Source: Purpureocillium takamizusanense
Taxonomy: Eukaryota > Ascomycota > Sordariomycetes > Hypocreales > Ophiocordycipitaceae
Assembly: GCF_022605165.1 (NCBI RefSeq)
Contig: NC_063079.1
Coordinates: forward strand, 382,001 to 446,000
Direction: 5' to 3'
DNA length: 64,000 nt
The translations under genes and the position numbers were made by a program. The notes beneath the pieces were generated by a model. The model searched no databases and was not told the origin of the DNA. It saw only the letters and a program-made list of their open reading frames with translations. Below are positions 1 through 64,000 of this stretch, piece by piece (position 1 is the first letter of the stretch; every line of letters begins with the position of its first letter).

Positions 1-836
1 AACCGCCGACGACGGTTCTGTTGCCGGTGCTCAACTCCGACACGTCCATCCACCCAGCCGGGGCGCTCCCACTAACCTCAACTAGAGCGCCGGCATGGCA
101 CGCGCCGCCCGACTTGGTGAGGGCTTGTGAGTGAGTGAGCCCCAAGGGGATGATGCCGCTGGCCGCCAGGCATAGCATACGTGTACATATGCTGCTACCT
201 TGGGGACGAGTAGGCCACCACTTTGTCGCGGGCTGTGTGTCGCTCATCATCTTTTCTTTCACTAGCAGCAGGTGGAGCAAGCATGGTGGAAGAAGGGGCA
301 GCGGGTTCGTTCGTCGTAGGGGCTGGCTGGCTTGCCCCCAGTTGGATGGCATGGATGGGTCAGGTAAGACTCGTCCGTCCTTCGGCTGCCTCTGTTGCGC
401 CGTTGACACAGGCGCAGGCGCCGGCTCCGGCACTGTCCGCGATACAAGGGACGGCGGCCCAACAGCGCCACTCACCCGGAGCAAGGAAAGCCAACCGCGT
501 CGCCCGCTAGAGAGCGTACTGGCAAGCTCGAGATACTCGAGAGCGGCTCACCACGGGCGGCGGCTGCGGTGGCGGCAGTCGGAGGCACCAGCAGGCCAAA
601 TCGATCGTGCCTCGACCATCCATCCACCACCATGACAACAGCGCCCCACGACGGGTCCAAGGACGAGAGAGGGCGGCACACCCAAAACACGCCCCCCCCC
701 CCCCCCGATTGAGTCGTGGCAGGGATACAGTACTGGACCGGGTCAAGGAGGTAGGTAATAAGGTAGGTGGTTGTAGGCACTGGATGTACAGTACCCACGA
801 TGCAGCACCAGCAGCACCAGCAGCAGAGCGCACCAC

Positions 837-841
<5 letters not shown>

Positions 842-867
<26 letters not shown>
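842..867. repeat. (CA)13 microsatellite
   Basis: Thirteen uninterrupted CA units are visible, with a looser CA-rich flank from about 832. It lies in the gene-free left flank. Confidence 0.95.
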
Positions 868-1161
868 GAGCATGGCTTCGGCAGCCTGCCCTGCCTGCCC
901 TACCTGCTGGCTGGCTGGCGGGCGGATGGCAAAAGCGATCCCATGAATGAATGACATGCCCCCGAAGATCCCAGCCGTCGACGAAACACGTTAGTGGCTT
1001 TGGCTGATCTCAACCGCCCCAGTCCAGTCCACCCCCAAAATTGTCCCAGGGTTCCGTCGACGTTTCCCACCCCATCATAGCCCCATGTCCATAGCACTAT
1101 CCAAACAATATTCCCCGAATTTGCTTTAATGCGCGGAGAGCCCCAGCTGATCACGGCCGAG

Positions 1162-1163
<2 letters not shown>

Positions 1164-1199
<36 letters not shown>
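1164..1199. repeat. (CTG)12 trinucleotide repeat
   Basis: Twelve perfect CTG units lie in non-coding sequence about 0.95 kb upstream of the Zn2Cys6 gene. A repeat of this kind is likely to vary in length between strains. Confidence 0.95.
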
Positions 1200-2139
1200 A
1201 CATTTTTACTGTCGCGACCCGAGACCAGGACAAAAACATACCATTCTTTATGCTTGGAGCACGTCCAGGGGGGACAGCTGCTTCTGCACAAAGTCGAATC
1301 CAGTCTCTATCGTTCCTCGTGGAGCTGCTCGCGCTCGCTCCTTGCGTCTACAGTATAACCGACTGACCCGAAAGGCTGTCAGTGACCGGCCGCGCGTTTG
1401 CCCTGCTGTCTCAACGAGGCACCGCACCGCAGCGCACCGCGACACCTCCAGATCAGCAGCGTTCCGGCAGGCTGCCTCCCATTTCATGCCGACGGTGCTA
1501 CTGCCCGCCGTGCCGCTGCATCCTACGGAGACCGGGTCGTTTGGGCTGCGAGGAGACGAGTCGAGTCTTTGGGGGCGCCGCATCGCATCGCATCGTCTCG
1601 TCTCGTCGCCTCTCCAGTGGCGGCCGACGCGCTCACGCCAACGAGCCACCAACGTTCTCTGGAGTATCGCCACCTGGGGCCCTGCGACGTATCCTAGTCT
1701 GACTACAGCAATTGCATCTCTGGCAACTCAGCAGGGTCGAGTAGCACGGGGCCTGCGGCACGACCAGATACGACGCCCATCGACGTGATCCGATTTTGAC
1801 TGGCCCCTACCCGACTTCAAGGGCCACCAGGTCGAGCTTTTGGATTGGTTTTCGACACGAGTCTGGCTGGAGAAGCGAGATCCGTTACACGCCGCGGTGT
1901 TTGAGCATCCGCCTTGTGTGAATTCCAACCCTCACAGCTCTCAGTCCCCGGTTTCCTTTCCTGCTGCTCGGTCACCGCCATCGCCAAAGCCGGCCCACGG
2001 TTGCACTCCGCGCGAGCGTTCCGACACCGCACGGCATCAGCCGCCAGATTCGTGGCTTGCGGTGTCCTCGCTCGCCGGATAGGCCAACTTCTTCCGCGGC
2101 GCAAAGGAGGCTGGCCCCTCGAGACGGGTTGTCCTAGCC

Positions 2140-4620
2140 ATGGCGGCCGAATCGTCGCACAACCCATACGCCCGATCTCCCAACCCATCCACAAGGTCAT
2201 ACGACTCCTCGTCCGTCTCTTCTGCTACGTCGCCGCGGCCACCATCTCGGTATCTAGGGGGGCTTCTGGGCACGAGCGCGCGGCCCAACGCCGCGCCGAG
2301 TCCCCAGCCCATTGGCATGCCGTCACTGCCTCCTGTCCACCAAGGCTTCCCCCCGTACGCGTCCATGTCCAGCTCGGTGCTCGGGCGCGAGTCTCTAGCC
2401 TCCACCGACTCGGTCATGAGCGGCCAGGGAGGTGGCCACGGCCACTTGCCAGGGACTCCGGGCAGCCAGGGCCAGAAGAGGGCATATCGTCAGCGTCGCA
2501 AGGACCCGAGCTGCGACGCGTGCCGAGAGAGAAAGGTCAAGTGCGACGCCACTGAGACTACCAGCTGCTCAGAATGTTCCAGCAGAAACGTCAAGTGTCA
2601 GTTTACCAAGGAGACGAACCGAAGGATGTCGTCGATAAAGCAGGTTCAGGACCTGGAGAAGCAGATCGAGAGGGTGAAGCGCGACAACTCCAACTTGCGC
2701 AGGTTGCTCGGTGAGAGAGAGGGTCCCATGGACATGGAAATGGAACCCGCAGATCGACCATTCACACAGCTACCCCCGGTAGGGTCCGAGCCGAAGCAGC
2801 GCAGGCGACATCCTCCCAACCCAGAGCTGGCGAGGGCGCGGGCAAGCGTTCGCAGCCTCTCCAAGGGCATTTGGAACCCACCAGCACAGTTTCGCCAACC
2901 TCCGCCAACGATGCTCGACTGTCCAACCCCGGAACTCCCGCCTCAACCCGTCGTGGACCGGCTTCTGCACTCGTATTGCAATTCTGCGCATACAATGTTT
3001 CCCATTGTCCATATGCCGACGTTCCAGGCCATGGTCGACGACTTGTACCGGTCGAATCCTCAGCGGGTCTCGTCTGCATGGATATCGCTCTTCTTTGCGG
3101 TCCTTGCGGCCGGTAGTCTCTTCAGCCCTGAACCACCCACCAGCACCACCTTCTACCGGCCAGCCGAGCTCTTGGAGTCTGCCCGAAAAGTCATGGATCC
3201 CTGGAACAACCACCACACGCTCAACAACGCGCGGGCTTTAGTGCTCATCTCTCTATGCCTTGGCGAGATGAATTTGAAATCCGCCGCTTGGAACTGGCTT
3301 GGGAATGCCGTCCGCGTTGGGCAGGATCTCGGACTCTACTCTGAGTCCGGGTCCTGGCCCGTAATTGAGGGCGAGATGCGGCGGCGAACCTGGTGGTCCA
3401 TTTACATCCTCGATAGGACAATGGCCACGGAGATGGGGCACCCTTTTCTGATCGACGATACGGACTGCGATGTGTCTCTTCCGGCTGCCGTGGACGATCA
3501 GTATCTTCGTGAGGACGGAATGCGCGTCCCGAACGGGGCGGAACCGCTGACACATTCCCTTTTGGCCATTATTCATGTCGTGCGGTCGTACTCGTCCATG
3601 ATCAGATCGATGGATGCCCTGGGACTCTCCGCCGGCCAGCTGGGCATGTTTGACGGGCATTTCAAGAAGTGCCTGAGCACTTTCCCTCCAGCATGCGATC
3701 CTAACAACACCGTGGCATTGGCACCGCACTTTCTGGCCCCGCTGGCTTACCTATTCCACGCGAGACTTCTCGTCCATCGACACAACTTGTCGCCAAGCTG
3801 CTCGCCCGAAGTTCGCTTTGCCGCCATCGAGAACTGCACGCACGTCGCCCTCGAGACAGCATCGCTCATCAGCCGAACCAAGTCCCCCGCGGACGGTGCG
3901 ACGGCTCTGCTCGCAACCCACATCTTCCGCTCGACACTGTTCCTGCTTCTGACCGGCTACCTCGACCACGCGACCACGCTCATCAGGGCCCTCGCGGCCA
4001 TCGACGCCAGACGAGACATCACCCTCTCGTGCGGACGATACCTGTCCTTTTTCATATCCACCTTGGTCGCCAAACGGGCTGAACACGCCAGCTATCTTCC
4101 ACGAAGGCCCTCGGTTGACCACGCGGCACTCCTGACCTCTTTGACCCGTGACGAAGAGCTTCTGGCATACGTATCGGCCGATCAACAGGCCTCGCCGCAG
4201 AGGTCGTGGCTATGGACCGTCCAGGACAACGAGCCGCCCCCGGCCAAGTCGAGCACCGCGTCCGGCGGCGCCAGCGAGAATGGGCTCTTCAGCTCAGAGC
4301 TCCGCACCGGCCTGACGGAAGAAGAGCGCAGGGAATGGGGCGGCTGGGCGCGCCTCGAGGCGGCTGCTCGAGGGCTGGCCGCCGCCAGCTCTACCACCAC
4401 TACTACCGCTACTACCACTGCTACTGCCCCGTGGGCGCCTCTGCCCCCGCCGCAGGTCAAGAGCGAGTCTCCCGTGGCGGCCGTCGAGATCCAGCGCCTC
4501 TCGGACGCGCCGCGTTTCGCGTCCGACGCCAGGGGCCCGCCGCCTTCGAGCAGCAGCCCGACGTCCAACCCCGTCGTTAAGAGGGGCGCCGAACGCATCA
4601 GCATCGCCAACATAATATGA
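2140..4620 (+). CDS. Zn2Cys6 transcription factor with fungal_trans domain
   Basis: Predicted nuclear DNA-binding regulator of 826 residues in one exon. After a Ser/Pro-rich N-terminus, a Zn2Cys6 cluster has its cysteines at 125, 128, 135, 143, 146 and 153 (spacing C-x2-C-x6-C-x7-C-x2-C-x6-C), with a basic run before it and a coiled-coil linker at about 160-190 (EKQIERVKRDNSNLRRLLGE), the usual dimerisation element. The fungal-specific middle homology domain spans about 270-520, including the typical EMRRRTWWSIYILDRTMA segment. The C-terminus from about 690 is low complexity, with a run of Thr/Ala. The start ATG at 2140 has a favourable context (gccATGG). Target genes cannot be read from sequence; the architecture resembles broadly conserved ascomycete regulators of the xylanolytic-activator type, but I do not assign an orthologue. 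Confidence 0.93.
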   Translation: MAAESSHNPYARSPNPSTRSYDSSSVSSATSPRPPSRYLGGLLGTSARPNAAPSPQPIGMPSLPPVHQGFPPYASMSSSVLGRESLASTDSVMSGQGGGHGHLPGTPGSQGQKRAYRQRRKDPSCDACRERKVKCDATETTSCSECSSRNVKCQFTKETNRRMSSIKQVQDLEKQIERVKRDNSNLRRLLGEREGPMDMEMEPADRPFTQLPPVGSEPKQRRRHPPNPELARARASVRSLSKGIWNPPAQFRQPPPTMLDCPTPELPPQPVVDRLLHSYCNSAHTMFPIVHMPTFQAMVDDLYRSNPQRVSSAWISLFFAVLAAGSLFSPEPPTSTTFYRPAELLESARKVMDPWNNHHTLNNARALVLISLCLGEMNLKSAAWNWLGNAVRVGQDLGLYSESGSWPVIEGEMRRRTWWSIYILDRTMATEMGHPFLIDDTDCDVSLPAAVDDQYLREDGMRVPNGAEPLTHSLLAIIHVVRSYSSMIRSMDALGLSAGQLGMFDGHFKKCLSTFPPACDPNNTVALAPHFLAPLAYLFHARLLVHRHNLSPSCSPEVRFAAIENCTHVALETASLISRTKSPADGATALLATHIFRSTLFLLLTGYLDHATTLIRALAAIDARRDITLSCGRYLSFFISTLVAKRAEHASYLPRRPSVDHAALLTSLTRDEELLAYVSADQQASPQRSWLWTVQDNEPPPAKSSTASGGASENGLFSSELRTGLTEEERREWGGWARLEAAARGLAAASSTTTTTATTTATAPWAPLPPPQVKSESPVAAVEIQRLSDAPRFASDARGPPPSSSSPTSNPVVKRGAERISIANII

Positions 4621-5277
4621 GCGAGAGAAGTCAGTCCTTTTTTCCTGGCTGCCGTACCAGGGTTCGGGACACCCCGCCCCCCTTTTCTCTCGCAAATACG
4701 TTTCGTTCACCCATGGTCTTTTCCCTTTTTTACCTTTTGTCATTCTGGATGGGGCATACCAGAGCTTGGAGATACCACGGATCAGGATCGGAGTGGCCGT
4801 TTTGCTCTTCGTTTCCTTTTGTTTCTTCTTCTTATCCTCCTCTCCTTTTCCCACGCGCCTCCTCCTACTTGCTATCATGAAAGCCTGCGCCGCCTACATG
4901 CACGCACACCTGGACTCGGACGCCCGGGTGGTACCATGGTGCGTGTGCAAGGGGCTTGGTTCACGGCCAGCCATGTCTTCTTGTGCGACTCGCAAACTCC
5001 GCCCTCCCCCGCCTGCATGCATACACGCATGCCCGGGTCGCCACGGAACGGGCTTTTGCTTTGAATTTTGCTGCCGCTTTCATAATTATGATGTATCGAG
5101 TCACGTCTTGAAGCATAGAGCCGCATCCCAAATTTCAATGAGTAATGCCCATTCTTCGCCCACCACACATCTCTGAAAATGGGGCTCTCGTTGCCTGCTG
5201 AATATGTCCGGCGTGATCTTGTGGCCCTATTAACTAGTTTCGTGCATCCTCTTCCGCATCCTGTCTGAGCCCCGTCG
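4621..5277. other. convergent intergenic region
   Basis: This 657-base stretch lies between the 3' end of the + strand regulator and the 3' end of the - strand SPO22/ZIP4 gene. It is pyrimidine-rich just after the first gene. I see no coding frame in it. Confidence 0.6.
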
Positions 5278-8200
5278 TCACACTGGATTCGGGCGATGGT
5301 CTTCGAGCCGCAACTTGGCAAACCTGTCCTGCAAAGTAGCGGCCAGCGCGCCCGTGTCGTCGGCATACTCCGCCAGATCCATAGCCTTGAGCGCCCATCG
5401 ATGACAACTGGCTTCGTCGCCGCGTGCGAAATGATCGATAGCGTGGTTGAAGGTCGAGGCGACGAGCCATTCCAGCTCCAGCGCGGGAAAAGGCGAGCGC
5501 ATCTAACCGCAATATAAGCAATCACATCGTGCAGGTCGATCACAACGTCCCAGCAAGCCCACACGCACGCACGCACCTGGGCACCTTCGCGAGCAAGCTG
5601 CAGCGCCTGATTCAGCAGCTGCAAAGCGAGCTCGTCATCTGTCGGCAAGACGGCCTGGAAGATGCAACGCAAGTACTTGGCTAGCTTGGCGCTGTCAAAG
5701 TTTTCGAGCTCGAAGATCTCGTTGACAATGAGCCGCATGGTCGAGTATAGGACTATACACGGGGCTTGGTGTGAGTATCCCAATGCCAAGCCGCTCGTGT
5801 GACAGACTGTCTGTGACCGCGCGCATACCTCTGCCAGGGACATTGCCTCGTAACAGGCAATCCCCCATCGCCTTGTAGGCTACTTCATCCTTGCACACCT
5901 TTGCCTTTCTGATGATGGTGTTTAGGTCGGTCCATGCCTTCAGTGCCACGGCGCTCTCAAAGTCAAACACGGACAGCGTTGTCCACTTGGCGAGCAAGTC
6001 TGCTGCGACGCCCTTGCCTTGAGGACCGACATCCCGTTGGGACAAGGCATCAAAGCCGGCAACGTGGTGTCTTGCTGCGAGATACTCTTGCAGCTGCTGG
6101 TCCACTTTGTCTTCAGCTCGCGCGAGAGCGACCGAAGCCGCAGCGATTACGAAATGACAGCGCATGCCCATCAGCGAGAGTTCCGCAATGTCTGTCAAGG
6201 GCATGTCTTCTGGATAGCAGCCAATGTAAGTTACACAGGCGGCAAAGATGCGGACTATGCACTGCGGCTCCCACTTGTCGCACTCGGTCGCACCAATGTT
6301 GTACGAGTTCTTCCGAAACCAGTGGAGCTCAGGTATCGTGAAGATCTTCTTTCCTTGGTCGTCTTTCGGGTGTTGTCTCGCATGCTCGGCAGCTGATGAT
6401 ATGAGTAGTGTGGTAACTCGAGCCGCGGGTAGGCATACCTTTTTCAAAGACATCACAAAGGTCTCCGGCAAAATCGTCTGTGGGGCCCTCATCGTCAGCG
6501 GTATTGTCCTCCTCGATTGTCCGTATGAGACGGACAGTGCAACGCAAAATGGCTGGGTAGTTGCTTGACAACTTCGTCCCGTAGGCCCAACTTTGGGCGA
6601 CAGTCTTAAGCGCTGCCAAGGTGCAGATTTTGTCTCCAACTTGCTGTGCCTCCCGGACGCAGGCATAGATGATGTCTCGGACTCTGTCACTGTCTGAGCT
6701 TCGGCCAAGGTGCTCGAGGCATTGGCACCCCAGCTCATGGTCCCAACTGAGAAGCGCAACCTTGAACATGAGGTACCTCGTTAACGGCTCATTCCTCTGT
6801 CCGTCCGTCATACTTTGGAACGCGGCTCTGGCTCTCCCTGGGTCGTTTAATCGAATGGCACACTGGATCCGTCTCCGGCCAAATTTGCCCTGGCTGGATT
6901 CGCCAGAGCTGTTGAAAACTGGATGCAGCGCGACCGCACACCACGCGTCCGCCGCCGTAAACCTCTCCTTGGAACAAGACGACTCCATTTTCTTCCATAG
7001 AAGCTGCATTAAATGTTAGCTGGATAATATCTTTGGCGCTGTCACCTTACAGCTTGCGCCGCTCCTGTGGGGTCGAGGCTCAGGGGCCCTGAAAGGGCAT
7101 CATGTACGAGGTCCAAGTAATTCCCAAGTTCATCGAGAGAGTCCGTGGATGTGGGCGCCGTCGTCGCCATCTGCACTCGCCTCACGACGACCTTGTTGAT
7201 CCATTCCGCCTTCCCGCTCTGCGCAATATGCTGCCTCGTCAGTTCATCCAAGAGCCTCCCGGCCAAACGCGAACTCTTCTCGTGAAGATTCCTGATATGG
7301 TGAAGCAAAAGTTCCACCGTTTCATTCATGAAGTCGAAGCACTTTATCATCCGAAGAAGTATACTCGCGTAGGCCTCGACATCGAAGACCTCGCCTGGGG
7401 CATGCTGGAGGATTTCGAGCCGCCAGGCAAGGACCACGGGCCTGTCTCCAATCTCAGACTCGACGTAGGCGAGGAGATCGCTTGCTTCTTGGAGAGAGTC
7501 GGTTGATCCAATGCCAAGAAGGATCTGAACTCTGCCTTGGAAGACTGCCAGGCGCAGTTCCAGGCCATGCATTGAGAGCTTCTCTAAGTCCTGCGATTGC
7601 AGAATGTCATGCGCTCGTTTAAACCACTTCAGGGCCAAACTGAAGTTGTTTTTGGTGCCCAGGGCGCTGGCAATCTGGTATATCGTATTTGACATGGTTT
7701 CGGCCGATGAGACGTCGAGACTGGGCAAGAGAGGCTCCATCTTGGAGTACATGTGTTCGGTGACGTCGAGGCAGTCATCTTTCCACGACTTGCCAGCCAG
7801 TCGTCAGCAGATGCGCGTTTTTTTGGGTAGTGAAGCGCGTACCAATGTCATTCTCATCGTAAAGTATTCCGCCTCGAGTTTTGTTGCGACGGCCCCAGTG
7901 CCACTAGGGCCTCCCGTCCTGGTGTCATCGGCCTTCATACGGTCCACGTATTCGGCTGCTTTCTGCAAGGCCAACCGTGCCGAGTCCAGGTCCTCATCGG
8001 CAATGCATATTCTTCCTAGGGTTAGAGCCAACTTGAGGAGGTACGCCGCCTCTGAGCCGGCCTCGGGCTGCTTTATCCATCTTGCAGCCGCTCGGCGTCC
8101 TGTCTCCAATATGAGAAAGCTGAATAGCCTTACCCGCAGAACCAATTTGATCCGCGGATTCGTCGGCGACAAGGTATCCGACAGGTCTCGCCTGATTCGG

Positions 8201-8506
8201 ATGCAGAGGTTCCACAGGTCTCTGCCATGACGCTCCAAGTTCTTGGCGTCGCGTCTCCGGATCTCGGCGCTGTGCTGTCTGGGAAGGCCCTCAATCGTCT
8301 GGATGTGATGGCTCAGATCGGCGACGAGCACGTCGGCAGAGGCCTCGTCTCGCGTCTCCGAAAGCTTCGACTGCAGATTGCTGGCAAATTCTGCCACGGC
8401 ACGCTGGTGAGTTCGGGACTCGGAAGGGCTAGGAATCCAATGGCGTACCGATGACTGAACGAACCTTCCGCTCGCGGCCGGCGGTGACGGCGTCCACAGG
8501 CGTCAT
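5278..8506 (-). CDS. ZIP4: SPO22/ZIP4-like meiotic ZMM protein
   Basis: Predicted meiosis-specific TPR-like scaffold of the ZMM group, which promotes interhomologue crossovers and synaptonemal complex assembly on meiotic chromosomes. Seven exons join cleanly: 8506-8465, 8403-7843, 7788-7051, 7003-6439, 6392-5829, 5752-5577 and 5502-5278 (956 residues). Introns are 46-76 nt, all GT..AG. The protein is nearly all helical, with repeated TPR-like units such as ALKWFKRAHDIL and ALQKAAEYVDRM, and its C-terminal half carries SPO22-like segments (IPELHWFRKNSYNIG, RLIVNEIFELENFDSAKLAKYLR). The start at 8506 (short 14-codon first exon) is the least certain part, because the frame stays open upstream to 8623. 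The family call rests on those segments and the length; the first exon is inference. Confidence 0.85.
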
Positions 8507-8937
8507 GTTGGATGACTTGACACCGTAGCCGTAGTCCCTATAAGCAAGATACAGAGTGGGATTCAAGTGTTTCGCGACCGAAGAATAAGTGAGGTGAGGG
8601 AAGCGAAGCGGTCTCAATTGCATCTAGTCCGTACCTGCCTTGGTTTCGATCTCGTGGCTCTCCGGCGCACCTTCCCTTCGGCATCCCGTCCCTTCCGCAT
8701 GACAGCAGGAAACCGCAGCACTGCGGCATCGGCATCGGCTAAGGGAGTATCAGGGGCATATACAAGTACCCAGGAACTGCAGTGACTCAATCGCGCATGT
8801 GCGTTGGCATTCATATACGATAAACACAATAATGGACTTGACCGATCCCGGACTCCCCCAGACCATGCGCCCTCCATGCCCAACCCACCGCATATGCCTT
8901 TTCCATCACCGAATGCAACCAAAAAAAGACCAAAGAA
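8507..8937. other. intergenic region (ZIP4 promoter / acuK 3' end)
   Basis: This 431-base stretch holds the upstream region of the - strand ZIP4 gene and the 3' flank of the next - strand gene. I see no supported coding frame or RNA gene in it. Confidence 0.6.
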
Positions 8938-11294
8938 CTAGTTGGGGGGCGGGTCGTGCGGCAAGAAGTTGCCCACAATCAGCGCCGGTCTGCAAAACAT
9001 CATCGTCAGCCTGAGCTCTTTTGGTCGCGTCTCGTCAGAGCCCGTCGACTGCAAGCGACTCACAGTTTATGTTCATCTCGGCGAATCGTGAACGAGAAAC
9101 AGCACTTGACTATCGGGTGGTCCGAAGTATCGCTGGGGTTCTTCAGGGAGCAGGCAGTCAAAAGCGTCTCGTGAGCTGGATCAAACGCAACTGTCCCGAA
9201 TTCTTCCCAGTAGCGGACCATGGACTCTTCAGTCAGAATCTCATGCAAAGCGATTTTCCCCTGAGCACGAGTCAGACGATCAGTTAAACATTTGGGTATA
9301 ACGAAGCCGGGGGTACCCACGTCTCGTAGCTGGTCCACGGGGACGTTGATCAGCTCCGCCATCTCCTTGTTGCCCCTGAAAATCTCTCCCGTTCTCCGCC
9401 AGCAACATGCCGGCACCGCCATGCTGGCGAAGACGCGGTCATAGTCCATCAACTGCTTTTCGAACCACATCTCAACGTATACGAGTTGCATGTCCGTGAG
9501 GCCCTGTGCCTTCTCCCGGAACTTGGGTCGGAACTGATTGATCGTCCGCAAAATCTTCTGCTTGGACGAGGGTGCGATATGGCCATCCAGATACTTTCCT
9601 AGGCGAGCGTAGCCGTTGATGTAATTAAACGGCTTCAGCAACCCTGCGTCGTACTTGGCCCTGAGCACACGGGCCATTCTCTCCTCGGCATTATCATTTC
9701 CAGACGGATCAGCAGCTTGAAGGTAGTACTCGCGCGTCTTGTCTGTCGCCGTTCTAGCTCCGCTCTTCCCGTCAACGTTTGGCGGCGGCGGCATCGAACC
9801 AGCGTTGGACCCTGTATTGCTGGCCGGGGGACCTGTTCTGTTGCCGTACTCGGGTAACATCTCCGTCTGGTTTGCTGTTCTAGTGAAGGCGTTGTTTTGC
9901 GGTGTCTCGTCTGGCGCCAAGGCCCCGCTGTCATCCAAAAGTCCGCTGTGAAGGAAGTCGTTCAGGAGGTTGAACTCGTGCGTGACGTGAGGCCCGATCA
10001 TGTAGTTGGGGTTGTAGCTGCTCATCTCATTGAAGTTTTGGGCCGTCAACCACGCGTCTGAGAAACCAGCAACTGAAACAAAAGTCAGCTCTTGGGCCCA
10101 TGATATCTGACCAGAGTCGGCCGAGGCCAGGATCAAGGGGAAAAGGGGATTGAGTGGCCTGCTCAGCAAGCTCCCGAGAGCACACAGCAAACGGCGGTCT
10201 GACTCTCAACACCGAGAGCGCACGTACATTGATTCGCGTTACCAGTCGCTCTGCTGTTCAACCCGTTTCCTTGCATACTCGTCCCGCCGCCCTGTTGCAC
10301 AAGTGACAACGGGTCTCCCTGGCTGATCACACCACTGGCGCTGAACCCGCTCGAGGATCGCTGCCTCGTGCCGTCGAACGAGGGGGGCGGGCCCATGGTG
10401 CTGGATACAGAGGCTCGGGCTACGTCTGAAGGCGTCTGAGTGTCTGAGTCGTCGGCGGGTGCGGCGCTGGTCACGGGCTTGCCGTTCTTGAGCTTCTTGG
10501 CATCGCCTTCACGGGGCTCGTCATGGCAGAGATGGCCAATGTTCCGTTTGAGGCATCGCGTGCATGGTCGCTCCTATCCACGACGTTAGGGCGGTGTACA
10601 GTGCTAACAAATGGCGGAGAGTTGGTCGGACGCGGCCGCTCCGAGTGGTGCACGTTGCAACGCGCACGATGTCGGCCAGGCCTCTCCCGAGGTCGTTTCA
10701 TATATACGTACAAGATCGCAAGTCATATGCTGCAGGGCGATGAAGAGAAGTAGTCTGGTTAGCCCTGTGCACGCTAACAATATTGCGCTCGGGGATTTGG
10801 AGAGCTCTCCAAGGTATGCATGATCCCGTCTGGGCATGCAAGGCGCCATCGTGCTGGAGACGTTGGACAAGACTCACAGATCGTCGGCAATAAACGCAAG
10901 CTATTCCGGCAAGAAGCCGTGAGTGTCAGCCCACCAGTCCAGTAATATTGCTTGTGCCGAGGCGTGATCGGAGGCGAGGAGAGCAAGCTGCCGATGGCAA
11001 CCTGCGGGCTCCCGCGGGCTTGGCCCCCCTCCCCGCGGGGCCTACCAAGCACACCACGGCAGCAACTTTGGGGGACATGCGTGAGCTCTGCTTACCATGA
11101 TTGACCTTGCGCCTCTTCTTGGGGCTCTTGCCGGAGTGCGCCTGGCCGGCGGCGCCCTCGATGCCCGTCTTTGCGCCATCTTTGCCGCCATGGTCGTGAA
11201 CATGGTTGCCCTCTGTTGCAGCCGTCTTGTCCGGCCTTACACGGTCGGCGACAACCTTCCCTCCGGCGCCGGCGCCGGCGCCCTCCTTGTCCAT
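8938..11294 (-). CDS. acuK: AcuK/ERT1-type gluconeogenesis transcription activator
   Basis: Predicted nuclear Zn2Cys6 activator of gluconeogenic genes on non-fermentable carbon (AcuK/ERT1 family), 528 residues. Exons: 11294-11096, 10900-10878, 10729-10712, 10573-10228, 10072-9321, 9260-9064 and 8989-8938. A basic stretch (KSPKKRRKVNH) precedes a Zn2Cys6 cluster with Cys at 68, 71, 78, 84, 87 and 96 (ACVYCRRSHMTCDLERPC), the family signature, followed by NIGHLCHDEPRE. The C-terminal half has a PAS-like domain with a WFEKQLMDYDRVFASM segment, and the protein ends IVGNFLPHDPPPN, as in this family. Four exons meet within the zinc cluster, two of them only 23 and 18 nt. The 60-nt intron at 9261-9320 has no in-frame stop. 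AcuK and AcuM are paralogues, and AcuM is the main alternative. Confidence 0.82.
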
Positions 11295-13718
11295 GGCAGT
11301 AGCGTGGCGCGCAGTGTAGCGCAGCGCGGCCGATGATTGCGTTGTTCACTCGCTCACGTCCAGCGCTGTGCTCCCATCGGATCTGGCCCGTCCAGTGCCA
11401 GTTCTGCTTCTGTATTTCGGAGGCGTTTTGCAAACGAGGGAAAACTGAGGCGGCGCTCGGTGTCGTGCGGGTAGTTGAGCGTTTTGCCGGGCCTGCGGCG
11501 TTTTCCTCGTCCGTCCACTCTGGCGGCGACGTCGCGCCAAGCCCTGCTTCGCTCCCGTGTTCGTTCCTGGATGGGCGCTTTTCGATCCGTGACTACGGAT
11601 AATGGCGCATGGCGAAGATCTGGGTCTTCGGGGCCAATGCGTGCGTGTAGTATATGCGCGCGTGCGCGCGTTGTGCCCCAGATGTACGAAGTAGCGAGGG
11701 GCGCGGCTCGGCGGCGTTTTCGCTGTCGTCAATTCCGGTTGCCGGATTGTGGGGATCGCTGCCGGCGCACAGCTCGTGGTTGCGACTGGGGGGGGGGGCC
11801 GGGAGGTTGCAGAAGTCGTCGGACAGCGTGAAGGCGCCGCCTGCAGCGAGTTGGAGGGGGACGGTGCGCAAACAAGGTCCGGCGGCCAGTCAGTGAGTGA
11901 GGGAAATCGGAGGGCTGACTCGGCGTGAGGATGAGGCTGGGACGGGGAGGAGCTGGCTCTTGGAGTTTTACGTTTGGATTTGGCTCGGAGGCGTGAGTAC
12001 GTACTGCCCGGGTCGTGTGTGCTAGGCGTATTCGGCGGTTACTTGGTGTTAGCGTGCTCAAAGCATGTACGAAGTACTTGTCTTGATCGGCCACCTCGAT
12101 GCCTGGGTCGCGCCAGCACCGCACTCAATTGCATCGACCACACTGCATCCACTCCAAAATGCGCCGCATGGCGGGATGGCGCCTGCCCCCCCCCCCAAGC
12201 ATACTAGGTAGTAGTATTAGATACTAACGTAGTAACATCAATAAGGCTCCGTCCTGCTTTGGCTGTAACTCACGCGCGCAGCTGCGGGGGAGGGGGCCAA
12301 CTCGGAAGGCGCAGCCGGGGCGAGGCACGAGGTACCCAGTACCTAGGGCGGACGCAGCGCATGCAGCCCTTCGTCTTGACTTCCCTACGTCTCCAGAAAA
12401 CGGTAAAGGCAAATCATCTACAGCATCCATGGCGGCAGATACTCCCGTCCTCCTCCTTTCATTTCGAGCAGCTGGCAAGTGCCCGAGTCGGCAGCGCCCT
12501 CACCTGGTTTACTTCCTTGCTCGCTGCTTACTAGCCCTGTCGCCCGCCTGTGGAGCGCGCGGGCGCCCGCCAGCTGCGGGGCTGGACAACAATCACAACC
12601 ATGACCGAATGGATGGACAGAAGGCGCGCAAACTGGGAAAGCCAAGTCGGGGTGGTAAATGCAGTAAGGAGGCGGCCGCCCAGTAGGGAGACGGCGTGCG
12701 TACGTATAGGTAGGTAGCTGCTGCTGAGCAGCGCGGCTAGCAATGGCCAGAGATTCATCCAGGGCACCTCGGTCTAACGGCGAGACAGACGGACTGTAAT
12801 AATGGGGTTTGACTGAGCAGCAGCACCTTTGAGGCAGCAGCCGAGGATCCGCATGCAGCCAACAAGGGCCCCTTAATTGTCAATCCCGCCGCCCCCTGCG
12901 GCCCCTGTCACCGAGGTGCCATCCCATCCCATCTGAACCCCCAGCCTGCCATCCCGCCAGGCATGCAAGCCATGCACGAAGTAACAAGTTACTTCTGTCC
13001 GTTACTACGACCTTACCACTCCGCGGGCATCATCAACCTACCTCAGTAGTACCTACCTCCACATGCTTTCCTTCACTTCCCCTTCCTCATGTCTTTTGCC
13101 TGCTCACCCCCTGCGCTAGACGCGGGCGTCCTGAAAGACACGCATGGGTCAACCGCCTCGGCGCGCGATGCGATGCGACGCGACGTCATGAGTGCTGCTG
13201 CGTTCCAGACACATGTAACGCGCGCCCGCGCGCCCGTCGCCCGTCGCCAAGCGCACCGTAATAAAGGCGTGGCCGAGAGACATGCATGCACTCTGCGCCG
13301 CCGCTCGTTGCACAAAGGTACGTTAGTACTGAACGTTGAGTTACTTTGTAACGTTAGCACCTCTTGTGGTACTAGTAGTCACCCACCCACCATTGCCCTC
13401 GAGGCCCCCACCAAGCCATGTGGGTGCTTACGGCCGAGGGGCTCGGGAAATCACGGCTGGCCCTGGCGCTGCTGCAACGCCCGTCCGGCGCCGCCCAACG
13501 GACGACTTCTCTCAACGACCTCAGAGACGGAACTTGGCCTACCAGAGCCGCAGCCTGATATTCCATCTGGGAAGCCAGCCAGCACATCAACCGTCAAGAA
13601 CTTGCAGTGCGTCACATGAATATGGCCAAGGGGTGAAGGGAATAACCCGGAATTTACCCTACATACGGTACCGTTGTACGTCAAATCAATGCTCATCTAC
13701 TCATGCCACTGTCGCCTA
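11295..13718. other. 2.4-kb gene-free region upstream of acuK
   Basis: No convincing protein-coding frame is present: the open frames are short and of extreme composition. The right end lies at the 3' end of xanthine dehydrogenase and the left end is the promoter side of acuK. It contains alternating CG-rich purine/pyrimidine tracts near 11655-11670, a G run near 11788-11797, a C run near 12187-12196, and two copies of TACGAAGTA (11685-11693, 12068-12076). Confidence 0.55.
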
Positions 13719-16700
13719 CTAAATAGCCACAAAGAAGCTCTTCTCGCCCTCCTGGGGCATTACCCTCGCCCGCCTCATGATATCATCCTCACACGACAGC
13801 CTGATCCTCTCCGGCGTGGCGGGACTCTCCAGCCGCAGCAGGCCGGGCCCCTTGTCGTCGCCCACCTCCGCCTTGACTCCGTTCTTCTCTCTCGCGGCCT
13901 TGAGCGCGTCGCGAATCGCAAAGAACACCGCGCTGCCCAGGAACAGCGGCGGTTCGCCCACGCCACGACTGCGCTGGATCGTCCGCAGCTCCTTCCACTC
14001 CACGTCCTTTAGCAGCGTCACGTTGAACTCCTGCGGAATGTCCCGGAACCCGGGAATCTTGTACGCGCCTGGCCCGCGCGTGAACAGGTTCCCTGCCATG
14101 GGCCCATTTCGAAGCCAGAGCGATTCCTCCATCGTGTAGAGGCCCATGCCCTGCACAAAGGCGCCTTGAATCTGGCCGTAGTCGATGGACGGATTAATTG
14201 ACTGCCCCACATCCATCTTGATGTCTGCCCTGAGGCACGTCCACGTGCCTGTCAGGGTGTCAATCTCGACCTCGGCGGCCGCCACACCCTGCGTGAAGTA
14301 GAAGAACATCTTGCCCTCGTTTTTGCCCCACGTGTAACCGATCTCGGGCGTCTTGTAGAAACCTTGTGCGGACAGGTTGACACGGTCAAAGTAAGCCGCG
14401 TGTGCGAGGTCTTTCATCGTCGCCTTGGGTCCGAGTTTCTCCCGGTACGGAGCCAGGCGCTCGTTGAGCTGCTGGCAGGCGTTGTAGATGGCATATCCGT
14501 TCAGGTCAGACGACGCCGAGGCGGCCGTCGCGGACGCGTTGGCAACCGTGTTTGTCGCCGTCTCGGAGATGAAGACGTTGTCCAGGGGCGTGCCGAGCGC
14601 CTGAGCAGCAATCATGGTCATCTTCGTGTGCAGGCCCTGGCCCATCTCAGTGCCACCGTGGGCTACCAAAACGGACCCATCGTGGTAGATGTGCACCAGG
14701 CCACCGGCCTGGTTGAGGAACAGCGCCGTAAAGGAGATACCAAACTTGGTCGGAATCAGAGACAACCCCCTCTTGCGCCACTTATACTCCTCGTTGAACT
14801 GCGTAATCATACTTCTCCGGGCGTCGTACATTGACTCGTCCAGCACTTGTTGATACATGAGCGGCACGTGCCAGTCCTCAATCATCTGGTTGAAATGTGT
14901 AATGCCGTGAGGCTCGTAAAAGTTGATCTCTCTCAGTCTCTCGACGGGGATGGAGAGACGGTCAGCAATCTCCTCCATGTACGTCTCGGCGATGAACATG
15001 CCCTGTGGGCCACCGAAACCACGGAAGGCAGTGTTGGAGACCGTGTTCGTCCGGCAGCACCGACCGCGGACAAAGACGTTGGGAATATGATAACAGCCGT
15101 CGGAGTGCGTCATGGCACGCTCCACGACACTGGCGCTCAGGTCGAAGGTCCAGCCGGCGTTGTTGAAGATATCGCAGTCGAGCGCCTGGATCTTACCGTC
15201 CTTATTGACACCGACCTTATAGCGGGCCATGAACGGGTGGCGCTGGCCCATAGTCACCATGTCCTCCTCTCGCGTCAGCATGCACCGGACAGGCCTGCCT
15301 GTCTTCTTCGCTGCCAGCGCGACAACGGAGCTGAGGATAACCGAGCGCGTCTCCTTGCCACCGAAGCCGCCGCCAAGTCGCTTGACACGCACGACGACCT
15401 TGTTCGCCGCGACCTCACACACCCGCGACGCAAATACTTGCCTACCAACTGTTAGCTTCCGTACTAGCATAGCGAAGGGGTGAGTGGGACTCACGTTTCG
15501 TTGGCGTTTTGTGTGCTGGCAAAGATCTCCATCTCTCCATCTTCCGTCTTTGGCACGACTAGGCAAGCGTTGGTCTCGAGGTAGAAGTGCTCTTGCCCGC
15601 CCATTCTCACTGTACCGGTGAAGACATGGTCGCAGTTCTTGAAGGCAGCCTCGGTATCCCCCTTCTTGATCTCGCGATACAGAGGGTGAAAGCTTTCCTG
15701 CTCCACGGCTTCTTCGATGGTCAAGACCGCGGGGAGTTCCTCGTACTCGATCTTCACTGCCCTAGCCGCCTCCTGCGCCTTCAATGCCGACGTCGCCAAC
15801 ACCATGGCAATGGCCTGGCCCGCGGTGTGAACTTTATCCTCGGCGAAAAAGACTTCGTCAAAGTGAGGAGCACCAAACTTGTTGGCTTCAGCGGAGGGCA
15901 TGTCGTTCCTGTCGATGTAGTCAACCACTCCGGGCATGTCAAGGGCCTTGGAGTAGTCGATGGACTTTATCTTGGCGTGTGGCTTCGTCGACAAGACCCA
16001 GCAGCCATGTAGTTCGTTCTTCAAGGCGGGAATGTCGTCGGTGTATTGCGCCTCACCGGTCGTCTGCTTCAGCGCAGCGACATGAGGTTCGGACTTGCCG
16101 GTGACCTCCAGCTCGTAGGCTTGAGCAGTCTTCTCGTCGATCATGCCTTTGGACAACGTTCGCTCGACCTCATCAATAGCTTCCTTGTCAACATGCTCGC
16201 TCTGGCCACCCAAGTTCGTAAGCACATCGTGATAGAAGCGGTAGAAGAAGCCAAACGCGAGAGCCTTGCGGTAGGAGGCCATGCCACCAGGCACACTGAA
16301 CTTCATGTCAAAGTCCTTGCCCAGGGCATTCATGGTCCCTTCCAGGGTCTCCAGCTCCGCGAATCGCCGTCCAATTAGATACTCTGTTGCCGTCTTCGCC
16401 GCTACAGTCGTGGCCGCCATGCCGCCATAGATGAGGTTGCACTCGGTAACAACACCCTCATCGTCCAGCTTGACTCGCAGCGCGCCGGTGACAATGGCAA
16501 TGTCGTCATCCTTCCGCTTGGCTTGCTTGTAGGATCGGTAGAACTCTCCCTTGGCGGCAATGACCGGAATCCTGATGGACGCAATGATGGCATCCTGTGC
16601 GAGTGCCGTTTTTCGATAGCCTGTGAAGAACGAGTTCATGGGTATCTCCGTCTCCTTGTCTGCCGACTTGGCAACTAGGACCGCGTTGGCACCCCACAGC

Positions 16701-18069
16701 GCTGGGTTCAGGTCGGAAATGGGCGACGCCGTAACCAGGTTTCCGGCCGGCGTGCCGACGTTTCGGATTTGCCGTCCCGCAAAGTATTTGAGCTGCTTCA
16801 AGATTCCCTCAAACACCTGGCCGCGCGTGTGGCCGTAGTGCTTGATGGCCTTTTCACAGATGCCCTCGAGGTCTGTCAAGATGACGTTGCCGCCAACCTC
16901 AACGACATCGTCCTTGAATTCGTACTGCCGCAACTCAGGAATGTCGCCGACAAACACTGACACCGGATACTGCAGCGCCTTGAACTTAATTTCAATCTGG
17001 GTTTCCGTGCTGCCGCCGATGATCTTGGCTTGAGGGTACACGCTCTTGATCTGGAGCAGCTGTTCGAGCGTGACTGGGCGGTACCACTTCTTGCGCTTAT
17101 TGCCAAAGGCAAGGGGTCGCATGTCGTGCTTCTTGAGCGCGGGCGGAAAGATGAGCTCTGTGTCAGGGTTGTACTCGATGAAGCCAGGAGGAGTAAAGCG
17201 CTTTATAGGCTGATCATCAAGACCTTTCTTCTGCATGCAGCAGCCACCAGCCGGTGGTCCGCTGCCGTTTTGCATGCAGCACCCTCCGCCGTTGGCGCCG
17301 TTCGAATCGGCTTTGCCGTTGGTGTCGTTCGCATCTGCCGACCCGTTGGTCCCGTTGGAGTCGCTACCATTCTCCTTACAGCAACCGCCTCCGTTGGCGC
17401 CGTTGCTGCCGTCCTTGCAGCATCCCCCGCCGTTGCTCTGCGCGCGCTGCGACTTGTCCACGCTGAACGTCTGCGCGGCATCCAAGATGGGCCGGTACCC
17501 CGTGCAGCGGCACAGGTTGCCGTCAAACGCCTCCTCGATCTCGTCCTGCGAGGGCTCCGAGTTGTTGCGCAGCAGCGCGTACAGGCTCATGACGATGCCG
17601 GGCGTGCAGAAGCCGCACTGGCTGCCGTTGCCCTTGGCCACGCGCTCCTGCGTGGGGTGCGGCCTCTTGGTGTTGCCGATGCCCTCGATGGTGATGACGT
17701 GCTTGCCGTCCAGGCTGGCCAGCGGCGCAAGGCAGGCGTTCACACTGGCATGGTAAATTTGCTTGGTGGTTGGGTTGTACTGGCTCACGACAATGGTGCA
17801 CGCGCCGCAACCGCCCTCGCCGCAACCGCTGGATAATAAGTCTTAGAAACTGCCAGATAAGCATGAAGAAAAGAAGGCACATACAGCTTGGTTCCCGTCA
17901 GACCGATGCCCCGGAGGTACTCCAGGACCGTGATCTCGGGATCGATCTCGTCCAGCACGACCTTGGTTCCATTCAGGTAGAATCGGAGGGTGTCGTCGAA
18001 CTTGGCCGTGAGGCTCGCCAAAGGCTCCGGCTGAGCCTCACGCTCGGGAGACACGGCACTTGGAGCCAT
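13719..18069 (-). CDS. hxA: xanthine dehydrogenase (purine hydroxylase I)
   Basis: Molybdenum/FAD/2Fe-2S enzyme that oxidises hypoxanthine to xanthine and then to urate with NAD+, opening purine use as nitrogen source. Three exons, 18069-17885, 17828-15495 and 15441-13719, give 1413 residues, close to fungal HxA proteins. The first [2Fe-2S] site shows Cys 64, 69, 72 and 94 (GCGEGGCGAC, then ACLAP) and the second Cys 133, 136, 168 and 170 (QCGFC, CRC). A FAD domain follows, then the molybdopterin domain with GGGFGGKETR and, near the C-terminus, GVGEPPLF, which carries the catalytic Glu. The odd feature is a Gly/Asn/Cys-rich insert at about 193-262, after the Fe-S domain, with four Cys-Cys pairs. 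The gene stands alone; no other purine-catabolism gene is nearby. Confidence 0.96.
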
Positions 18070-19250
18070 GATTGCCGCCCCGCCGATGATGGTTCTGCGT
18101 GCTTTGGCTGATTGTCTCGTCTCGCCCAGGGGCTATGCCCGAGTCTGCATGAAGAGTGCAGACAGACAGAGAGAGAGAGAGAGAGGCGCGGCCGGCCGCC
18201 AGAGTTAAGGAACAAAGCAGAAGGGGCAGCGAGCAGAGAAAGCTACGGGCAGCAGGTGTTCAAAGGGCCCAAGAAGCAACAACGAAGAAGCAGCGAGACG
18301 GGGGCGAAGCTTTGTACTCGGGTCGTCATGGAGGTTTGTTATCTCTGCGTGGGGGGAATCCTAGATGGGTCTGAGAAGGACGACGGCGTCGTCCTAGGCG
18401 GGTGGCGACGATGCGGCTAGATGTGGGCGGAGTTGGCCAAGCTGGGGATGGTTTCCCCCGAATCAAGGGCGTTTTGCGCCCGTTCCCCAATCTTTCTCCA
18501 ACTACAGGTTGTGAATATGTAACTGCGCGACACGGTGCGTATCTTGCGCCAGATACGGCAGAGCCCGCCAGTCACCTTCACCGGGCTTCACCATCGCTGC
18601 GGCGGGACGTCAGGCTGTAGCACAGTGCGGCGTTCGGCCTCTGCCCGCGGCCAAATCAAGCTTGCGGGGCGCAGCCACTGGAGGGGCTTCAGCCCCCGGG
18701 TCTTCCAAGTTGAGCCGTTGGACCATGGGCTACCCCGCTGGAACTCGCTCCAATAGTGCTACGGCGGGGTGTCAGATGCCTCTCCAGGGGCTGGCTCTCC
18801 ATCGGCCGGCTCCGACTCCCGCCTTGCCTCAGCCATGGACGGGTAGTCCCCACCATCGGCAGCTTCCACCACCGCTGGCATCTCCACCCCATTTACGACC
18901 ATCGATGCACCGTGCCAGGAGCCGATTCATTTTCTCGACGTCTCCGTATCATTCTAGAATAAAGACGCTTCCCACGGCCTCCGCGCATCTCTTGCTCTCA
19001 GCCTAAGCCCGTCTAGTTCATAACCCTTGCCGATAATCACATAGGCGTGCCCTCCCCCACGGGGACGAATGGGTGCCTCCGCCATGGGCCGACCCCCTGA
19101 AAGTCCGGGGTACATACGAGGTGAATCATCTTCAACTTCGAGACAGCCAGAATCTATCCGAGTCTAGGTATCTGCTGTCGCTTGCAGAGAAATAAACCAC
19201 TCACCAAGCGCATGGAGACGAAAAGGAGACGGAACGCTACGCTCCCTTTT
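18070..19250. other. intergenic region (xanthine dehydrogenase promoter side)
   Basis: About 1.2 kb lies between the start of xanthine dehydrogenase and the end of the aminotransferase, both on the - strand. It includes a GA dinucleotide run near 18168-18184, which would sit in the xanthine dehydrogenase 5' leader. I find no supported gene. Confidence 0.55.
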
Positions 19251-20994
19251 TCACTCCATGTACTTCTTCAAACCCCTCAGTCGCCGCTTGGCCTCCTCCA
19301 GCACATCGTCATCCTTGCAGACGGCGAACCGGATGTAGTCTTCTGCCATGTGTGCGTTCTTGGCCGTGTAAAATTCCGTCGGCGGGATCGCCGCCACGCC
19401 CACCTCCTGGATCAAGAACCAGGCGAGCTTGAAGTCGCGCGGCCGGCTTGCCACGTGTGGCGGGAACGGATAGTCCTCGGGAACCTTGACCTTCTTCATG
19501 TTGACCAGGACAAAGTACCCGCCCTCGGGCTCCGAGTAAGGCATGCCCAGCTCGTCCCATACCTCGTTGAAGCGGTCCATCTTCGCCTTCATGTCCTTGA
19601 TGGTCTCGTCCCAGAAGCCCTTTGCGTCTGCTTGCTCGAAGCCCACGGCGCAAGCCTCTTGCAGGGGTGAGACGGAGGAGTAGCAGATGCGCGTGTGCGC
19701 CGCGGAGACGTACTTGATCAGATCCGCCGGACCCATGAGCCAGCCTGACGGTGTGAGTTAGTCTTTGCACTATTCTACAAGTTGCCTCAGTGGCCGGCGA
19801 CGTACCGACGCGCCATCCCGTGGCGTAGAAGTTCTTGCCCGCGGAGCCGACCGTGATGGTCAGTCGCTCAATTTCGGGAGACAGCCGTGAGATTCTCGTG
19901 AAAGGTACATAGTACAGCCGATCGTAAACCTCATCCGACAAAATGATGATTTCATTCTTGACACAGAGGTCACCGATCCGCTGCAGCTCATCCTTGGAAA
20001 AGACCTTGCCAACAGGGTTGTCTTGCGCGTTCGAGTTAGCTGTTGCGCAAAGGAATGGGCTGCGCTGTCGCCACCTAGTCCAGCGAAAATTCAGGGACAC
20101 GTACGAGGAGTGTTGAGGACAATCATCTTCGTCCGGGGGGTGATGGCGCGCTCCAACTCGTCAAAGTCGATAGTCCACTCGGCTGCTGAGGACGTCTTGG
20201 TGGCGCCCGTTGCGGGCGGGTGCATGGGTACGTAGACAATCTTGCCGCCAGGCATCTCAATATTGCTAATGTACCTGCCTCTGGGGTCAGCTACCATGCA
20301 TCTCTAATTTCCAAGGTTGTCTTACTGATCGAAAAAGGGCTCAAAGATGATGACCTCGTCTTCGGGCTCGATAAAGGCCATAAAGGCACTAAGCATGCCT
20401 AATTTGCCCGTCAGAAACGACCCCCCCAAACATACAAAAGCCTCATCGGTAATGTGGGCGCATACCCTCGTTGGCTCCAGTGGTGATGGTCACTTCAGTC
20501 TCCGGGTCAATCTTGCGGCCCCAGAACGGCGAGTAGGCGTCGGCAATGGCCTTCTTGAGGCGCGGGCGGCCTTTGGTGGGCGAGTACTGGTTGCACTCGA
20601 CACGGTCCAGGGCATCCTTGGCCGCATCGAGGATGAAGGGCGGCGGGTTGTATCCGAAGAAACCCTGGCCCATGTTCACAATGGGCTGCTGGGGCGATGC
20701 AGCGGCCGCCTCGTTGATGATGGACCTGTTGTTGCTGTGAGCCGCCCGTGTCCGTCCCCTCCTCCCCAGCAAGCCCGTCGGTCGGTCGGAGGCTGCGACG
20801 ACGCGGAACACCTACCACACATCCTGCTTCTGGCCAGACACCCGCGCCGCGGGCTTGAGCTTGCCACTGCCGCTCATTATCTCGCTGTAGAATCTAACCT
20901 CGAAGACTGGCCGTACGTTGGCCCGCAGTAGTGGTAGTTTTGGCGTGGCGGTTCGCAGATGAGTCGATAGAAGCTGCGCTCCCAAACGAGACAT
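19251..20994 (-). CDS. BNA3: kynurenine/glutamine aminotransferase (BNA3-like), PLP class I
   Basis: Predicted PLP-dependent transaminase converting kynurenine plus 2-oxoglutarate to kynurenate and glutamate; this family also shows cysteine-conjugate beta-lyase and glutamine transaminase activity. Six exons, 20994-20816, 20725-20466, 20398-20326, 20274-20105, 20021-19806 and 19744-19251, encode 463 residues. Visible motifs are NMGQGFFGYNPP, NTPHNPVGK, SDEVYDRLYY (Asp 257 and Tyr 260) and SAGKNF, with the PLP lysine at about Lys 290. The first 37 residues are Arg/Leu-rich, without acidic residues until Glu 32, and end in RFYS, a mitochondrial presequence pattern. A second in-frame Met at residue 40 could yield a cytosolic form. 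For the intron at 20022-20104 I chose the acceptor that restores the His of NTPHNPVGK; another AG 18 nt earlier is also in frame. Confidence 0.92.
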
Positions 20995-21938
20995 TGATTG
21001 ATCAAATGTCAAAAAACAAAAAAGACCAGGCCGTGACGCGGAAAGGTAACGAATAAGCGGCAGCGCCCTTTGGAATCCGTAGTCATCAACCAGTCAGCGC
21101 TCAAACGTTTTCCATCGGCTATTGCGTTTGGGGTAGCTTGCGACATCGCTCGCGATGCCGGAGCCGAAGTTGGTGGGCCAAAGCAATGACTAAGCCAGTG
21201 CGAAGGTGTCAAATGACTGGGGCGCCGGAATGGCGTCAACAGTGCTTGCTGGGACCCCTGAAGGCAGTTGGATCCGGCATTTCCCACTCGAAGCTCAGTA
21301 CCTCTTCTTACCTTTCCTGTCACACTGTCATCAGTAGCAAGACAGGGTAAGAAGTCCAGTTATTGACACAATAATGCCCTGAAATCTATTATTATTTCGG
21401 TCTTTGCTCTTCTGTGCCTTGTCTCTATGAACTTCGCCTAGTGATCCGTAAGGCCTTCCTTCAAGAAGTAGGCCGCTTCCTAAGAGCTACATGGCCACAA
21501 CGTGACGGTTGTGTTGTCGTCCCACGTGCAGCCGATTCCGCAGGTATTTGCCCAACGCCATGCCAACCTGTGCGACCTGAGCCTCACCAATGGAAGAGTC
21601 ACACAAGTGGAATGTCAGAAATGCGCGCTTGTTGGGTATACTTCGAGTAGGCCGATGATAGCCCCGTCCCTGTTCACCTCGCTTCCATTCTTAGAAGGAG
21701 CATCGAAAAAGTTAAGACGCTGCACTCCCACCTCCGCCCCCACCGTCCGATCACCCACGAAACTGGGAACGAAACATGATGTTCCATCGCCGAATCGCCG
21801 AAAGCCCTCCGCAAATGGCTCATGTCTAGAGAACAGAGTAGAGGCACATGCCTTTGATTCTGCAAGGCTGCAACTACCTGTCCTACCCTCCCCTTCAGAC
21901 GCGCTGTTGGATCCTTGCACCCGCCAGCACCACGATGA
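20995..21938. other. intergenic region
   Basis: Nearly 0.95 kb lies between the start of the aminotransferase and the 3' end of the kinase, both on the - strand. Small frames of ordinary length are open on both strands, but none carries a motif I recognise. Confidence 0.55.
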
Positions 21939-23012
21939 TCACCAAAAGGAAATCGGCTTGAAGCCCTCGGGCGATGCGATGCCAAAGTCCCAAGGCTTAC
22001 CAGGTTCACCCATGCTCTCTTCGTTCAGGACCCGGAATGCCTCCGCGCAAGCTGCAGCCGATATCCTCTCGTCCACTTCCCAAGCCAACATCTCGGCCAT
22101 GGTGCGCACAAGCCAGTGTCGCGGGTTCAGCGCCAGAAGCTGCTGCACATGATTCTGCAAGCGGTGCGGCCACTTGCGCAGCTCCTCAGCGGCGTCGTCG
22201 TTGTTGTTTGTGACGATCTTATCCGACAGGCGGAACTGCGGGCACTGCCGCAGCATGCCCGCCAGCGTGACGCCCAAGGCCCAGACGTCGTCCCCGCTGC
22301 CGTAGTGGCGCTTGTACTGCAAGATCTCCGGGGAGTAGTATTGCGGCGTGCCGCGGAGAGAGCCCTTGCTTTCGAGCCGGCGCACGTCCCCGCAGTCGGC
22401 GAGGATGACAGAGAAGGGATGTAGGCCGCGGATGAGGATGTTTCGCGGCTTGACGTCCCGATGATATAGTCTCTTTTCGTCGTGCAGGTAGGTCAGGGCG
22501 TCCGAGATCTGGATCATGACCTGCTTGATCTCAGACTTGTCCATGTTGGGCGTCGCCTGGTCGATGCGCTCCTGGAGGGTCCCATACGGACACCATTCGG
22601 TTATGAGGATCGCGGCAGACGGATTTTCGGGATCCCTGTACAGCTCGACGAGCCTCAAGATGTTTTCCTTGTATCGTCATAGAATCAGAAACCAGTCCGG
22701 TCTCCTCAGTTAGGGGGCCAAGGGGGGTGGGGGTTGCTTGCGTACGTGGTTGAGAGATCGCAGGGCGTTGGCCTCGTGCTCTAGACCCCGTAGCGACTTG
22801 GAGGCCTTGCCCGCAAAGATCATACCGTCACTCACACGCCGGACCTTGTAGACGGTTCCATAGCCTCCGCGCCCTAGAACAGTGCCTTTGATATACTTTA
22901 CAGCCCTGGGGCTGCGGGTTTCGGTCTTGGAACGGGAACCAGCATCATCTGTTGGGCGTGGGTCGTCTTCGCTGGGCGAAAGAACGCCGCCGGGTTGCAC
23001 TTCATTAGACAT
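21939..23012 (-). CDS. small Ser/Thr protein kinase with DCG in place of DFG
   Basis: A kinase domain is essentially the whole 331-residue protein. Two exons (23012-22746 and 22667-21939) are separated by a 78-nt intron. A Ser/Asp-rich leader of about 40 residues precedes the glycine loop GRGGYG (47-52), the lysine Lys 69 (FAGK) and a helix-C Glu (78 or 80). The catalytic loop HRDVKPRN is intact (Asp 160, Asn 165), and a GTPQYYSPE segment sits where the activation segment ends. The metal-binding motif reads Asp180-Cys-Gly rather than DFG. Start choice: the Met at 23012 is the first ATG in frame. The protein resembles NEK/Wee-like or IKS-type orphan kinases only loosely, so I assign no orthologue. 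Activity is plausible, since the Lys, both Asps and Asn are kept. Confidence 0.88.
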
Positions 23013-23792
23013 GGCTGTAGCAATGTCACGAAGTGCCAAGATTCTGCCCCTCCGTCACCGATGTGGCAGGGTCTGCACCCGTGAATGTATACTGATTGTG
23101 GTGCAAGGAGGAAGACTAGCAGCAACTGGGGGATCGGGGTGCTTGATTGGAGGTCAAAGGATTGGAAGACGGAGGGCCAGCTGGGGGGCAGTCGCGGGCA
23201 AACGCAGCTCTTTCCTTGCCGTCGCCCCCCCAGGCATCAACAGCGCCCGTTCCTCCTACCTCCACGACTCAGTCTCTCTCATGCGCCTCTGTTCGGTCCC
23301 GTGAATCCACCTCCAAGCTCCAAACGGGGAGGGGGAGGGCGGCCATTGTAGCGCGGTTGACCAGTGCAGCCCCCTCCCACGGCACCGACCTCTCTGCCTT
23401 TGCGCAGTTGACGCCTCGCACGTCAAACGCTCGTCGACCAAACGCAAAGCCCAAGACATGGCGGCCTCCTGCAAAAAAAGGGTCATTTGTGTGACTATCG
23501 TACAGTGCTGCAGATACCTGCAAATGCCGAGCGACCACGAAAGCGTTGTAATCAGCTAGATATAGGACCAATCCATCATACAAGCAGACGCCGCAGCCAA
23601 CCCATGGCCAGCCTCGCTTCCAGGTGTGTGCGCCGTGGCCGCTGATTCCAAAGCAAAAGGAATATCCTCTAATGGGGAATCTTGGAAAGCAAAGTCATGC
23701 GCCGCCAAATTCCCAACGCCAAACCCTTCCGTGACCCATGTTGAAGCCATATTTGCCACCTGGTGCGCACCTTTGAAATCACAACGCCGCGT
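23013..23792. other. intergenic region with one small open frame
   Basis: This stretch lies downstream of the histone demethylase and upstream of the kinase, both on the - strand. A 67-codon - strand frame at 23556-23759 begins with ATG and has ordinary composition, but no family or splice link to the demethylase could be shown. It may be 3' UTR. Confidence 0.5.
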
Positions 23793-26700
23793 CTATGCTG
23801 CCCATTCCATTCTTTCTCCGTTATTCCCTTGGGCCCCATCCCGCTGTGAAGCCTTCTTTAAGTTTTCCATCATCCTCTCTACAAATTCCATAGACCCGCG
23901 TCCAGGCACGTCGGCAAACTCTTGACATTTTTGTTCATCCACACGAGACGTTTGAGTATCCAACGGGGCGGAGATTGCACTAGTCAAGGCTTGCTGAGGC
24001 GGGGCATCCAAGGAGGATGCCCCTATTTCTGGCACTGAAGCATTTTCAACCTGTGGGCTTGGAACAGGTGACGCGGTCGCAGCTTGCGATATTCCTGGCA
24101 GTCTTGGAATCGGCACCGGCGTTGTAGACATCCTCAACGGTGTGGTCGCTTTGACACCCGACATGGGCGTTGGCGAAAGTGACGTTTGGGCAGCCGGGGA
24201 TGCTTGTGCAACTGCCCTGTCAAGTTCGTTTGCTGGAGTTGCCGATGTACTTGAGGGCGGAGCAGGCGTTGGTGTGCCTGGCGTTGAGCCCATGGCGGCG
24301 AGGATATGCGGAGGTAGAGGCACGGGAGACTGTTTCGCCGGAATCTGCATTGGTCATTAGTATGTCGTAGATAGTATGTCGCAGACTGCAGCACAAGCTT
24401 CATGACAGCGATCAGTCATACCTTATACGACTTGGGAACAGGGGTTGGCTTCGGCTTTTGGGCCTGTAAGGGCTGGTGGGCCCTTTGCTCATGTTTTTGC
24501 ATGCCGCCATTGGGAGGAGTAGCGCTCGGCTGTTGCTGCATGTTTGGCTGTAGCGGCACAAACATGTTGTGGGATTGCGAATGTGCAACCGGGTTGGGCT
24601 GTGGGGTATGTGAAGGCGGCGAGTGCTCAGCAGGTCTTCCGAGCTGTTGGACGTGATGCGATCCAAACGTCCCCATAGATGATCCTCTCAGACCCGGCGA
24701 CATGGAGTTTGCGTACGGTCGCTGAAGCATGTTGCTTTGTTGTGACATGAGGTGCGCCCGCAAGTCGCCCTCGTACCCGTTTGTGAATCCGCCCCAAGGT
24801 GAGTAGGGCGTCCGGTACTTTAAAGCGTCCCTGCCATATGAATCAGCGTACTGCATTCCTCGGACCCGGTATTACTACATACCTGTTGTGGTTGACCTGG
24901 AAAAACGGGTATTTCTGGTACACTGATGAGTGAACCTGCCAGTTCGGCCGGCTCTGATGGACCGATGAAGGCTTCTGATATGTGACAGGCGAGGGCTGCT
25001 GCCAGGTTTGTGCTGGCGCTGCCACCGTTCTCGGAGCGTTTGGCACTCCAGCTTGATGGTGGTTCTGAGGAGCAGCTGAGGCAGTTTGTGAGGTGCCGCT
25101 GCTCACAGGCTCAAACCTCTGGACGGAATACATCCCACTGTTCTGATAACCCTGCCCGGCTGCGTAGTGATTCTGATTTGAGTAAGTTGATGGAGAAAGG
25201 GTATGCGACGTTTGCGCTGGAGCGAAATATTGAGTTGTGTGCATCTGCTGCTGTGAGTTGATCGGTCCCTTGGGCTTGTACACGTAAGGCTTATCGAATC
25301 GGATGCCAACCGCTTGCGCGCTCGTGGCATAGGGCGCGTAGGTGAAGCCGCCGGTTGCACCATGTCGCTGGCCATAAGCTACGGGTTTGACAGCCGCTGC
25401 AGGTTTGGGGGGCTTGGCAGGCTTAGGCAAGGTATCCAAATAGTTGCCCTTGGGGTTGTGTCGCGACTTGCTCGTGTCTTCGGTGTATTGCGCCTTCGCG
25501 TCGGTAGACGTCTTCCCCAGATAGTACCAAATCTGGTCAGGCTTAGAGAAGTCCACCTTTGCTTGGTTCGCGTTCGTGACGGGCTCGGCCAAAAACTCGG
25601 CCCAAGTGTAACCCTCGGCGAATGGGTCATCTTTCCTTGGCTTGTCCTCTTGCAGTCTCTTGGTGTTGAGCTTGTCTTTGGCTTTGCGTGATGCAGGCAG
25701 GGGGATCGCCTTGGCGGATGCCTTCGGAAGCCGAGAGTCCGCCGGATCGGGCAGCAGCAGCCACTTCCACTGAACCTCAATGGTATCACTGTCGTTTGTT
25801 AGTAACCCTTGTTCACACGGTTTGGCTGGTCGCCTGTACCTGGTAGGAAGGACGTTGATGAGGACCGTCTCGTCCTCTTCGCGATTTTCAACCACGATGC
25901 CCGCAAATATCTCGCCTTTGAGATACTGGAACTGTCGAATCTCGCCTCTCCGCAGTGACTCTGCCGCGGAACGAATGCGACTGTCTGCTTCCAGCACATC
26001 GGCGTCGTGCTTTTTATCGCGCCGAGTTCGGTGGAACCTGCAGCTAAAGTCGAAGGCCTGCTCCTTGAACTCGGTGCCATCCTCGCCAAAGACAGGTACG
26101 TCTTGATCCTCCACGAAGCAACCCGCGGCGGCGGCACACGTAGCGTGATAGGCCCGGGCACATTTGCTGTGCGAGCACTGAAAGCAGGCGCCTCGTTTTG
26201 ACCGGCAGAGGAGACACCTGAGATCCAGGCGGTCTTTGTGAATACCGCTGACGTTGCAAACCACCTCGTTACCGTCGACGCTATCGATATAAGTCTCGGG
26301 CATGTAGAGGGCGCAGAGGCGGTGGGCCTTTTTGCCGTCCTCGGTGGGCAACAGTTCCAATTCGGAAATGTCGTGGGGACACAGGCAGCACGGAGGCTCG
26401 ACCCTTGTCTTGATACGGAGCTTCACCTTCTTGACCTTGATTTTATCCTTACCTCCTGGTCCACGCTTCCTCTTGCGGCTACCGTCCTTGAATTTCATTC
26501 CGTGGCTAGCAGGTGGAGTAGGAAGGCCGGACATGTCCTCGTCGTCATCGTCATCTTCGTCTTCTGTTTCTTCGTACTCGGTCTCCTCGCCGCGAAGCTT
26601 GCGCTCAATCTCATAAACATTGATCCACACGCTATCTTGGGCTTGGGCACACTCGCACTTCTTTGCAATCTTGCCCATTGGCAACCAAGAGTCGAGGGCG

Positions 26701-28393
26701 AAATTGACAGCTTCGGCACAGTTGTACCCGAGATTGTAGCCGGAATGGTAACCGTAGGGATACGTGACGACGAACTCTCCGGGATATGACACCACCCTGT
26801 TGACCTTGATGCCGTAGTGTGTCAGCAAGTGGTGCGGGGATATCAGGAAGCCTTTGTGTCGAAGGAACTGATCGCAAGCCTTGGCATCTGCGGGCCAGAC
26901 GTTCTTCATCGCTGCTTCGAACCTGCGAGCGTCAGCTTGTGAGATGCTGTACCACTGCTTCGGAGCGCCGAAGTGTAGGTAGTTGATGCTGTAGAGGTCC
27001 ACGTCCTCAAGATGCCAGGCAAAAGTGGCCTTCCACATGCCCAGATAAAGATATGCCGTGTTCACTCCGGGGACCTTTGTGCCTAGAACATCTAGTAGGT
27101 TGGGGAGCTTGTTGAGGTTCCAGATCTCGGTCCTGTCGTCGAAAAGCGTGCCCATCATGTCGGCGCCATAGAGCGGAGCAGCGTATGTCAGAGTCTTCCA
27201 GTACGCCCTCTCGAGTTCCTCACACCGCTCGGGCGTATAGTCGGATATGTCCATCCGATAATCGAAGTCTTTGAAAGCGGCCTCGTCAATCATTGCCGAG
27301 CCTTCGCGGCGGCTATATTTGCGACGGGCAGAGACAGACTGGGTCTTTGCTTTGGCCTGTCTCGAACCGCCCATTCGGCCCACGGGGCGTTTCATGTCGT
27401 CGTTGTCCCCGACATCCTCTGCAGGGTCCCCTTCGATGGAAGCGACGGGCATGTCCTCACCAATTTGCGGCTCGGCCTTTGGCGACACAGGTGTCATAGG
27501 CCGCTCCTCTTCTTCATCTGCCGGGGCCATTTTACCCTTGCCCCGGGTCGGCCTCCCCCTTCCACGCTTCTTGGGAGTAGATGGTTCGGTTGCCGACTTT
27601 GGGGCGGTGGGACGTCGAGCAGGCCTAGGCTTGTCGGCATTGGCTCGGCGCTCACCGCGTCTCGCGGGCGGCTGGTGCTCGCTCTGCTCGCACAGCTGCC
27701 GCCACTGCGGTACATTGTAAGAGCGGCCGTGCAAGATGTTGACCTGCCGGTATGTGCCGTTTGAGCCCATGATATCCTGTTTGATGGGCTCGCGCACTCG
27801 GACGTGCTTGACGAGGTCGTCAAGAGGAGGCTGAGTATCTTTCCACTCTTGTGGGGGGATGATTTTAATAATACCGGACTTCATTCCGTAGCTATCCACC
27901 TTTTTCATCTATTCCCACGCGTTAGTTGGCAACGATATACGCGTGGAACGGTATGGGGGCCACGTACAAAACGTTGAAAGTCTTTGAATTGGTCCATGGT
28001 CGGGCGAAAGACGGGCACCGCCCCGGACCAGTGGTCCGGCAACACCTCGCCAATGTCCTCCTCCTCGACCTGCTCCTTCTGTTGCGCATCCTGCGCGTCT
28101 TGTGTCTGCGACTCCGGGCGGTATTCAAGTTCGGGCGGGACGACAGGGGGGTCGTCCAGAATGGGTTCGTCGTCGAGGTCACTTAGCTCCGAGTCGCTCG
28201 CATCCGACTTGATCGCATTGTTGCTATCAGGCGGCGAGTGCAGAAACGAGGGCGGGGGCTGCTTGGCGCACTCGATCTGATCCTTTGACAGATCAGCATC
28301 GTCGTGCGCGGCGACGGCCGAGGCGGAGGCGGAAACGGCGGCAGGTCCGCTGCCAGGTCCGGCGGAGACGGCGCAGGCAACGTCAGTCGACAT
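23793..28393 (-). CDS. kdmA: KDM4-type histone lysine demethylase (JmjN-JmjC-PHD/ePHD)
   Basis: Predicted nuclear Fe(II)/2-oxoglutarate-dependent demethylase of methylated histone H3 (K9 and/or K36 in this family; Aspergillus KdmA is the closest named type). Five exons, 28393-27968, 27908-25840, 25788-24883, 24830-24422 and 24344-23793, give 1453 residues. A JmjN motif spans the first intron (about 118-165). The JmjC domain has iron ligands His 441 and Glu 443 (WHLED) and His 530 (GYHSG), with KDM4-like zinc ligands Cys 487, His 493, Cys 560 and Cys 562. An acidic stretch precedes a Cys/His-rich PHD plus extended PHD module (PCCLC, HRLCALYMPETYI, CLLC). The last 450 residues are Gln/Pro/Ser-rich and disordered. 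The 51-nt intron at 25789-25839 has no in-frame stop, but its TACTAAC branch site and good splice ends argue it is removed. Confidence 0.92.
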
Positions 28394-30536
28394 GGCGGGT
28401 CGATCAATCTGAAGCCGCTACATGCGACCGGGCCATGGGGGGAAAGGTTCTGGCCGCAGCTGCGCAAACGGTACGGTTGCTCCGAGGCGTCGAATTGCAC
28501 AGGGTAAATAAGCGAGCAGAGTGCGCAGGATTGCGGTCGCTGCTTTGCACGACCAGGCGAAGAGGTGAGGTGAGGTGAGTTGAGGTGAGGTTGGTGGTGG
28601 TGGTGGTCGTTCGATGCTGGGCACAGCGAGTGGCACAGGCAGTGGGTAGGAGGACAAGGGAGGAAGAGCAATTGACTGCCTAGTACGGGGGTCTGGCAGC
28701 GAGGAGGGCGCTGAGGGGGAGCGTCCGGCCGAGGTGGGTGTGGAGCAAATTTGTTAGCCATCCGTGGTGACTTTGGGTCTCGCGTGCTTGGAGGGGGCGG
28801 GCGATGTGCCGCAAGTTTAGGCGGCGGTCGGAGCTGAGCTAGCAACCCGAGGTACCTGCAGGGTACTGGGCGCTCTATCGTCTTCCCCCGAGGTACATTT
28901 GGCCGCCGGGCGCCCAGGCCTGGAGTTGGCGCGGCCTAGGCCTAATCAAGCACCTGGTGGGAGATCGCGATGGGGGTCAGCATTGCTGGCAGCCGCTGCA
29001 CAAATGACGGCCTGAACGACTGGTAACGACCTCATGCGCATTGATGAAATCTTGGGGCTTGCCACAGAAATTGTCGACGCGCTGCGCGGTTGCATCGGCA
29101 AAGGTACGATTCCTTGAGCCAAGGCCGCGTGGCTCACCAGACGCGGCAGGCGACGAACTGTTGTGTGGGCCCTTTCGTCCTCCCTGTCTGAGAGACCGCC
29201 TCCCTGCCTACTCGGGAGTGCAGTACGTACTAACTAAAATGACACCCAAAACGCATGGCAGGCCTGGCATCTGTCGGCGAGGCGGCATGTCCTCTTCCCC
29301 TGTCGAAGCGTCATGCCAGGCCTGGCCATCGACGAACTCGTCGCTCTACGTGACAGCTACGAAATACCATTAGCTACCTTACTGCCTTTGTCCTAACATT
29401 CGAGTCCGTCCAAGGCCGCGACGTCGCGCGCGCGTGGGTGTTGCTCATTGATTCGATTGGTACGTACGCGCCCAGGCGTTCGTGCACCCCTGGATCGTCA
29501 GAGGCTGTGCCTTGCAGCTGCCACAGGCTGATGAGATTGATAAGATGTGTCCACGCCACTGGCACGGGGGCCTCGTCGTGGCTCCGCCGCATCTGCGCCA
29601 ATGCTGAATCGACCCACCAAGTTCTTGTGCTTGAACGCCTCGCAACCGGCCGGCCGCCTCAAAGACCTTCCCGACGGATGTGCCCAGCGTCACCAGCTGT
29701 CGTGGCACCAGCTCTCGACGCAGGACGGCAGTCAGACTTGACATGCGCGTTGTTCCACACCGATGCATCCCGACCTGGCACGGCTTGGCGAGACGAGCAT
29801 GAAGATGGCACGTACGGTTGCCTTTTGTCGCCACTTGCATAACGGAGGGATGAGCGTGCCAGACCGGGCTCGGACGCGACAACGGTTTGCCGCCACACGA
29901 CCTGGGACTGTTCGAAACTGCGTGCCCAAGACTCATGGACTTTTCCCTGACCGAAGTGTACGAAGTACGTCACGAGGTATACAGTACGAGATACGCAACA
30001 AACTCGCCTATACCCCAGAATCTCAGGAACCTACGGTACTCTCCTTCAAACGACTGCGTCCGGACCAAGGCTGTCTGTCTTGCCGTACGAGGAACACTCA
30101 GCAATGCAAACGCTATCGGACCGCGCTACTTTGTGCCACAAACCCCGACTAGCCGTACGAAGTAGTGATAACCCTTTTCTCCCGACGCACCAGTCGTGTT
30201 TGGCTACAGAGTTGCCGTCAAGTCCGGGACGCGCTGGCCCGTCGAACAAGCACGGTATCGGACGGACCGGACATGCCCTTAGATCGAACACAAGCTCTGA
30301 TCCGGTCCACTGTGTAGGCATTGCAGCCACCGCCTAGGACGTCTGTGCTGCACGTAGGTACCTGTGGACTCGGGAGTAGGTACGTACTTCGTGCTTCGTA
30401 TTGCGAACTCGCCGCTCCGTAGGGCTCAGGCCCAGTGCGACACATAGCTCCAGATTTATAGCCCTCATTATCTCGCCCGGTTCTCCATCAAATCAACACA
30501 CCAACTCGCCATGGGAAGTGGATCACCGCTTCAAAC
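28394..30536. other. 2.1-kb gene-free region upstream of the demethylase
   Basis: No protein-coding frame is supported. The part next to the demethylase start has short tandem GGTGA units near 28563-28592. Further away the sequence carries two exact TACGAAGTA copies (29959-29967 and 30156-30164) and several near copies. The far end leads into the tRNA-Gln gene. Confidence 0.55.
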
Positions 30537-30608
30537 GGTTCCATGGTCTAACGGTTATGACTGCGGATTCTGATTCCGCCAGCGAGGGTTCGACTCCCCC
30601 TGGAACCT
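30537..30608 (+). tRNA. tRNA-Gln (anticodon CTG)
   Basis: A complete 72-base cloverleaf without intron. The 7-bp acceptor stem pairs ggttcca (30537-30543) with tggaacc (30601-30607), with T as discriminator base. The anticodon stem GCGGA/TCCGC encloses the loop TTCTGAT, giving anticodon CTG, which reads CAG. The T arm shows GGGTTCGACTCCC. The fungal tRNA-Gln genes I know look the same. Confidence 0.96.
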
Positions 30609-31806
30609 TTACTTTTGCTGATTGCAGCGATTGTGGTGATGCAGCCTGGCTAGCCATTTTTTTGCCTCGTCGTCAACCTTGACTTGAGGATTGAGGTTTT
30701 CTTGCGATCTGTGGGCGGCACGTGATCTGCGGTGGAAGTACGAAGTATGAATGTGTGAGACGGGACAGCTCCGCTGTTTAAGCTGTACTTCGTAGGGGTG
30801 CGAGATGTGAGGGGCTGTTGTCGCTGCTCTGGTAAACTTTCTCGGACCGTAATCCCATTGAACAAGCTTCTTTCCGATCGGTATTGGCTCCCCAGAGTGC
30901 CACGCGATAGGGTTCAGAGGTGGCGCCGGGCGCGACGGCCGAGACCCAACGTCTCCGAAGGTGCCGACAGGAATTGCTGCGGGAAGGCATCGTAGGAGCA
31001 CTGACTGGCGGAACGCGCCAGGCACAACATGTACGAATACTTCGTACAGTATAGATGGCTCTGCTGGCGGCCATGATGGCGACGGGAGTACACTGCCGGG
31101 AATGGGCATGTCGGCGCGTCGGCCCTTGCTCATTGCATCGCTCCCGCAACTGCCTCAATATTGGACAAGCTGAAAGGCTGGGCGAAGCCACGGACGGGCC
31201 ATCTTGTTGTTGGCCGCCCCGCATCATCATCAATCGTCGATGACGCCCGTCCGAATGCAGCAACCACCTTGCAGCGAGTAACGTTATGTGGTAGCGCCCG
31301 CCCGGCAGGTTGGGAAGCTCGTGTGGAGGAACCAAGTGCCCCTCACCACCCGCATCCCCCATCAGCCCCTCTTCGGGCCATGCAAGCCGGCGGCCACGAG
31401 GTCTGCCGCATGCCTTCCTGGGGGGGTTGGTCCGCACAAGCTGAATGGCTACAGGCGCGCAAAGCCCGGGGTGAAAGGCGTGACGAGGTGATGGCATGAA
31501 GTTATTGACGCAGATAGCTTAGCTACCATGTCAAGGTTTGCGCATAGAATTAGATGCAGGTGCCGGCTTCGGCTGTCCAGTAGCTCCTGCCTCTGGCTTG
31601 CATCCACCTCATCCCGCCTCCTCAGCCTGTGTATTTCTACTTCTACTTCTTTCTTGCCTCCATTTTCTCTTTGAATCGAGGCGACTCCCACTTCTTCTCC
31701 TACCTTAGGCTATCCCAGCTGGACTGGTCTGTCGCTTCGCCACACACGTGCTGTTGCTGCTGCTGCTTCAGAGCTCGAGAACCCCCGCCTGACTGTCGCG
31801 ACCGAA
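30609..31806. other. intergenic region after tRNA-Gln
   Basis: About 1.2 kb without a supported gene. It contains three exact copies of TACGAAGTA or its complement (30739-30747, 30786-30794, 31038-31046). The last 200 bases are pyrimidine-rich and probably form the core promoter and leader of the gene starting at 31807. A 174-codon - strand frame (30609-31133) has no recognisable domain and I do not call it. Confidence 0.5.
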
Positions 31807-33621
31807 ATGGCCCCGCTCGGCACCGTCGCCGCTTTTGCTGCCTCCGCCCTGCTCCTCAGCCCAGCAGCGGGGCAGTCTACGGACGGAGGCGGCAGCGGTA
31901 GCAACACCAAGGTCTGGGCCGCCGTCGCATACATCTACAACGGCGAGACCTCGCCCGGCCCGCAGACGATTCTCACTCCCGAGGGCGCCCAGCAGCTCCG
32001 CAGGCAAGGCGCCGCCTTTCGCAGCCGGTACCTGGTGGGAAGCAATAGCAGCGGCACCGACTCGGCGCAGATACAGGAGATCTCCAAGGATGCGATTGAC
32101 AACCGGCAGCTCAGAATCCTCTCTCGAACGGAGTCATGGATAGCCTCAGGTGCCGCCGCTTTCATGCAGGGCTTATATCCGCCGCAGACCGACGCCTACA
32201 TTGACATGACGGGCTCCAGCGACCTGAAGAACAACTTTGCCGCGGGATCAAACGGCACGGAATACCCTCTGAACGGATACCAGTACGCACTGGTCCAAAC
32301 CCTGTCCAGCGAGGAGAGAACGTCGGTCGCGTGAGTATTCCCGCACCCAACGTCATCGTCTTACAAGACTGACAGACGTCGTAGGCTCCAGGGCGATGTC
32401 GCGTGCAGCGCATGGCTGGCTGAGACAGGCGCAAACCTCACACAAAGTCAAGCCATTCAGGGCAGCATTGACCGAAACCGCGTCTTCTATCAGGACCTGT
32501 TTTCATCCGGGCCGCTCCAAGGCATCATCTCCCCAAGCGATGCGACGTATCTCAATGCCTACGAGATTTACGAAATGGTCAACTACCAGTATGAACACAA
32601 TGAGACCGTCTACAAGGGTCTCAAAAATGCGAACAACACGCTCACCATCTTGCGGGCCAACGCTTTTGACCTGGAGCGAGCCAAGACCAGTGTCAATACC
32701 ACGAGCCAAGACATCTCACTGAAAACCCTCTATAGTATTGCCGGGCGGACTTTGGCTTACAACGTCGCCAATGCGTTCAACGGCACCGTCGCCGCCAACG
32801 GCGCAAGCAGCAAGATGACCGTTATGTTTGGGACGCTTCGGCCGCTGCTCTCATTCTTATCGGTTGGAGGACTCTTCACAAGGGAGAATGTTGCCTCTGG
32901 CCCGCTCTCAACGCTTCCATACCACGGCGCAGCCATAGTCTTCGAGCTCGTCTCCCAGCGCTACGCGAGCAACGGGGGCGGCTTCCCGTCGGCGGATGAT
33001 CTAAGTGTGCGCTTTTACTATCGGTCGGCGACCGCCTTGAATGGGACTTTTGCAGACTATCCGCTTTTCGGCTCTGGGAACGATGGGCCGAGCATCCCTT
33101 TCATGTCATTTGTACGGCAAATGCAGGAGAGGGGCACAAGTCCGACAGGCTGGTGCAGCATCTGCCGCCCAGAAGGAACAGCCCCCTGGTGTGGCTACAT
33201 ACCGAACAACAGCGAAGACCCCAAGTGCCCAAGCAACACCAATTCGGGAATGAGCCCGGCCGTCGGTGGCGTCATTGGCGCCGTCATCGTGCTAGGTATC
33301 ATTGGTCTGGTCTCCCTTGCACTCTTCGCACTTGGAGGCTTTCGTCTGCGCCGGTCCGGCAAGCCAGAGCGCAACGCCACGCTTGGAGGGTTCAAGGGCG
33401 CGGAGCGCATGCCTGGGGACCCCGACGTCACCGTAACCAAGGTTGGGGCGCGCGAAGAACGCGTCGGCAGCTGGGAGCTCCGCGATGACGGTGGCCGAGG
33501 GCCGCCCATGACAAATGCAGGAATCCTGACAGGGGACTTTCACCGGGCTTCAAGGCGCATGGAGGACTCGGACGGGGTTAGTGTGGATGAGCCGCCGGTT
33601 CATGCTCGTGAGAGTGTGTGA
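31807..33621 (+). CDS. histidine acid phosphatase-fold membrane protein lacking the catalytic RHG
   Basis: Two exons (31807-32330 and 32385-33621) encode 586 residues. A signal peptide (about 1-22) leads an extracellular domain that resembles branch-2 histidine phosphatases (ILTPEGAQQLRRQGAAFRSRYL, several N-glycosylation sequons). A Cys-rich juxtamembrane patch (WCSICRPEGTAPWCGY) and one membrane helix at about 468-494 follow, then a roughly 90-residue cytoplasmic tail. The canonical RHGxRTP motif is replaced by Y44-N-G-E-T-S-P, so both the phospho-accepting His and its Arg neighbour are missing, and the late His-Asp motif is not obvious (LPYHGAAIVFEL at about 352-363). The protein is therefore likely a plasma-membrane or cell-wall protein with a phosphatase fold but no phosphatase activity. 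The fold call is from sequence pattern only. Confidence 0.82.
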
Positions 33622-34938
33622 TGGACAATGTTGGATAGAGGCTTCGAAGTACATGCTTGGATAATATGACCTGGACGACATTGCAATTTCTACCGGCGTG
33701 TGAGGGGTCTCGGCGCAGGTTGGATCTGGTCCAAGGTGTGGTGGCAATGTGTTGACTTTCTTCCGTACATATATGAGGGCTGCCCGCCTTAAGTATTGAT
33801 TTATTATTGCCGAATTTACAAGGCGTTCCTCCGCACAAACCGTAGACGCGGTCTTGCCTTAATAATTGCGTTTCTCCCGTGAGTAGAGGTCAAGGCCCCG
33901 CGTCATGATAACCTAGGTCGTCCTCTTCGTGATTCCAGTGTCCCATGCAGACGGAGAGTCACAAACGAGACATTGAAAAAGACGAAGCATGGGCAGGTTG
34001 CATGATCCGCGGGGGCCGGCGACGGAGAGCTGCCTCCGCACGAGACCCGGTAACACGGCGGAAGTTGCGGCTTCGGCTCCGGTGCAAACGGTGGCCCAAC
34101 ATATGCACGGGGCCCCATCCGCCTTGTAATGGGCGCAATATCTAATTTGGACGTAGACCAGGCCTTTCATCTTGATTTCGCCATCACCTATCAAGTTTTG
34201 TGTTGGAGAGAGTTCAACCTTAGATCCTTAGGTGTTAAAATTCGCCGTATATAATGTGGTGAACGTGGATTGGTTGCATAGAATGTCCCAGAACCAAGTG
34301 TTCCCCGGTTTCACTACGCTCCCGAAGCCGCTTATACGAAGCAGGGCTTCCCGTTGGCGAATTCATGCCAGACCACTGCCAAGCTGCCCTAGTTTTCGCC
34401 GCCCCTTGCAAGTTTCAGGGAGAGGTACCATCGGCCGTCTCGCTGAGTCGATCTCAGTGAGACCTCGGTGCGAGGGGGCCTGGTGGCGCTCTTCCAGTTC
34501 CTCCAAGAGGCGTGCCTAACGGCATGGTCTTGTGTGGAAGTCCGAGGATCGTGTGTCAGTGTGAAGGGGTGATTCTTTTGCACTACTCTTCTAGAATTGG
34601 GACAACTGTGTGATCTGTATCGTTGGATGATAAGAGAAAAGACATTGCGCTTCTGCCCCGTCCATCTGCACGAAATCTTCGTTCGGCACTCTCAAGTCTG
34701 GAGCAGCGCCACCAACTCGCCCGGCCGGCCATAGATCCTCTCTCTCTCGCCGGGTGAGGCGAGCATGAGACTAGCAAATCCTACCATTACAGCACGACCC
34801 GGCGGCGCTTGGGTTGATTACACAGGTTGGGGGAAGTAATACGTCACGCAAATCCCAAGCTCAAGACATTTTCAACAACGGCTTCCATATCCCGCGGATA
34901 CACATATACCCATGCAGGCTTGATATTACACGCTTAAT
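33622..34938. other. convergent intergenic region
   Basis: About 1.3 kb between the 3' ends of the phosphatase-fold gene (+) and the subtilisin gene (-). It is somewhat more AT-rich than its surroundings and contains only short unsupported frames. No tRNA, repeat array or mobile element is evident. Confidence 0.55.
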
Positions 34939-37900
34939 CTAGCTCTCTATAAAACCCCTAATGGTTTCCTTTATCCACGGCGCCCTCCGCTTGGGGTCAA
35001 ACAAGGTCCAATAATTAATCCACCAGTATCCCGTGGTACTACCCTTACCCCCGAGCTCCTTGAACATCCGCCACATGGAGTCGTATCGCCGGAGACGCCA
35101 CCACTCCTGCTCGCCGAGGTAACCCCTCGCGTAGTCGAGAACGACGGCTGCAATGCCCGCCGTAATGACTGCGGCGCATGACGTGCCGCTCATGAGTTTG
35201 CGGTTGTCGGGCATCTTACGCTTCGAGCTCTCTGGAAACGGTGGCCAGGCCGAGCGGACGCACTCCCCAAGGGCCATGACACGCATGTTGTCCTGGGGGC
35301 TCGGTGTGAAGAGCGAGGGGTTGCCGTAGCCATCAGCCGCGTGGACACAGAACACGTCAGTCCGAGATGCCGGCCACGCGACTCCGTCGGGACGGTTCTT
35401 GCCGTCGTTCGAGGCCGCCGCGAACATAAGCACCTTCTTGGATGCCGCGTAGTCAATTGCTTCAGAGACCGTGCCGTTTTCCTCTCCGAAGCCGAAGGAC
35501 ATGACGACAATGTCGACCTGCCACGTATCCACGGCGTATCGGAGAGCCTAGATGAAGTGGTAATTGGGTTGGGTTATCTGAGCTCGACTCAAAAGCGCCG
35601 TTATGGTGGCACACTTACCTTGGCAATGCTTTCTGCTGACTCGACGATATGCGGCTTCTTCTTAAAGACTCTCGCGACGCAAATGACGGCATTCTCCGCA
35701 ATCTCGCGGAGGAGGACGGCGAGGTGCGTCCCGTGGCCGTCTTCATCATTCCATTGTGTGTTGGCCCTCTCCGGGTCAACAAAACTGCGATACAGCACCC
35801 TTGCATCGAAGCCGTACTGGGCTTTTTGGGTGCCTGACAGCTCGATGCCGCTGTCCAAGATGGCGATCTTGACCCTTTGTGCATCACAGAGCGTGGAGTT
35901 GCGGAGCTCGTTCCGTATGCGGCTGGTGGCATCTTTGTGATATTCGAGCCACCTCTCCGCCATGGATACTCTGGTCAACTCCACACGTTAGTAGCCTCGT
36001 CACTCTCCGTATGCAGACTGATGGTCTTCTTCTGAATAATGGAACGAGGCTGGGGAGTTGATGGGCATGACTCACTTGACTGGATCGACTCGTGTTTCGC
36101 CGTCCGTGTCCCGACCGTCTGCAAGAAGACAAATCTCGCGTCTTTTTCCAATCGTAATTTCTACCCTCTCTGCATAGTAACTTTCAGATATTTTACTGTG
36201 TTGACTAGGAGTGAGGAACACCATACCCTCGAGCTCGGCAAGAGACAAGTCGACGGCGGCAGCCGACGACCGCCGTCGGGCAGTGGTCCCCCGTTTACAT
36301 GTATGCTGGCCCGTCGACTTGTTGCTGCTTTCCATGGCCTTCTCTGACATGAGAAACTTGCCAAGTTCTTCGAGACGGACCTTGTATCCGTCCCTGAGCT
36401 CCGACGCCAAAGGCTGAATGATGCATGACAATATATACTGTCGGATCGGGCCCTCGTGCGCGAGACTTTGGCTTGGGAAGTTGGATGGCGGTTCCAGTTT
36501 CAGACAGGATCGAGTGGCTTTATACAAGGCGGGCGATATGCGTTTAGACCGGTCTCGCTCACTCCGTGCCTCACACTCTTCCAGCCTTTTCAAAGCATGC
36601 AGGCCGTCGTAGTTGAACGCCTTCCACTGCTCCTTCTCCTGTGACCTGTTGAATTTGTCACCCGTGGCGATCTCGAGAAAGATGATTCCGAGAGCCAGGA
36701 CGGCAGGGTGTGGGTGGTATTGCATGTGGGGCCTTGGAGACTTCTGTTGTTGTGCCTGTTGGAGTTCGACTGATAGGTATGGGAAGGTTAGCACTGGCGA
36801 CGACACCGGCGACTGACTCGAGCCGTTGGCGCGGCAGACAAAGTAGACGTTCATACTACTCCACGTCGAGTGAAACCAGGAGCCCGGATACAGAAACAGC
36901 ATGGAGTTGGCGAGAATATAGCACAGAGTTAGCTTCTCCCGAGGCGTGTATTTCGCGACATCCGATATGGCGGCACCGTCCCCCAGAAGTTGGTCGAGGC
37001 TCTCCATGACCGTATAGCTGTCAGCGACACCGTCGAGCAAATTGGGCGTGAGGTGCCATAGCGAGTTGTACTCGGCCACGAAGTCGACTTGGAACCCGTC
37101 GCTGTCGAATAGCCACTGGCAGATGTCGTCACTGACCAAGTGCCGGTCGGGTCTGGCCACTGACTGGGCCCTGAGCTTGACAGTCAGCAAGAGGCACTAA
37201 CTTACATGACACCAGATAATGACAAGGACTTGTAGAGGGGACTTAATCTTACGTTTGTCTCTTGACCTCGACATTAGTTACCTTCCACTCGATGATGTCC
37301 CTGCAAACAGGGAGGAGGACCTCGAACTTGGCAGGGCAATAGCTCTGCGCCGGTGCTTCACTTGCTGTCACCTTGGGCGCCAGCTGGCGATATTGTATCA
37401 GGCTGAGCCTCGCCTCTCGCTTCCCAGTCAGCCCGGCTGCCTGTTGGTGCTGAGGACAGCGACAATTCCAGTGCCGCTCCAGAAGAGTGTAAAGACGGTT
37501 GGCCAGCTCCTTCATCCCATGGCTGGGATGTTGCGAGAGGTTGAACTCTTCGACATCGGCGGTGGAGGTATCTCTGCAGTACACGTCCAAAAGGTGCTTT
37601 CCGGCAAGTCTGATGCGGCGGACAAACGTTTGGCGCTCCGCCCTGGACTGCCTCTCGCGCTTGTGGAATAGGGACACCTTGCGGCCCACGAGGGTCAGGT
37701 ATTCATCGCGCACCTCGCCGGGCTGAGAGGGCAATTCGAGGCACTCGTCGAAACCCCCGAGGTCATTCGACCTCAGGGACTTGGACAGGTCCTTTAGTCG
37801 TGGGAACCTGCCCTCCTCGTCTTGTTCCCCAGCCGAGGTCGATGCGGTGAAGTAGAAGAGGCTAGGGCCCCAACCCTTGGGCAGCCTGGTCTCGAGAGCC

Positions 37901-38109
37901 TCCAGGAGGCCCATGAGGACGTCGTCCCTAACGCTGGGAGCCCATTCTCCGCGAGACACGAACAGTGCCTGCCCTATGCTGATAATGTCTGAGTAGCAGT
38001 CCCGGGCGTCGTCGGCCAGGCTCTGGTCCGAAATCTCGCGCTCCTCGAATTCCTTGGCCAGAGCCCCAAAGGCCGGAATGACCTGGCTGAGAAGCACTAA
38101 CTGCCACAT
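34939..38109 (-). CDS. DUF7580-like plus subtilisin (peptidase S8) multidomain protease
   Basis: Four exons, 38109-37253, 37170-36076, 35970-35619 and 35547-34939, give 970 residues with no signal peptide, so the protease is probably cytosolic. Residues 1 to about 285 are helical. Residues 285-560 match the DUF7580 pattern found in fungal NLR-like and related proteins (LTLCYILANSMLFLYPGSW, PHPAVLALGIIFLEIATGD), a possible degenerate kinase-like fold. A linker leads to the S8 domain at about 680-900, with the full triad Asp 690 (ILDSG), His 730 (GHGTH), Ser 891 (MSGTSCAA) and oxyanion Asn 815 (AASND). The architecture recalls cytoplasmic fungal S8 proteases of incompatibility systems such as HET-Q2 of Podospora. 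It lies about 3.6 kb from a gasdermin-like gene (41742-42587), which makes a protease-substrate pair plausible. The domain calls are firm for S8 and moderate for DUF7580; the role is inference. Confidence 0.88.
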
Positions 38110-38588
38110 TGCTGTACATCAGCTACGCACAGCGACGGAGATGAAAGGTAGAGTCGGATAGAAAGAGACCATTAGGCGATGAGAGTAGATGGGTTTGCAA
38201 ACTTGGTTGAACGAGGTCTGGTCTTTGGTCTCCAGCCGTAAGAAGGGAGCGGGGGTGATCGACGTGCGAACTGAGTCTTAGCAGGCCGGGTTCAGTTTCT
38301 GCACTTTTCCTGCATGCAGATGGAGAAGCTGTTGAATATTTCCATATATCACGCAACGCCCGCTAAACCCCCTGTCACTTTGTCGCGGGTAACGCCCGGA
38401 ATCTCACTTGTCCCGCGAGACAGCCCTAATTCGTGGAGGCTGCAGCTTGTTACTGATTTAACGCTCATCTCCCCCGCCCGCCTGCATCATTCCACATGAA
38501 GCTACGTTTCCCTGGCTTTGGATTTCAGCAACAATTTCATTGCGAACTCTTGCTCTGTCTGTTTCCCTAGGTACGAGGCTGCGCCAGT
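38110..38588. other. divergent intergenic region
   Basis: This 479-base spacer separates the start of the - strand protease gene from the start of the + strand decayed gene, so it could be a shared promoter. No coding frame or repeat stands out. Confidence 0.55.
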
Positions 38589-39547
38589 ATGGCGGACTTG
38601 GCGGAGACTGAGTCGGATCTTCAGAAGCAGTCTGGCAGCCTAACGGAGATCGAGTTGGCACAACCCGAGACGGATCCTCAAGAGACCGCCAGCCTCAAGC
38701 ATATCGCCGAATGCTGCGAGCGACGTCTGTACAAGCTCTTGCAGGACGAGGAGGACCAGGAGGACATTGTCAAGGCAAGACATGGGCACTGGACGTCTCG
38801 CCAGTATGCCGAGTTCAACCTGTGGTGCGCCAAAGTCGGCATCCAAGGCGAGGGCCTTCGGTCAATCGACGTTCGGCTTAAAGACGTGCCCGATATCTGT
38901 AAACTTCTCAGACGACTGCTTCAGTCGCTGGAGCGGGACCTTAATGGCTAGCATTGCCCCTTTCCGCCGTTCCTGTTTCTCTACTCGAGCCTCATGGAGG
39001 CTAACGGAGCCGTCGACCCTGACAAGAGCTGGAACAACCATCTGAGTCATGTGAGCAAATAATTGGTACCGACGACGACTACAACGATGATGACGATGAT
39101 AATGATGATGCCGAGTCGGACGCTTCGCTGCTCTCTTTCGAGGCTCTATCCTCTGCCGAGCACTCCCAGGCGGGTAGTGCTCCTGATACTCCAGCACTGT
39201 CATCGAGGAAACGGAGAATGGCGCTACAAGCCTACATCGAAGACACCATCGACCGACTGCATGGACATGCACTTCGAATTGGAGACGCCGGAGCTAATCG
39301 CCGGCGTAGATGAATAGAACTCTATCGACAGAAGGAAGGCCTCAAAGGCGCTTACGATGGCTTCAAGGCGCTTGCGCTCCACGAAGTCAAGCTGCATTTC
39401 AAGAATGCATCCGAGCCCTTCCTCGAGCGATTGGCCGAGTCTTTTTCTAGGTGGAGAATTCGACTCGAGTACCTAAAGGAGCACCAGACGAAGCGAACCG
39501 TCTACACGTTCGACCCGGAGCGAGCTGCTGCTCCAGCGCTCGTCTAA
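38589..39547 (+). pseudogene. decayed fungal gene of the HeLo-like/C2H2 type
   Basis: The first 120 codons (38589-38951) look like the conserved N-terminal domain of a large fungal family often annotated as C2H2 or oxidoreductase-like proteins (CCERRLYKLLQ, YAEFNLWCAKVGI, SIDVRLKDVPDI, LLRRLLQSLERDL). This frame stops at a TAG (38949-38951). The homology then continues in another frame: an acidic Asp-run region from about 39085, then the family's second block (KLHFKNASEPFLERLAESFS, KEHQTKRTVYTFDPE) to a stop at 39545-39547, interrupted by an in-frame TGA at 39311-39313. No GT..AG pair cleanly removes both defects, and the long C-terminal zinc-finger part is missing. A truncated, multiply broken copy is the simplest reading; a sequencing error could explain one break but not the truncation. 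Confidence 0.65.
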
Positions 39548-39761
39548 TTGAGCGACCGAGAGCTGGCCATCGGTGGGCCGATTATTTCCCGGACCTTCCT
39601 CGATACGATCCCTCCCCCGTGCAGAACGACTACTATTTAAACGACGAAAAACTCCAACTATTCGTTGTGCGAGCGCAGAGAAAAATTCCAGATTTGTTTT
39701 CCGCCTCTTCTAAAGAAGGTTCGTGTCCTAGTGCGTCCTCTCAGGCCACCGCTGCTCTAAC

Positions 39762-40774
39762 ATGGAGATCATCCGCTTAGCCCAGTCGGAGACGCTGCCA
39801 GCACAGAATGAGACGGGAGATGTTAGCGTAGTCACGAATGAAGTAGACGACAGGTACGCGACAAGCATCCAAGACCAAGAAGTTTCCTGGAATAGGTCCA
39901 AGTCACAGCCTGCTGACGCACGTTACACTAGACAACAACCCGGCGAGCTCCAACGTCCATGGGCCTCGTCGGATAACTGTGGTAAAGTGCTGCCGCCACC
40001 AGGTCAAGTCTCGAAAGGGGGAAGACTGAAAAGAATAGCTCTATACAAACTGGTGGTTTTAGGGCATCCCGGCTCGGGCAAAACCGCCATGGTAACCCAG
40101 GTGATGGCATTCGCTCGCTCCCTGACAGAACAAAAGTCTGCTAATCCGAAATAACACAGTTTTGCTTAAATCATTTTGTAGAGACTTACGACCCCACGAT
40201 TGAAGATTCCTATCGCAAACAAGTCGTTGTTGACGGCCAGCCGTGCATGATTGAGGTCCTTGACACGGCCGGGCACGAAGAGTATACCGCCCTTAGAGAT
40301 CAATGGATTCGCGACGCGGAAGGGTTCATCATCGAATATTCCATCAGCAGCCGGCGGGCCTTCAAGGAAGTGCGAAGGTTCCATACGCAGGTAATGCGGG
40401 TCAAGGGCATGCAGAGTGCAATCAGCAGCATCAGCCGATCTGAGGGCCTGCCCGAAGACTTGCCACCGCCGGTTGTACTGGTCGGGAACAAGTGCGACAA
40501 GATCACCGAACGCGAGGTGTCCACGAAAGAGGGGTATGATCTAGCAAGGGAGATGGAATGCGAGTTTGTCAAATGTTCTGCAAAGAACAGCATCAACGAT
40601 GAGAAGACATTCTACGATGTCGTTCGGGCATTGCGCCAGCAGCAGCGGGTTGCGACTCCGCGAAGTTGGTGGTTGACGCGCCCGGGAGAAAAGCCGGAAT
40701 CGCCCCCCACGACGGTGTTTGGAGGTTTGGTAGACAGGGTCAAGGGGGCCGCGAGGAGGGTGTTCAAGGATTGA
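39762..40774 (+). CDS. divergent Ras-like small GTPase with N-terminal extension and no CAAX box
   Basis: Two exons (39762-40100 and 40160-40774) give 317 residues. The intron is placed so that FCLNHFVETYDPTIED follows the P-loop, as in Ras proteins. Residues 1-92 are an unrelated polar extension. The G domain has the P-loop GHPGSGKT (101-108), an intact effector loop YDPTIEDSYRKQ with Thr 126, DTAGHEE (148-154), NKCD (223-226) and SAK (253-255). The positions equal to Ras Gly12 and Gln61 are Pro 103 and His 152. The C-terminus ends RVFKD, with no prenylation cysteine, so classical membrane anchoring is absent; an amphipathic basic tail (DRVKGAARRVFKD) could substitute. It lies between the S8 protease and the gasdermin-like gene. 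The Ras family call is firm; the role is unknown. Confidence 0.87.
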
Positions 40775-41741
40775 GTCGTGAGATTGAGGTAGTCGCGCTC
40801 AACCAGACTCATATCAGATGGTGACCGTCAGCTGCCGGAGCATGAAGCGGCGTTTCATAATCCCCGTTTTTTGTCCGCCTTCAAAGAAAGTGAGACAGAT
40901 AGAACAGCTGCGGCCGCCACCGAACACCACGAGACGGTCTGTTGCTGCTACTTCGTCCTACTGCTCTTTCAACAGTATCCGGCGGCGTAGTCGCCGAAAG
41001 AGAGACGTACGGCCAGCCGATATGGCGAACTAACAGGACCTTGCCCCCCCCCCCAAAACATCCGGTCAACCCTCAAAGTGCCGGGGGGGGGGCTCTCGGG
41101 GGCGCGCTACCGTAAATCGAGAGGGGGTGACTTGTTACGATAGGCAGGTCATCGTTTCCGTCACGATCTGATGCCTCTATCTTATAGAAGTCATACCGGA
41201 GGCTCTCAGTAGTATGACAGCCAAGGAGCCAGGTATAGCACCCTCCATCGGAAGTGGGTTCCTGCATGTGTATATCCCCGCCATTCCTGACACGGTTCGA
41301 AGTCGCTCCTCATTAAAGACTCTTTGACATGCCGTCTCGACCCATTCCGGAGGACAGTGTAAAGCAAGCCCAACACTTCGACCATGTAGCCCGGTATGTA
41401 TGCCCTACGTACCACCAACTCCAATGTCCGAAGGGCGGCAAGAGGTGTAGAAATGGCAATTCCCTTTTTTTGGCACCGCAAACGTCAAAAATTAGACCAC
41501 TTAGGATGTCACAGGAGCTCCTGTGGATTTGCCGGACTTCGAGGCGGGGAAGCGGTATTTTAATACGTCAGCTGCCTTGGTGCGGCTGGAACTCCTGCCT
41601 TCAATCAGCGTCCCCTCGGTCACAAGTGTGTTTCGAGAGCTCTACAACCCTGCCCCAAAGTCTTCTGCGCTCTTTCTTCGGGCGACTATAGTGGGACGCT
41701 TTGTAACTGTCAGGCATCCAAGACAAAGACAGAAATCCACA
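40775..41741. other. spacer before the gasdermin-like gene
   Basis: About 1 kb with no supported gene. It contains an 11-base C run (41044-41054) and a 10-base G run (41083-41092), able to form a GC hairpin. The frame of the next gene stays open upstream to 41523, but this part looks non-coding. Confidence 0.5.
41044..41092. repeat. poly-C/poly-G inverted pair
   Basis: An 11-base C run and a 10-base G run lie 28 bases apart in the spacer between the Ras-like and gasdermin-like genes. On a single strand they would form a ten-pair GC stem. The exact run lengths may not be reliable in assembled sequence. Confidence 0.8.
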
Positions 41742-42587
41742 ATGGGGAAGCTCTACTACTTCCAAACTCCCACCTTCGACATCAACCCCGAGAGCGAGGC
41801 GGCGCCCAAGCTGGGGAGCATCTTCGCGACGCTTGAGACGCTCACGGCGCCGCTTAACCAATTCGAGCACGTGAGGCCACCCACGAGCCTCGTCAACGAG
41901 AGCTCCAGCGCGGACTTTGAAGAGACGGCTGGCAGCAGCCTTAGAGTCACCGTGACGTACGGCGCTGGGCGAGGGTCGGGGGACCCCATCTACGCCTTTG
42001 CGAGCGATAAGAAGAACGTGTACAGCTGCAAGCTGCTCGAGACGGTCGAGTTCTCGCCCACGGCTGAGTTCGTAACCGAGTGCATACGCTCCTCGCAGCA
42101 GGTGCAGCGTTTTCTAGAAAGCGCCTTCGTGGGCCGCAAGCGCGTCTACATGGTGACGGGCCTCAAGATCGCCGCGGGCTTCTCCACATCATCGACCGGG
42201 GAGACGCAACACAACCCCAAGCAGAAAATCAACGTCGGCGCCACCCCCACAGGCGTGCCTACATTGCTGGGCGGGCCGGAGCTCGACATCGCGATGTCGC
42301 CGGGGCGGACCTTGGCTCACGGCTTGACGGCCAACAAGATCGTCGTCGCCTACCGCGTCATCCGAGTCAAGGTGAAGTGGGACGGCGAGGCCCAGTACAA
42401 GTGCATGTCGGGCGGGAAGTATAGGACAGACAGCAGCGACGAGGATAGTGATGATGACGACAAGTCCGGCGGTAAGAAGGACCAGTGGGACCTAGAGCCA
42501 CTTGACGAGGGGGACATTGCTAGGGAGTTTCCGGACGCGGTGAAGATAGATGTAGAGGAGAGCACAAATGTTGAGGCGAACGTTTGA
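41742..42587 (+). CDS. gasdermin-like pore-forming domain protein (HET-Q1-like candidate)
   Basis: Single exon, 281 residues from the ATG at 41742, close to the size of fungal gasdermins (Podospora HET-Q1 and Neurospora RCD-1 are about 260-280). The N-terminus (LYYFQTPTFDINPESEAAPKL) and the beta-strand pattern fit this group as I know it: VYSCKLLETVEFSPTAEFV, then RVYMVTGLKIAAG (124-136), a Gly/Pro-rich hairpin region, and VVAYRVIRVKVKW (201-213). The last two correspond to the two conserved strands of gasdermin N-terminal domains (VYxVT and AYRV). The last 50 residues, from about 229, are acidic and probably form the removable inhibitory tail. There is no signal peptide or membrane helix. 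In this family an active fragment permeabilises membranes once the tail is cut off. The family call is pattern recognition and should be tested by profile or structure. Confidence 0.6.
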   Translation: MGKLYYFQTPTFDINPESEAAPKLGSIFATLETLTAPLNQFEHVRPPTSLVNESSSADFEETAGSSLRVTVTYGAGRGSGDPIYAFASDKKNVYSCKLLETVEFSPTAEFVTECIRSSQQVQRFLESAFVGRKRVYMVTGLKIAAGFSTSSTGETQHNPKQKINVGATPTGVPTLLGGPELDIAMSPGRTLAHGLTANKIVVAYRVIRVKVKWDGEAQYKCMSGGKYRTDSSDEDSDDDDKSGGKKDQWDLEPLDEGDIAREFPDAVKIDVEESTNVEANV

Positions 42588-43037
42588 GCACTATATGCAT
42601 GTGTCTCGTGGGTTCGACGAGTCGATGGTGTTCATATTGTTGATATGCTCTGGTTTGAGGCTGGAGACTGGACGAACTCGACACATCCGTTTCAGGGAAC
42701 GAACCGTGATAAAAGGCGACGCGAGAACTAATGACAATGAGGATGCCTGGCTCATCCAGTTGCACGGCCACCAGCACCTCTACGTGCTGCTTGGCTCACT
42801 CGGAGTGCCTGCCGGCTCACCCAAGGCCGCGCGATTGACCATCCCCAACGGAGCTACTAGCCCCAAACCTATATAGCTTTCGTTTCCCCCACATTCTCAG
42901 CCAACCTTATACGACTATCAACGTCGCTACAAATTATTATTATAGAGCTTCATGACTGTCCGCCCCCGCCCCCCTTTTCTCCTTTCCCCCGCGGCTTAAC
43001 TCCCCCTTCTAACCCCCCTTCTTCTCTCTCCATCGCA
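42588..43037. other. short intergenic region
   Basis: This 450-base stretch separates the gasdermin-like gene from the truncated zinc-cluster gene. The last 80 bases are C/T-rich, as in fungal core promoters. No gene is supported. Confidence 0.55.
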
Positions 43038-43811
43038 ATGCCTCGCAAACGCGACCCCTCTACGCCGCGGACGCCCACGCGCCGCTGCAGCCACCATGGC
43101 TGCCAGCGCTGCCGCCGGCACAAGATCCGGTGCGATGAGGCCCGTCCCCGGTGCGGCGCGTGCAGCGCGGCCCGCGGCCGTCCGGACTGCGTCTTCTCGG
43201 TGACGCTCAAGTGGCAGGCCGACTATGCGCGTGTCGGGCGCGCGCTTGGCAGGGCTGGCGTGTGGTCCATGCAGCAGCATCGGCATCGGCATCGGCATGC
43301 GATAGCGGCCGCCGGACTCGGAGAGAAGACGCGGAGCTGCGGGCAGGCCGCCGTGGTGGCTCGCCGTGGCAGGATTTGGCCGCTGTCGGTGCGGGTCGAG
43401 TCGTATTCGTTTCTTAATCTCTTCGTGCGGGACTTTGAGGGCGGCGAGGACGGCGAAACTACGTTTGTTGTAGGATATGCTTCTGCCCCCGCATCGTCAA
43501 TCCGGAGCGATGCATCATTATCAAGCCCGGCGTCCACCACCACCACCACCAGGGCTCACCAAGACTCAGCGTTGACGCGGCCCCTCGACGACCCCCTCCT
43601 CAGCAACCTGCAGCTCACAGGCCGTATTGTATCTGATATATATTTTACGAATAGCGGTGTCCAAACCTCAATCCACCGTCCAACGAGGCAGTGTGAAGAT
43701 ACTGCAGATTTCACGGGGCCACCCGAGGATGCATGTGTATATGTAGTGTCCGTGCCAGCTGCCACGTGGTGGTGGCTTGACGGACAAACAAGCATCTGCA
43801 GAGGGCTTTGA
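43038..43811 (+). CDS. truncated Zn2Cys6 transcription factor
   Basis: Predicted DNA-binding protein of 257 residues. A Zn2Cys6 cluster has Cys at 22, 25, 32, 39, 42 and 51 (C-x2-C-x6-C-x6-C-x2-C-x8-C) and is followed by the VTLKW segment and GRALGRAGVW, a pairing typical of one fungal regulator family with a C-terminal fungal_trans_2 domain. A short His/Arg repeat and a recognisable SYSFLNLFVRDFE segment come next, but the frame then drifts into low-complexity Ser/Thr and stops, so the several-hundred-residue effector domain is missing. No intron I could place rescues it. It is either a recently truncated gene or a short DNA-binding-only form. Confidence 0.65.
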   Translation: MPRKRDPSTPRTPTRRCSHHGCQRCRRHKIRCDEARPRCGACSAARGRPDCVFSVTLKWQADYARVGRALGRAGVWSMQQHRHRHRHAIAAAGLGEKTRSCGQAAVVARRGRIWPLSVRVESYSFLNLFVRDFEGGEDGETTFVVGYASAPASSIRSDASLSSPASTTTTTRAHQDSALTRPLDDPLLSNLQLTGRIVSDIYFTNSGVQTSIHRPTRQCEDTADFTGPPEDACVYVVSVPAATWWWLDGQTSICRGL

Positions 43812-44089
43812 CGAACTGCTACGCAGGTTGAGAGATGTTTCACGAAATGAAAGCCTTATAGATGGAAGAAAACGTCCATCCTCATGGCCGACCGACACGA
43901 CAGCAAGAAACACCTTTCTTGCATAAAATTGCGTGCAGCGCTACATGGCAAAAAAAAGGTCGCTCGTTCATATACACCCACCCGCCAGGCCTGCCCATCA
44001 CCCATATCACCCATTTTGACGACATAGCCATTCATATAAGTAGAGTTCCATGTTCCTTCCATCGCCACTCGTGGGAGCGGCGCGTTCAC

Positions 44090-45112
44090 TCATGGCTTTT
44101 CGTGTACAAAGCTGCTCTGCCCGCCGTCCAGCTCCGATATCTCCAACGGATTCTGCTTCTCCCATCCACCACCGCCCCCCATCTCCTGCGGCTCCGGCCC
44201 GGCGGCCTTCGTATCCAACAGCTGTTGCTGCTGCTTTTGCCCCTCTTCAGCGTCGCGAGACCCAAGATCCCCCGGCGTCTCGTGGGTCGCGTCGCGGCGC
44301 CTCTGCCAGCGCCTCCACAGCAGGAAGCCCAGGCCCCCCAGGACAACGAGCACGGCAAGCGTCACGCCGACGCCGATGCCCGCCGCCGCGCCGTGGGAGA
44401 GTGTCGTCGAGCCACTACCGCCGCCACCCCCCGTCGAGGAGGGCGCGGTCGACCGCGTGGGGGTCGGCGTCGAGACCGCCGCGGTTGTGGTGATGGTCGT
44501 CGGGGATGGCGCTGCTTTGCGGGGGAGGGATACGTTGAAGTAGGCCGACTGGTCCTTGACTAGTGTGGTGCCCGCGTAGACGTGCACCAGGTAGCATATG
44601 GCGTCGAAGGTGGCCGGCACAAGGTCCTCGTCGCCGATCAGGGTGACATTCCAGGGCATGCTCGTGGTGGCCTCGGACAAGTTGCCTAGACCTGGGTCAG
44701 CATGCACGGCACGAGCGAGGGAGAGAGAAGGTCGAGCGTGGAGTAACGGCAAAGATGTCAGACGACTTCTCCCCCGCGCGCTCAAGAAGGAACAAGAAGG
44801 AAGGGGGAGGCCTGGTGTCTTGCCATCTGACGGGGGCGCCTTACGGTAAATTATTCGATACGTGGCGTCGTCGGGATGCTCAATCCTCCTGGGGAACTCG
44901 AGGCCCAGCACCAGGTCGGTTTCGTTGGGCGTCGTGAACTTCCACTCGACGGTGATGTTCTTTCCCCACTCATACCGCGGGTTGTCCTGATACCTGTCGG
45001 CCGTGGAGGAGAATGGCGGCGGGTGGACAAAGTCTGCGGCGGTGCGCCTCGTCCCGACGAGGCCCGTCAGGACGGCCGCCAGGAACACCAGCAGCAGCGG
45101 CCGAGTCACCAT
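44090..45112 (-). CDS. secreted single-pass membrane protein, Ser/Thr-rich stalk
   Basis: Two exons (45112-44845 and 44691-44090), 289 residues. The signal peptide (RPLLLVFLAAVLTGLVG) is followed by a small extracellular beta-type domain with sequons (WGKNITVEW, NETDLVLGL, MPWNVTLIGD), a Pro/Ser/Thr/Gly-rich stalk, one membrane helix (IGVGVTLAVLVVLGGLGFLLW) and a roughly 70-residue basic then Gln-rich cytoplasmic tail. This layout matches the WSC/sensor-like or Kre9-like membrane proteins common in ascomycetes, but I do not recognise the domain itself. The 153-nt intron at 44692-44844 contains no in-frame stop, so I inferred it from the splice sites and from the poor composition of the stretch it removes. 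The start ATG at 45112 puts the signal peptide first. Confidence 0.72.
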   Translation of the reverse strand: MVTRPLLLVFLAAVLTGLVGTRRTAADFVHPPPFSSTADRYQDNPRYEWGKNITVEWKFTTPNETDLVLGLEFPRRIEHPDDATYRIIYRKAPPSDGKTPGLPLPSCSFLSARGRSRLTSLPLLHARPSLSLARAVHADPGLGNLSEATTSMPWNVTLIGDEDLVPATFDAICYLVHVYAGTTLVKDQSAYFNVSLPRKAAPSPTTITTTAAVSTPTPTRSTAPSSTGGGGGSGSTTLSHGAAAGIGVGVTLAVLVVLGGLGFLLWRRWQRRRDATHETPGDLGSRDAEEGQKQQQQLLDTKAAGPEPQEMGGGGGWEKQNPLEISELDGGQSSFVHEKP

Positions 45113-46179
45113 AGCGGGCGGCAAATTCACCACCCACTAGTACCGCTACCGCCACCAGACGACGACCATTAATTACCCTCTGAGGCCCCTTTCCCAAAGC
45201 CTCAACCGCGGCCCACGGGCGTATCGGGCGGATGGGGAGTCCACAAGGGGACAGGGCGGCCTTCTAGCCGGCGTGGTCTCGCAGACGTGCAGTACTTGGT
45301 AGAAATAGACGCGCGCGATGGTCAATCGACTCGCGAGCAGAAGAAAAGGGCAAGATCTGCCGGGGGAGGAGCGAGAAAGGGGAAATTGAGCAGGGCCGTT
45401 ATTGTACCACCCTACGGGTAGAGAGAGAGGGGGGGAACGAGGAGGATGAACAGCATAACAGGGTGCTCGTAGCCCTTCTACGCTGCGCCCTCTCACCTTC
45501 CCCGTCTGTCTCTCTCTCTCTCGCTTCGCAATCACGTGGGCCCACGATGCAGCAGAACCCCCCGTTGGGCGCATCGTGGCACAGCAGATTATTCCCTCTC
45601 ATCTTTCCTGATGTTGGTTGGAGGTGCATGGCATGGGGATCCGCGACGCGCGCAACGGGGCAGCAGACAGGCAGGGGCGAGGTTGTTGGTCGGTCGGTCG
45701 GTCGTGTCGCTTCTTGGCCGGTCCGGCTGGGGCCCTTTTTTGGTGTAAGTGCCAATCTGATGAGAGACCCCAGTCACCCAATCGCGCCCGTGACGGTTGG
45801 CGAGTTGTAATAGTAGTGCTTCCATGCCAACAACAGCGACCGCACATGCAGCTGCCTGGGGTGTTTTTTCCTGTCCCCTACTTTGGATCTGGACGAGGGT
45901 TCCTCCTCCCCCACTCACAGATGTGTGGCAATTCGTTCCTGGAAGCATGAAATCTTACACATAGCAACTGGGGTTGAGCCACACACTCATCTGACCCTCC
46001 GACGCCGTACCGACCGTTCCCCCCGGCCGGACCCGCTGATCCACCAAGCCCGTGGGGTGGGCCGAGCCTCTCAATCCCCCCTCCCCCCTTTTTTTTCTTC
46101 AGGGTCTTCCCCCCTTGCTGCGTGCGCTCTTAGGCCGTTCAAGGGCTCGGGAAGCGGGTATCCCATCGCTAAACGTTTC
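45113..46179. other. intergenic region before tRNA-Thr
   Basis: About 1.07 kb with no supported gene. It includes the promoter side of the - strand membrane-protein gene, and its right end is T-rich (46090-46098 is a T run) just before the tRNA. Confidence 0.55.
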
Positions 46180-46262
46180 GCCCTTATAGCTCAGTGGTAG
46201 AGCGCATCACTCGTACCACCTGTGATATGATGAGGTCCGCTGTTCGATCCAGCGTGGGGGCA
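46180..46262 (+). tRNA. tRNA-Thr (anticodon CGT), intron-containing
   Basis: An 83-base gene with an intron at the canonical site. The acceptor stem pairs gccctta (46180-46186) with tgggggc (46255-46261), including two G-T pairs, and A46262 is the discriminator. The anticodon stem CATCA/TGATG encloses the loop CTCGTA plus A, with anticodon CGT at 46212-46214, reading ACG. An 11-base intron (46216-46226) sits after position 37. The T arm is CGCTG, TTCGATC, CAGCG. Confidence 0.94.
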
Positions 46263-47361
46263 AACCGCGATTTTCCTTTTTGTTACTACGTAGTCTTTTT
46301 TTATTCCTTTTTTTTTCTTCTTCTTATTCTTGGGTTGTTCTGCTTTGGTCGAGTTCACGCCTACATGTAATCATCGCTTGGGGGAGGGGAGACAGAGAGT
46401 GTGTGTATGCGAGGACTGCAACGGACATGGTCCCTGTGGCGCCTCAAACCCCGTACATAAAACTGGGCGCTCTGCCCGTTCTACGCCTCCATAGCTTATT
46501 TCCTTCGCGCAGCGGCCCTCGTCAAATGTTCATCATGCCTTCGGCGTTGTTGTTGTTGTTGTTACTGTCGCCGTCGCCGCTGCTTGCCCACCACCACTGA
46601 ATGAATGGGCTTCGCCAGAGCAACTCGAACAGACGGCCCCATCACATTGACGACAAGCGCAGAGAAAAGAGCCCCAAGGCCCAAGACCGGGCCACTCACT
46701 CAACTCACCCACCCACACTCGCTCACTCATCACCACTCATCATCATCACCACCACCACATCACACACACGTCCAACCACGCGCCGATACTGCGCCTCACG
46801 AGGAGACAGACACATGCCCAACTCGGCGTTCACCCCCCGTCGTCGCCGCGTCCAACACGGATGCCCTCACGTCACAGTCCCCATCGTCCCCTCCCCCCCC
46901 CGGGACTCCCGAGCGGCTCTACCGCCTTTTTGAACCCCTTTGTCGTAGCCCCTCCGACCCGAGCCCAACCCAACCCAACCCATGCTCGCCCACGTTGCCA
47001 TGGGCTGGGCGCCTCGGCAATCGCTGCGACTCTGGATGCGCTCCTGCCCGTCACTCTGAAACACGTCGTCGAGAACTGACAGGCCTGAGTAAGACAACAG
47101 CGGCAACCCACCTGCCATGCACGCGCCTGACCGCGCCGTGCTTCACAATCGATCAATCTCACAGTATGCTTCGTAGCGCTCTCGTGAATCTGCCTGTCTT
47201 GTACTGTCGTGTCCTAGGTTCAAGGGTATCTCTTGCGCTGCTCCCGACAATCATGATTAGCGCGCCATTCTCCCATGCTAGACCAATAAAAGCAACCCTT
47301 CTGCCGTCCAGAAACTCGGTACACCGTGCCCAAACCGTGGTGCAAAGTCATTTGTCCCCTT
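46263..47361. other. intergenic region after tRNA-Thr
   Basis: About 1.1 kb lies between the tRNA and the 3' end of the next - strand gene. A T run follows the tRNA (from about 46298), consistent with polymerase III termination. Several pyrimidine runs and CACA-type repeats occur, but no coding frame is convincing. Confidence 0.55.
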
Positions 47362-48588
47362 CTACTCCTCCTTTCGCAGGACTCGCTCATCTTCCCTATC
47401 ATCTGCGTGCCTCTCGCCCGGCTCTTCCTGGGGACTGGCCAGCGGGCTCGTTGCGATGGCGTTTGCTCCGCTGATGCTGTCCGGCCGGCCGTGGCCCAAG
47501 AGTCCGCTCCGTACGCTTGCGCCGTCTCCCTGTTTCGTCGTATAAACGCTGTTGCGTTCTCCCTGCAGCGTAGACGCCACGCCTGTGGCCGAGTAGATGC
47601 TTGTGCGCTCTGCCCCGATGCGCGAGCTGCTGCCATGCAGCCCCGGCGCCGTCGAGCTTGCGGCCGGGTCCACCGAGGCGCTCAAGACGCTCAATGGCAA
47701 ACTCTCCCGGCTTCCGCCCCAGAGAGACGACGGCGCTAGGGCGCGGACCGAGGCATCCGTGTCCATGGAGCGGCGTCGGCGCCGCTTGCTAGATGACGCT
47801 AGGGTCAAAATGGACGCATTGTCCGTCAAAAGGCCGTTGGCCGTCGCCGCCGAGTAAGTCGTCGGGTGTCCCGTGGCGGGGGTGGGCGCTAGATGGGCCG
47901 GTATTGCCGAGGCGGGCGACGTGGTCGGAAAGGGCTGGCTGAAGTGGATCGACTGCGTGTTGCTGTGCTGAGCCTGCCCAGATGCCTGGTGACCGTTGGG
48001 GGCCAATGACTGGATGGTCGTCAGGGTCGTTGTCAGGGACCGCACCGAGGGCGCAGGGCTGGAAAAGGTGCTGTCTCCGCCTCTTCTCGAGTCAATGCCT
48101 CCGCCCACGGTGCGGCTCGTGCCCGCAAGCGAGCTGGGCGCAATGATTGAGCGCTGTCCCTCGTTCTCCGTCGATGCGGTGCCGGCCATGCTCCGGCCTC
48201 CGGCAGTCATCGGCGCGTGGTCATCCGCGTCGGCCGAGACGCGAGTCGCCCCATCCGTCGACACGATGCTGCCCGTCTGCGCCGTGACAAACGAGTAGGA
48301 ACTCCCGTTCCCACGACTGTTGACGGTGCCGTTGCCGTTGACGTAGTCGTCGGCATGGTTGTGATTGCCGCCGACGTGACCCGATTGCGGGTAAGGGTTG
48401 TTGAGTTTGCCCCTCTTGATCTTGGTGTGTCGCTTGGGTCGGTCGCCATCCGACGAGGACTTGAAGTTGGTCAGTCGCTTGACCCAAGTCGAAAACGGTC
48501 GCCGGCGGTGCGCCTGTCGGTCTGCAAGCTCGTCAGCACGCTTGTATGTCCAGGACCAGCCGCAACGAACGCCGTTGAGAGCGGGCAT
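47362..48588 (-). CDS. Ser-rich conserved fungal protein of unknown function
   Basis: Single-exon model of 408 residues from the ATG at 48588. The N-terminal block (about 15-60: KRADELADRQAHRRRPFSTW and KRLTNFKSS, then KIKRGKLNNPYPQSGHVG) is the kind of strongly conserved segment found in a Pezizomycotina protein of unknown function. The rest is low complexity, rich in Ser, Thr, Asn, Gly and Ala, with an Arg-rich run (KRRRRRSMD) and repeated Ser-rich motifs typical of a disordered, phosphorylated protein. No catalytic or membrane segment is seen. An upstream exon is possible, because the first 15 residues have weak composition. It runs divergently from MLH3. Confidence 0.72.
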   Translation of the reverse strand: MPALNGVRCGWSWTYKRADELADRQAHRRRPFSTWVKRLTNFKSSSDGDRPKRHTKIKRGKLNNPYPQSGHVGGNHNHADDYVNGNGTVNSRGNGSSYSFVTAQTGSIVSTDGATRVSADADDHAPMTAGGRSMAGTASTENEGQRSIIAPSSLAGTSRTVGGGIDSRRGGDSTFSSPAPSVRSLTTTLTTIQSLAPNGHQASGQAQHSNTQSIHFSQPFPTTSPASAIPAHLAPTPATGHPTTYSAATANGLLTDNASILTLASSSKRRRRRSMDTDASVRALAPSSLWGGSRESLPLSVLSASVDPAASSTAPGLHGSSSRIGAERTSIYSATGVASTLQGERNSVYTTKQGDGASVRSGLLGHGRPDSISGANAIATSPLASPQEEPGERHADDREDERVLRKEE

Positions 48589-49654
48589 AATGGATGCTGC
48601 CGCCGAGCTGTGCCGGGTGGTCGAGCAGATGAGGCAGCTTACCGTGCGGCTCGGGCGCAATATCTGTAGTGGCCATAAGGACGTATTTGCTTCTGCTGCA
48701 GCACAAAAGCCTGGCGGGCTTGGGCTGCGGTCAGCGGACAGCTGGCGCGTCAGGCCCAGCAACGAGCGAACGTCGGGCACGGGCGTCGACAACGGTGTCT
48801 AGTGGCGAAGACGGTAAGCGAGGCGAGACGCAGACGCAGATTGGCAATGCGAAGTAGACGACGGGAAGAGCGTTGACGTTTGGGCGAGAGGTTGATAAGG
48901 TTTCGTATCGACGTTGGACAGTGGGCGACGTTTGATGATGCGAAGGCAAGGTAACCCTGGTAGGCGTTGCCGGTACGTTAGTGTCGCTCCGTTGCGTGCC
49001 AATGCACTGGTGAGGAGGGCGGACGGCACAGTGCGACAATGGCTGGGCCGAGCTGGACTGGGCAGCTTGAGCCCCCGCCGGGCAGGCCCGCTCGTAATTG
49101 CTGCCCATGACGCATGGGCCCTCTGGACCTGGACTGCGGCGGCTGCCTTGGGGCCTTGCTGCTGTTGAGCTGATGAGAGGAGGGTCCAGGCGTCATCACG
49201 TGATAGCGGAACGAGTCGGAATGAAGCCCCGTGCCACGGGCCGACATGCCCGCGTCTCACATGAGACACGAGACGCAGGTAGTGCGAGCAAGTATCAAGG
49301 CCTCATCATCGCTCATCATTCTACAGACATTCCAAGTAACAGGTCTGGGCCGCCGCACGTCGGCAGCCCAGAGTCGATCATCTGCTGGGCGGGTAGGCCG
49401 CACAGTGCGCATCGGCTGGAGAGACACTACCAGCTGCAGGTGCAGGCCCTATGGAGTTGCCGCTGCGGCGCGACGTCACTGATACGTGCATTGACAAAGT
49501 CTCAGCTCAACCCAGTTTCATTATCGATAGGCCGACTGCAGATTAAGAAGCATCCAACTTCCTGCCTTCGCTTTGTGCCCACAGGCGACGGGACTGCAGC
49601 CTGTCCACTGCGCCCGTGGTCCCCAAACAATCATCGCACAATGGGGCTTGTGCC
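48589..49654. other. divergent promoter region shared with MLH3
   Basis: About 1.07 kb between the starts of the - strand Ser-rich protein gene and the + strand MLH3 gene, so it should hold both promoters. No supported coding frame is seen. Confidence 0.6.
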
Positions 49655-52349
49655 ATGTCCATCCGTCAGCTCCCTGACCATGTCATTGACAAGCTCAAGT
49701 CCTCGGCCGCCGTCACCTCGCTGAACGGCGTCGCGTGCGGGCTCGTCACCAATTCGCTGGACGCCGGCGCCTCGCGTATCAACGTTCGCCTCGACTTTGC
49801 CCGCGGCGACTGCCTCGTCGACGATGATGGCTCCGGCATAGAGCCTCGCGAGTTTCTCGAGGACGGCGGCCTTGCCAAGCTCCATCGTATGTAGCATCGC
49901 GCCCCATGCTGCGACTCAAGCCTGCTAACTTAAGGCAAGACACCTCCAAGATCCCCGAATCTCCGGCCCTCCATGGCAGACGGGGTGACTTCGTTGCCGC
50001 TGTGGCGGCTCTGTCAATGCTTTCGGTGGCATCCCATCATTACCGACACATCTCGTCGGCTTACCTATCGATACACAACTCTCAGGTCTTGGCCCGGCGT
50101 GTTCCAGCACCCCCAGAACAACGTTTCGACGTCTTCGACCATGGCACCCGGGTGTCCGTCCGCTCTCTGTTCGGATCCATGCCTGTCAGGGTCAAGCATC
50201 GAGCGTCGGTTTTTCGGGAGCGTTCCGCCATCGACAAGGAATGGGGCAGCCTCGTTCGGGAAGTCATGACAATGCTACTCTCATGGCCGAGCCAGTTGTC
50301 CGTGTCGTTACACGAGGCGAACACCCAGCGCCAATTACGGCTCAAGTCCGGTTGCAACACAGATCTCGTTGCGCGGGTGTCCAGTCTCTTCGTTCAGGCG
50401 TCACTGGCCGATTCCGCGGACGCCTCATCGTGGGTCCCCGTGTCAGCTTCATCTCGCCAGGTGCGCATTAAAGGATGCGTGTCCACAACTCCGGTTGCTA
50501 CAAAGCGGTCGCAGGCCATGAGCCTCGGCATTCAGGCCATACTAGACAGCCACGACTCAAACGTTCTCTACGACGCCGTCAACAAGGTGTTTGGCAACTC
50601 TAGCTTTGGTGTTGTTGAGGATGCTGAGGGAGCAGGCCCGAACTCAAAGCTCCGAAAGGGGCTTGAACGATGGCCCATGTTCTACTTTCAAATCCACTTG
50701 CTCGGATCCAGCGTCCAGTCGAGAGGACTTGATGACTCTCAGAATGCGCTGAGTGACATTGCGGGCTTGCTGCAGACGATCTCCTTTGAGTTCCTCAAGA
50801 AGCATCGCTTTCGGCCTCTGGCCATCGAAAGACTGTCAGACAAGTCAATATTCTCTACAGCAAAGGTGCTGAAGCGCTCAGGCAAGTCATCCAGCCGGTC
50901 ACCTGCACCATCACAGGGAAGAACCAGCCCGCCGCTACCTCGTGACTCTGCTCGCGGAGTCAGAGCAGAGAGCCCCTTTGGCGATTGGCATCGCGAGAAG
51001 GTTGGGTGGGCAATGTCCAATCTCCACGGTCCAAAGCCACTGCCGAATGAACGGGGCCGGAGGCAATCTCCAGGCGCAGGTAGACGACGCCTGGTAGGCC
51101 AAGGTGGAAAACTCGTCCGCAAGCCGTTCGAAGACCCTCTGATGGACGAGTCAGAGCCCGTCCAGTCCGCGGATGGCGTCGTCAGAGCCAATTCCGCCTC
51201 CGAGTGCGCACCTGACGCAGGGCACCAAACGAAGCGTCTCCGAGTCCTCGCGAGCCGGCCCAAGCCTGCTCCTAGCCCATGGCTTCAGGGAATTCTCGAC
51301 TCATGGAGGAATCCGGTCTTTGAGACCGCTCCGACAGCAGTGCCCCAGATTTCTGGTGATGACCCCGTGGGCATCCTATATCGAGGCACGTCAGGCTTGC
51401 ATCACTGCCAGAGCAAAGAAGCGAACGTCAATCTCGAAGTAGGATCCGTCAGCCTTGCCGGACGTCTCTCGCGTTCTGCCATGGCTGAAGCAGAATTTGT
51501 CGCCCAGGTCGATCGCAAATTCATTCTCATCAAGCTGCCTTTGGTGTCAGCGACTCAAATGCCTGCTGACAGAAAATCGCAGGCACTAGTCATGGTGGAC
51601 CAGCACGCAGCCGACGAGCGATGCCGATTGGAAGAGCTCATGGCGGGATACTTTAATAGAGATGCAGATCTCGTCAAGCCGGTGACGCAGTCATTGGACC
51701 AAGACATTGTATTTGAAACGCCGAAAGGGGAGGGTGAGCTCATCGATCGTCATCGCGGCCATTTCCAGGCATGGGGCGTCTCTCTTGTTGTCGAGTCGGA
51801 ACCAGGCGCGTTCACGGTCAGGGTCACGGGCCTCCCGCCGAGTATACTCGAGAGATGCCGCGGTGAGCCTCGCCTCATCATCGATCTAATACGCAAGGAG
51901 ACGTGGGCGCTGGAAGACAGCAACGCCGTTCCAGAGCGGTCCCTCTCGCGGGAGGCGCGCAGGTCATGGCCGTCTTGGTTCCGCGGCTGTCCACCGGGGA
52001 TCCTCGAGCTGCTCTTCTCGCGGTCCTGCCGCAGTAAGTGACCACCCAGGCAGCACGACCCATTCAGGCACTTGAGCAGGAAGGGCCACGGTCTCTAACA
52101 CACGTGTCCTTCTTCGCAGGCGCCATCATGTTCAACGACGAGCTGACGCCCGACGAATGCCGAGCGCTGGTGGGACGGCTCTCGCGGTGCGCATTCCCGT
52201 TCCAGTGCGCACATGGGCGGCCGAGCATGGTGCCGCTGGCGGATCTAGGTCCGGGAAGCAGCCGCATCGGGGGCTGGCGGGACGGGACGGCCATCGAGGC
52301 GGAGCGGTGGAAGAGCTGGTGGATGGATAGGCAAGACCAGGGACAGTGA
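49655..52349 (+). CDS. MLH3: MutL homologue MLH3 (mismatch repair and crossover endonuclease)
   Basis: Nuclear MutL-gamma subunit, which pairs with MLH1 to nick DNA in mismatch repair and to resolve meiotic joint molecules as crossovers. Three exons (49655-49886, 49940-52033, 52120-52349) give 851 residues. The N-terminal GHKL ATPase has NSLDAGA (Asn 33) and DDDGSGI, but the position of the MutL catalytic Glu (Glu29 of E. coli MutL) is Gly 29. The C-terminal endonuclease domain keeps DQHA(x)2E(x)4E (Asp 631, His 633, Glu 637, Glu 642), with [16 protein letters not shown] across the last exon junction and [11 protein letters not shown] near the end. The first intron is placed to join LH to HTSK, as in this family. 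The 5' end is well supported because the first ATG begins the ATPase. Confidence 0.93.
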
Positions 52350-53549
52350 GGCAGTGATGCTCGGAACTTGACCGAATAGGGGGATGCGGACTGTGGCTGG
52401 TGATGGCTTGTTTTGACGTCGGTCGAGCAGACACATCACGAAGTAGAGCATCAAGAGTTCACAATCGGCGAACAACAGCAAGGGAAAAACTACTTTTCGA
52501 CCTGCCAAATGATCGGTTCCTGGTCAGACATGATGCCTTGATTATGCTATGTGCCTTTCGACTGCAGGCATGACGCCCCTCGTCGACCATCTTTGTTTCT
52601 AATCTGCTCGAGACGGATCTCGCGCGGGCCGTGCTCTGAGCATCTGCCTCTGCGCTCTACCTGCCTCTCCCTCGCCATTACGCGCACGCAAGTGACGAGA
52701 TCTGATGGCCCTGCCCTGCCCTGCACTGGTCTACCGACCCAGGCACGTCTGTCATCAAAGGCGGCCAAGCTGGCGCGGAGCCTCGCCCTCTCCGGTCTCC
52801 CATCCTCCCCCCTCCACCACGAATCTCCCGTGCAATGCGGTTTGGGTATCTATCATACACGTACATAGTTAAGCGAACGCACGCGCCTCCCCGTGCGGCT
52901 CTGCTCATTTCGTTTACCCATCCCTCCAGGATAGGAAGCCCCCTACGCAAGGTGGCACGCACGCTCGCACGCCCCTCATTATAATTCCATCCCCGGACGT
53001 CGCTCCAAATGCGAGAAAATGCGTGTCGTTTCGTTTCTTTGTTTCGAACCTCTCGCGCGCGAAAAGAGTCCGAAGCGCCTGTATGCAAAGATGCAAGAGA
53101 CTTCCCCCGCAACAGCGGCCGTTGTGTCGTGTTTCGTCCCAGAGGGGATTGCGCAGAATCCCATGAGGAAAGGGACAAGTGTACATGCAAAAAAGGAAGA
53201 AGAAAGCGCGCGGGTGAAGTTTGACGTTCCCCTCGCACGTCATGTATGGACCAGGGACGCGAAAAACGAGAATGCGTGGGCAAATGCAGCAAGCTTATGA
53301 TGGGAGAAAACAAACGCCGATCATGCTGAGATTTCGTCCTTGCCGTGGTCGTCGTCTGTGGCGGCAGCGGCGAAAGATTGCGAAGGACGTCTAATATGGG
53401 ACGAGCGCCCGCGGGAGAGGGCAGCGCGAGTAGATTCGGAGGAGCAGCGACAGCAACAGCCGCGAACCGCCAGTCGGGGCCACAGAGTGAGCGGTCGTGC
53501 GCGCGTCGTACCGGATATATGTGCGAGCGAGCGGGTGGGTTGGGCGCGC
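52350..53549. other. convergent intergenic region
   Basis: About 1.2 kb between the 3' ends of MLH3 (+) and the LicD-family gene (-). Long open frames exist on the - strand, but they are Arg-rich and unlike any family, so I regard them as chance frames in GC-rich DNA. Confidence 0.55.
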
Positions 53550-54536
53550 TCAGGGGTTCGTGTTGAGGCGGCCGTCGCGGATCATCTCGAGGCGCTTGCG
53601 CTCGCGGGCCTCTTCCTTGGCCCGCCTCTCGTCCTCGGCGTCCATGCGCACCCACTGCTTAATGTCGCGGTCCCAACGATGACTGTATGATGGCATGCAC
53701 CTTGGTCAGCATGGATCCAATCTCGGCATGTACTAGGGCATGTCTCCAAAAGGGGGGAGATTGTCTCATTACCTCTCGTGCTCCTCGGTGACGAGGCTCT
53801 TGGCACCGTACTCGTCGACGAGAATCTGCTCGAAGCTGTAGGGGACGAGAGCGCGGACGCCCTCGAACTCGGTGCGGCGCAAGGGCCACAGATCCTGGCT
53901 GGCGTAGTGGTGAAAGTTCTTGCAACTCCAGAAGCCGGGGCGGTCAACCTCGCGCTCGCGGACGCCTGTGATATCGACGAACATGCCGTTTTGCATGTCG
54001 ATCCAGCGGGCATCGATGATGTTCATGCCGTCGCCCTGGTCGATGTCGGAGTGGTGGGGGTTGACATCGAGGACGTACTTGCTGACGGAGCCGGGGCTGG
54101 ACGACGAGTTGAACGAGTGCTCGGTGCGGTTTAGGTGGTCACCCATCCACTGCAGGGTGGCATTGCTGACCTGGACGTCGAGGTCGTAGTCCCAGGGCAT
54201 GATCTGGCCGTTCCACCACCATCCGAGGAGAGTGCCGTGAGCGATCCATGTCTCGGCGCCGGCAGCATCCATAACGGTCAGGTAGCTGCGGATGAGGTCG
54301 CGGAGGACGGCGGTGTGTTGTTCGTAGGGAACCTCCTCCTTGAAGTAGCGCAAGTCGTAGTGACCGAGGGCGAGGCTGCCCCAGGGCTCGTGGAAGTACT
54401 TTGTATCGTCGTCGCGCTTGGCGAGCTCGGGGTTGGGGTTGGCGACGGCGGAGGAGGCGAGCGGGACGAGGGCCGACGCCGCGGCAAGGACGAGTGCGGC
54501 GGCCCTCATCAGGGAGGGTAACCGGAGTATGGTCAT
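53550..54536 (-). CDS. LicD-family secretory protein (Mnn4/mannosylphosphate-like)
   Basis: Two exons (54536-53773 and 53682-53550), 298 residues. A signal peptide or anchor (MRAAALVLAAASALVPLASS) leads into a LicD/fukutin-type nucleotidyltransferase-like domain with YFHEPWGSLALGHYD, then GTLLGWWWNGQIMPWDYDLD, the family hallmark with its acidic DxD-type metal site, and later NIIDARWIDMQNGMFVDIT. Related proteins act in phosphate-linked sugar transfer onto glycans in the Golgi (yeast Mnn4 and relatives), and that role is plausible here. The C-terminus is Lys/Arg/Glu-rich (RAKEEARERKRLEMIRDGRL). The start at 54536 is chosen because it places the signal peptide first. The substrate is unknown. 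Confidence 0.85.
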
Positions 54537-57500
54537 GGTATCTGTGTGTGGAGAGGGTGCCGCCGATGGCGGAGGATAGAGGAGAGTCGAGCAAGGTGTC
54601 GTCGTCGTCGTCAAGTCGTCGTAGGTGAGGCGGGTGGGCAGCAGCAGCAGTGGTGGTGGTGGCGATGGTGGCAATGTTGTGTCGCGTGCTCAACACTCCA
54701 AAAGCAACATCCAAACGATGATGACGAAATATGCCGGTATGCGTACTTTATCGGTTGCGCCGCGGCGTACGAATGCTGCGTGTGAGTGCTGAGCGTTTGC
54801 GGCAGCCAGGAAGAAGGCTGAAAAGTACGATGCTGGACTACTACGGTCGAATATGTTGAAGAGAGAGGGGAAGAGAAGGATGAAGCTGAGATGAGTAGCA
54901 AACGAGACGAGGTGGCGTGGACGTAGGACAGGTGCGAGCAGGCATGTATGTATGTACGTGGATGCAGTCTAAGCCAGACGCCGGCGCTGGACAGGTGTTT
55001 GAGTAGTGGCACTCAGCCAAGAAGGTTGGGAAATTCACACACACACAAACAAGGAGCGATGCTACTACTAGTAGTAGTCGGTAGGAGCAGCATGTACGTA
55101 TAACAAGGAGGTAAGGTAGGCAAGGCATGATAGGGGAGGGGGGGTGATGTGGGATGTGCTGGGACAAGGCCAAGGCGAGGCAGGCCCGCCAAGCCCGGAA
55201 CGAGACGCACATTAACGAATGATGGAATGAATGAATCAACGATGGATGGGACTGACTGGGGCGGCGGGCATGGCCGCCGTTGATGAGCAGACAGCGATTG
55301 ATGCAGCGTGGGACAGCCAAGAACACGCCCCCCCGGGAAAGGGACTCCATCTGGCAATAACGTTTGGCGCTTGGCGCCGAGGAAGGAGGGCGGACGGCGG
55401 ACGGACCGGGGTGTCGGGAGGGTGGGTGGTTGGTAGAGGTAGGGGACGCCAAACGGGATTAAGCAAGTGTGCGCGTGTGTGCGAGTGCGACGAAGAAGGT
55501 CGACGACGAGGAGGACGGTGTGCGTGGTTGTGAGTGAGTGGGCAATGTGTTTGTGTGCGTGTGTGTTGGTGTGTGTGGGTAGCAATCGTTATTACCCGCC
55601 GCCGCCGCCGCCGCCGCCGCTGCGTGGGCAAGACCAGCCGCCTGCCTCGCGCCTGCCTGCCTGCCCTGCCTGTCTGCCCTGCCTCCCCAGCGCGGGTTTC
55701 TTGGCATTGTCTTTACATATTTTCTCTAATCCCACCCTGTGTCTGTCTGGTGTTGCTTTTTCCAGTTCAGGACATGGCCGCCAGCAGCAGCGTCATTCAC
55801 TCCTTCTCACTCGTGCATTGGGAACTCTAATAACCACAAAGGTTCGCTCCCAGCTTTACACGCAGGCACGTATACTGTACGCACGCACGCACCAGCACAG
55901 CACAGCATAGCACGAAAGCACGGACCGTTGTATGTGCTGGGCTTCATGTACGTATGCGGCAGGTTCGTCGGCTCGCCGGCACAGGCGGCGCCGCCGCCAA
56001 AACAGCCTCGTCCCAACAGCGGCTGAGTGCGTACGTATGTGGCGGGGGGGGGCCCTTTCCGTCTGGCTGCCGTTCGCCGCGATGCGATGCCGTGCTTGCC
56101 AGAGCACCCAGGTCCAGGCCTTTTTTGAGGCCTTTCCTAGCCCTTTTCGAGATTTCCCTCTGTGCCGTGCCGTGCCGTGCCGTGCATTGCAGTGCACTGT
56201 GGCTGTTTCGCTGCTAGGTACGGTCTGGTCGTTCTAGTCTGGCTCGCTGAGCGGCTGAGGGCGTTGCGGTGCGCCGCATCGGTTCAGCACCACCCCAGGC
56301 GTGAACCAGTACGTACTGCAGCGATTAGCACATCGTAGGGCCACCACAGCAGACTGACTGACTGCTCTCATCATCCATTATCATCACCATCATGAGACAC
56401 GCACGCACGCGCGCCAAGCCAGCCACGGCCCTGGCTTGTGGCCGTGTTTCACGCCCCCCCCCCCACGGCGTCCCCGTCCTTCCGCCCTCCGCCCGTATCA
56501 ACGACAACCTGACCTGACGTCCATCCGCCGGCCCTCATCGGCACCGCACCGCGACCGTCGCCCCCGACCACTTCCATGCTGCACCATCGGCGCCGACCGG
56601 CCGTGGACCGACCGACCGACAGACCAACCGGTTCGTTCGTTGGCCATGACGCCGTCGCTGCCTCACTATTGCCCCTTTTTATTTCTGCACCGCATACTAA
56701 ATGATCTGAGTTTTATTAACTTGTAGTACTGTATCACAATGGCGAAATAAACGAGTGGATATGCATCGGCTATTAGCTACCCTTATCCATGTCTGGCCTT
56801 CTTCCTTTTCCCGAATCGCATCTCGTCTCATCCTGGTTGGCGGCTCCCTCCTCGTCGGCCCCGCGTCGGCACAAGCCACGCGCCGGCACCAGCGCTATTC
56901 GCGATCCAGCAACGTACTAAGTTAGTACAGTACTAGCCAGCGTCCATCCATCGCCAGGAACCCACCGTCCCCGATCGCCTGCCGGAGGGCCAGATGGCGA
57001 ACACATGTGCTGCATGCCTGCCAAAGGACGCCGGCGGACCGGAGACAAAGGCTAGGCCGCCTACGGAAGCAGGTCGTGTGTGCGGGAGATGACGACGCCG
57101 CCCCCCGCCGCGTACAACCAACCTCGCGGCGCGAGCAAGCAACGAAATACAGTAGGGTCTTCGTCCCAGCCGAGGAACCGCTTCATCAGGGCGTCATCGA
57201 TTGGGTTTATGGCGCCTCTACAGTTGGCTGCGTGTCTTGAACGAAGTAACGAACCGAACGGCCCGGGGGCGTTGCGAAGCTAGTACATCGAGTGAGAATA
57301 AGAACGTAAGGACCGCCGAAAAAAAGTAACTGTCGACCGCTACGCCTTCGTCATCGAGTGCCCGCCAACGCACGATGCCCCGCCAGAGTAGGTATGCGCC
57401 GAGCTGAGTTGGCTCCATTGCACGACCTTGTGACGCCCGACGATGACGGACTAAGTTGATAGTAGCAGTTCGTGCTACCTGGGCTGCTGTCCATCATGAC

Positions 57501-59554
57501 CGGCATCAGTGGGGCTACCGTAGCACGGGAAAGCACGCATTGCCAAGATTGCCTACAGACTGCACGGAAGCACCCATCACCTCTGTCGTCACACGGCATG
57601 TTGCTGCTGTCGCCGCCATTGCCCATCAATCCGCTATATTGACTCAAAGATGCTGCACGCCGCGGTGCTACCTACCCGCCGGATCGGCTCCCGTTATGGT
57701 CGGTCGCCTACCAGGGATCAACCCCGTTGCGTCCGTTGCTTGCACACCAGATTAGGTTTTTTGTTCCTCCCATCGGCACCTGACCCTCGTTCCAGCCCAG
57801 CAGTGAGCTTTGGCAGGGACGCAGGTCAAGAGTGCCGCGTCGCACTTCGTGAAAAGAGTATCTCCAGAGGGTATGCCGGACGTATGTATACGGACAGCCC
57901 CTGGGATATGCGCGACTCCGCCCGCGGCAGCCTCCGGAACGACGGCACTGTGCCGCACAAGGTCAGCCAGCAGCGGCACGCCGTTGTCGTGGTCGTGGTC
58001 GTGTTCGTCCGTCGAGGGCAATGGGGCTGCGGCGGCGGCTCCATCGTCCATCAGCCTCATGTCCATCAGGCGCCCCGAGCGCGCGCCACGCGAGACGACC
58101 CATGCAAGCCTTCCCCATCTCCAGCTGCCAGCAGCGCCTCTTGCCTCACTCGCGGCGGCGGCGCCACGGCGGTGGGACACGACGACGATGACGGATCCGG
58201 CTCCGACAGTGGGCGTTTCCGAACCAAAATCGACCGCTGCTGTGGCTGGTGCCAGACGCCGGGCTGCAGCTCCCCTACTGACGTACTTGCAACTACCAGT
58301 ACTCGGTACGTGTATACTGTACAGTGCAAGTGACAATATGATAGCCTGCTGGCGGCGAAAAACGACAGCAGCAGAGGCGCGCGCACGTCGGGCTGTCGCA
58401 GCAGCTAATCTCCGTCCCGCCGACGTCACCAAATTCCTTGGTCCTCGTCGAACTTCGGAACCTTGGTGGTGCTCTTGGCAGGACCGCCTATCCTGTATCC
58501 TGTCCTGTCCAACAGAAGCTGACATCAGACGGAGGTGAACCACCACCATCACGCCAGAACATATTGCCGCGCGCACGACTCGTCAGACACGACTGCGGCT
58601 CCCTCCCCCCGCCCGCCCAGAAATGCCGGAATATGTGCAGTCCTGTATTTTCGAACAGGACTGACATGTACAGTATCCAACAGGAGGGGATGAAGAAAAC
58701 GAGAGAGAGAAGGAGAGAAAATGGCGCCGCCTCCTTTCCCCCTAGGTAGGTCACCCATCCCAGAGGCCGCGCGTTCTTTCGCTCCAGCTTTCCGCCTACC
58801 CCCGGATCTAACGGCACCGGCTGGCCCGCCCAGCATTGGAAGCCCTTCACAGCAGCCAGCCGCCTAGCAAGCCACCCAAAACCCGACCGCCAGCCGCTGC
58901 CGCCACCCCGGCCTGCCAAGAGCCGCCGCGCAAAAGCCCCCCCCCCCCCCCTTTGAGACTGCAGACGGACGCCGCTGGGCCCTCCAGCCGGTACAGTACC
59001 TCGGGTGGCCTACCGTCCACAGTATCGTCAAACACCAGGGTTGATAGACTTCGCGGCGGGACAGCGCAGAGAGCAAAACAACAGCCTAATAGATCATCGT
59101 AGTTTTATACTGCAAATCTGTGCCCCTTAAGTTTACATACCAACCCCAACCCAGGGCGAGCCTCGGCGCCTTTTTTTTTGGCTTGGCATCAATGTCCAGC
59201 GAGGTGCTTGCAGGTGCTCGCGCTCCTGGTGTGCCCACAAAGTGGGCGGTTTGTCCTTGGATTGCGAGTCGTCAAAGGTAGTTGGTTATTACCGTGTCAG
59301 GTTTTGGGTGGGCTGTGGGGAGGGCCAAGTCGCTGGAGCGGAGAAAACATCGTGCCTACGTGACCAGACGGCCTTGGCCTCGCACATCTCAGACAAACAC
59401 ATACGTCTTGCGATGCATCACACTCCGCAGACAATGTCTCAAATGCGCAACGCGTGACCACGAGAAAGAAAAAAAGACAGCATCATCATTCGTCGCAACT
59501 ATGCGGGAGAACTAAAAATAAAAGGGAAGAAAAAAAGAGTCAAGACCGAATGAT
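54537..59554. other. 5-kb gene-poor, simple-sequence region
   Basis: No supported gene in about 5 kb. The stretch is rich in short repeats: GT/CA tracts near 55030-55050 and 55550-55580, GCC triplets near 55597-55620, CTG/GCC-rich blocks, TGCCG repeats near 56163-56185, and a C tract near 58939-58952. Frames of 240-275 codons exist on both strands at 57752-58576 but show no domain and overlap each other. It may be promoter and untranslated sequence, or the remnant of lost genes. Confidence 0.5.
55597..55620. repeat. (GCC/CGC)8 trinucleotide repeat
   Basis: Eight GC-only triplets lie in the gene-poor region, where no reading frame uses them convincingly. Confidence 0.85.
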
Positions 59555-59626
59555 CTCTCCCGCCGGGAATTGAACCCGGGTCTCAAGCGTGACAAGCTTG
59601 CATACTGACCACTATACTACGGAAGA
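59555..59626 (-). tRNA. tRNA-Asp (anticodon GTC)
   Basis: On the - strand a 72-base cloverleaf reads from 59626 down. The acceptor stem TCTTCCG pairs with CGGGAGA (with G-T pairing), and G is the discriminator. The anticodon stem encloses TTGTCAC, giving anticodon GTC (codons GAC and, by wobble, GAU). The T arm shows GGGTTCAATTCCC. No intron. Confidence 0.95.
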
Positions 59627-60762
59627 CTCGAACAGCTGTTTTCAGCCGTCGTAGTGGGTGTTGTGATTGGACCTGGCTTATTGCTATATATATGCCCCAC
59701 ACTCAGTATCCATCCCGTTTTGGCCACGGCGTCCCCTGACGTCGAATGCGACCAGATACCCTATACGCTACTACATTGAGCAAGGCGAACAAAGGGACTG
59801 ACTGCCCTTGGTGTCGTCATGACAAAGGTACATATGTCTGATCTCTGAATGAACTTTTTCCCATATATAGTATTTTCATCTCCAATAATGTAATTGCACT
59901 ACTGTTGATTGCCTGCCGTTCAAACCTGCGCTTCGTCATGCCTGGGCTGATGAGAGGCATCGCGGCACTCCTAATCCACTAGCAACTCGAAAGCGCAACG
60001 AAAACAACTACGTCTGCTTATAGACAGTCAATTAAAGAGGGGTTGTTCGTCGTCGGGACTGGCCGGCGAGTTCAGAGCCCAGCAGACTACGTGAACCCAT
60101 TGTCGGTTGCGAGATCCGAAAACTCATCATCCAGTGAACGCGTGTGCCTCTTTGACGAAGATATACCGGTTGGGGGACCAAAAGGGGGGATCGTGAAAAT
60201 CGTGAAGAAGCTAAGGCACATGCACAGCCCGGAGTTTTCGGGCTTCATTAATCCACCTCAGGAGGACTAGACGGGAATAAGGGTAGAAAACCCATCTTGT
60301 CGCTCACTACCAGCTGCGCGCTTACATCAACGACCCACCATCACCACCTGTGGCCAGACGACGATGCGCTGGCCCGGGTGGCACGCGGCGTCCCACACGC
60401 GCGACTGGTCGTGCTCGGAGCCGCCCCGGCCAAGATGACCATGGTTTCTGTTTGCCTCCTTACTTGCTTGCTGGCAAGGGGGTCTCACATTAAAGACGAG
60501 GCGTTGTCGATGCACAGACTCGTCATTTTTGTGGTTGGCGCGATTCAAGTTCAAGCTCCAGAATTGACTCAACAGCGGCAGATCGTCAGCTCGCTAACCA
60601 TTTCCCATGAGGCTCCAAGCTCGCAGCTAGTCATTGCGCGCCGAGCAGATGCTTTGCCGGGTATCGACGTAGTAGCATGATAATCCGTCCGTATACATAA
60701 TATAACACGGTGCTCTTGCACGGCCCATAATATCGTCACGCAGCGTCCCCTCTCCTGGGCTG
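59627..60762. other. intergenic region
   Basis: About 1.1 kb between tRNA-Asp and the 3' end of the striatin gene. A + strand frame at 60043-60270 lacks an ATG start, and another at 60297-60680 has no domain. No further gene is supported. Confidence 0.5.
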
Positions 60763-63374
60763 CTACCGCGCAAACACCTTGACCACGCCGTCGCCTCCGC
60801 CGCTCACCACCCATTTGCCGTCCTGGCTCCAGACGCACGAGCATACACCTTCGCCCCGCATCACCCGGTGGCTCGTGATCTCCTGCGTGCAGGATCGCTT
60901 CTCCAAGCTCCAAAAACGCAGCGACGCGTCGTGTCCGGCGCTCACTAGCTCTCGCCCGTCAGGGCTCAGCGACAGGCTCGAGATGGCGTCGGGGTGGGCG
61001 AGCATGTTGTACGTGCATTGCCCTATGGCCTGTGTTAGTGATGCTGGAACAGGTAAGGAAAGCCCCAGGCTCTTCTCTTTACACGTACCGCTGTTGGCGT
61101 CGAAGAACCGCACAAAACGGTCTTCGTGCCCAGAGATGATTGTCCCCTCCACGCCCGAACCCGCCATCGATCGTCCGCCCGTCGGTCCCCCGGCCCCGGC
61201 CTCGTCCTCGCCGCCAATGGTGTTGGGATGATGTGGACTTCCTTGGTCCAGTCCAATCGTAGTCGCCACGACCGCGTTGACGCCCGTCTTCATCGAACCG
61301 TCCGACGTCTCCATGCTGTCCATCTGGCCTACCTGCTCACCGCTTCTCGTGTCGTAGACAACGACAGCGGCATCGGCGTATGCGACCACAAACGTCTCTC
61401 CAGAACTGCCGAGTGGCGTGATACACGTGGGGCTGGCCTGAGAGCCGTCCGACCTTGAAATAACATGCACCAGCGTGTGGTGGAATGGCGAGTTGGACGA
61501 CACCGTCGGCTGTGGAGAATTGGAGAAGCCGCTGCCGGAGCTCATCGAGTTGCCGCGAACGCGCCCGCCGCGCCCAGACATGCTTCGATTCGACCCAGGC
61601 TGCGGAGAGCTGAGCTGCGGAGGGGCACTGACGGACCAGAGCCGCACCGTCCCGTCCGCTCCGCCGGAAACGAGCAGTATCCGGTCCGCGCTACCGTAGT
61701 GGCTGGAGTTGCCAAAGACATTGCCCAAGGTCGTAGGCAGGACGCAGAGCGCCCACACGGCGTCGGTGTGGCCCTCCAGCGTTGCCTTTGGGTCCACCCG
61801 CCCACGCTCCCAGACGCGGATCGTTGCATCCTGGCCTCCCGAGAAGATCCATCCGTCGCCTTGCGCGCGACCACCAGTGGAGAAGTTGGGGGACGGCGAC
61901 CACGATGTCAGCGACAAGACGGAGCCGGTGTGCCCGCGATGCGTGAAATTGGCAATAACGTCCAGGTCGGACGCGGCATTGAGCGGGCCGGCGTGGCTGT
62001 CGAGACGCGGGATATGGAAGCGCTTGATCATGCCGTCGTCACCGGCCGTACATATCTCAGGCTCTCCAGGGCTGCCGCCGCCCGAGAAGATGACCGTCCG
62101 CACGGTATCGAGATGGCCGCGTAGTCCAAACCGCAGCTTGAAAGCGCTGCCATCGGCCTTTTGGCTGGCGTTCAGGGCCAGCTCATGCTCGCCGCTCCGT
62201 CTCCTAGACATTGAACTTTTTCTTCGATGCCCACTAGGGACCCGGTTCGGCGATTTGGGCATGTACTCGGCATTCGGGAACGCGTCCGTGTCAGGTCGAT
62301 TCGTTGCCGAAGGCGCAGACGACTGCTGGTGGGCCGTGCCCGGCTCGGGAAACGCGCCCTCGGGGAATTCCCAACCATCGGGCTCAGGGGCAGCGGGCGG
62401 TTTCTCTCGCAGCTCGGCAGAATCGTCGACGCCGCCGAGCGCTTCAGCGGCGTGATTCGGCCCTGGCATGTTCTCATCTAAGGAGCGTGTTGTCACGGAG
62501 ACCGGGCCCTGCCAGTCGTTAGAGCCAGAGAACATGGCGACCTGGTGGTCGTTAGCGGCTCGCATCATCGGCTGAGGCTGCATGTCGGGTTTGGCATAGC
62601 CCTGTGACTGGTGTTGCATCTGCGATACGGCGTTGGGGACCTGATGCGCGCGCGCGTTCATTGCGCCCATGTCCTGACCGTGGCTTGGCGCCGGTCGCTG
62701 GAGTTGGAATTGCCTCTCCATCGGCTGCGGACCAGGCATGCCATACCCTTCGGCTTCTCGGAGGTCTTCGATCATGGGCAGCGGCGGCGACTCGCGAGGC
62801 GGCTGAGGGTTCGCGGGAGTAACCATGAGATACATGAACTCTGCCTGGCATTGATCGAGGTAAGTCTTGAGGTCGTTTCGTTGTGCGTCGTCGTCGGATC
62901 TGGGAATCTGAATGTCCTCGTCGGCTCCAGGCACCGAATGTTTGTCTGAGGATGCTGCGGAAAGGTCAGTAACATTGCGTGAGTGACAGCGTGGGACGCG
63001 GTACATCTAAGCTTCTCCTGAATCTTGGCGGCGCGTTCGCTCGCCGCGTCATCGTTCTTGATGGGCGTGCCCTTGATCTGCGCGGCCTGCTCCTTGACCT
63101 TGCGCTCGAGGATGGATACGTATTTCTTGAGAGCCTTTTGGGTAGAGTCGGCGCGGCGAGCCTGCCCTTCGAGATTGGCGATGCGGCCCTTCATTTCCTG
63201 CTTCTCAATCTCCCAGGCATTGCGATCGCGCTCGTGACGGTGCCACTCGGTCTGGAGAAACCGCATGACACCCTGGAGCGTGTACTCGGTGGCCTGGGGC
63301 TGGTTGGCACCGTTGGGGTGCATGCCCATGCCCATCTCCATCCCAATCATGCCATTTCCAACATTGGGGCCCAT
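60763..63374 (-). CDS. pro11: striatin homologue PRO11 (STRIPAK regulatory subunit)
   Basis: Predicted scaffold of the STRIPAK phosphatase-kinase complex, which in Sordaria (PRO11) and Aspergillus (StrA) controls hyphal fusion and fruiting-body development. Three exons, 63374-63005, 62954-61089 and 61022-60763, give 831 residues, the usual size. An N-terminal caveolin/striatin segment ([22 protein letters not shown]) and a coiled coil to about 120 lead to a disordered, Gln/Pro/Met-rich middle with an [11 protein letters not shown] basic patch. The C-terminal WD40 propeller starts at about 300 ([47 protein letters not shown] at the end). The 66-nt intron at 61023-61088 is a multiple of three without stop, but removing it restores [15 protein letters not shown], the family sequence. 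Confidence 0.93.
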
Positions 63375-64000
63375 CGTGGCGCGCCTCCTCGGTCACGGGG
63401 CCTAGCTCATGGAGAGGCCAGCCGTCGGGGACTGGGAGGCGAAGGCCCAAAGGTACTTGGAGCCGGGCAGCTCTCCGGGCGACAGAGGCCGCGGCGGGTG
63501 TCTCGAGCGCGCCGACGAGGCAGGGGCAGGCAGGCAGGCTGCGCGCGTGATGCCTGTGGTCCGCAGGTGTTTGGGTCGTGGGATCGCGGATGGCGTCTGT
63601 CCGACTCGGAGGTGGTGATGGATAAACGACCTCAACAGATGGGTGGATGGATGGAGCTCCAACAGCAGGTTGTGCTCCCGTGCCTGGCTTTGCTGCTGCT
63701 GCCCGCTGTGCTATGCTGTGTGCTGTGCCGTACGGCGCTGGGGCGCTCAGGGCACGCGTAGCCAATCAAAGCGCGAGACGTTTCGTGAGGCCATCAGGCA
63801 TCAACCCGCAGAGCCCCTGGAGCTACCGCCGAGCACGGGGCTGACAGTGTCACTGCGCCTGGGGCCCAGCAGCTCCAGTGCCTGTGGTGCGCGTGAGGGC
63901 CCTGGCAGGGCAGCCAAGCAGAGCAGGCCACTGGAGCTCGGAAGTGAGGTGTCAGCGGAACAGCACTTTTCTTGCCTGAGACGAGGCAAAACCGTAAGGA
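63375..64000. other. region upstream of pro11
   Basis: This 626-base stretch is the promoter side of pro11 and runs to the edge of the window. It is GC-rich with several short frames on both strands, and no domain is seen. A gene starting beyond the window edge cannot be excluded. Confidence 0.5.

Follow-up and report, generated by a model that had tools for sequence, protein, structure and literature searches.

The window analysed here, a stretch of 64,000 nucleotides of Purpureocillium takamizusanense, contains a subtilisin (S8) protease gene and a gasdermin-like gene in opposite directions, and the interval between them is occupied by one broken and one Ras-like gene. The spacing of about 3.6 kb given in the initial annotation corresponds to a distance of 3,632 bases from start codon to start codon. 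The features of the locus are:

34939..38109, minus strand: gene for a DUF7580-subtilisin (S8) protease of 970 aa, in four exons and without internal stop
37253..38109, minus strand: protease exon 1, covering the N-terminal region and the beginning of DUF7580
36076..37170, minus strand: protease exon 2, DUF7580, weakly kinase-like
35619..35970, minus strand: protease exon 3, S8 with Asp and His motifs
34939..35547, minus strand: protease exon 4, S8 with Asn and Ser motifs
38589..38951, plus strand: N-terminal domain of a third gene, still open, 120 aa, 51-70% identity to 11/11 homologues found
39023..39538, plus strand: middle region of the third gene, in another frame and with an in-frame stop, matched by 11/11 homologues
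39556..39690, plus strand: short segment of the third gene, in a third frame, located 3′ of the zinc-finger-like region in homologues, matched by 5/11
39762..40774, plus strand: Ras-like ORFs (39762-40154 and 40247-40774), which may be an unrelated gene or a C-terminal module belonging to the third gene
41742..42587, plus strand: fungal gasdermin-like gene, 281 aa, single exon, intact, one uninterrupted ORF
42411..42422, plus strand: GGKY motif, residues 224-227, with Tyr227 as the proposed P1 residue of an activating cut
42423..42584, plus strand: acidic C-terminal tail, 54 aa, 6.0 kDa, pI 4.05, with the conserved end motif WDLEPLDE..FPD

The product of 41742-42587 (+) is, by homology to the pore-forming domain of RCD-1 of Neurospora crassa, a fungal gasdermin, and it is collinear with its homologues from residue 1 in the alignment. 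A PDB search with a 26-sequence gasdermin profile returned RCD-1-1 (8jyx and 8jyz, E 3.4e-10 and 4.3e-10) as the best relatives, followed by RCD-1-2 (E 5.1e-6), and up to E 0.1 all entries were gasdermins; a lack of gasdermin similarity, envisaged at the outset as a possible outcome, was not found. The window protein as a single sequence reached RCD-1 at E 0.011, and exosome chains, which are unrelated, at 0.14 and 0.4. All six entries listed in the structural comparison were gasdermins, the AlphaFold model being poor (mean pLDDT 48.6), and PADLOC gave no match for the window gasdermin.

The acidic tail noted initially is borne out by a pI of 4.05 after residue 227, against 8.7 for the core. 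The sequence GG[K/R/I] followed by an aromatic residue is present in 70 of 73 gasdermin sequences, query counted, and two of the remaining three stop short of the position. The figure of 49% Asp/Glu was obtained from 69 sequences using the last GG[K/R], a motif that in a few of them sits within the linker. Activation of HET-Q1 of Podospora anserina involves removal of a tail of about 5 kDa, according to passages in PMC12881547 and PMC10989679, and the 6.0 kDa tail found here is close to that size. HET-Q1 also resembles the window protein in length (278 against 281 aa) and in having a short C-terminal tail that starts near an aromatic residue. The tail of the window gasdermin would be inhibitory and lost by proteolysis. 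Unlike this, RCD-1 is controlled by the meeting of two allelic variants and reportedly not by proteolysis, as stated in part of PMC12881547.

The description of the second gene as an S8 protease with a DUF7580-like module and a complete Asp/His/Asn/Ser set agrees with the Pfam matches and with the four motifs AILDSG, GHGTH, AASND and GTSCA. DUF7580 was matched on exon 2 at E 1e-27 and Peptidase_S8 on exon 4 at E 5.8e-12 and on exon 3 at E 0.0011, the latter below the curated cut-off. The 970-aa splice model outscored an alternative of 962 aa with another intron-1 boundary against all four homologues compared, and it was the 962-aa model, with its less good boundary, that served as query in the protease-homologue search. 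One protease homologue, P0074, gave a subtilase match in PADLOC.

In the genome of P. takamizusanense, an S8 match is present within 10 kb at 5/6 gasdermin-like places and a DUF7580 match within 10 kb at 4/6, while the sixth place, on C7, has neither nearby. The chance of such proximity to S8 is p 7e-9 for 5/5 places and about 4e-8 (hand-worked) when the sixth, lone place is included, with a per-locus chance of 0.023 and a null of random positions that ignores possible crowding in variable regions. For this statistic 53 S8 matches had been grouped manually as 43 loci, at a stage when the sixth place was not yet known. No gasdermin was found beside the orphan DUF7580-S8 gene at C12:513-516 kb. 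Outside this genome, gasdermin and protease homologues of the same species occur on equal-sized contigs, taken as one contig, in 14 other fungi (14/39 protease homologues). In seven of these fungi the locus tags are one or two apart, and examples of tag pairs are BHE90_001332/001333, CDV31_015803/015804, NM208_g303/g304 and VPNG_03033/03034. The same 14 fungi, which list both genes, speak against a housekeeping protease without a gasdermin neighbour, the other outcome considered at the start.

Because of the homology to RCD-1, the recurrence at other loci and the co-listing in 14 other fungi, the gasdermin-protease pairing is supported, and on sequence grounds the window pair is taken as a member of the known fGSDM/Q2L kind (Clave et al. 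2022, through reviews), in which an S8 protease lies less than 10 kb from a gasdermin. Fusion of Q2L proteases to kinase-like domains is also mentioned in a section of PMC12881547. The suggestion of a HET-Q1/HET-Q2-like unit holds in so far as an S8 protease is the reported gasdermin activator there and the proposed one here; the protease is not of the HET-Q2 type that belongs to the het-Q allorecognition locus proper, that protein being given as 388 aa in a passage of PMC10989679 against 970 aa with DUF7580 here. In addition, het-Q1 and het-Q2 are described in part of PMC12881547 as idiomorphs at one locus, whereas both window genes are present in one haploid genome and, unlike at het-Q, have the remnant of a third gene between them.

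The broken gene at 38589-39690, first regarded as filler, is by comparison with its homologues a decayed copy of a third, recurring gene family. It and the protease gene are arranged head to head, with start codons 479 bp apart. The short segment at 39556..39690 was matched by homologues at E 0.003 to 9e-6, and a segment of about 280-330 aa is missing before 39556. As judged from the homologues, the family has an N-terminal domain, a zinc-finger-like region and a variable C-terminal module. No Pfam name was obtained over cut-off for the N-terminal domain, the sub-threshold matches to Ub-RnfH and GAP1-C being judged chance, and the zinc-finger reading comes from Cys/His spacing and the source's name for P0118, with Pfam C2H2 matches below cut-off. 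NPHP3_N, a NACHT-like NTPase, was above cut-off in 4/11 third-protein homologues, and a NACHT-like C-terminal module is found in Trichoderma and Colletotrichum. Homologue P0120 gave a sub-threshold ankyrin match and weak PADLOC matches. Within the P. takamizusanense genome the C-terminal modules differ, one copy (L045) having a kinase and a sub-threshold TPR match and another (L044) being without Pfam match.

Six third-gene copies were identified in the genome by a match to the N-terminal domain (window, C12:516.7 kb, C5:1963.6 kb, C9, C2 and C5:154.7 kb). Each of the six has a DUF7580 gene within 10 kb. In this count the window copy and those at C12:516.7 kb and C5:1963.6 kb were noticed in stretches already examined for gasdermin or DUF7580, and only the C9, C2 and C5:154.7 kb copies (3/6) were found blind, in searches whose query came from another place. 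The head-to-head partner is the DUF7580 gene in four cases and the gasdermin in two, and the DUF7580 gene without S8 on C2 also has a third-gene neighbour. No third-gene match was found at the C4 locus, the only gasdermin locus at which an ankyrin-repeat ORF lies upstream of the S8 exons. In other fungi the third gene is linked to the pair or to one of its genes in 3/8 named species: T. virens (TrVFT333_000793 gasdermin, TrVFT333_000795 DUF7580 with a short gene model, TrVFT333_000796 third protein), T. atroviride (TrAtP1_010097 and TrAtP1_010095) and Decorospora, where protease and third protein are both on a contig of 47,458 bases. In three Colletotrichum species the two proteins are listed with different-sized contigs, and for the remaining 2/8 species the homologue lists held no same-species partner.

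These observations are best read as a split pathway of sensor, protease and gasdermin with an inflammasome-like layout, the sensor gene of which is wrecked in the window, and we consider this the probable reading, if by no means a secure one. The locus would be a regulated cell-death module in which the newly made gasdermin is an inactive monomer restrained by its short acidic tail. Once activated, the DUF7580-subtilisin would cut after Tyr227, the aromatic position that is nearly invariant at the border of the tail, and the core thus released would form pores and cause cell death. In the ancestral form a biological trigger may have acted through a separate third protein, with its conserved N-terminal domain, zinc-finger-like region and changeable C-terminal module, NACHT-like in several fungi, and signalling would have run from there to the protease. 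With the third gene wrecked and the other two genes intact, control may have passed elsewhere, or the pair may be silent and poised, much like the state that has been suggested for allorecognition loci arising when other parts of a pathway decay. As both intact genes are present in one haploid genome, the gasdermin cannot be under constant attack by the protease, and an armed pair consequently requires a protease that is off by default.

An ordinary two-gene fGSDM/Q2L cluster, in which the DUF7580-S8 protein itself senses via its kinase-like region and the third gene is a role-less neighbour riding along in a fast-changing defence region, appears unlikely, yet it is the alternative with most in its favour. 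According to passages in reviews, there are two-gene clusters, about 80% of fGSDMs have a protease nearby, and fusions of proteases to 'kinase-like' domains occur; these passages place sensor and protease in one protein and mention two- or three-gene clusters in general terms. Furthermore, the gasdermin and protease frames are open despite the wrecked third gene, and the C2 gene without S8 suggests an association of the third gene with DUF7580 and not with gasdermin as such. What distinguishes the present loci from published Q2L/fGSDM clusters is the presence of a separate third gene family alongside the DUF7580-S8 type, at DUF7580 loci and head to head in 6/6 copies, with linkage in three other species. 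Hitch-hiking also predicts copies elsewhere, and none away from DUF7580 loci was found in the genome searches, though single-sequence searches can miss divergent ones. The third gene is regarded only provisionally as a new component, the published two-gene clusters being known here through reviews.

A role of the third protein as a restraint on the protease or as a second executioner, and not as an activating sensor, is quite improbable. The variable C-terminal modules (kinase in L045, none by Pfam in L044, NACHT-like elsewhere) are compatible with such roles, and to call the copies with a kinase or unknown module sensors is a guess. A NACHT-like NTPase is, however, the usual core of fungal receptors (NLRs), and if an inhibitor of an active protease were lost next to an intact gasdermin, death would be expected. 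Very improbable indeed is a dead or housekeeping locus, a degrading remnant with protease and gasdermin unpartnered: in its favour are the broken third gene alongside and the absence, from the Ras-like copy, of the CAAX-like end seen in the C6 relative, but both main frames are open at full length with conserved catalytic motifs, and both homologues are on equal-sized contigs in 14 other species.

If the favoured split pathway is right, it resembles the mammalian inflammasome (NLR, caspase-1, gasdermin D) in having separate sensor, protease and gasdermin. It differs in using a subtilisin and not a caspase, in its clustered genes and in the short acidic tail where gasdermin D has a large C-terminal domain. 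No similarity was detectable between the third-protein and protease profiles, and hence, at the profile level, no homotypic adaptor domain common to both proteins was found. We tentatively extend the reading, with more doubt than conviction, to a three-part inflammasome-like death pathway in fungi, made up of a separate receptor, a receptor-activated DUF7580-subtilisin and a gasdermin. The receptor would combine a new N-terminal signalling domain and a zinc-finger-like region with a NACHT or other module, and the window would represent loss of the sensor, leaving a poised protease-gasdermin pair as a step on a proposed route that leads from immune pathway to allorecognition locus. The separate-sensor design of animal inflammasomes would then also exist in fungi, with subtilisin replacing caspase. 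The recurring third gene with its receptor-like modules is a concrete candidate for control that is open to direct genetic test, and its decayed window copy may serve as a natural experiment on trigger loss in such pathways.

The Ras-like ORFs, which we take to be of RSR1 type, were rejected as a cluster member, with 0/10 genome matches at another gasdermin locus. They are a stray copy of RSR1 type or else the wrecked third gene's C-terminal module. Only one close relative is present in the genome, at C6:1092634 with 61% identity, and it lies away from the gasdermin loci.

The adjacency of protease and gasdermin, from which a candidate HET-Q-type pair had been proposed in the initial annotation, was confirmed, and both partner genes are open. 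The protease gene has four exons encoding 970 amino acids:

38109-37253, minus strand, exon
37170-36076, minus strand, exon
35970-35619, minus strand, exon
35547-34939, minus strand, exon

This splice model outscores an alternative model against all four homologues compared. The protein contains DUF7580, which also gave a sub-threshold protein-kinase match (E 0.0065), and after it a subtilisin (S8) domain with the motifs AILDSG, GHGTH, AASND and GTSCA. Among the 8000 candidates sharing most words, 39 homologues of the protease were found, with both DUF7580 and S8 listed in 36 and DUF7580 only in three.

Genome searches with gasdermin queries gave six gasdermin-like places, five of which have an S8 match within 10 kb (contigs C12, C5 (twice), C4 and C9), and at four of these five DUF7580 is also within 10 kb. 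Relative to random positions, p was 7e-9 for S8 and 2e-9 for DUF7580, computed on the five places with the sixth, on C7, left out. The sixth is a gasdermin-like frame at 4554-5318 (+) of the extracted stretch L054 (C7:1175 kb), and no S8 or DUF7580 match was found near it. Of the 39 protease homologues in other fungi, 14 are listed on a contig equal in length to that of a gasdermin homologue of the same species. Protease and gasdermin carry consecutive locus tags in Fusarium euwallaceae, F. ambrosium, F. decemcellulare and Cytospora leucostoma; in Trichoderma virens, T. cf. simile and Lentithecium (JGI numbers) the tags differ by two. The clustering in the own genome and the equal-length contigs support reading the two genes as a pair, and the pair is of the known fungal gasdermin-protease kind; reviews (PMC10197012 and PMC10989679) put the share of fungal gasdermin genes with a protease gene no more than 10 kb away at about 80% (about 60% S8).

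The gene between the two, previously described as broken, is indeed broken, and by homologue alignment it is also what remains of a third component. Its N-terminal part, 38589-38951, is open and has 11 relatives at E <=1.2e-18 in a protein search that included fungal sequences. Laid on the window, these homologues give three collinear blocks, each in a different frame:

38667-38942, plus strand, block 1 (11 of 11 homologues, 51-70% identity)
39023-39538, plus strand, block 2 (11 of 11 homologues), interrupted by an in-frame stop
39556-39690, plus strand, block 3 (5 of 11 homologues, E 0.003 to 9e-6)

The homologues have about 280-330 further residues at this point, the zinc-finger-like region among them, to which nothing corresponds in the few bases that separate blocks 2 and 3 in the window. 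Because the blocks are collinear in three frames, with an in-frame stop and a missing segment, the alignment identifies them as one gene, ruined. It stands head to head with the DUF7580-S8 protease gene, 479 bp separating the start codons. The Ras-like copy that follows (39762-40774, plus strand), which we take to be RSR1-type, has DTAGHEEY where a relative on C6 has DTAGQEEY, a GHPGSGKT P-loop and an N-terminal extension of about 90 amino acids, and is without a CAAX-like end; it occupies the place of the third gene's NACHT-like module in other fungi.

In T. virens the third protein TrVFT333_000796 adjoins the DUF7580 protein _000795, with gasdermin _000793 near, and in T. atroviride TrAtP1_010095 is two tags from gasdermin TrAtP1_010097. 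Protease and third protein share one 47,458-base contig in Decorospora. Linkage is thereby seen in three of the eight named species; among the other five, the contigs listed for protease and third protein differ in length in three Colletotrichum species, and the homologue lists contain no named partner for the third protein of F. kuroshium and T. gamsii. NPHP3_N, a NACHT-like NTPase, lies behind the zinc-finger-like region in 4 of the 11 matches (homologues P0115, P0119, P0120 and P0121), as counted from a Pfam scan of seven and precomputed Pfam assignments for all 11. The four shortest matches (373-415 aa), which may be truncated gene models, all break off near one point, the first zinc-finger-like segment. 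No description of this family was found in the portions consulted of PMC12881547, PMC10197012, PMC10989679 and PMC9815663, nor among the literature matches listed, although the tables of Clave et al. 2022 could contain the third gene; the word DUF7580 was found in no paper of the literature searched.

Searches with the N-terminal parts gave six third-family copies in this genome:

C12:420.6 kb, copy in the window
C5:154.7 kb, copy with the gasdermin between it and the DUF7580 match
C5:1963.6 kb, copy
C9:619.5 kb, copy
C12:516.7 kb, copy
C2:4950.1 kb, copy

Each of the six has one of the eight DUF7580 matches within 10 kb (p 8e-15 counting all six, although only three, on C9, on C2 and at C5:154.7 kb, were found blind), and all face away, head to head, from a DUF7580 gene (four) or a gasdermin (two). 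The same searches found no third-family copy at the DUF7580 matches on C7 and C1; single-sequence searches may overlook divergent copies elsewhere in the genome. A search using the C2 copy's zinc-finger-like region recovered five of the six loci (C2 included) and one weak C6 match; the window copy was missed since the region is absent there. Our splice models on the extracted stretches gave the following third-family proteins:

L044, 982 aa
L045, 3419-7572, minus strand, 1,296 aa, head to head with a gasdermin; C-terminal protein kinase domain, preceded by a sub-threshold TPR match
L048, at least 874 aa, extending beyond the stretch

The differing C-terminal modules may mean different roles. 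L048 (C12:509500-519499), at a distance of about 95 kb from the locus in the window, carries an orphan set in which a DUF7580-S8 protease and a third-family gene stand head to head; no gasdermin was found near this locus (C12:513-519 kb). On L050 (C2:4945000-4954000) a third-family gene and the gene of a DUF7580 protein that has no protease domain stand head to head, without a gasdermin. The DUF7580/third-gene pairing thus exists outside gasdermin clusters, and since C2 pairs them where both S8 and gasdermin are missing, the tie of the third family to DUF7580 is a broader one. The C9 copy contains an AT-rich stretch (L049 about 1150-1450, C9:620.2-620.5 kb), possibly an insertion disrupting the gene.

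Two open gasdermin-protease partners and a wrecked third gene, among whose relatives are receptor-like proteins, are established; a three-gene module in which the sensor-like gene is ruined is the better description of the locus. In the pathway we propose, the third protein would sense a trigger and activate the DUF7580-subtilisin, which would then release the gasdermin pore domain; as a single haploid genome contains both partner genes, the default state of the protease must be off. Every gasdermin locus with a DUF7580-S8 protease, four in all, has the third gene or its remains, whereas at the C4 gasdermin locus (L046, C4:1001500-1009500), the only one where an ankyrin-repeat frame directly precedes the S8 exons (the two counted as one gene), there is no DUF7580 and the N-terminal searches found no third gene. 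This contrast fits a separate sensor. Against the proposed pathway count the profile of the third protein, which showed no similarity to the protease, the C2 pairing that lacks S8 and gasdermin, the C12:513-519 kb set at which no gasdermin was found, the differing C-terminal modules, and the divergent third-family copies that single-sequence searches may overlook. The C4 locus matches the published fungal architecture of gasdermin and ankyrin-S8 without DUF7580 or third gene. According to PMC10197012 some fungal clusters look like 'contracted' pathways, the protease being part of the receptor, unlike in mammals; by comparison, the DUF7580-S8 loci resemble an uncontracted version. That review also proposes that allorecognition pairs can originate when other parts of a pathway are rearranged and pseudogenized, and the window locus, in the one strain analysed, resembles an intermediate towards such a pair.

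Across the gasdermins, an aromatic residue follows GG[K/R/I] in 70 of 73 sequences, query included (69 Tyr, 1 Phe); two of the three exceptions end before that point and the homologue P0028 differs. Behind the aromatic residue comes an acid-rich linker of variable length, about half Asp/Glu over its first 25 residues, and a conserved end motif closes the tail. The window gasdermin tail has 54 residues (6.0 kDa), against the 40-residue piece of about 5 kDa which HET-Q2 removes from HET-Q1 after Phe238, according to PMC12881547 and PMC10989679. Because the GG[K/R/I]-aromatic motif is conserved and the tail is comparable to that piece, we infer Tyr227 as the P1 residue of the predicted cut.
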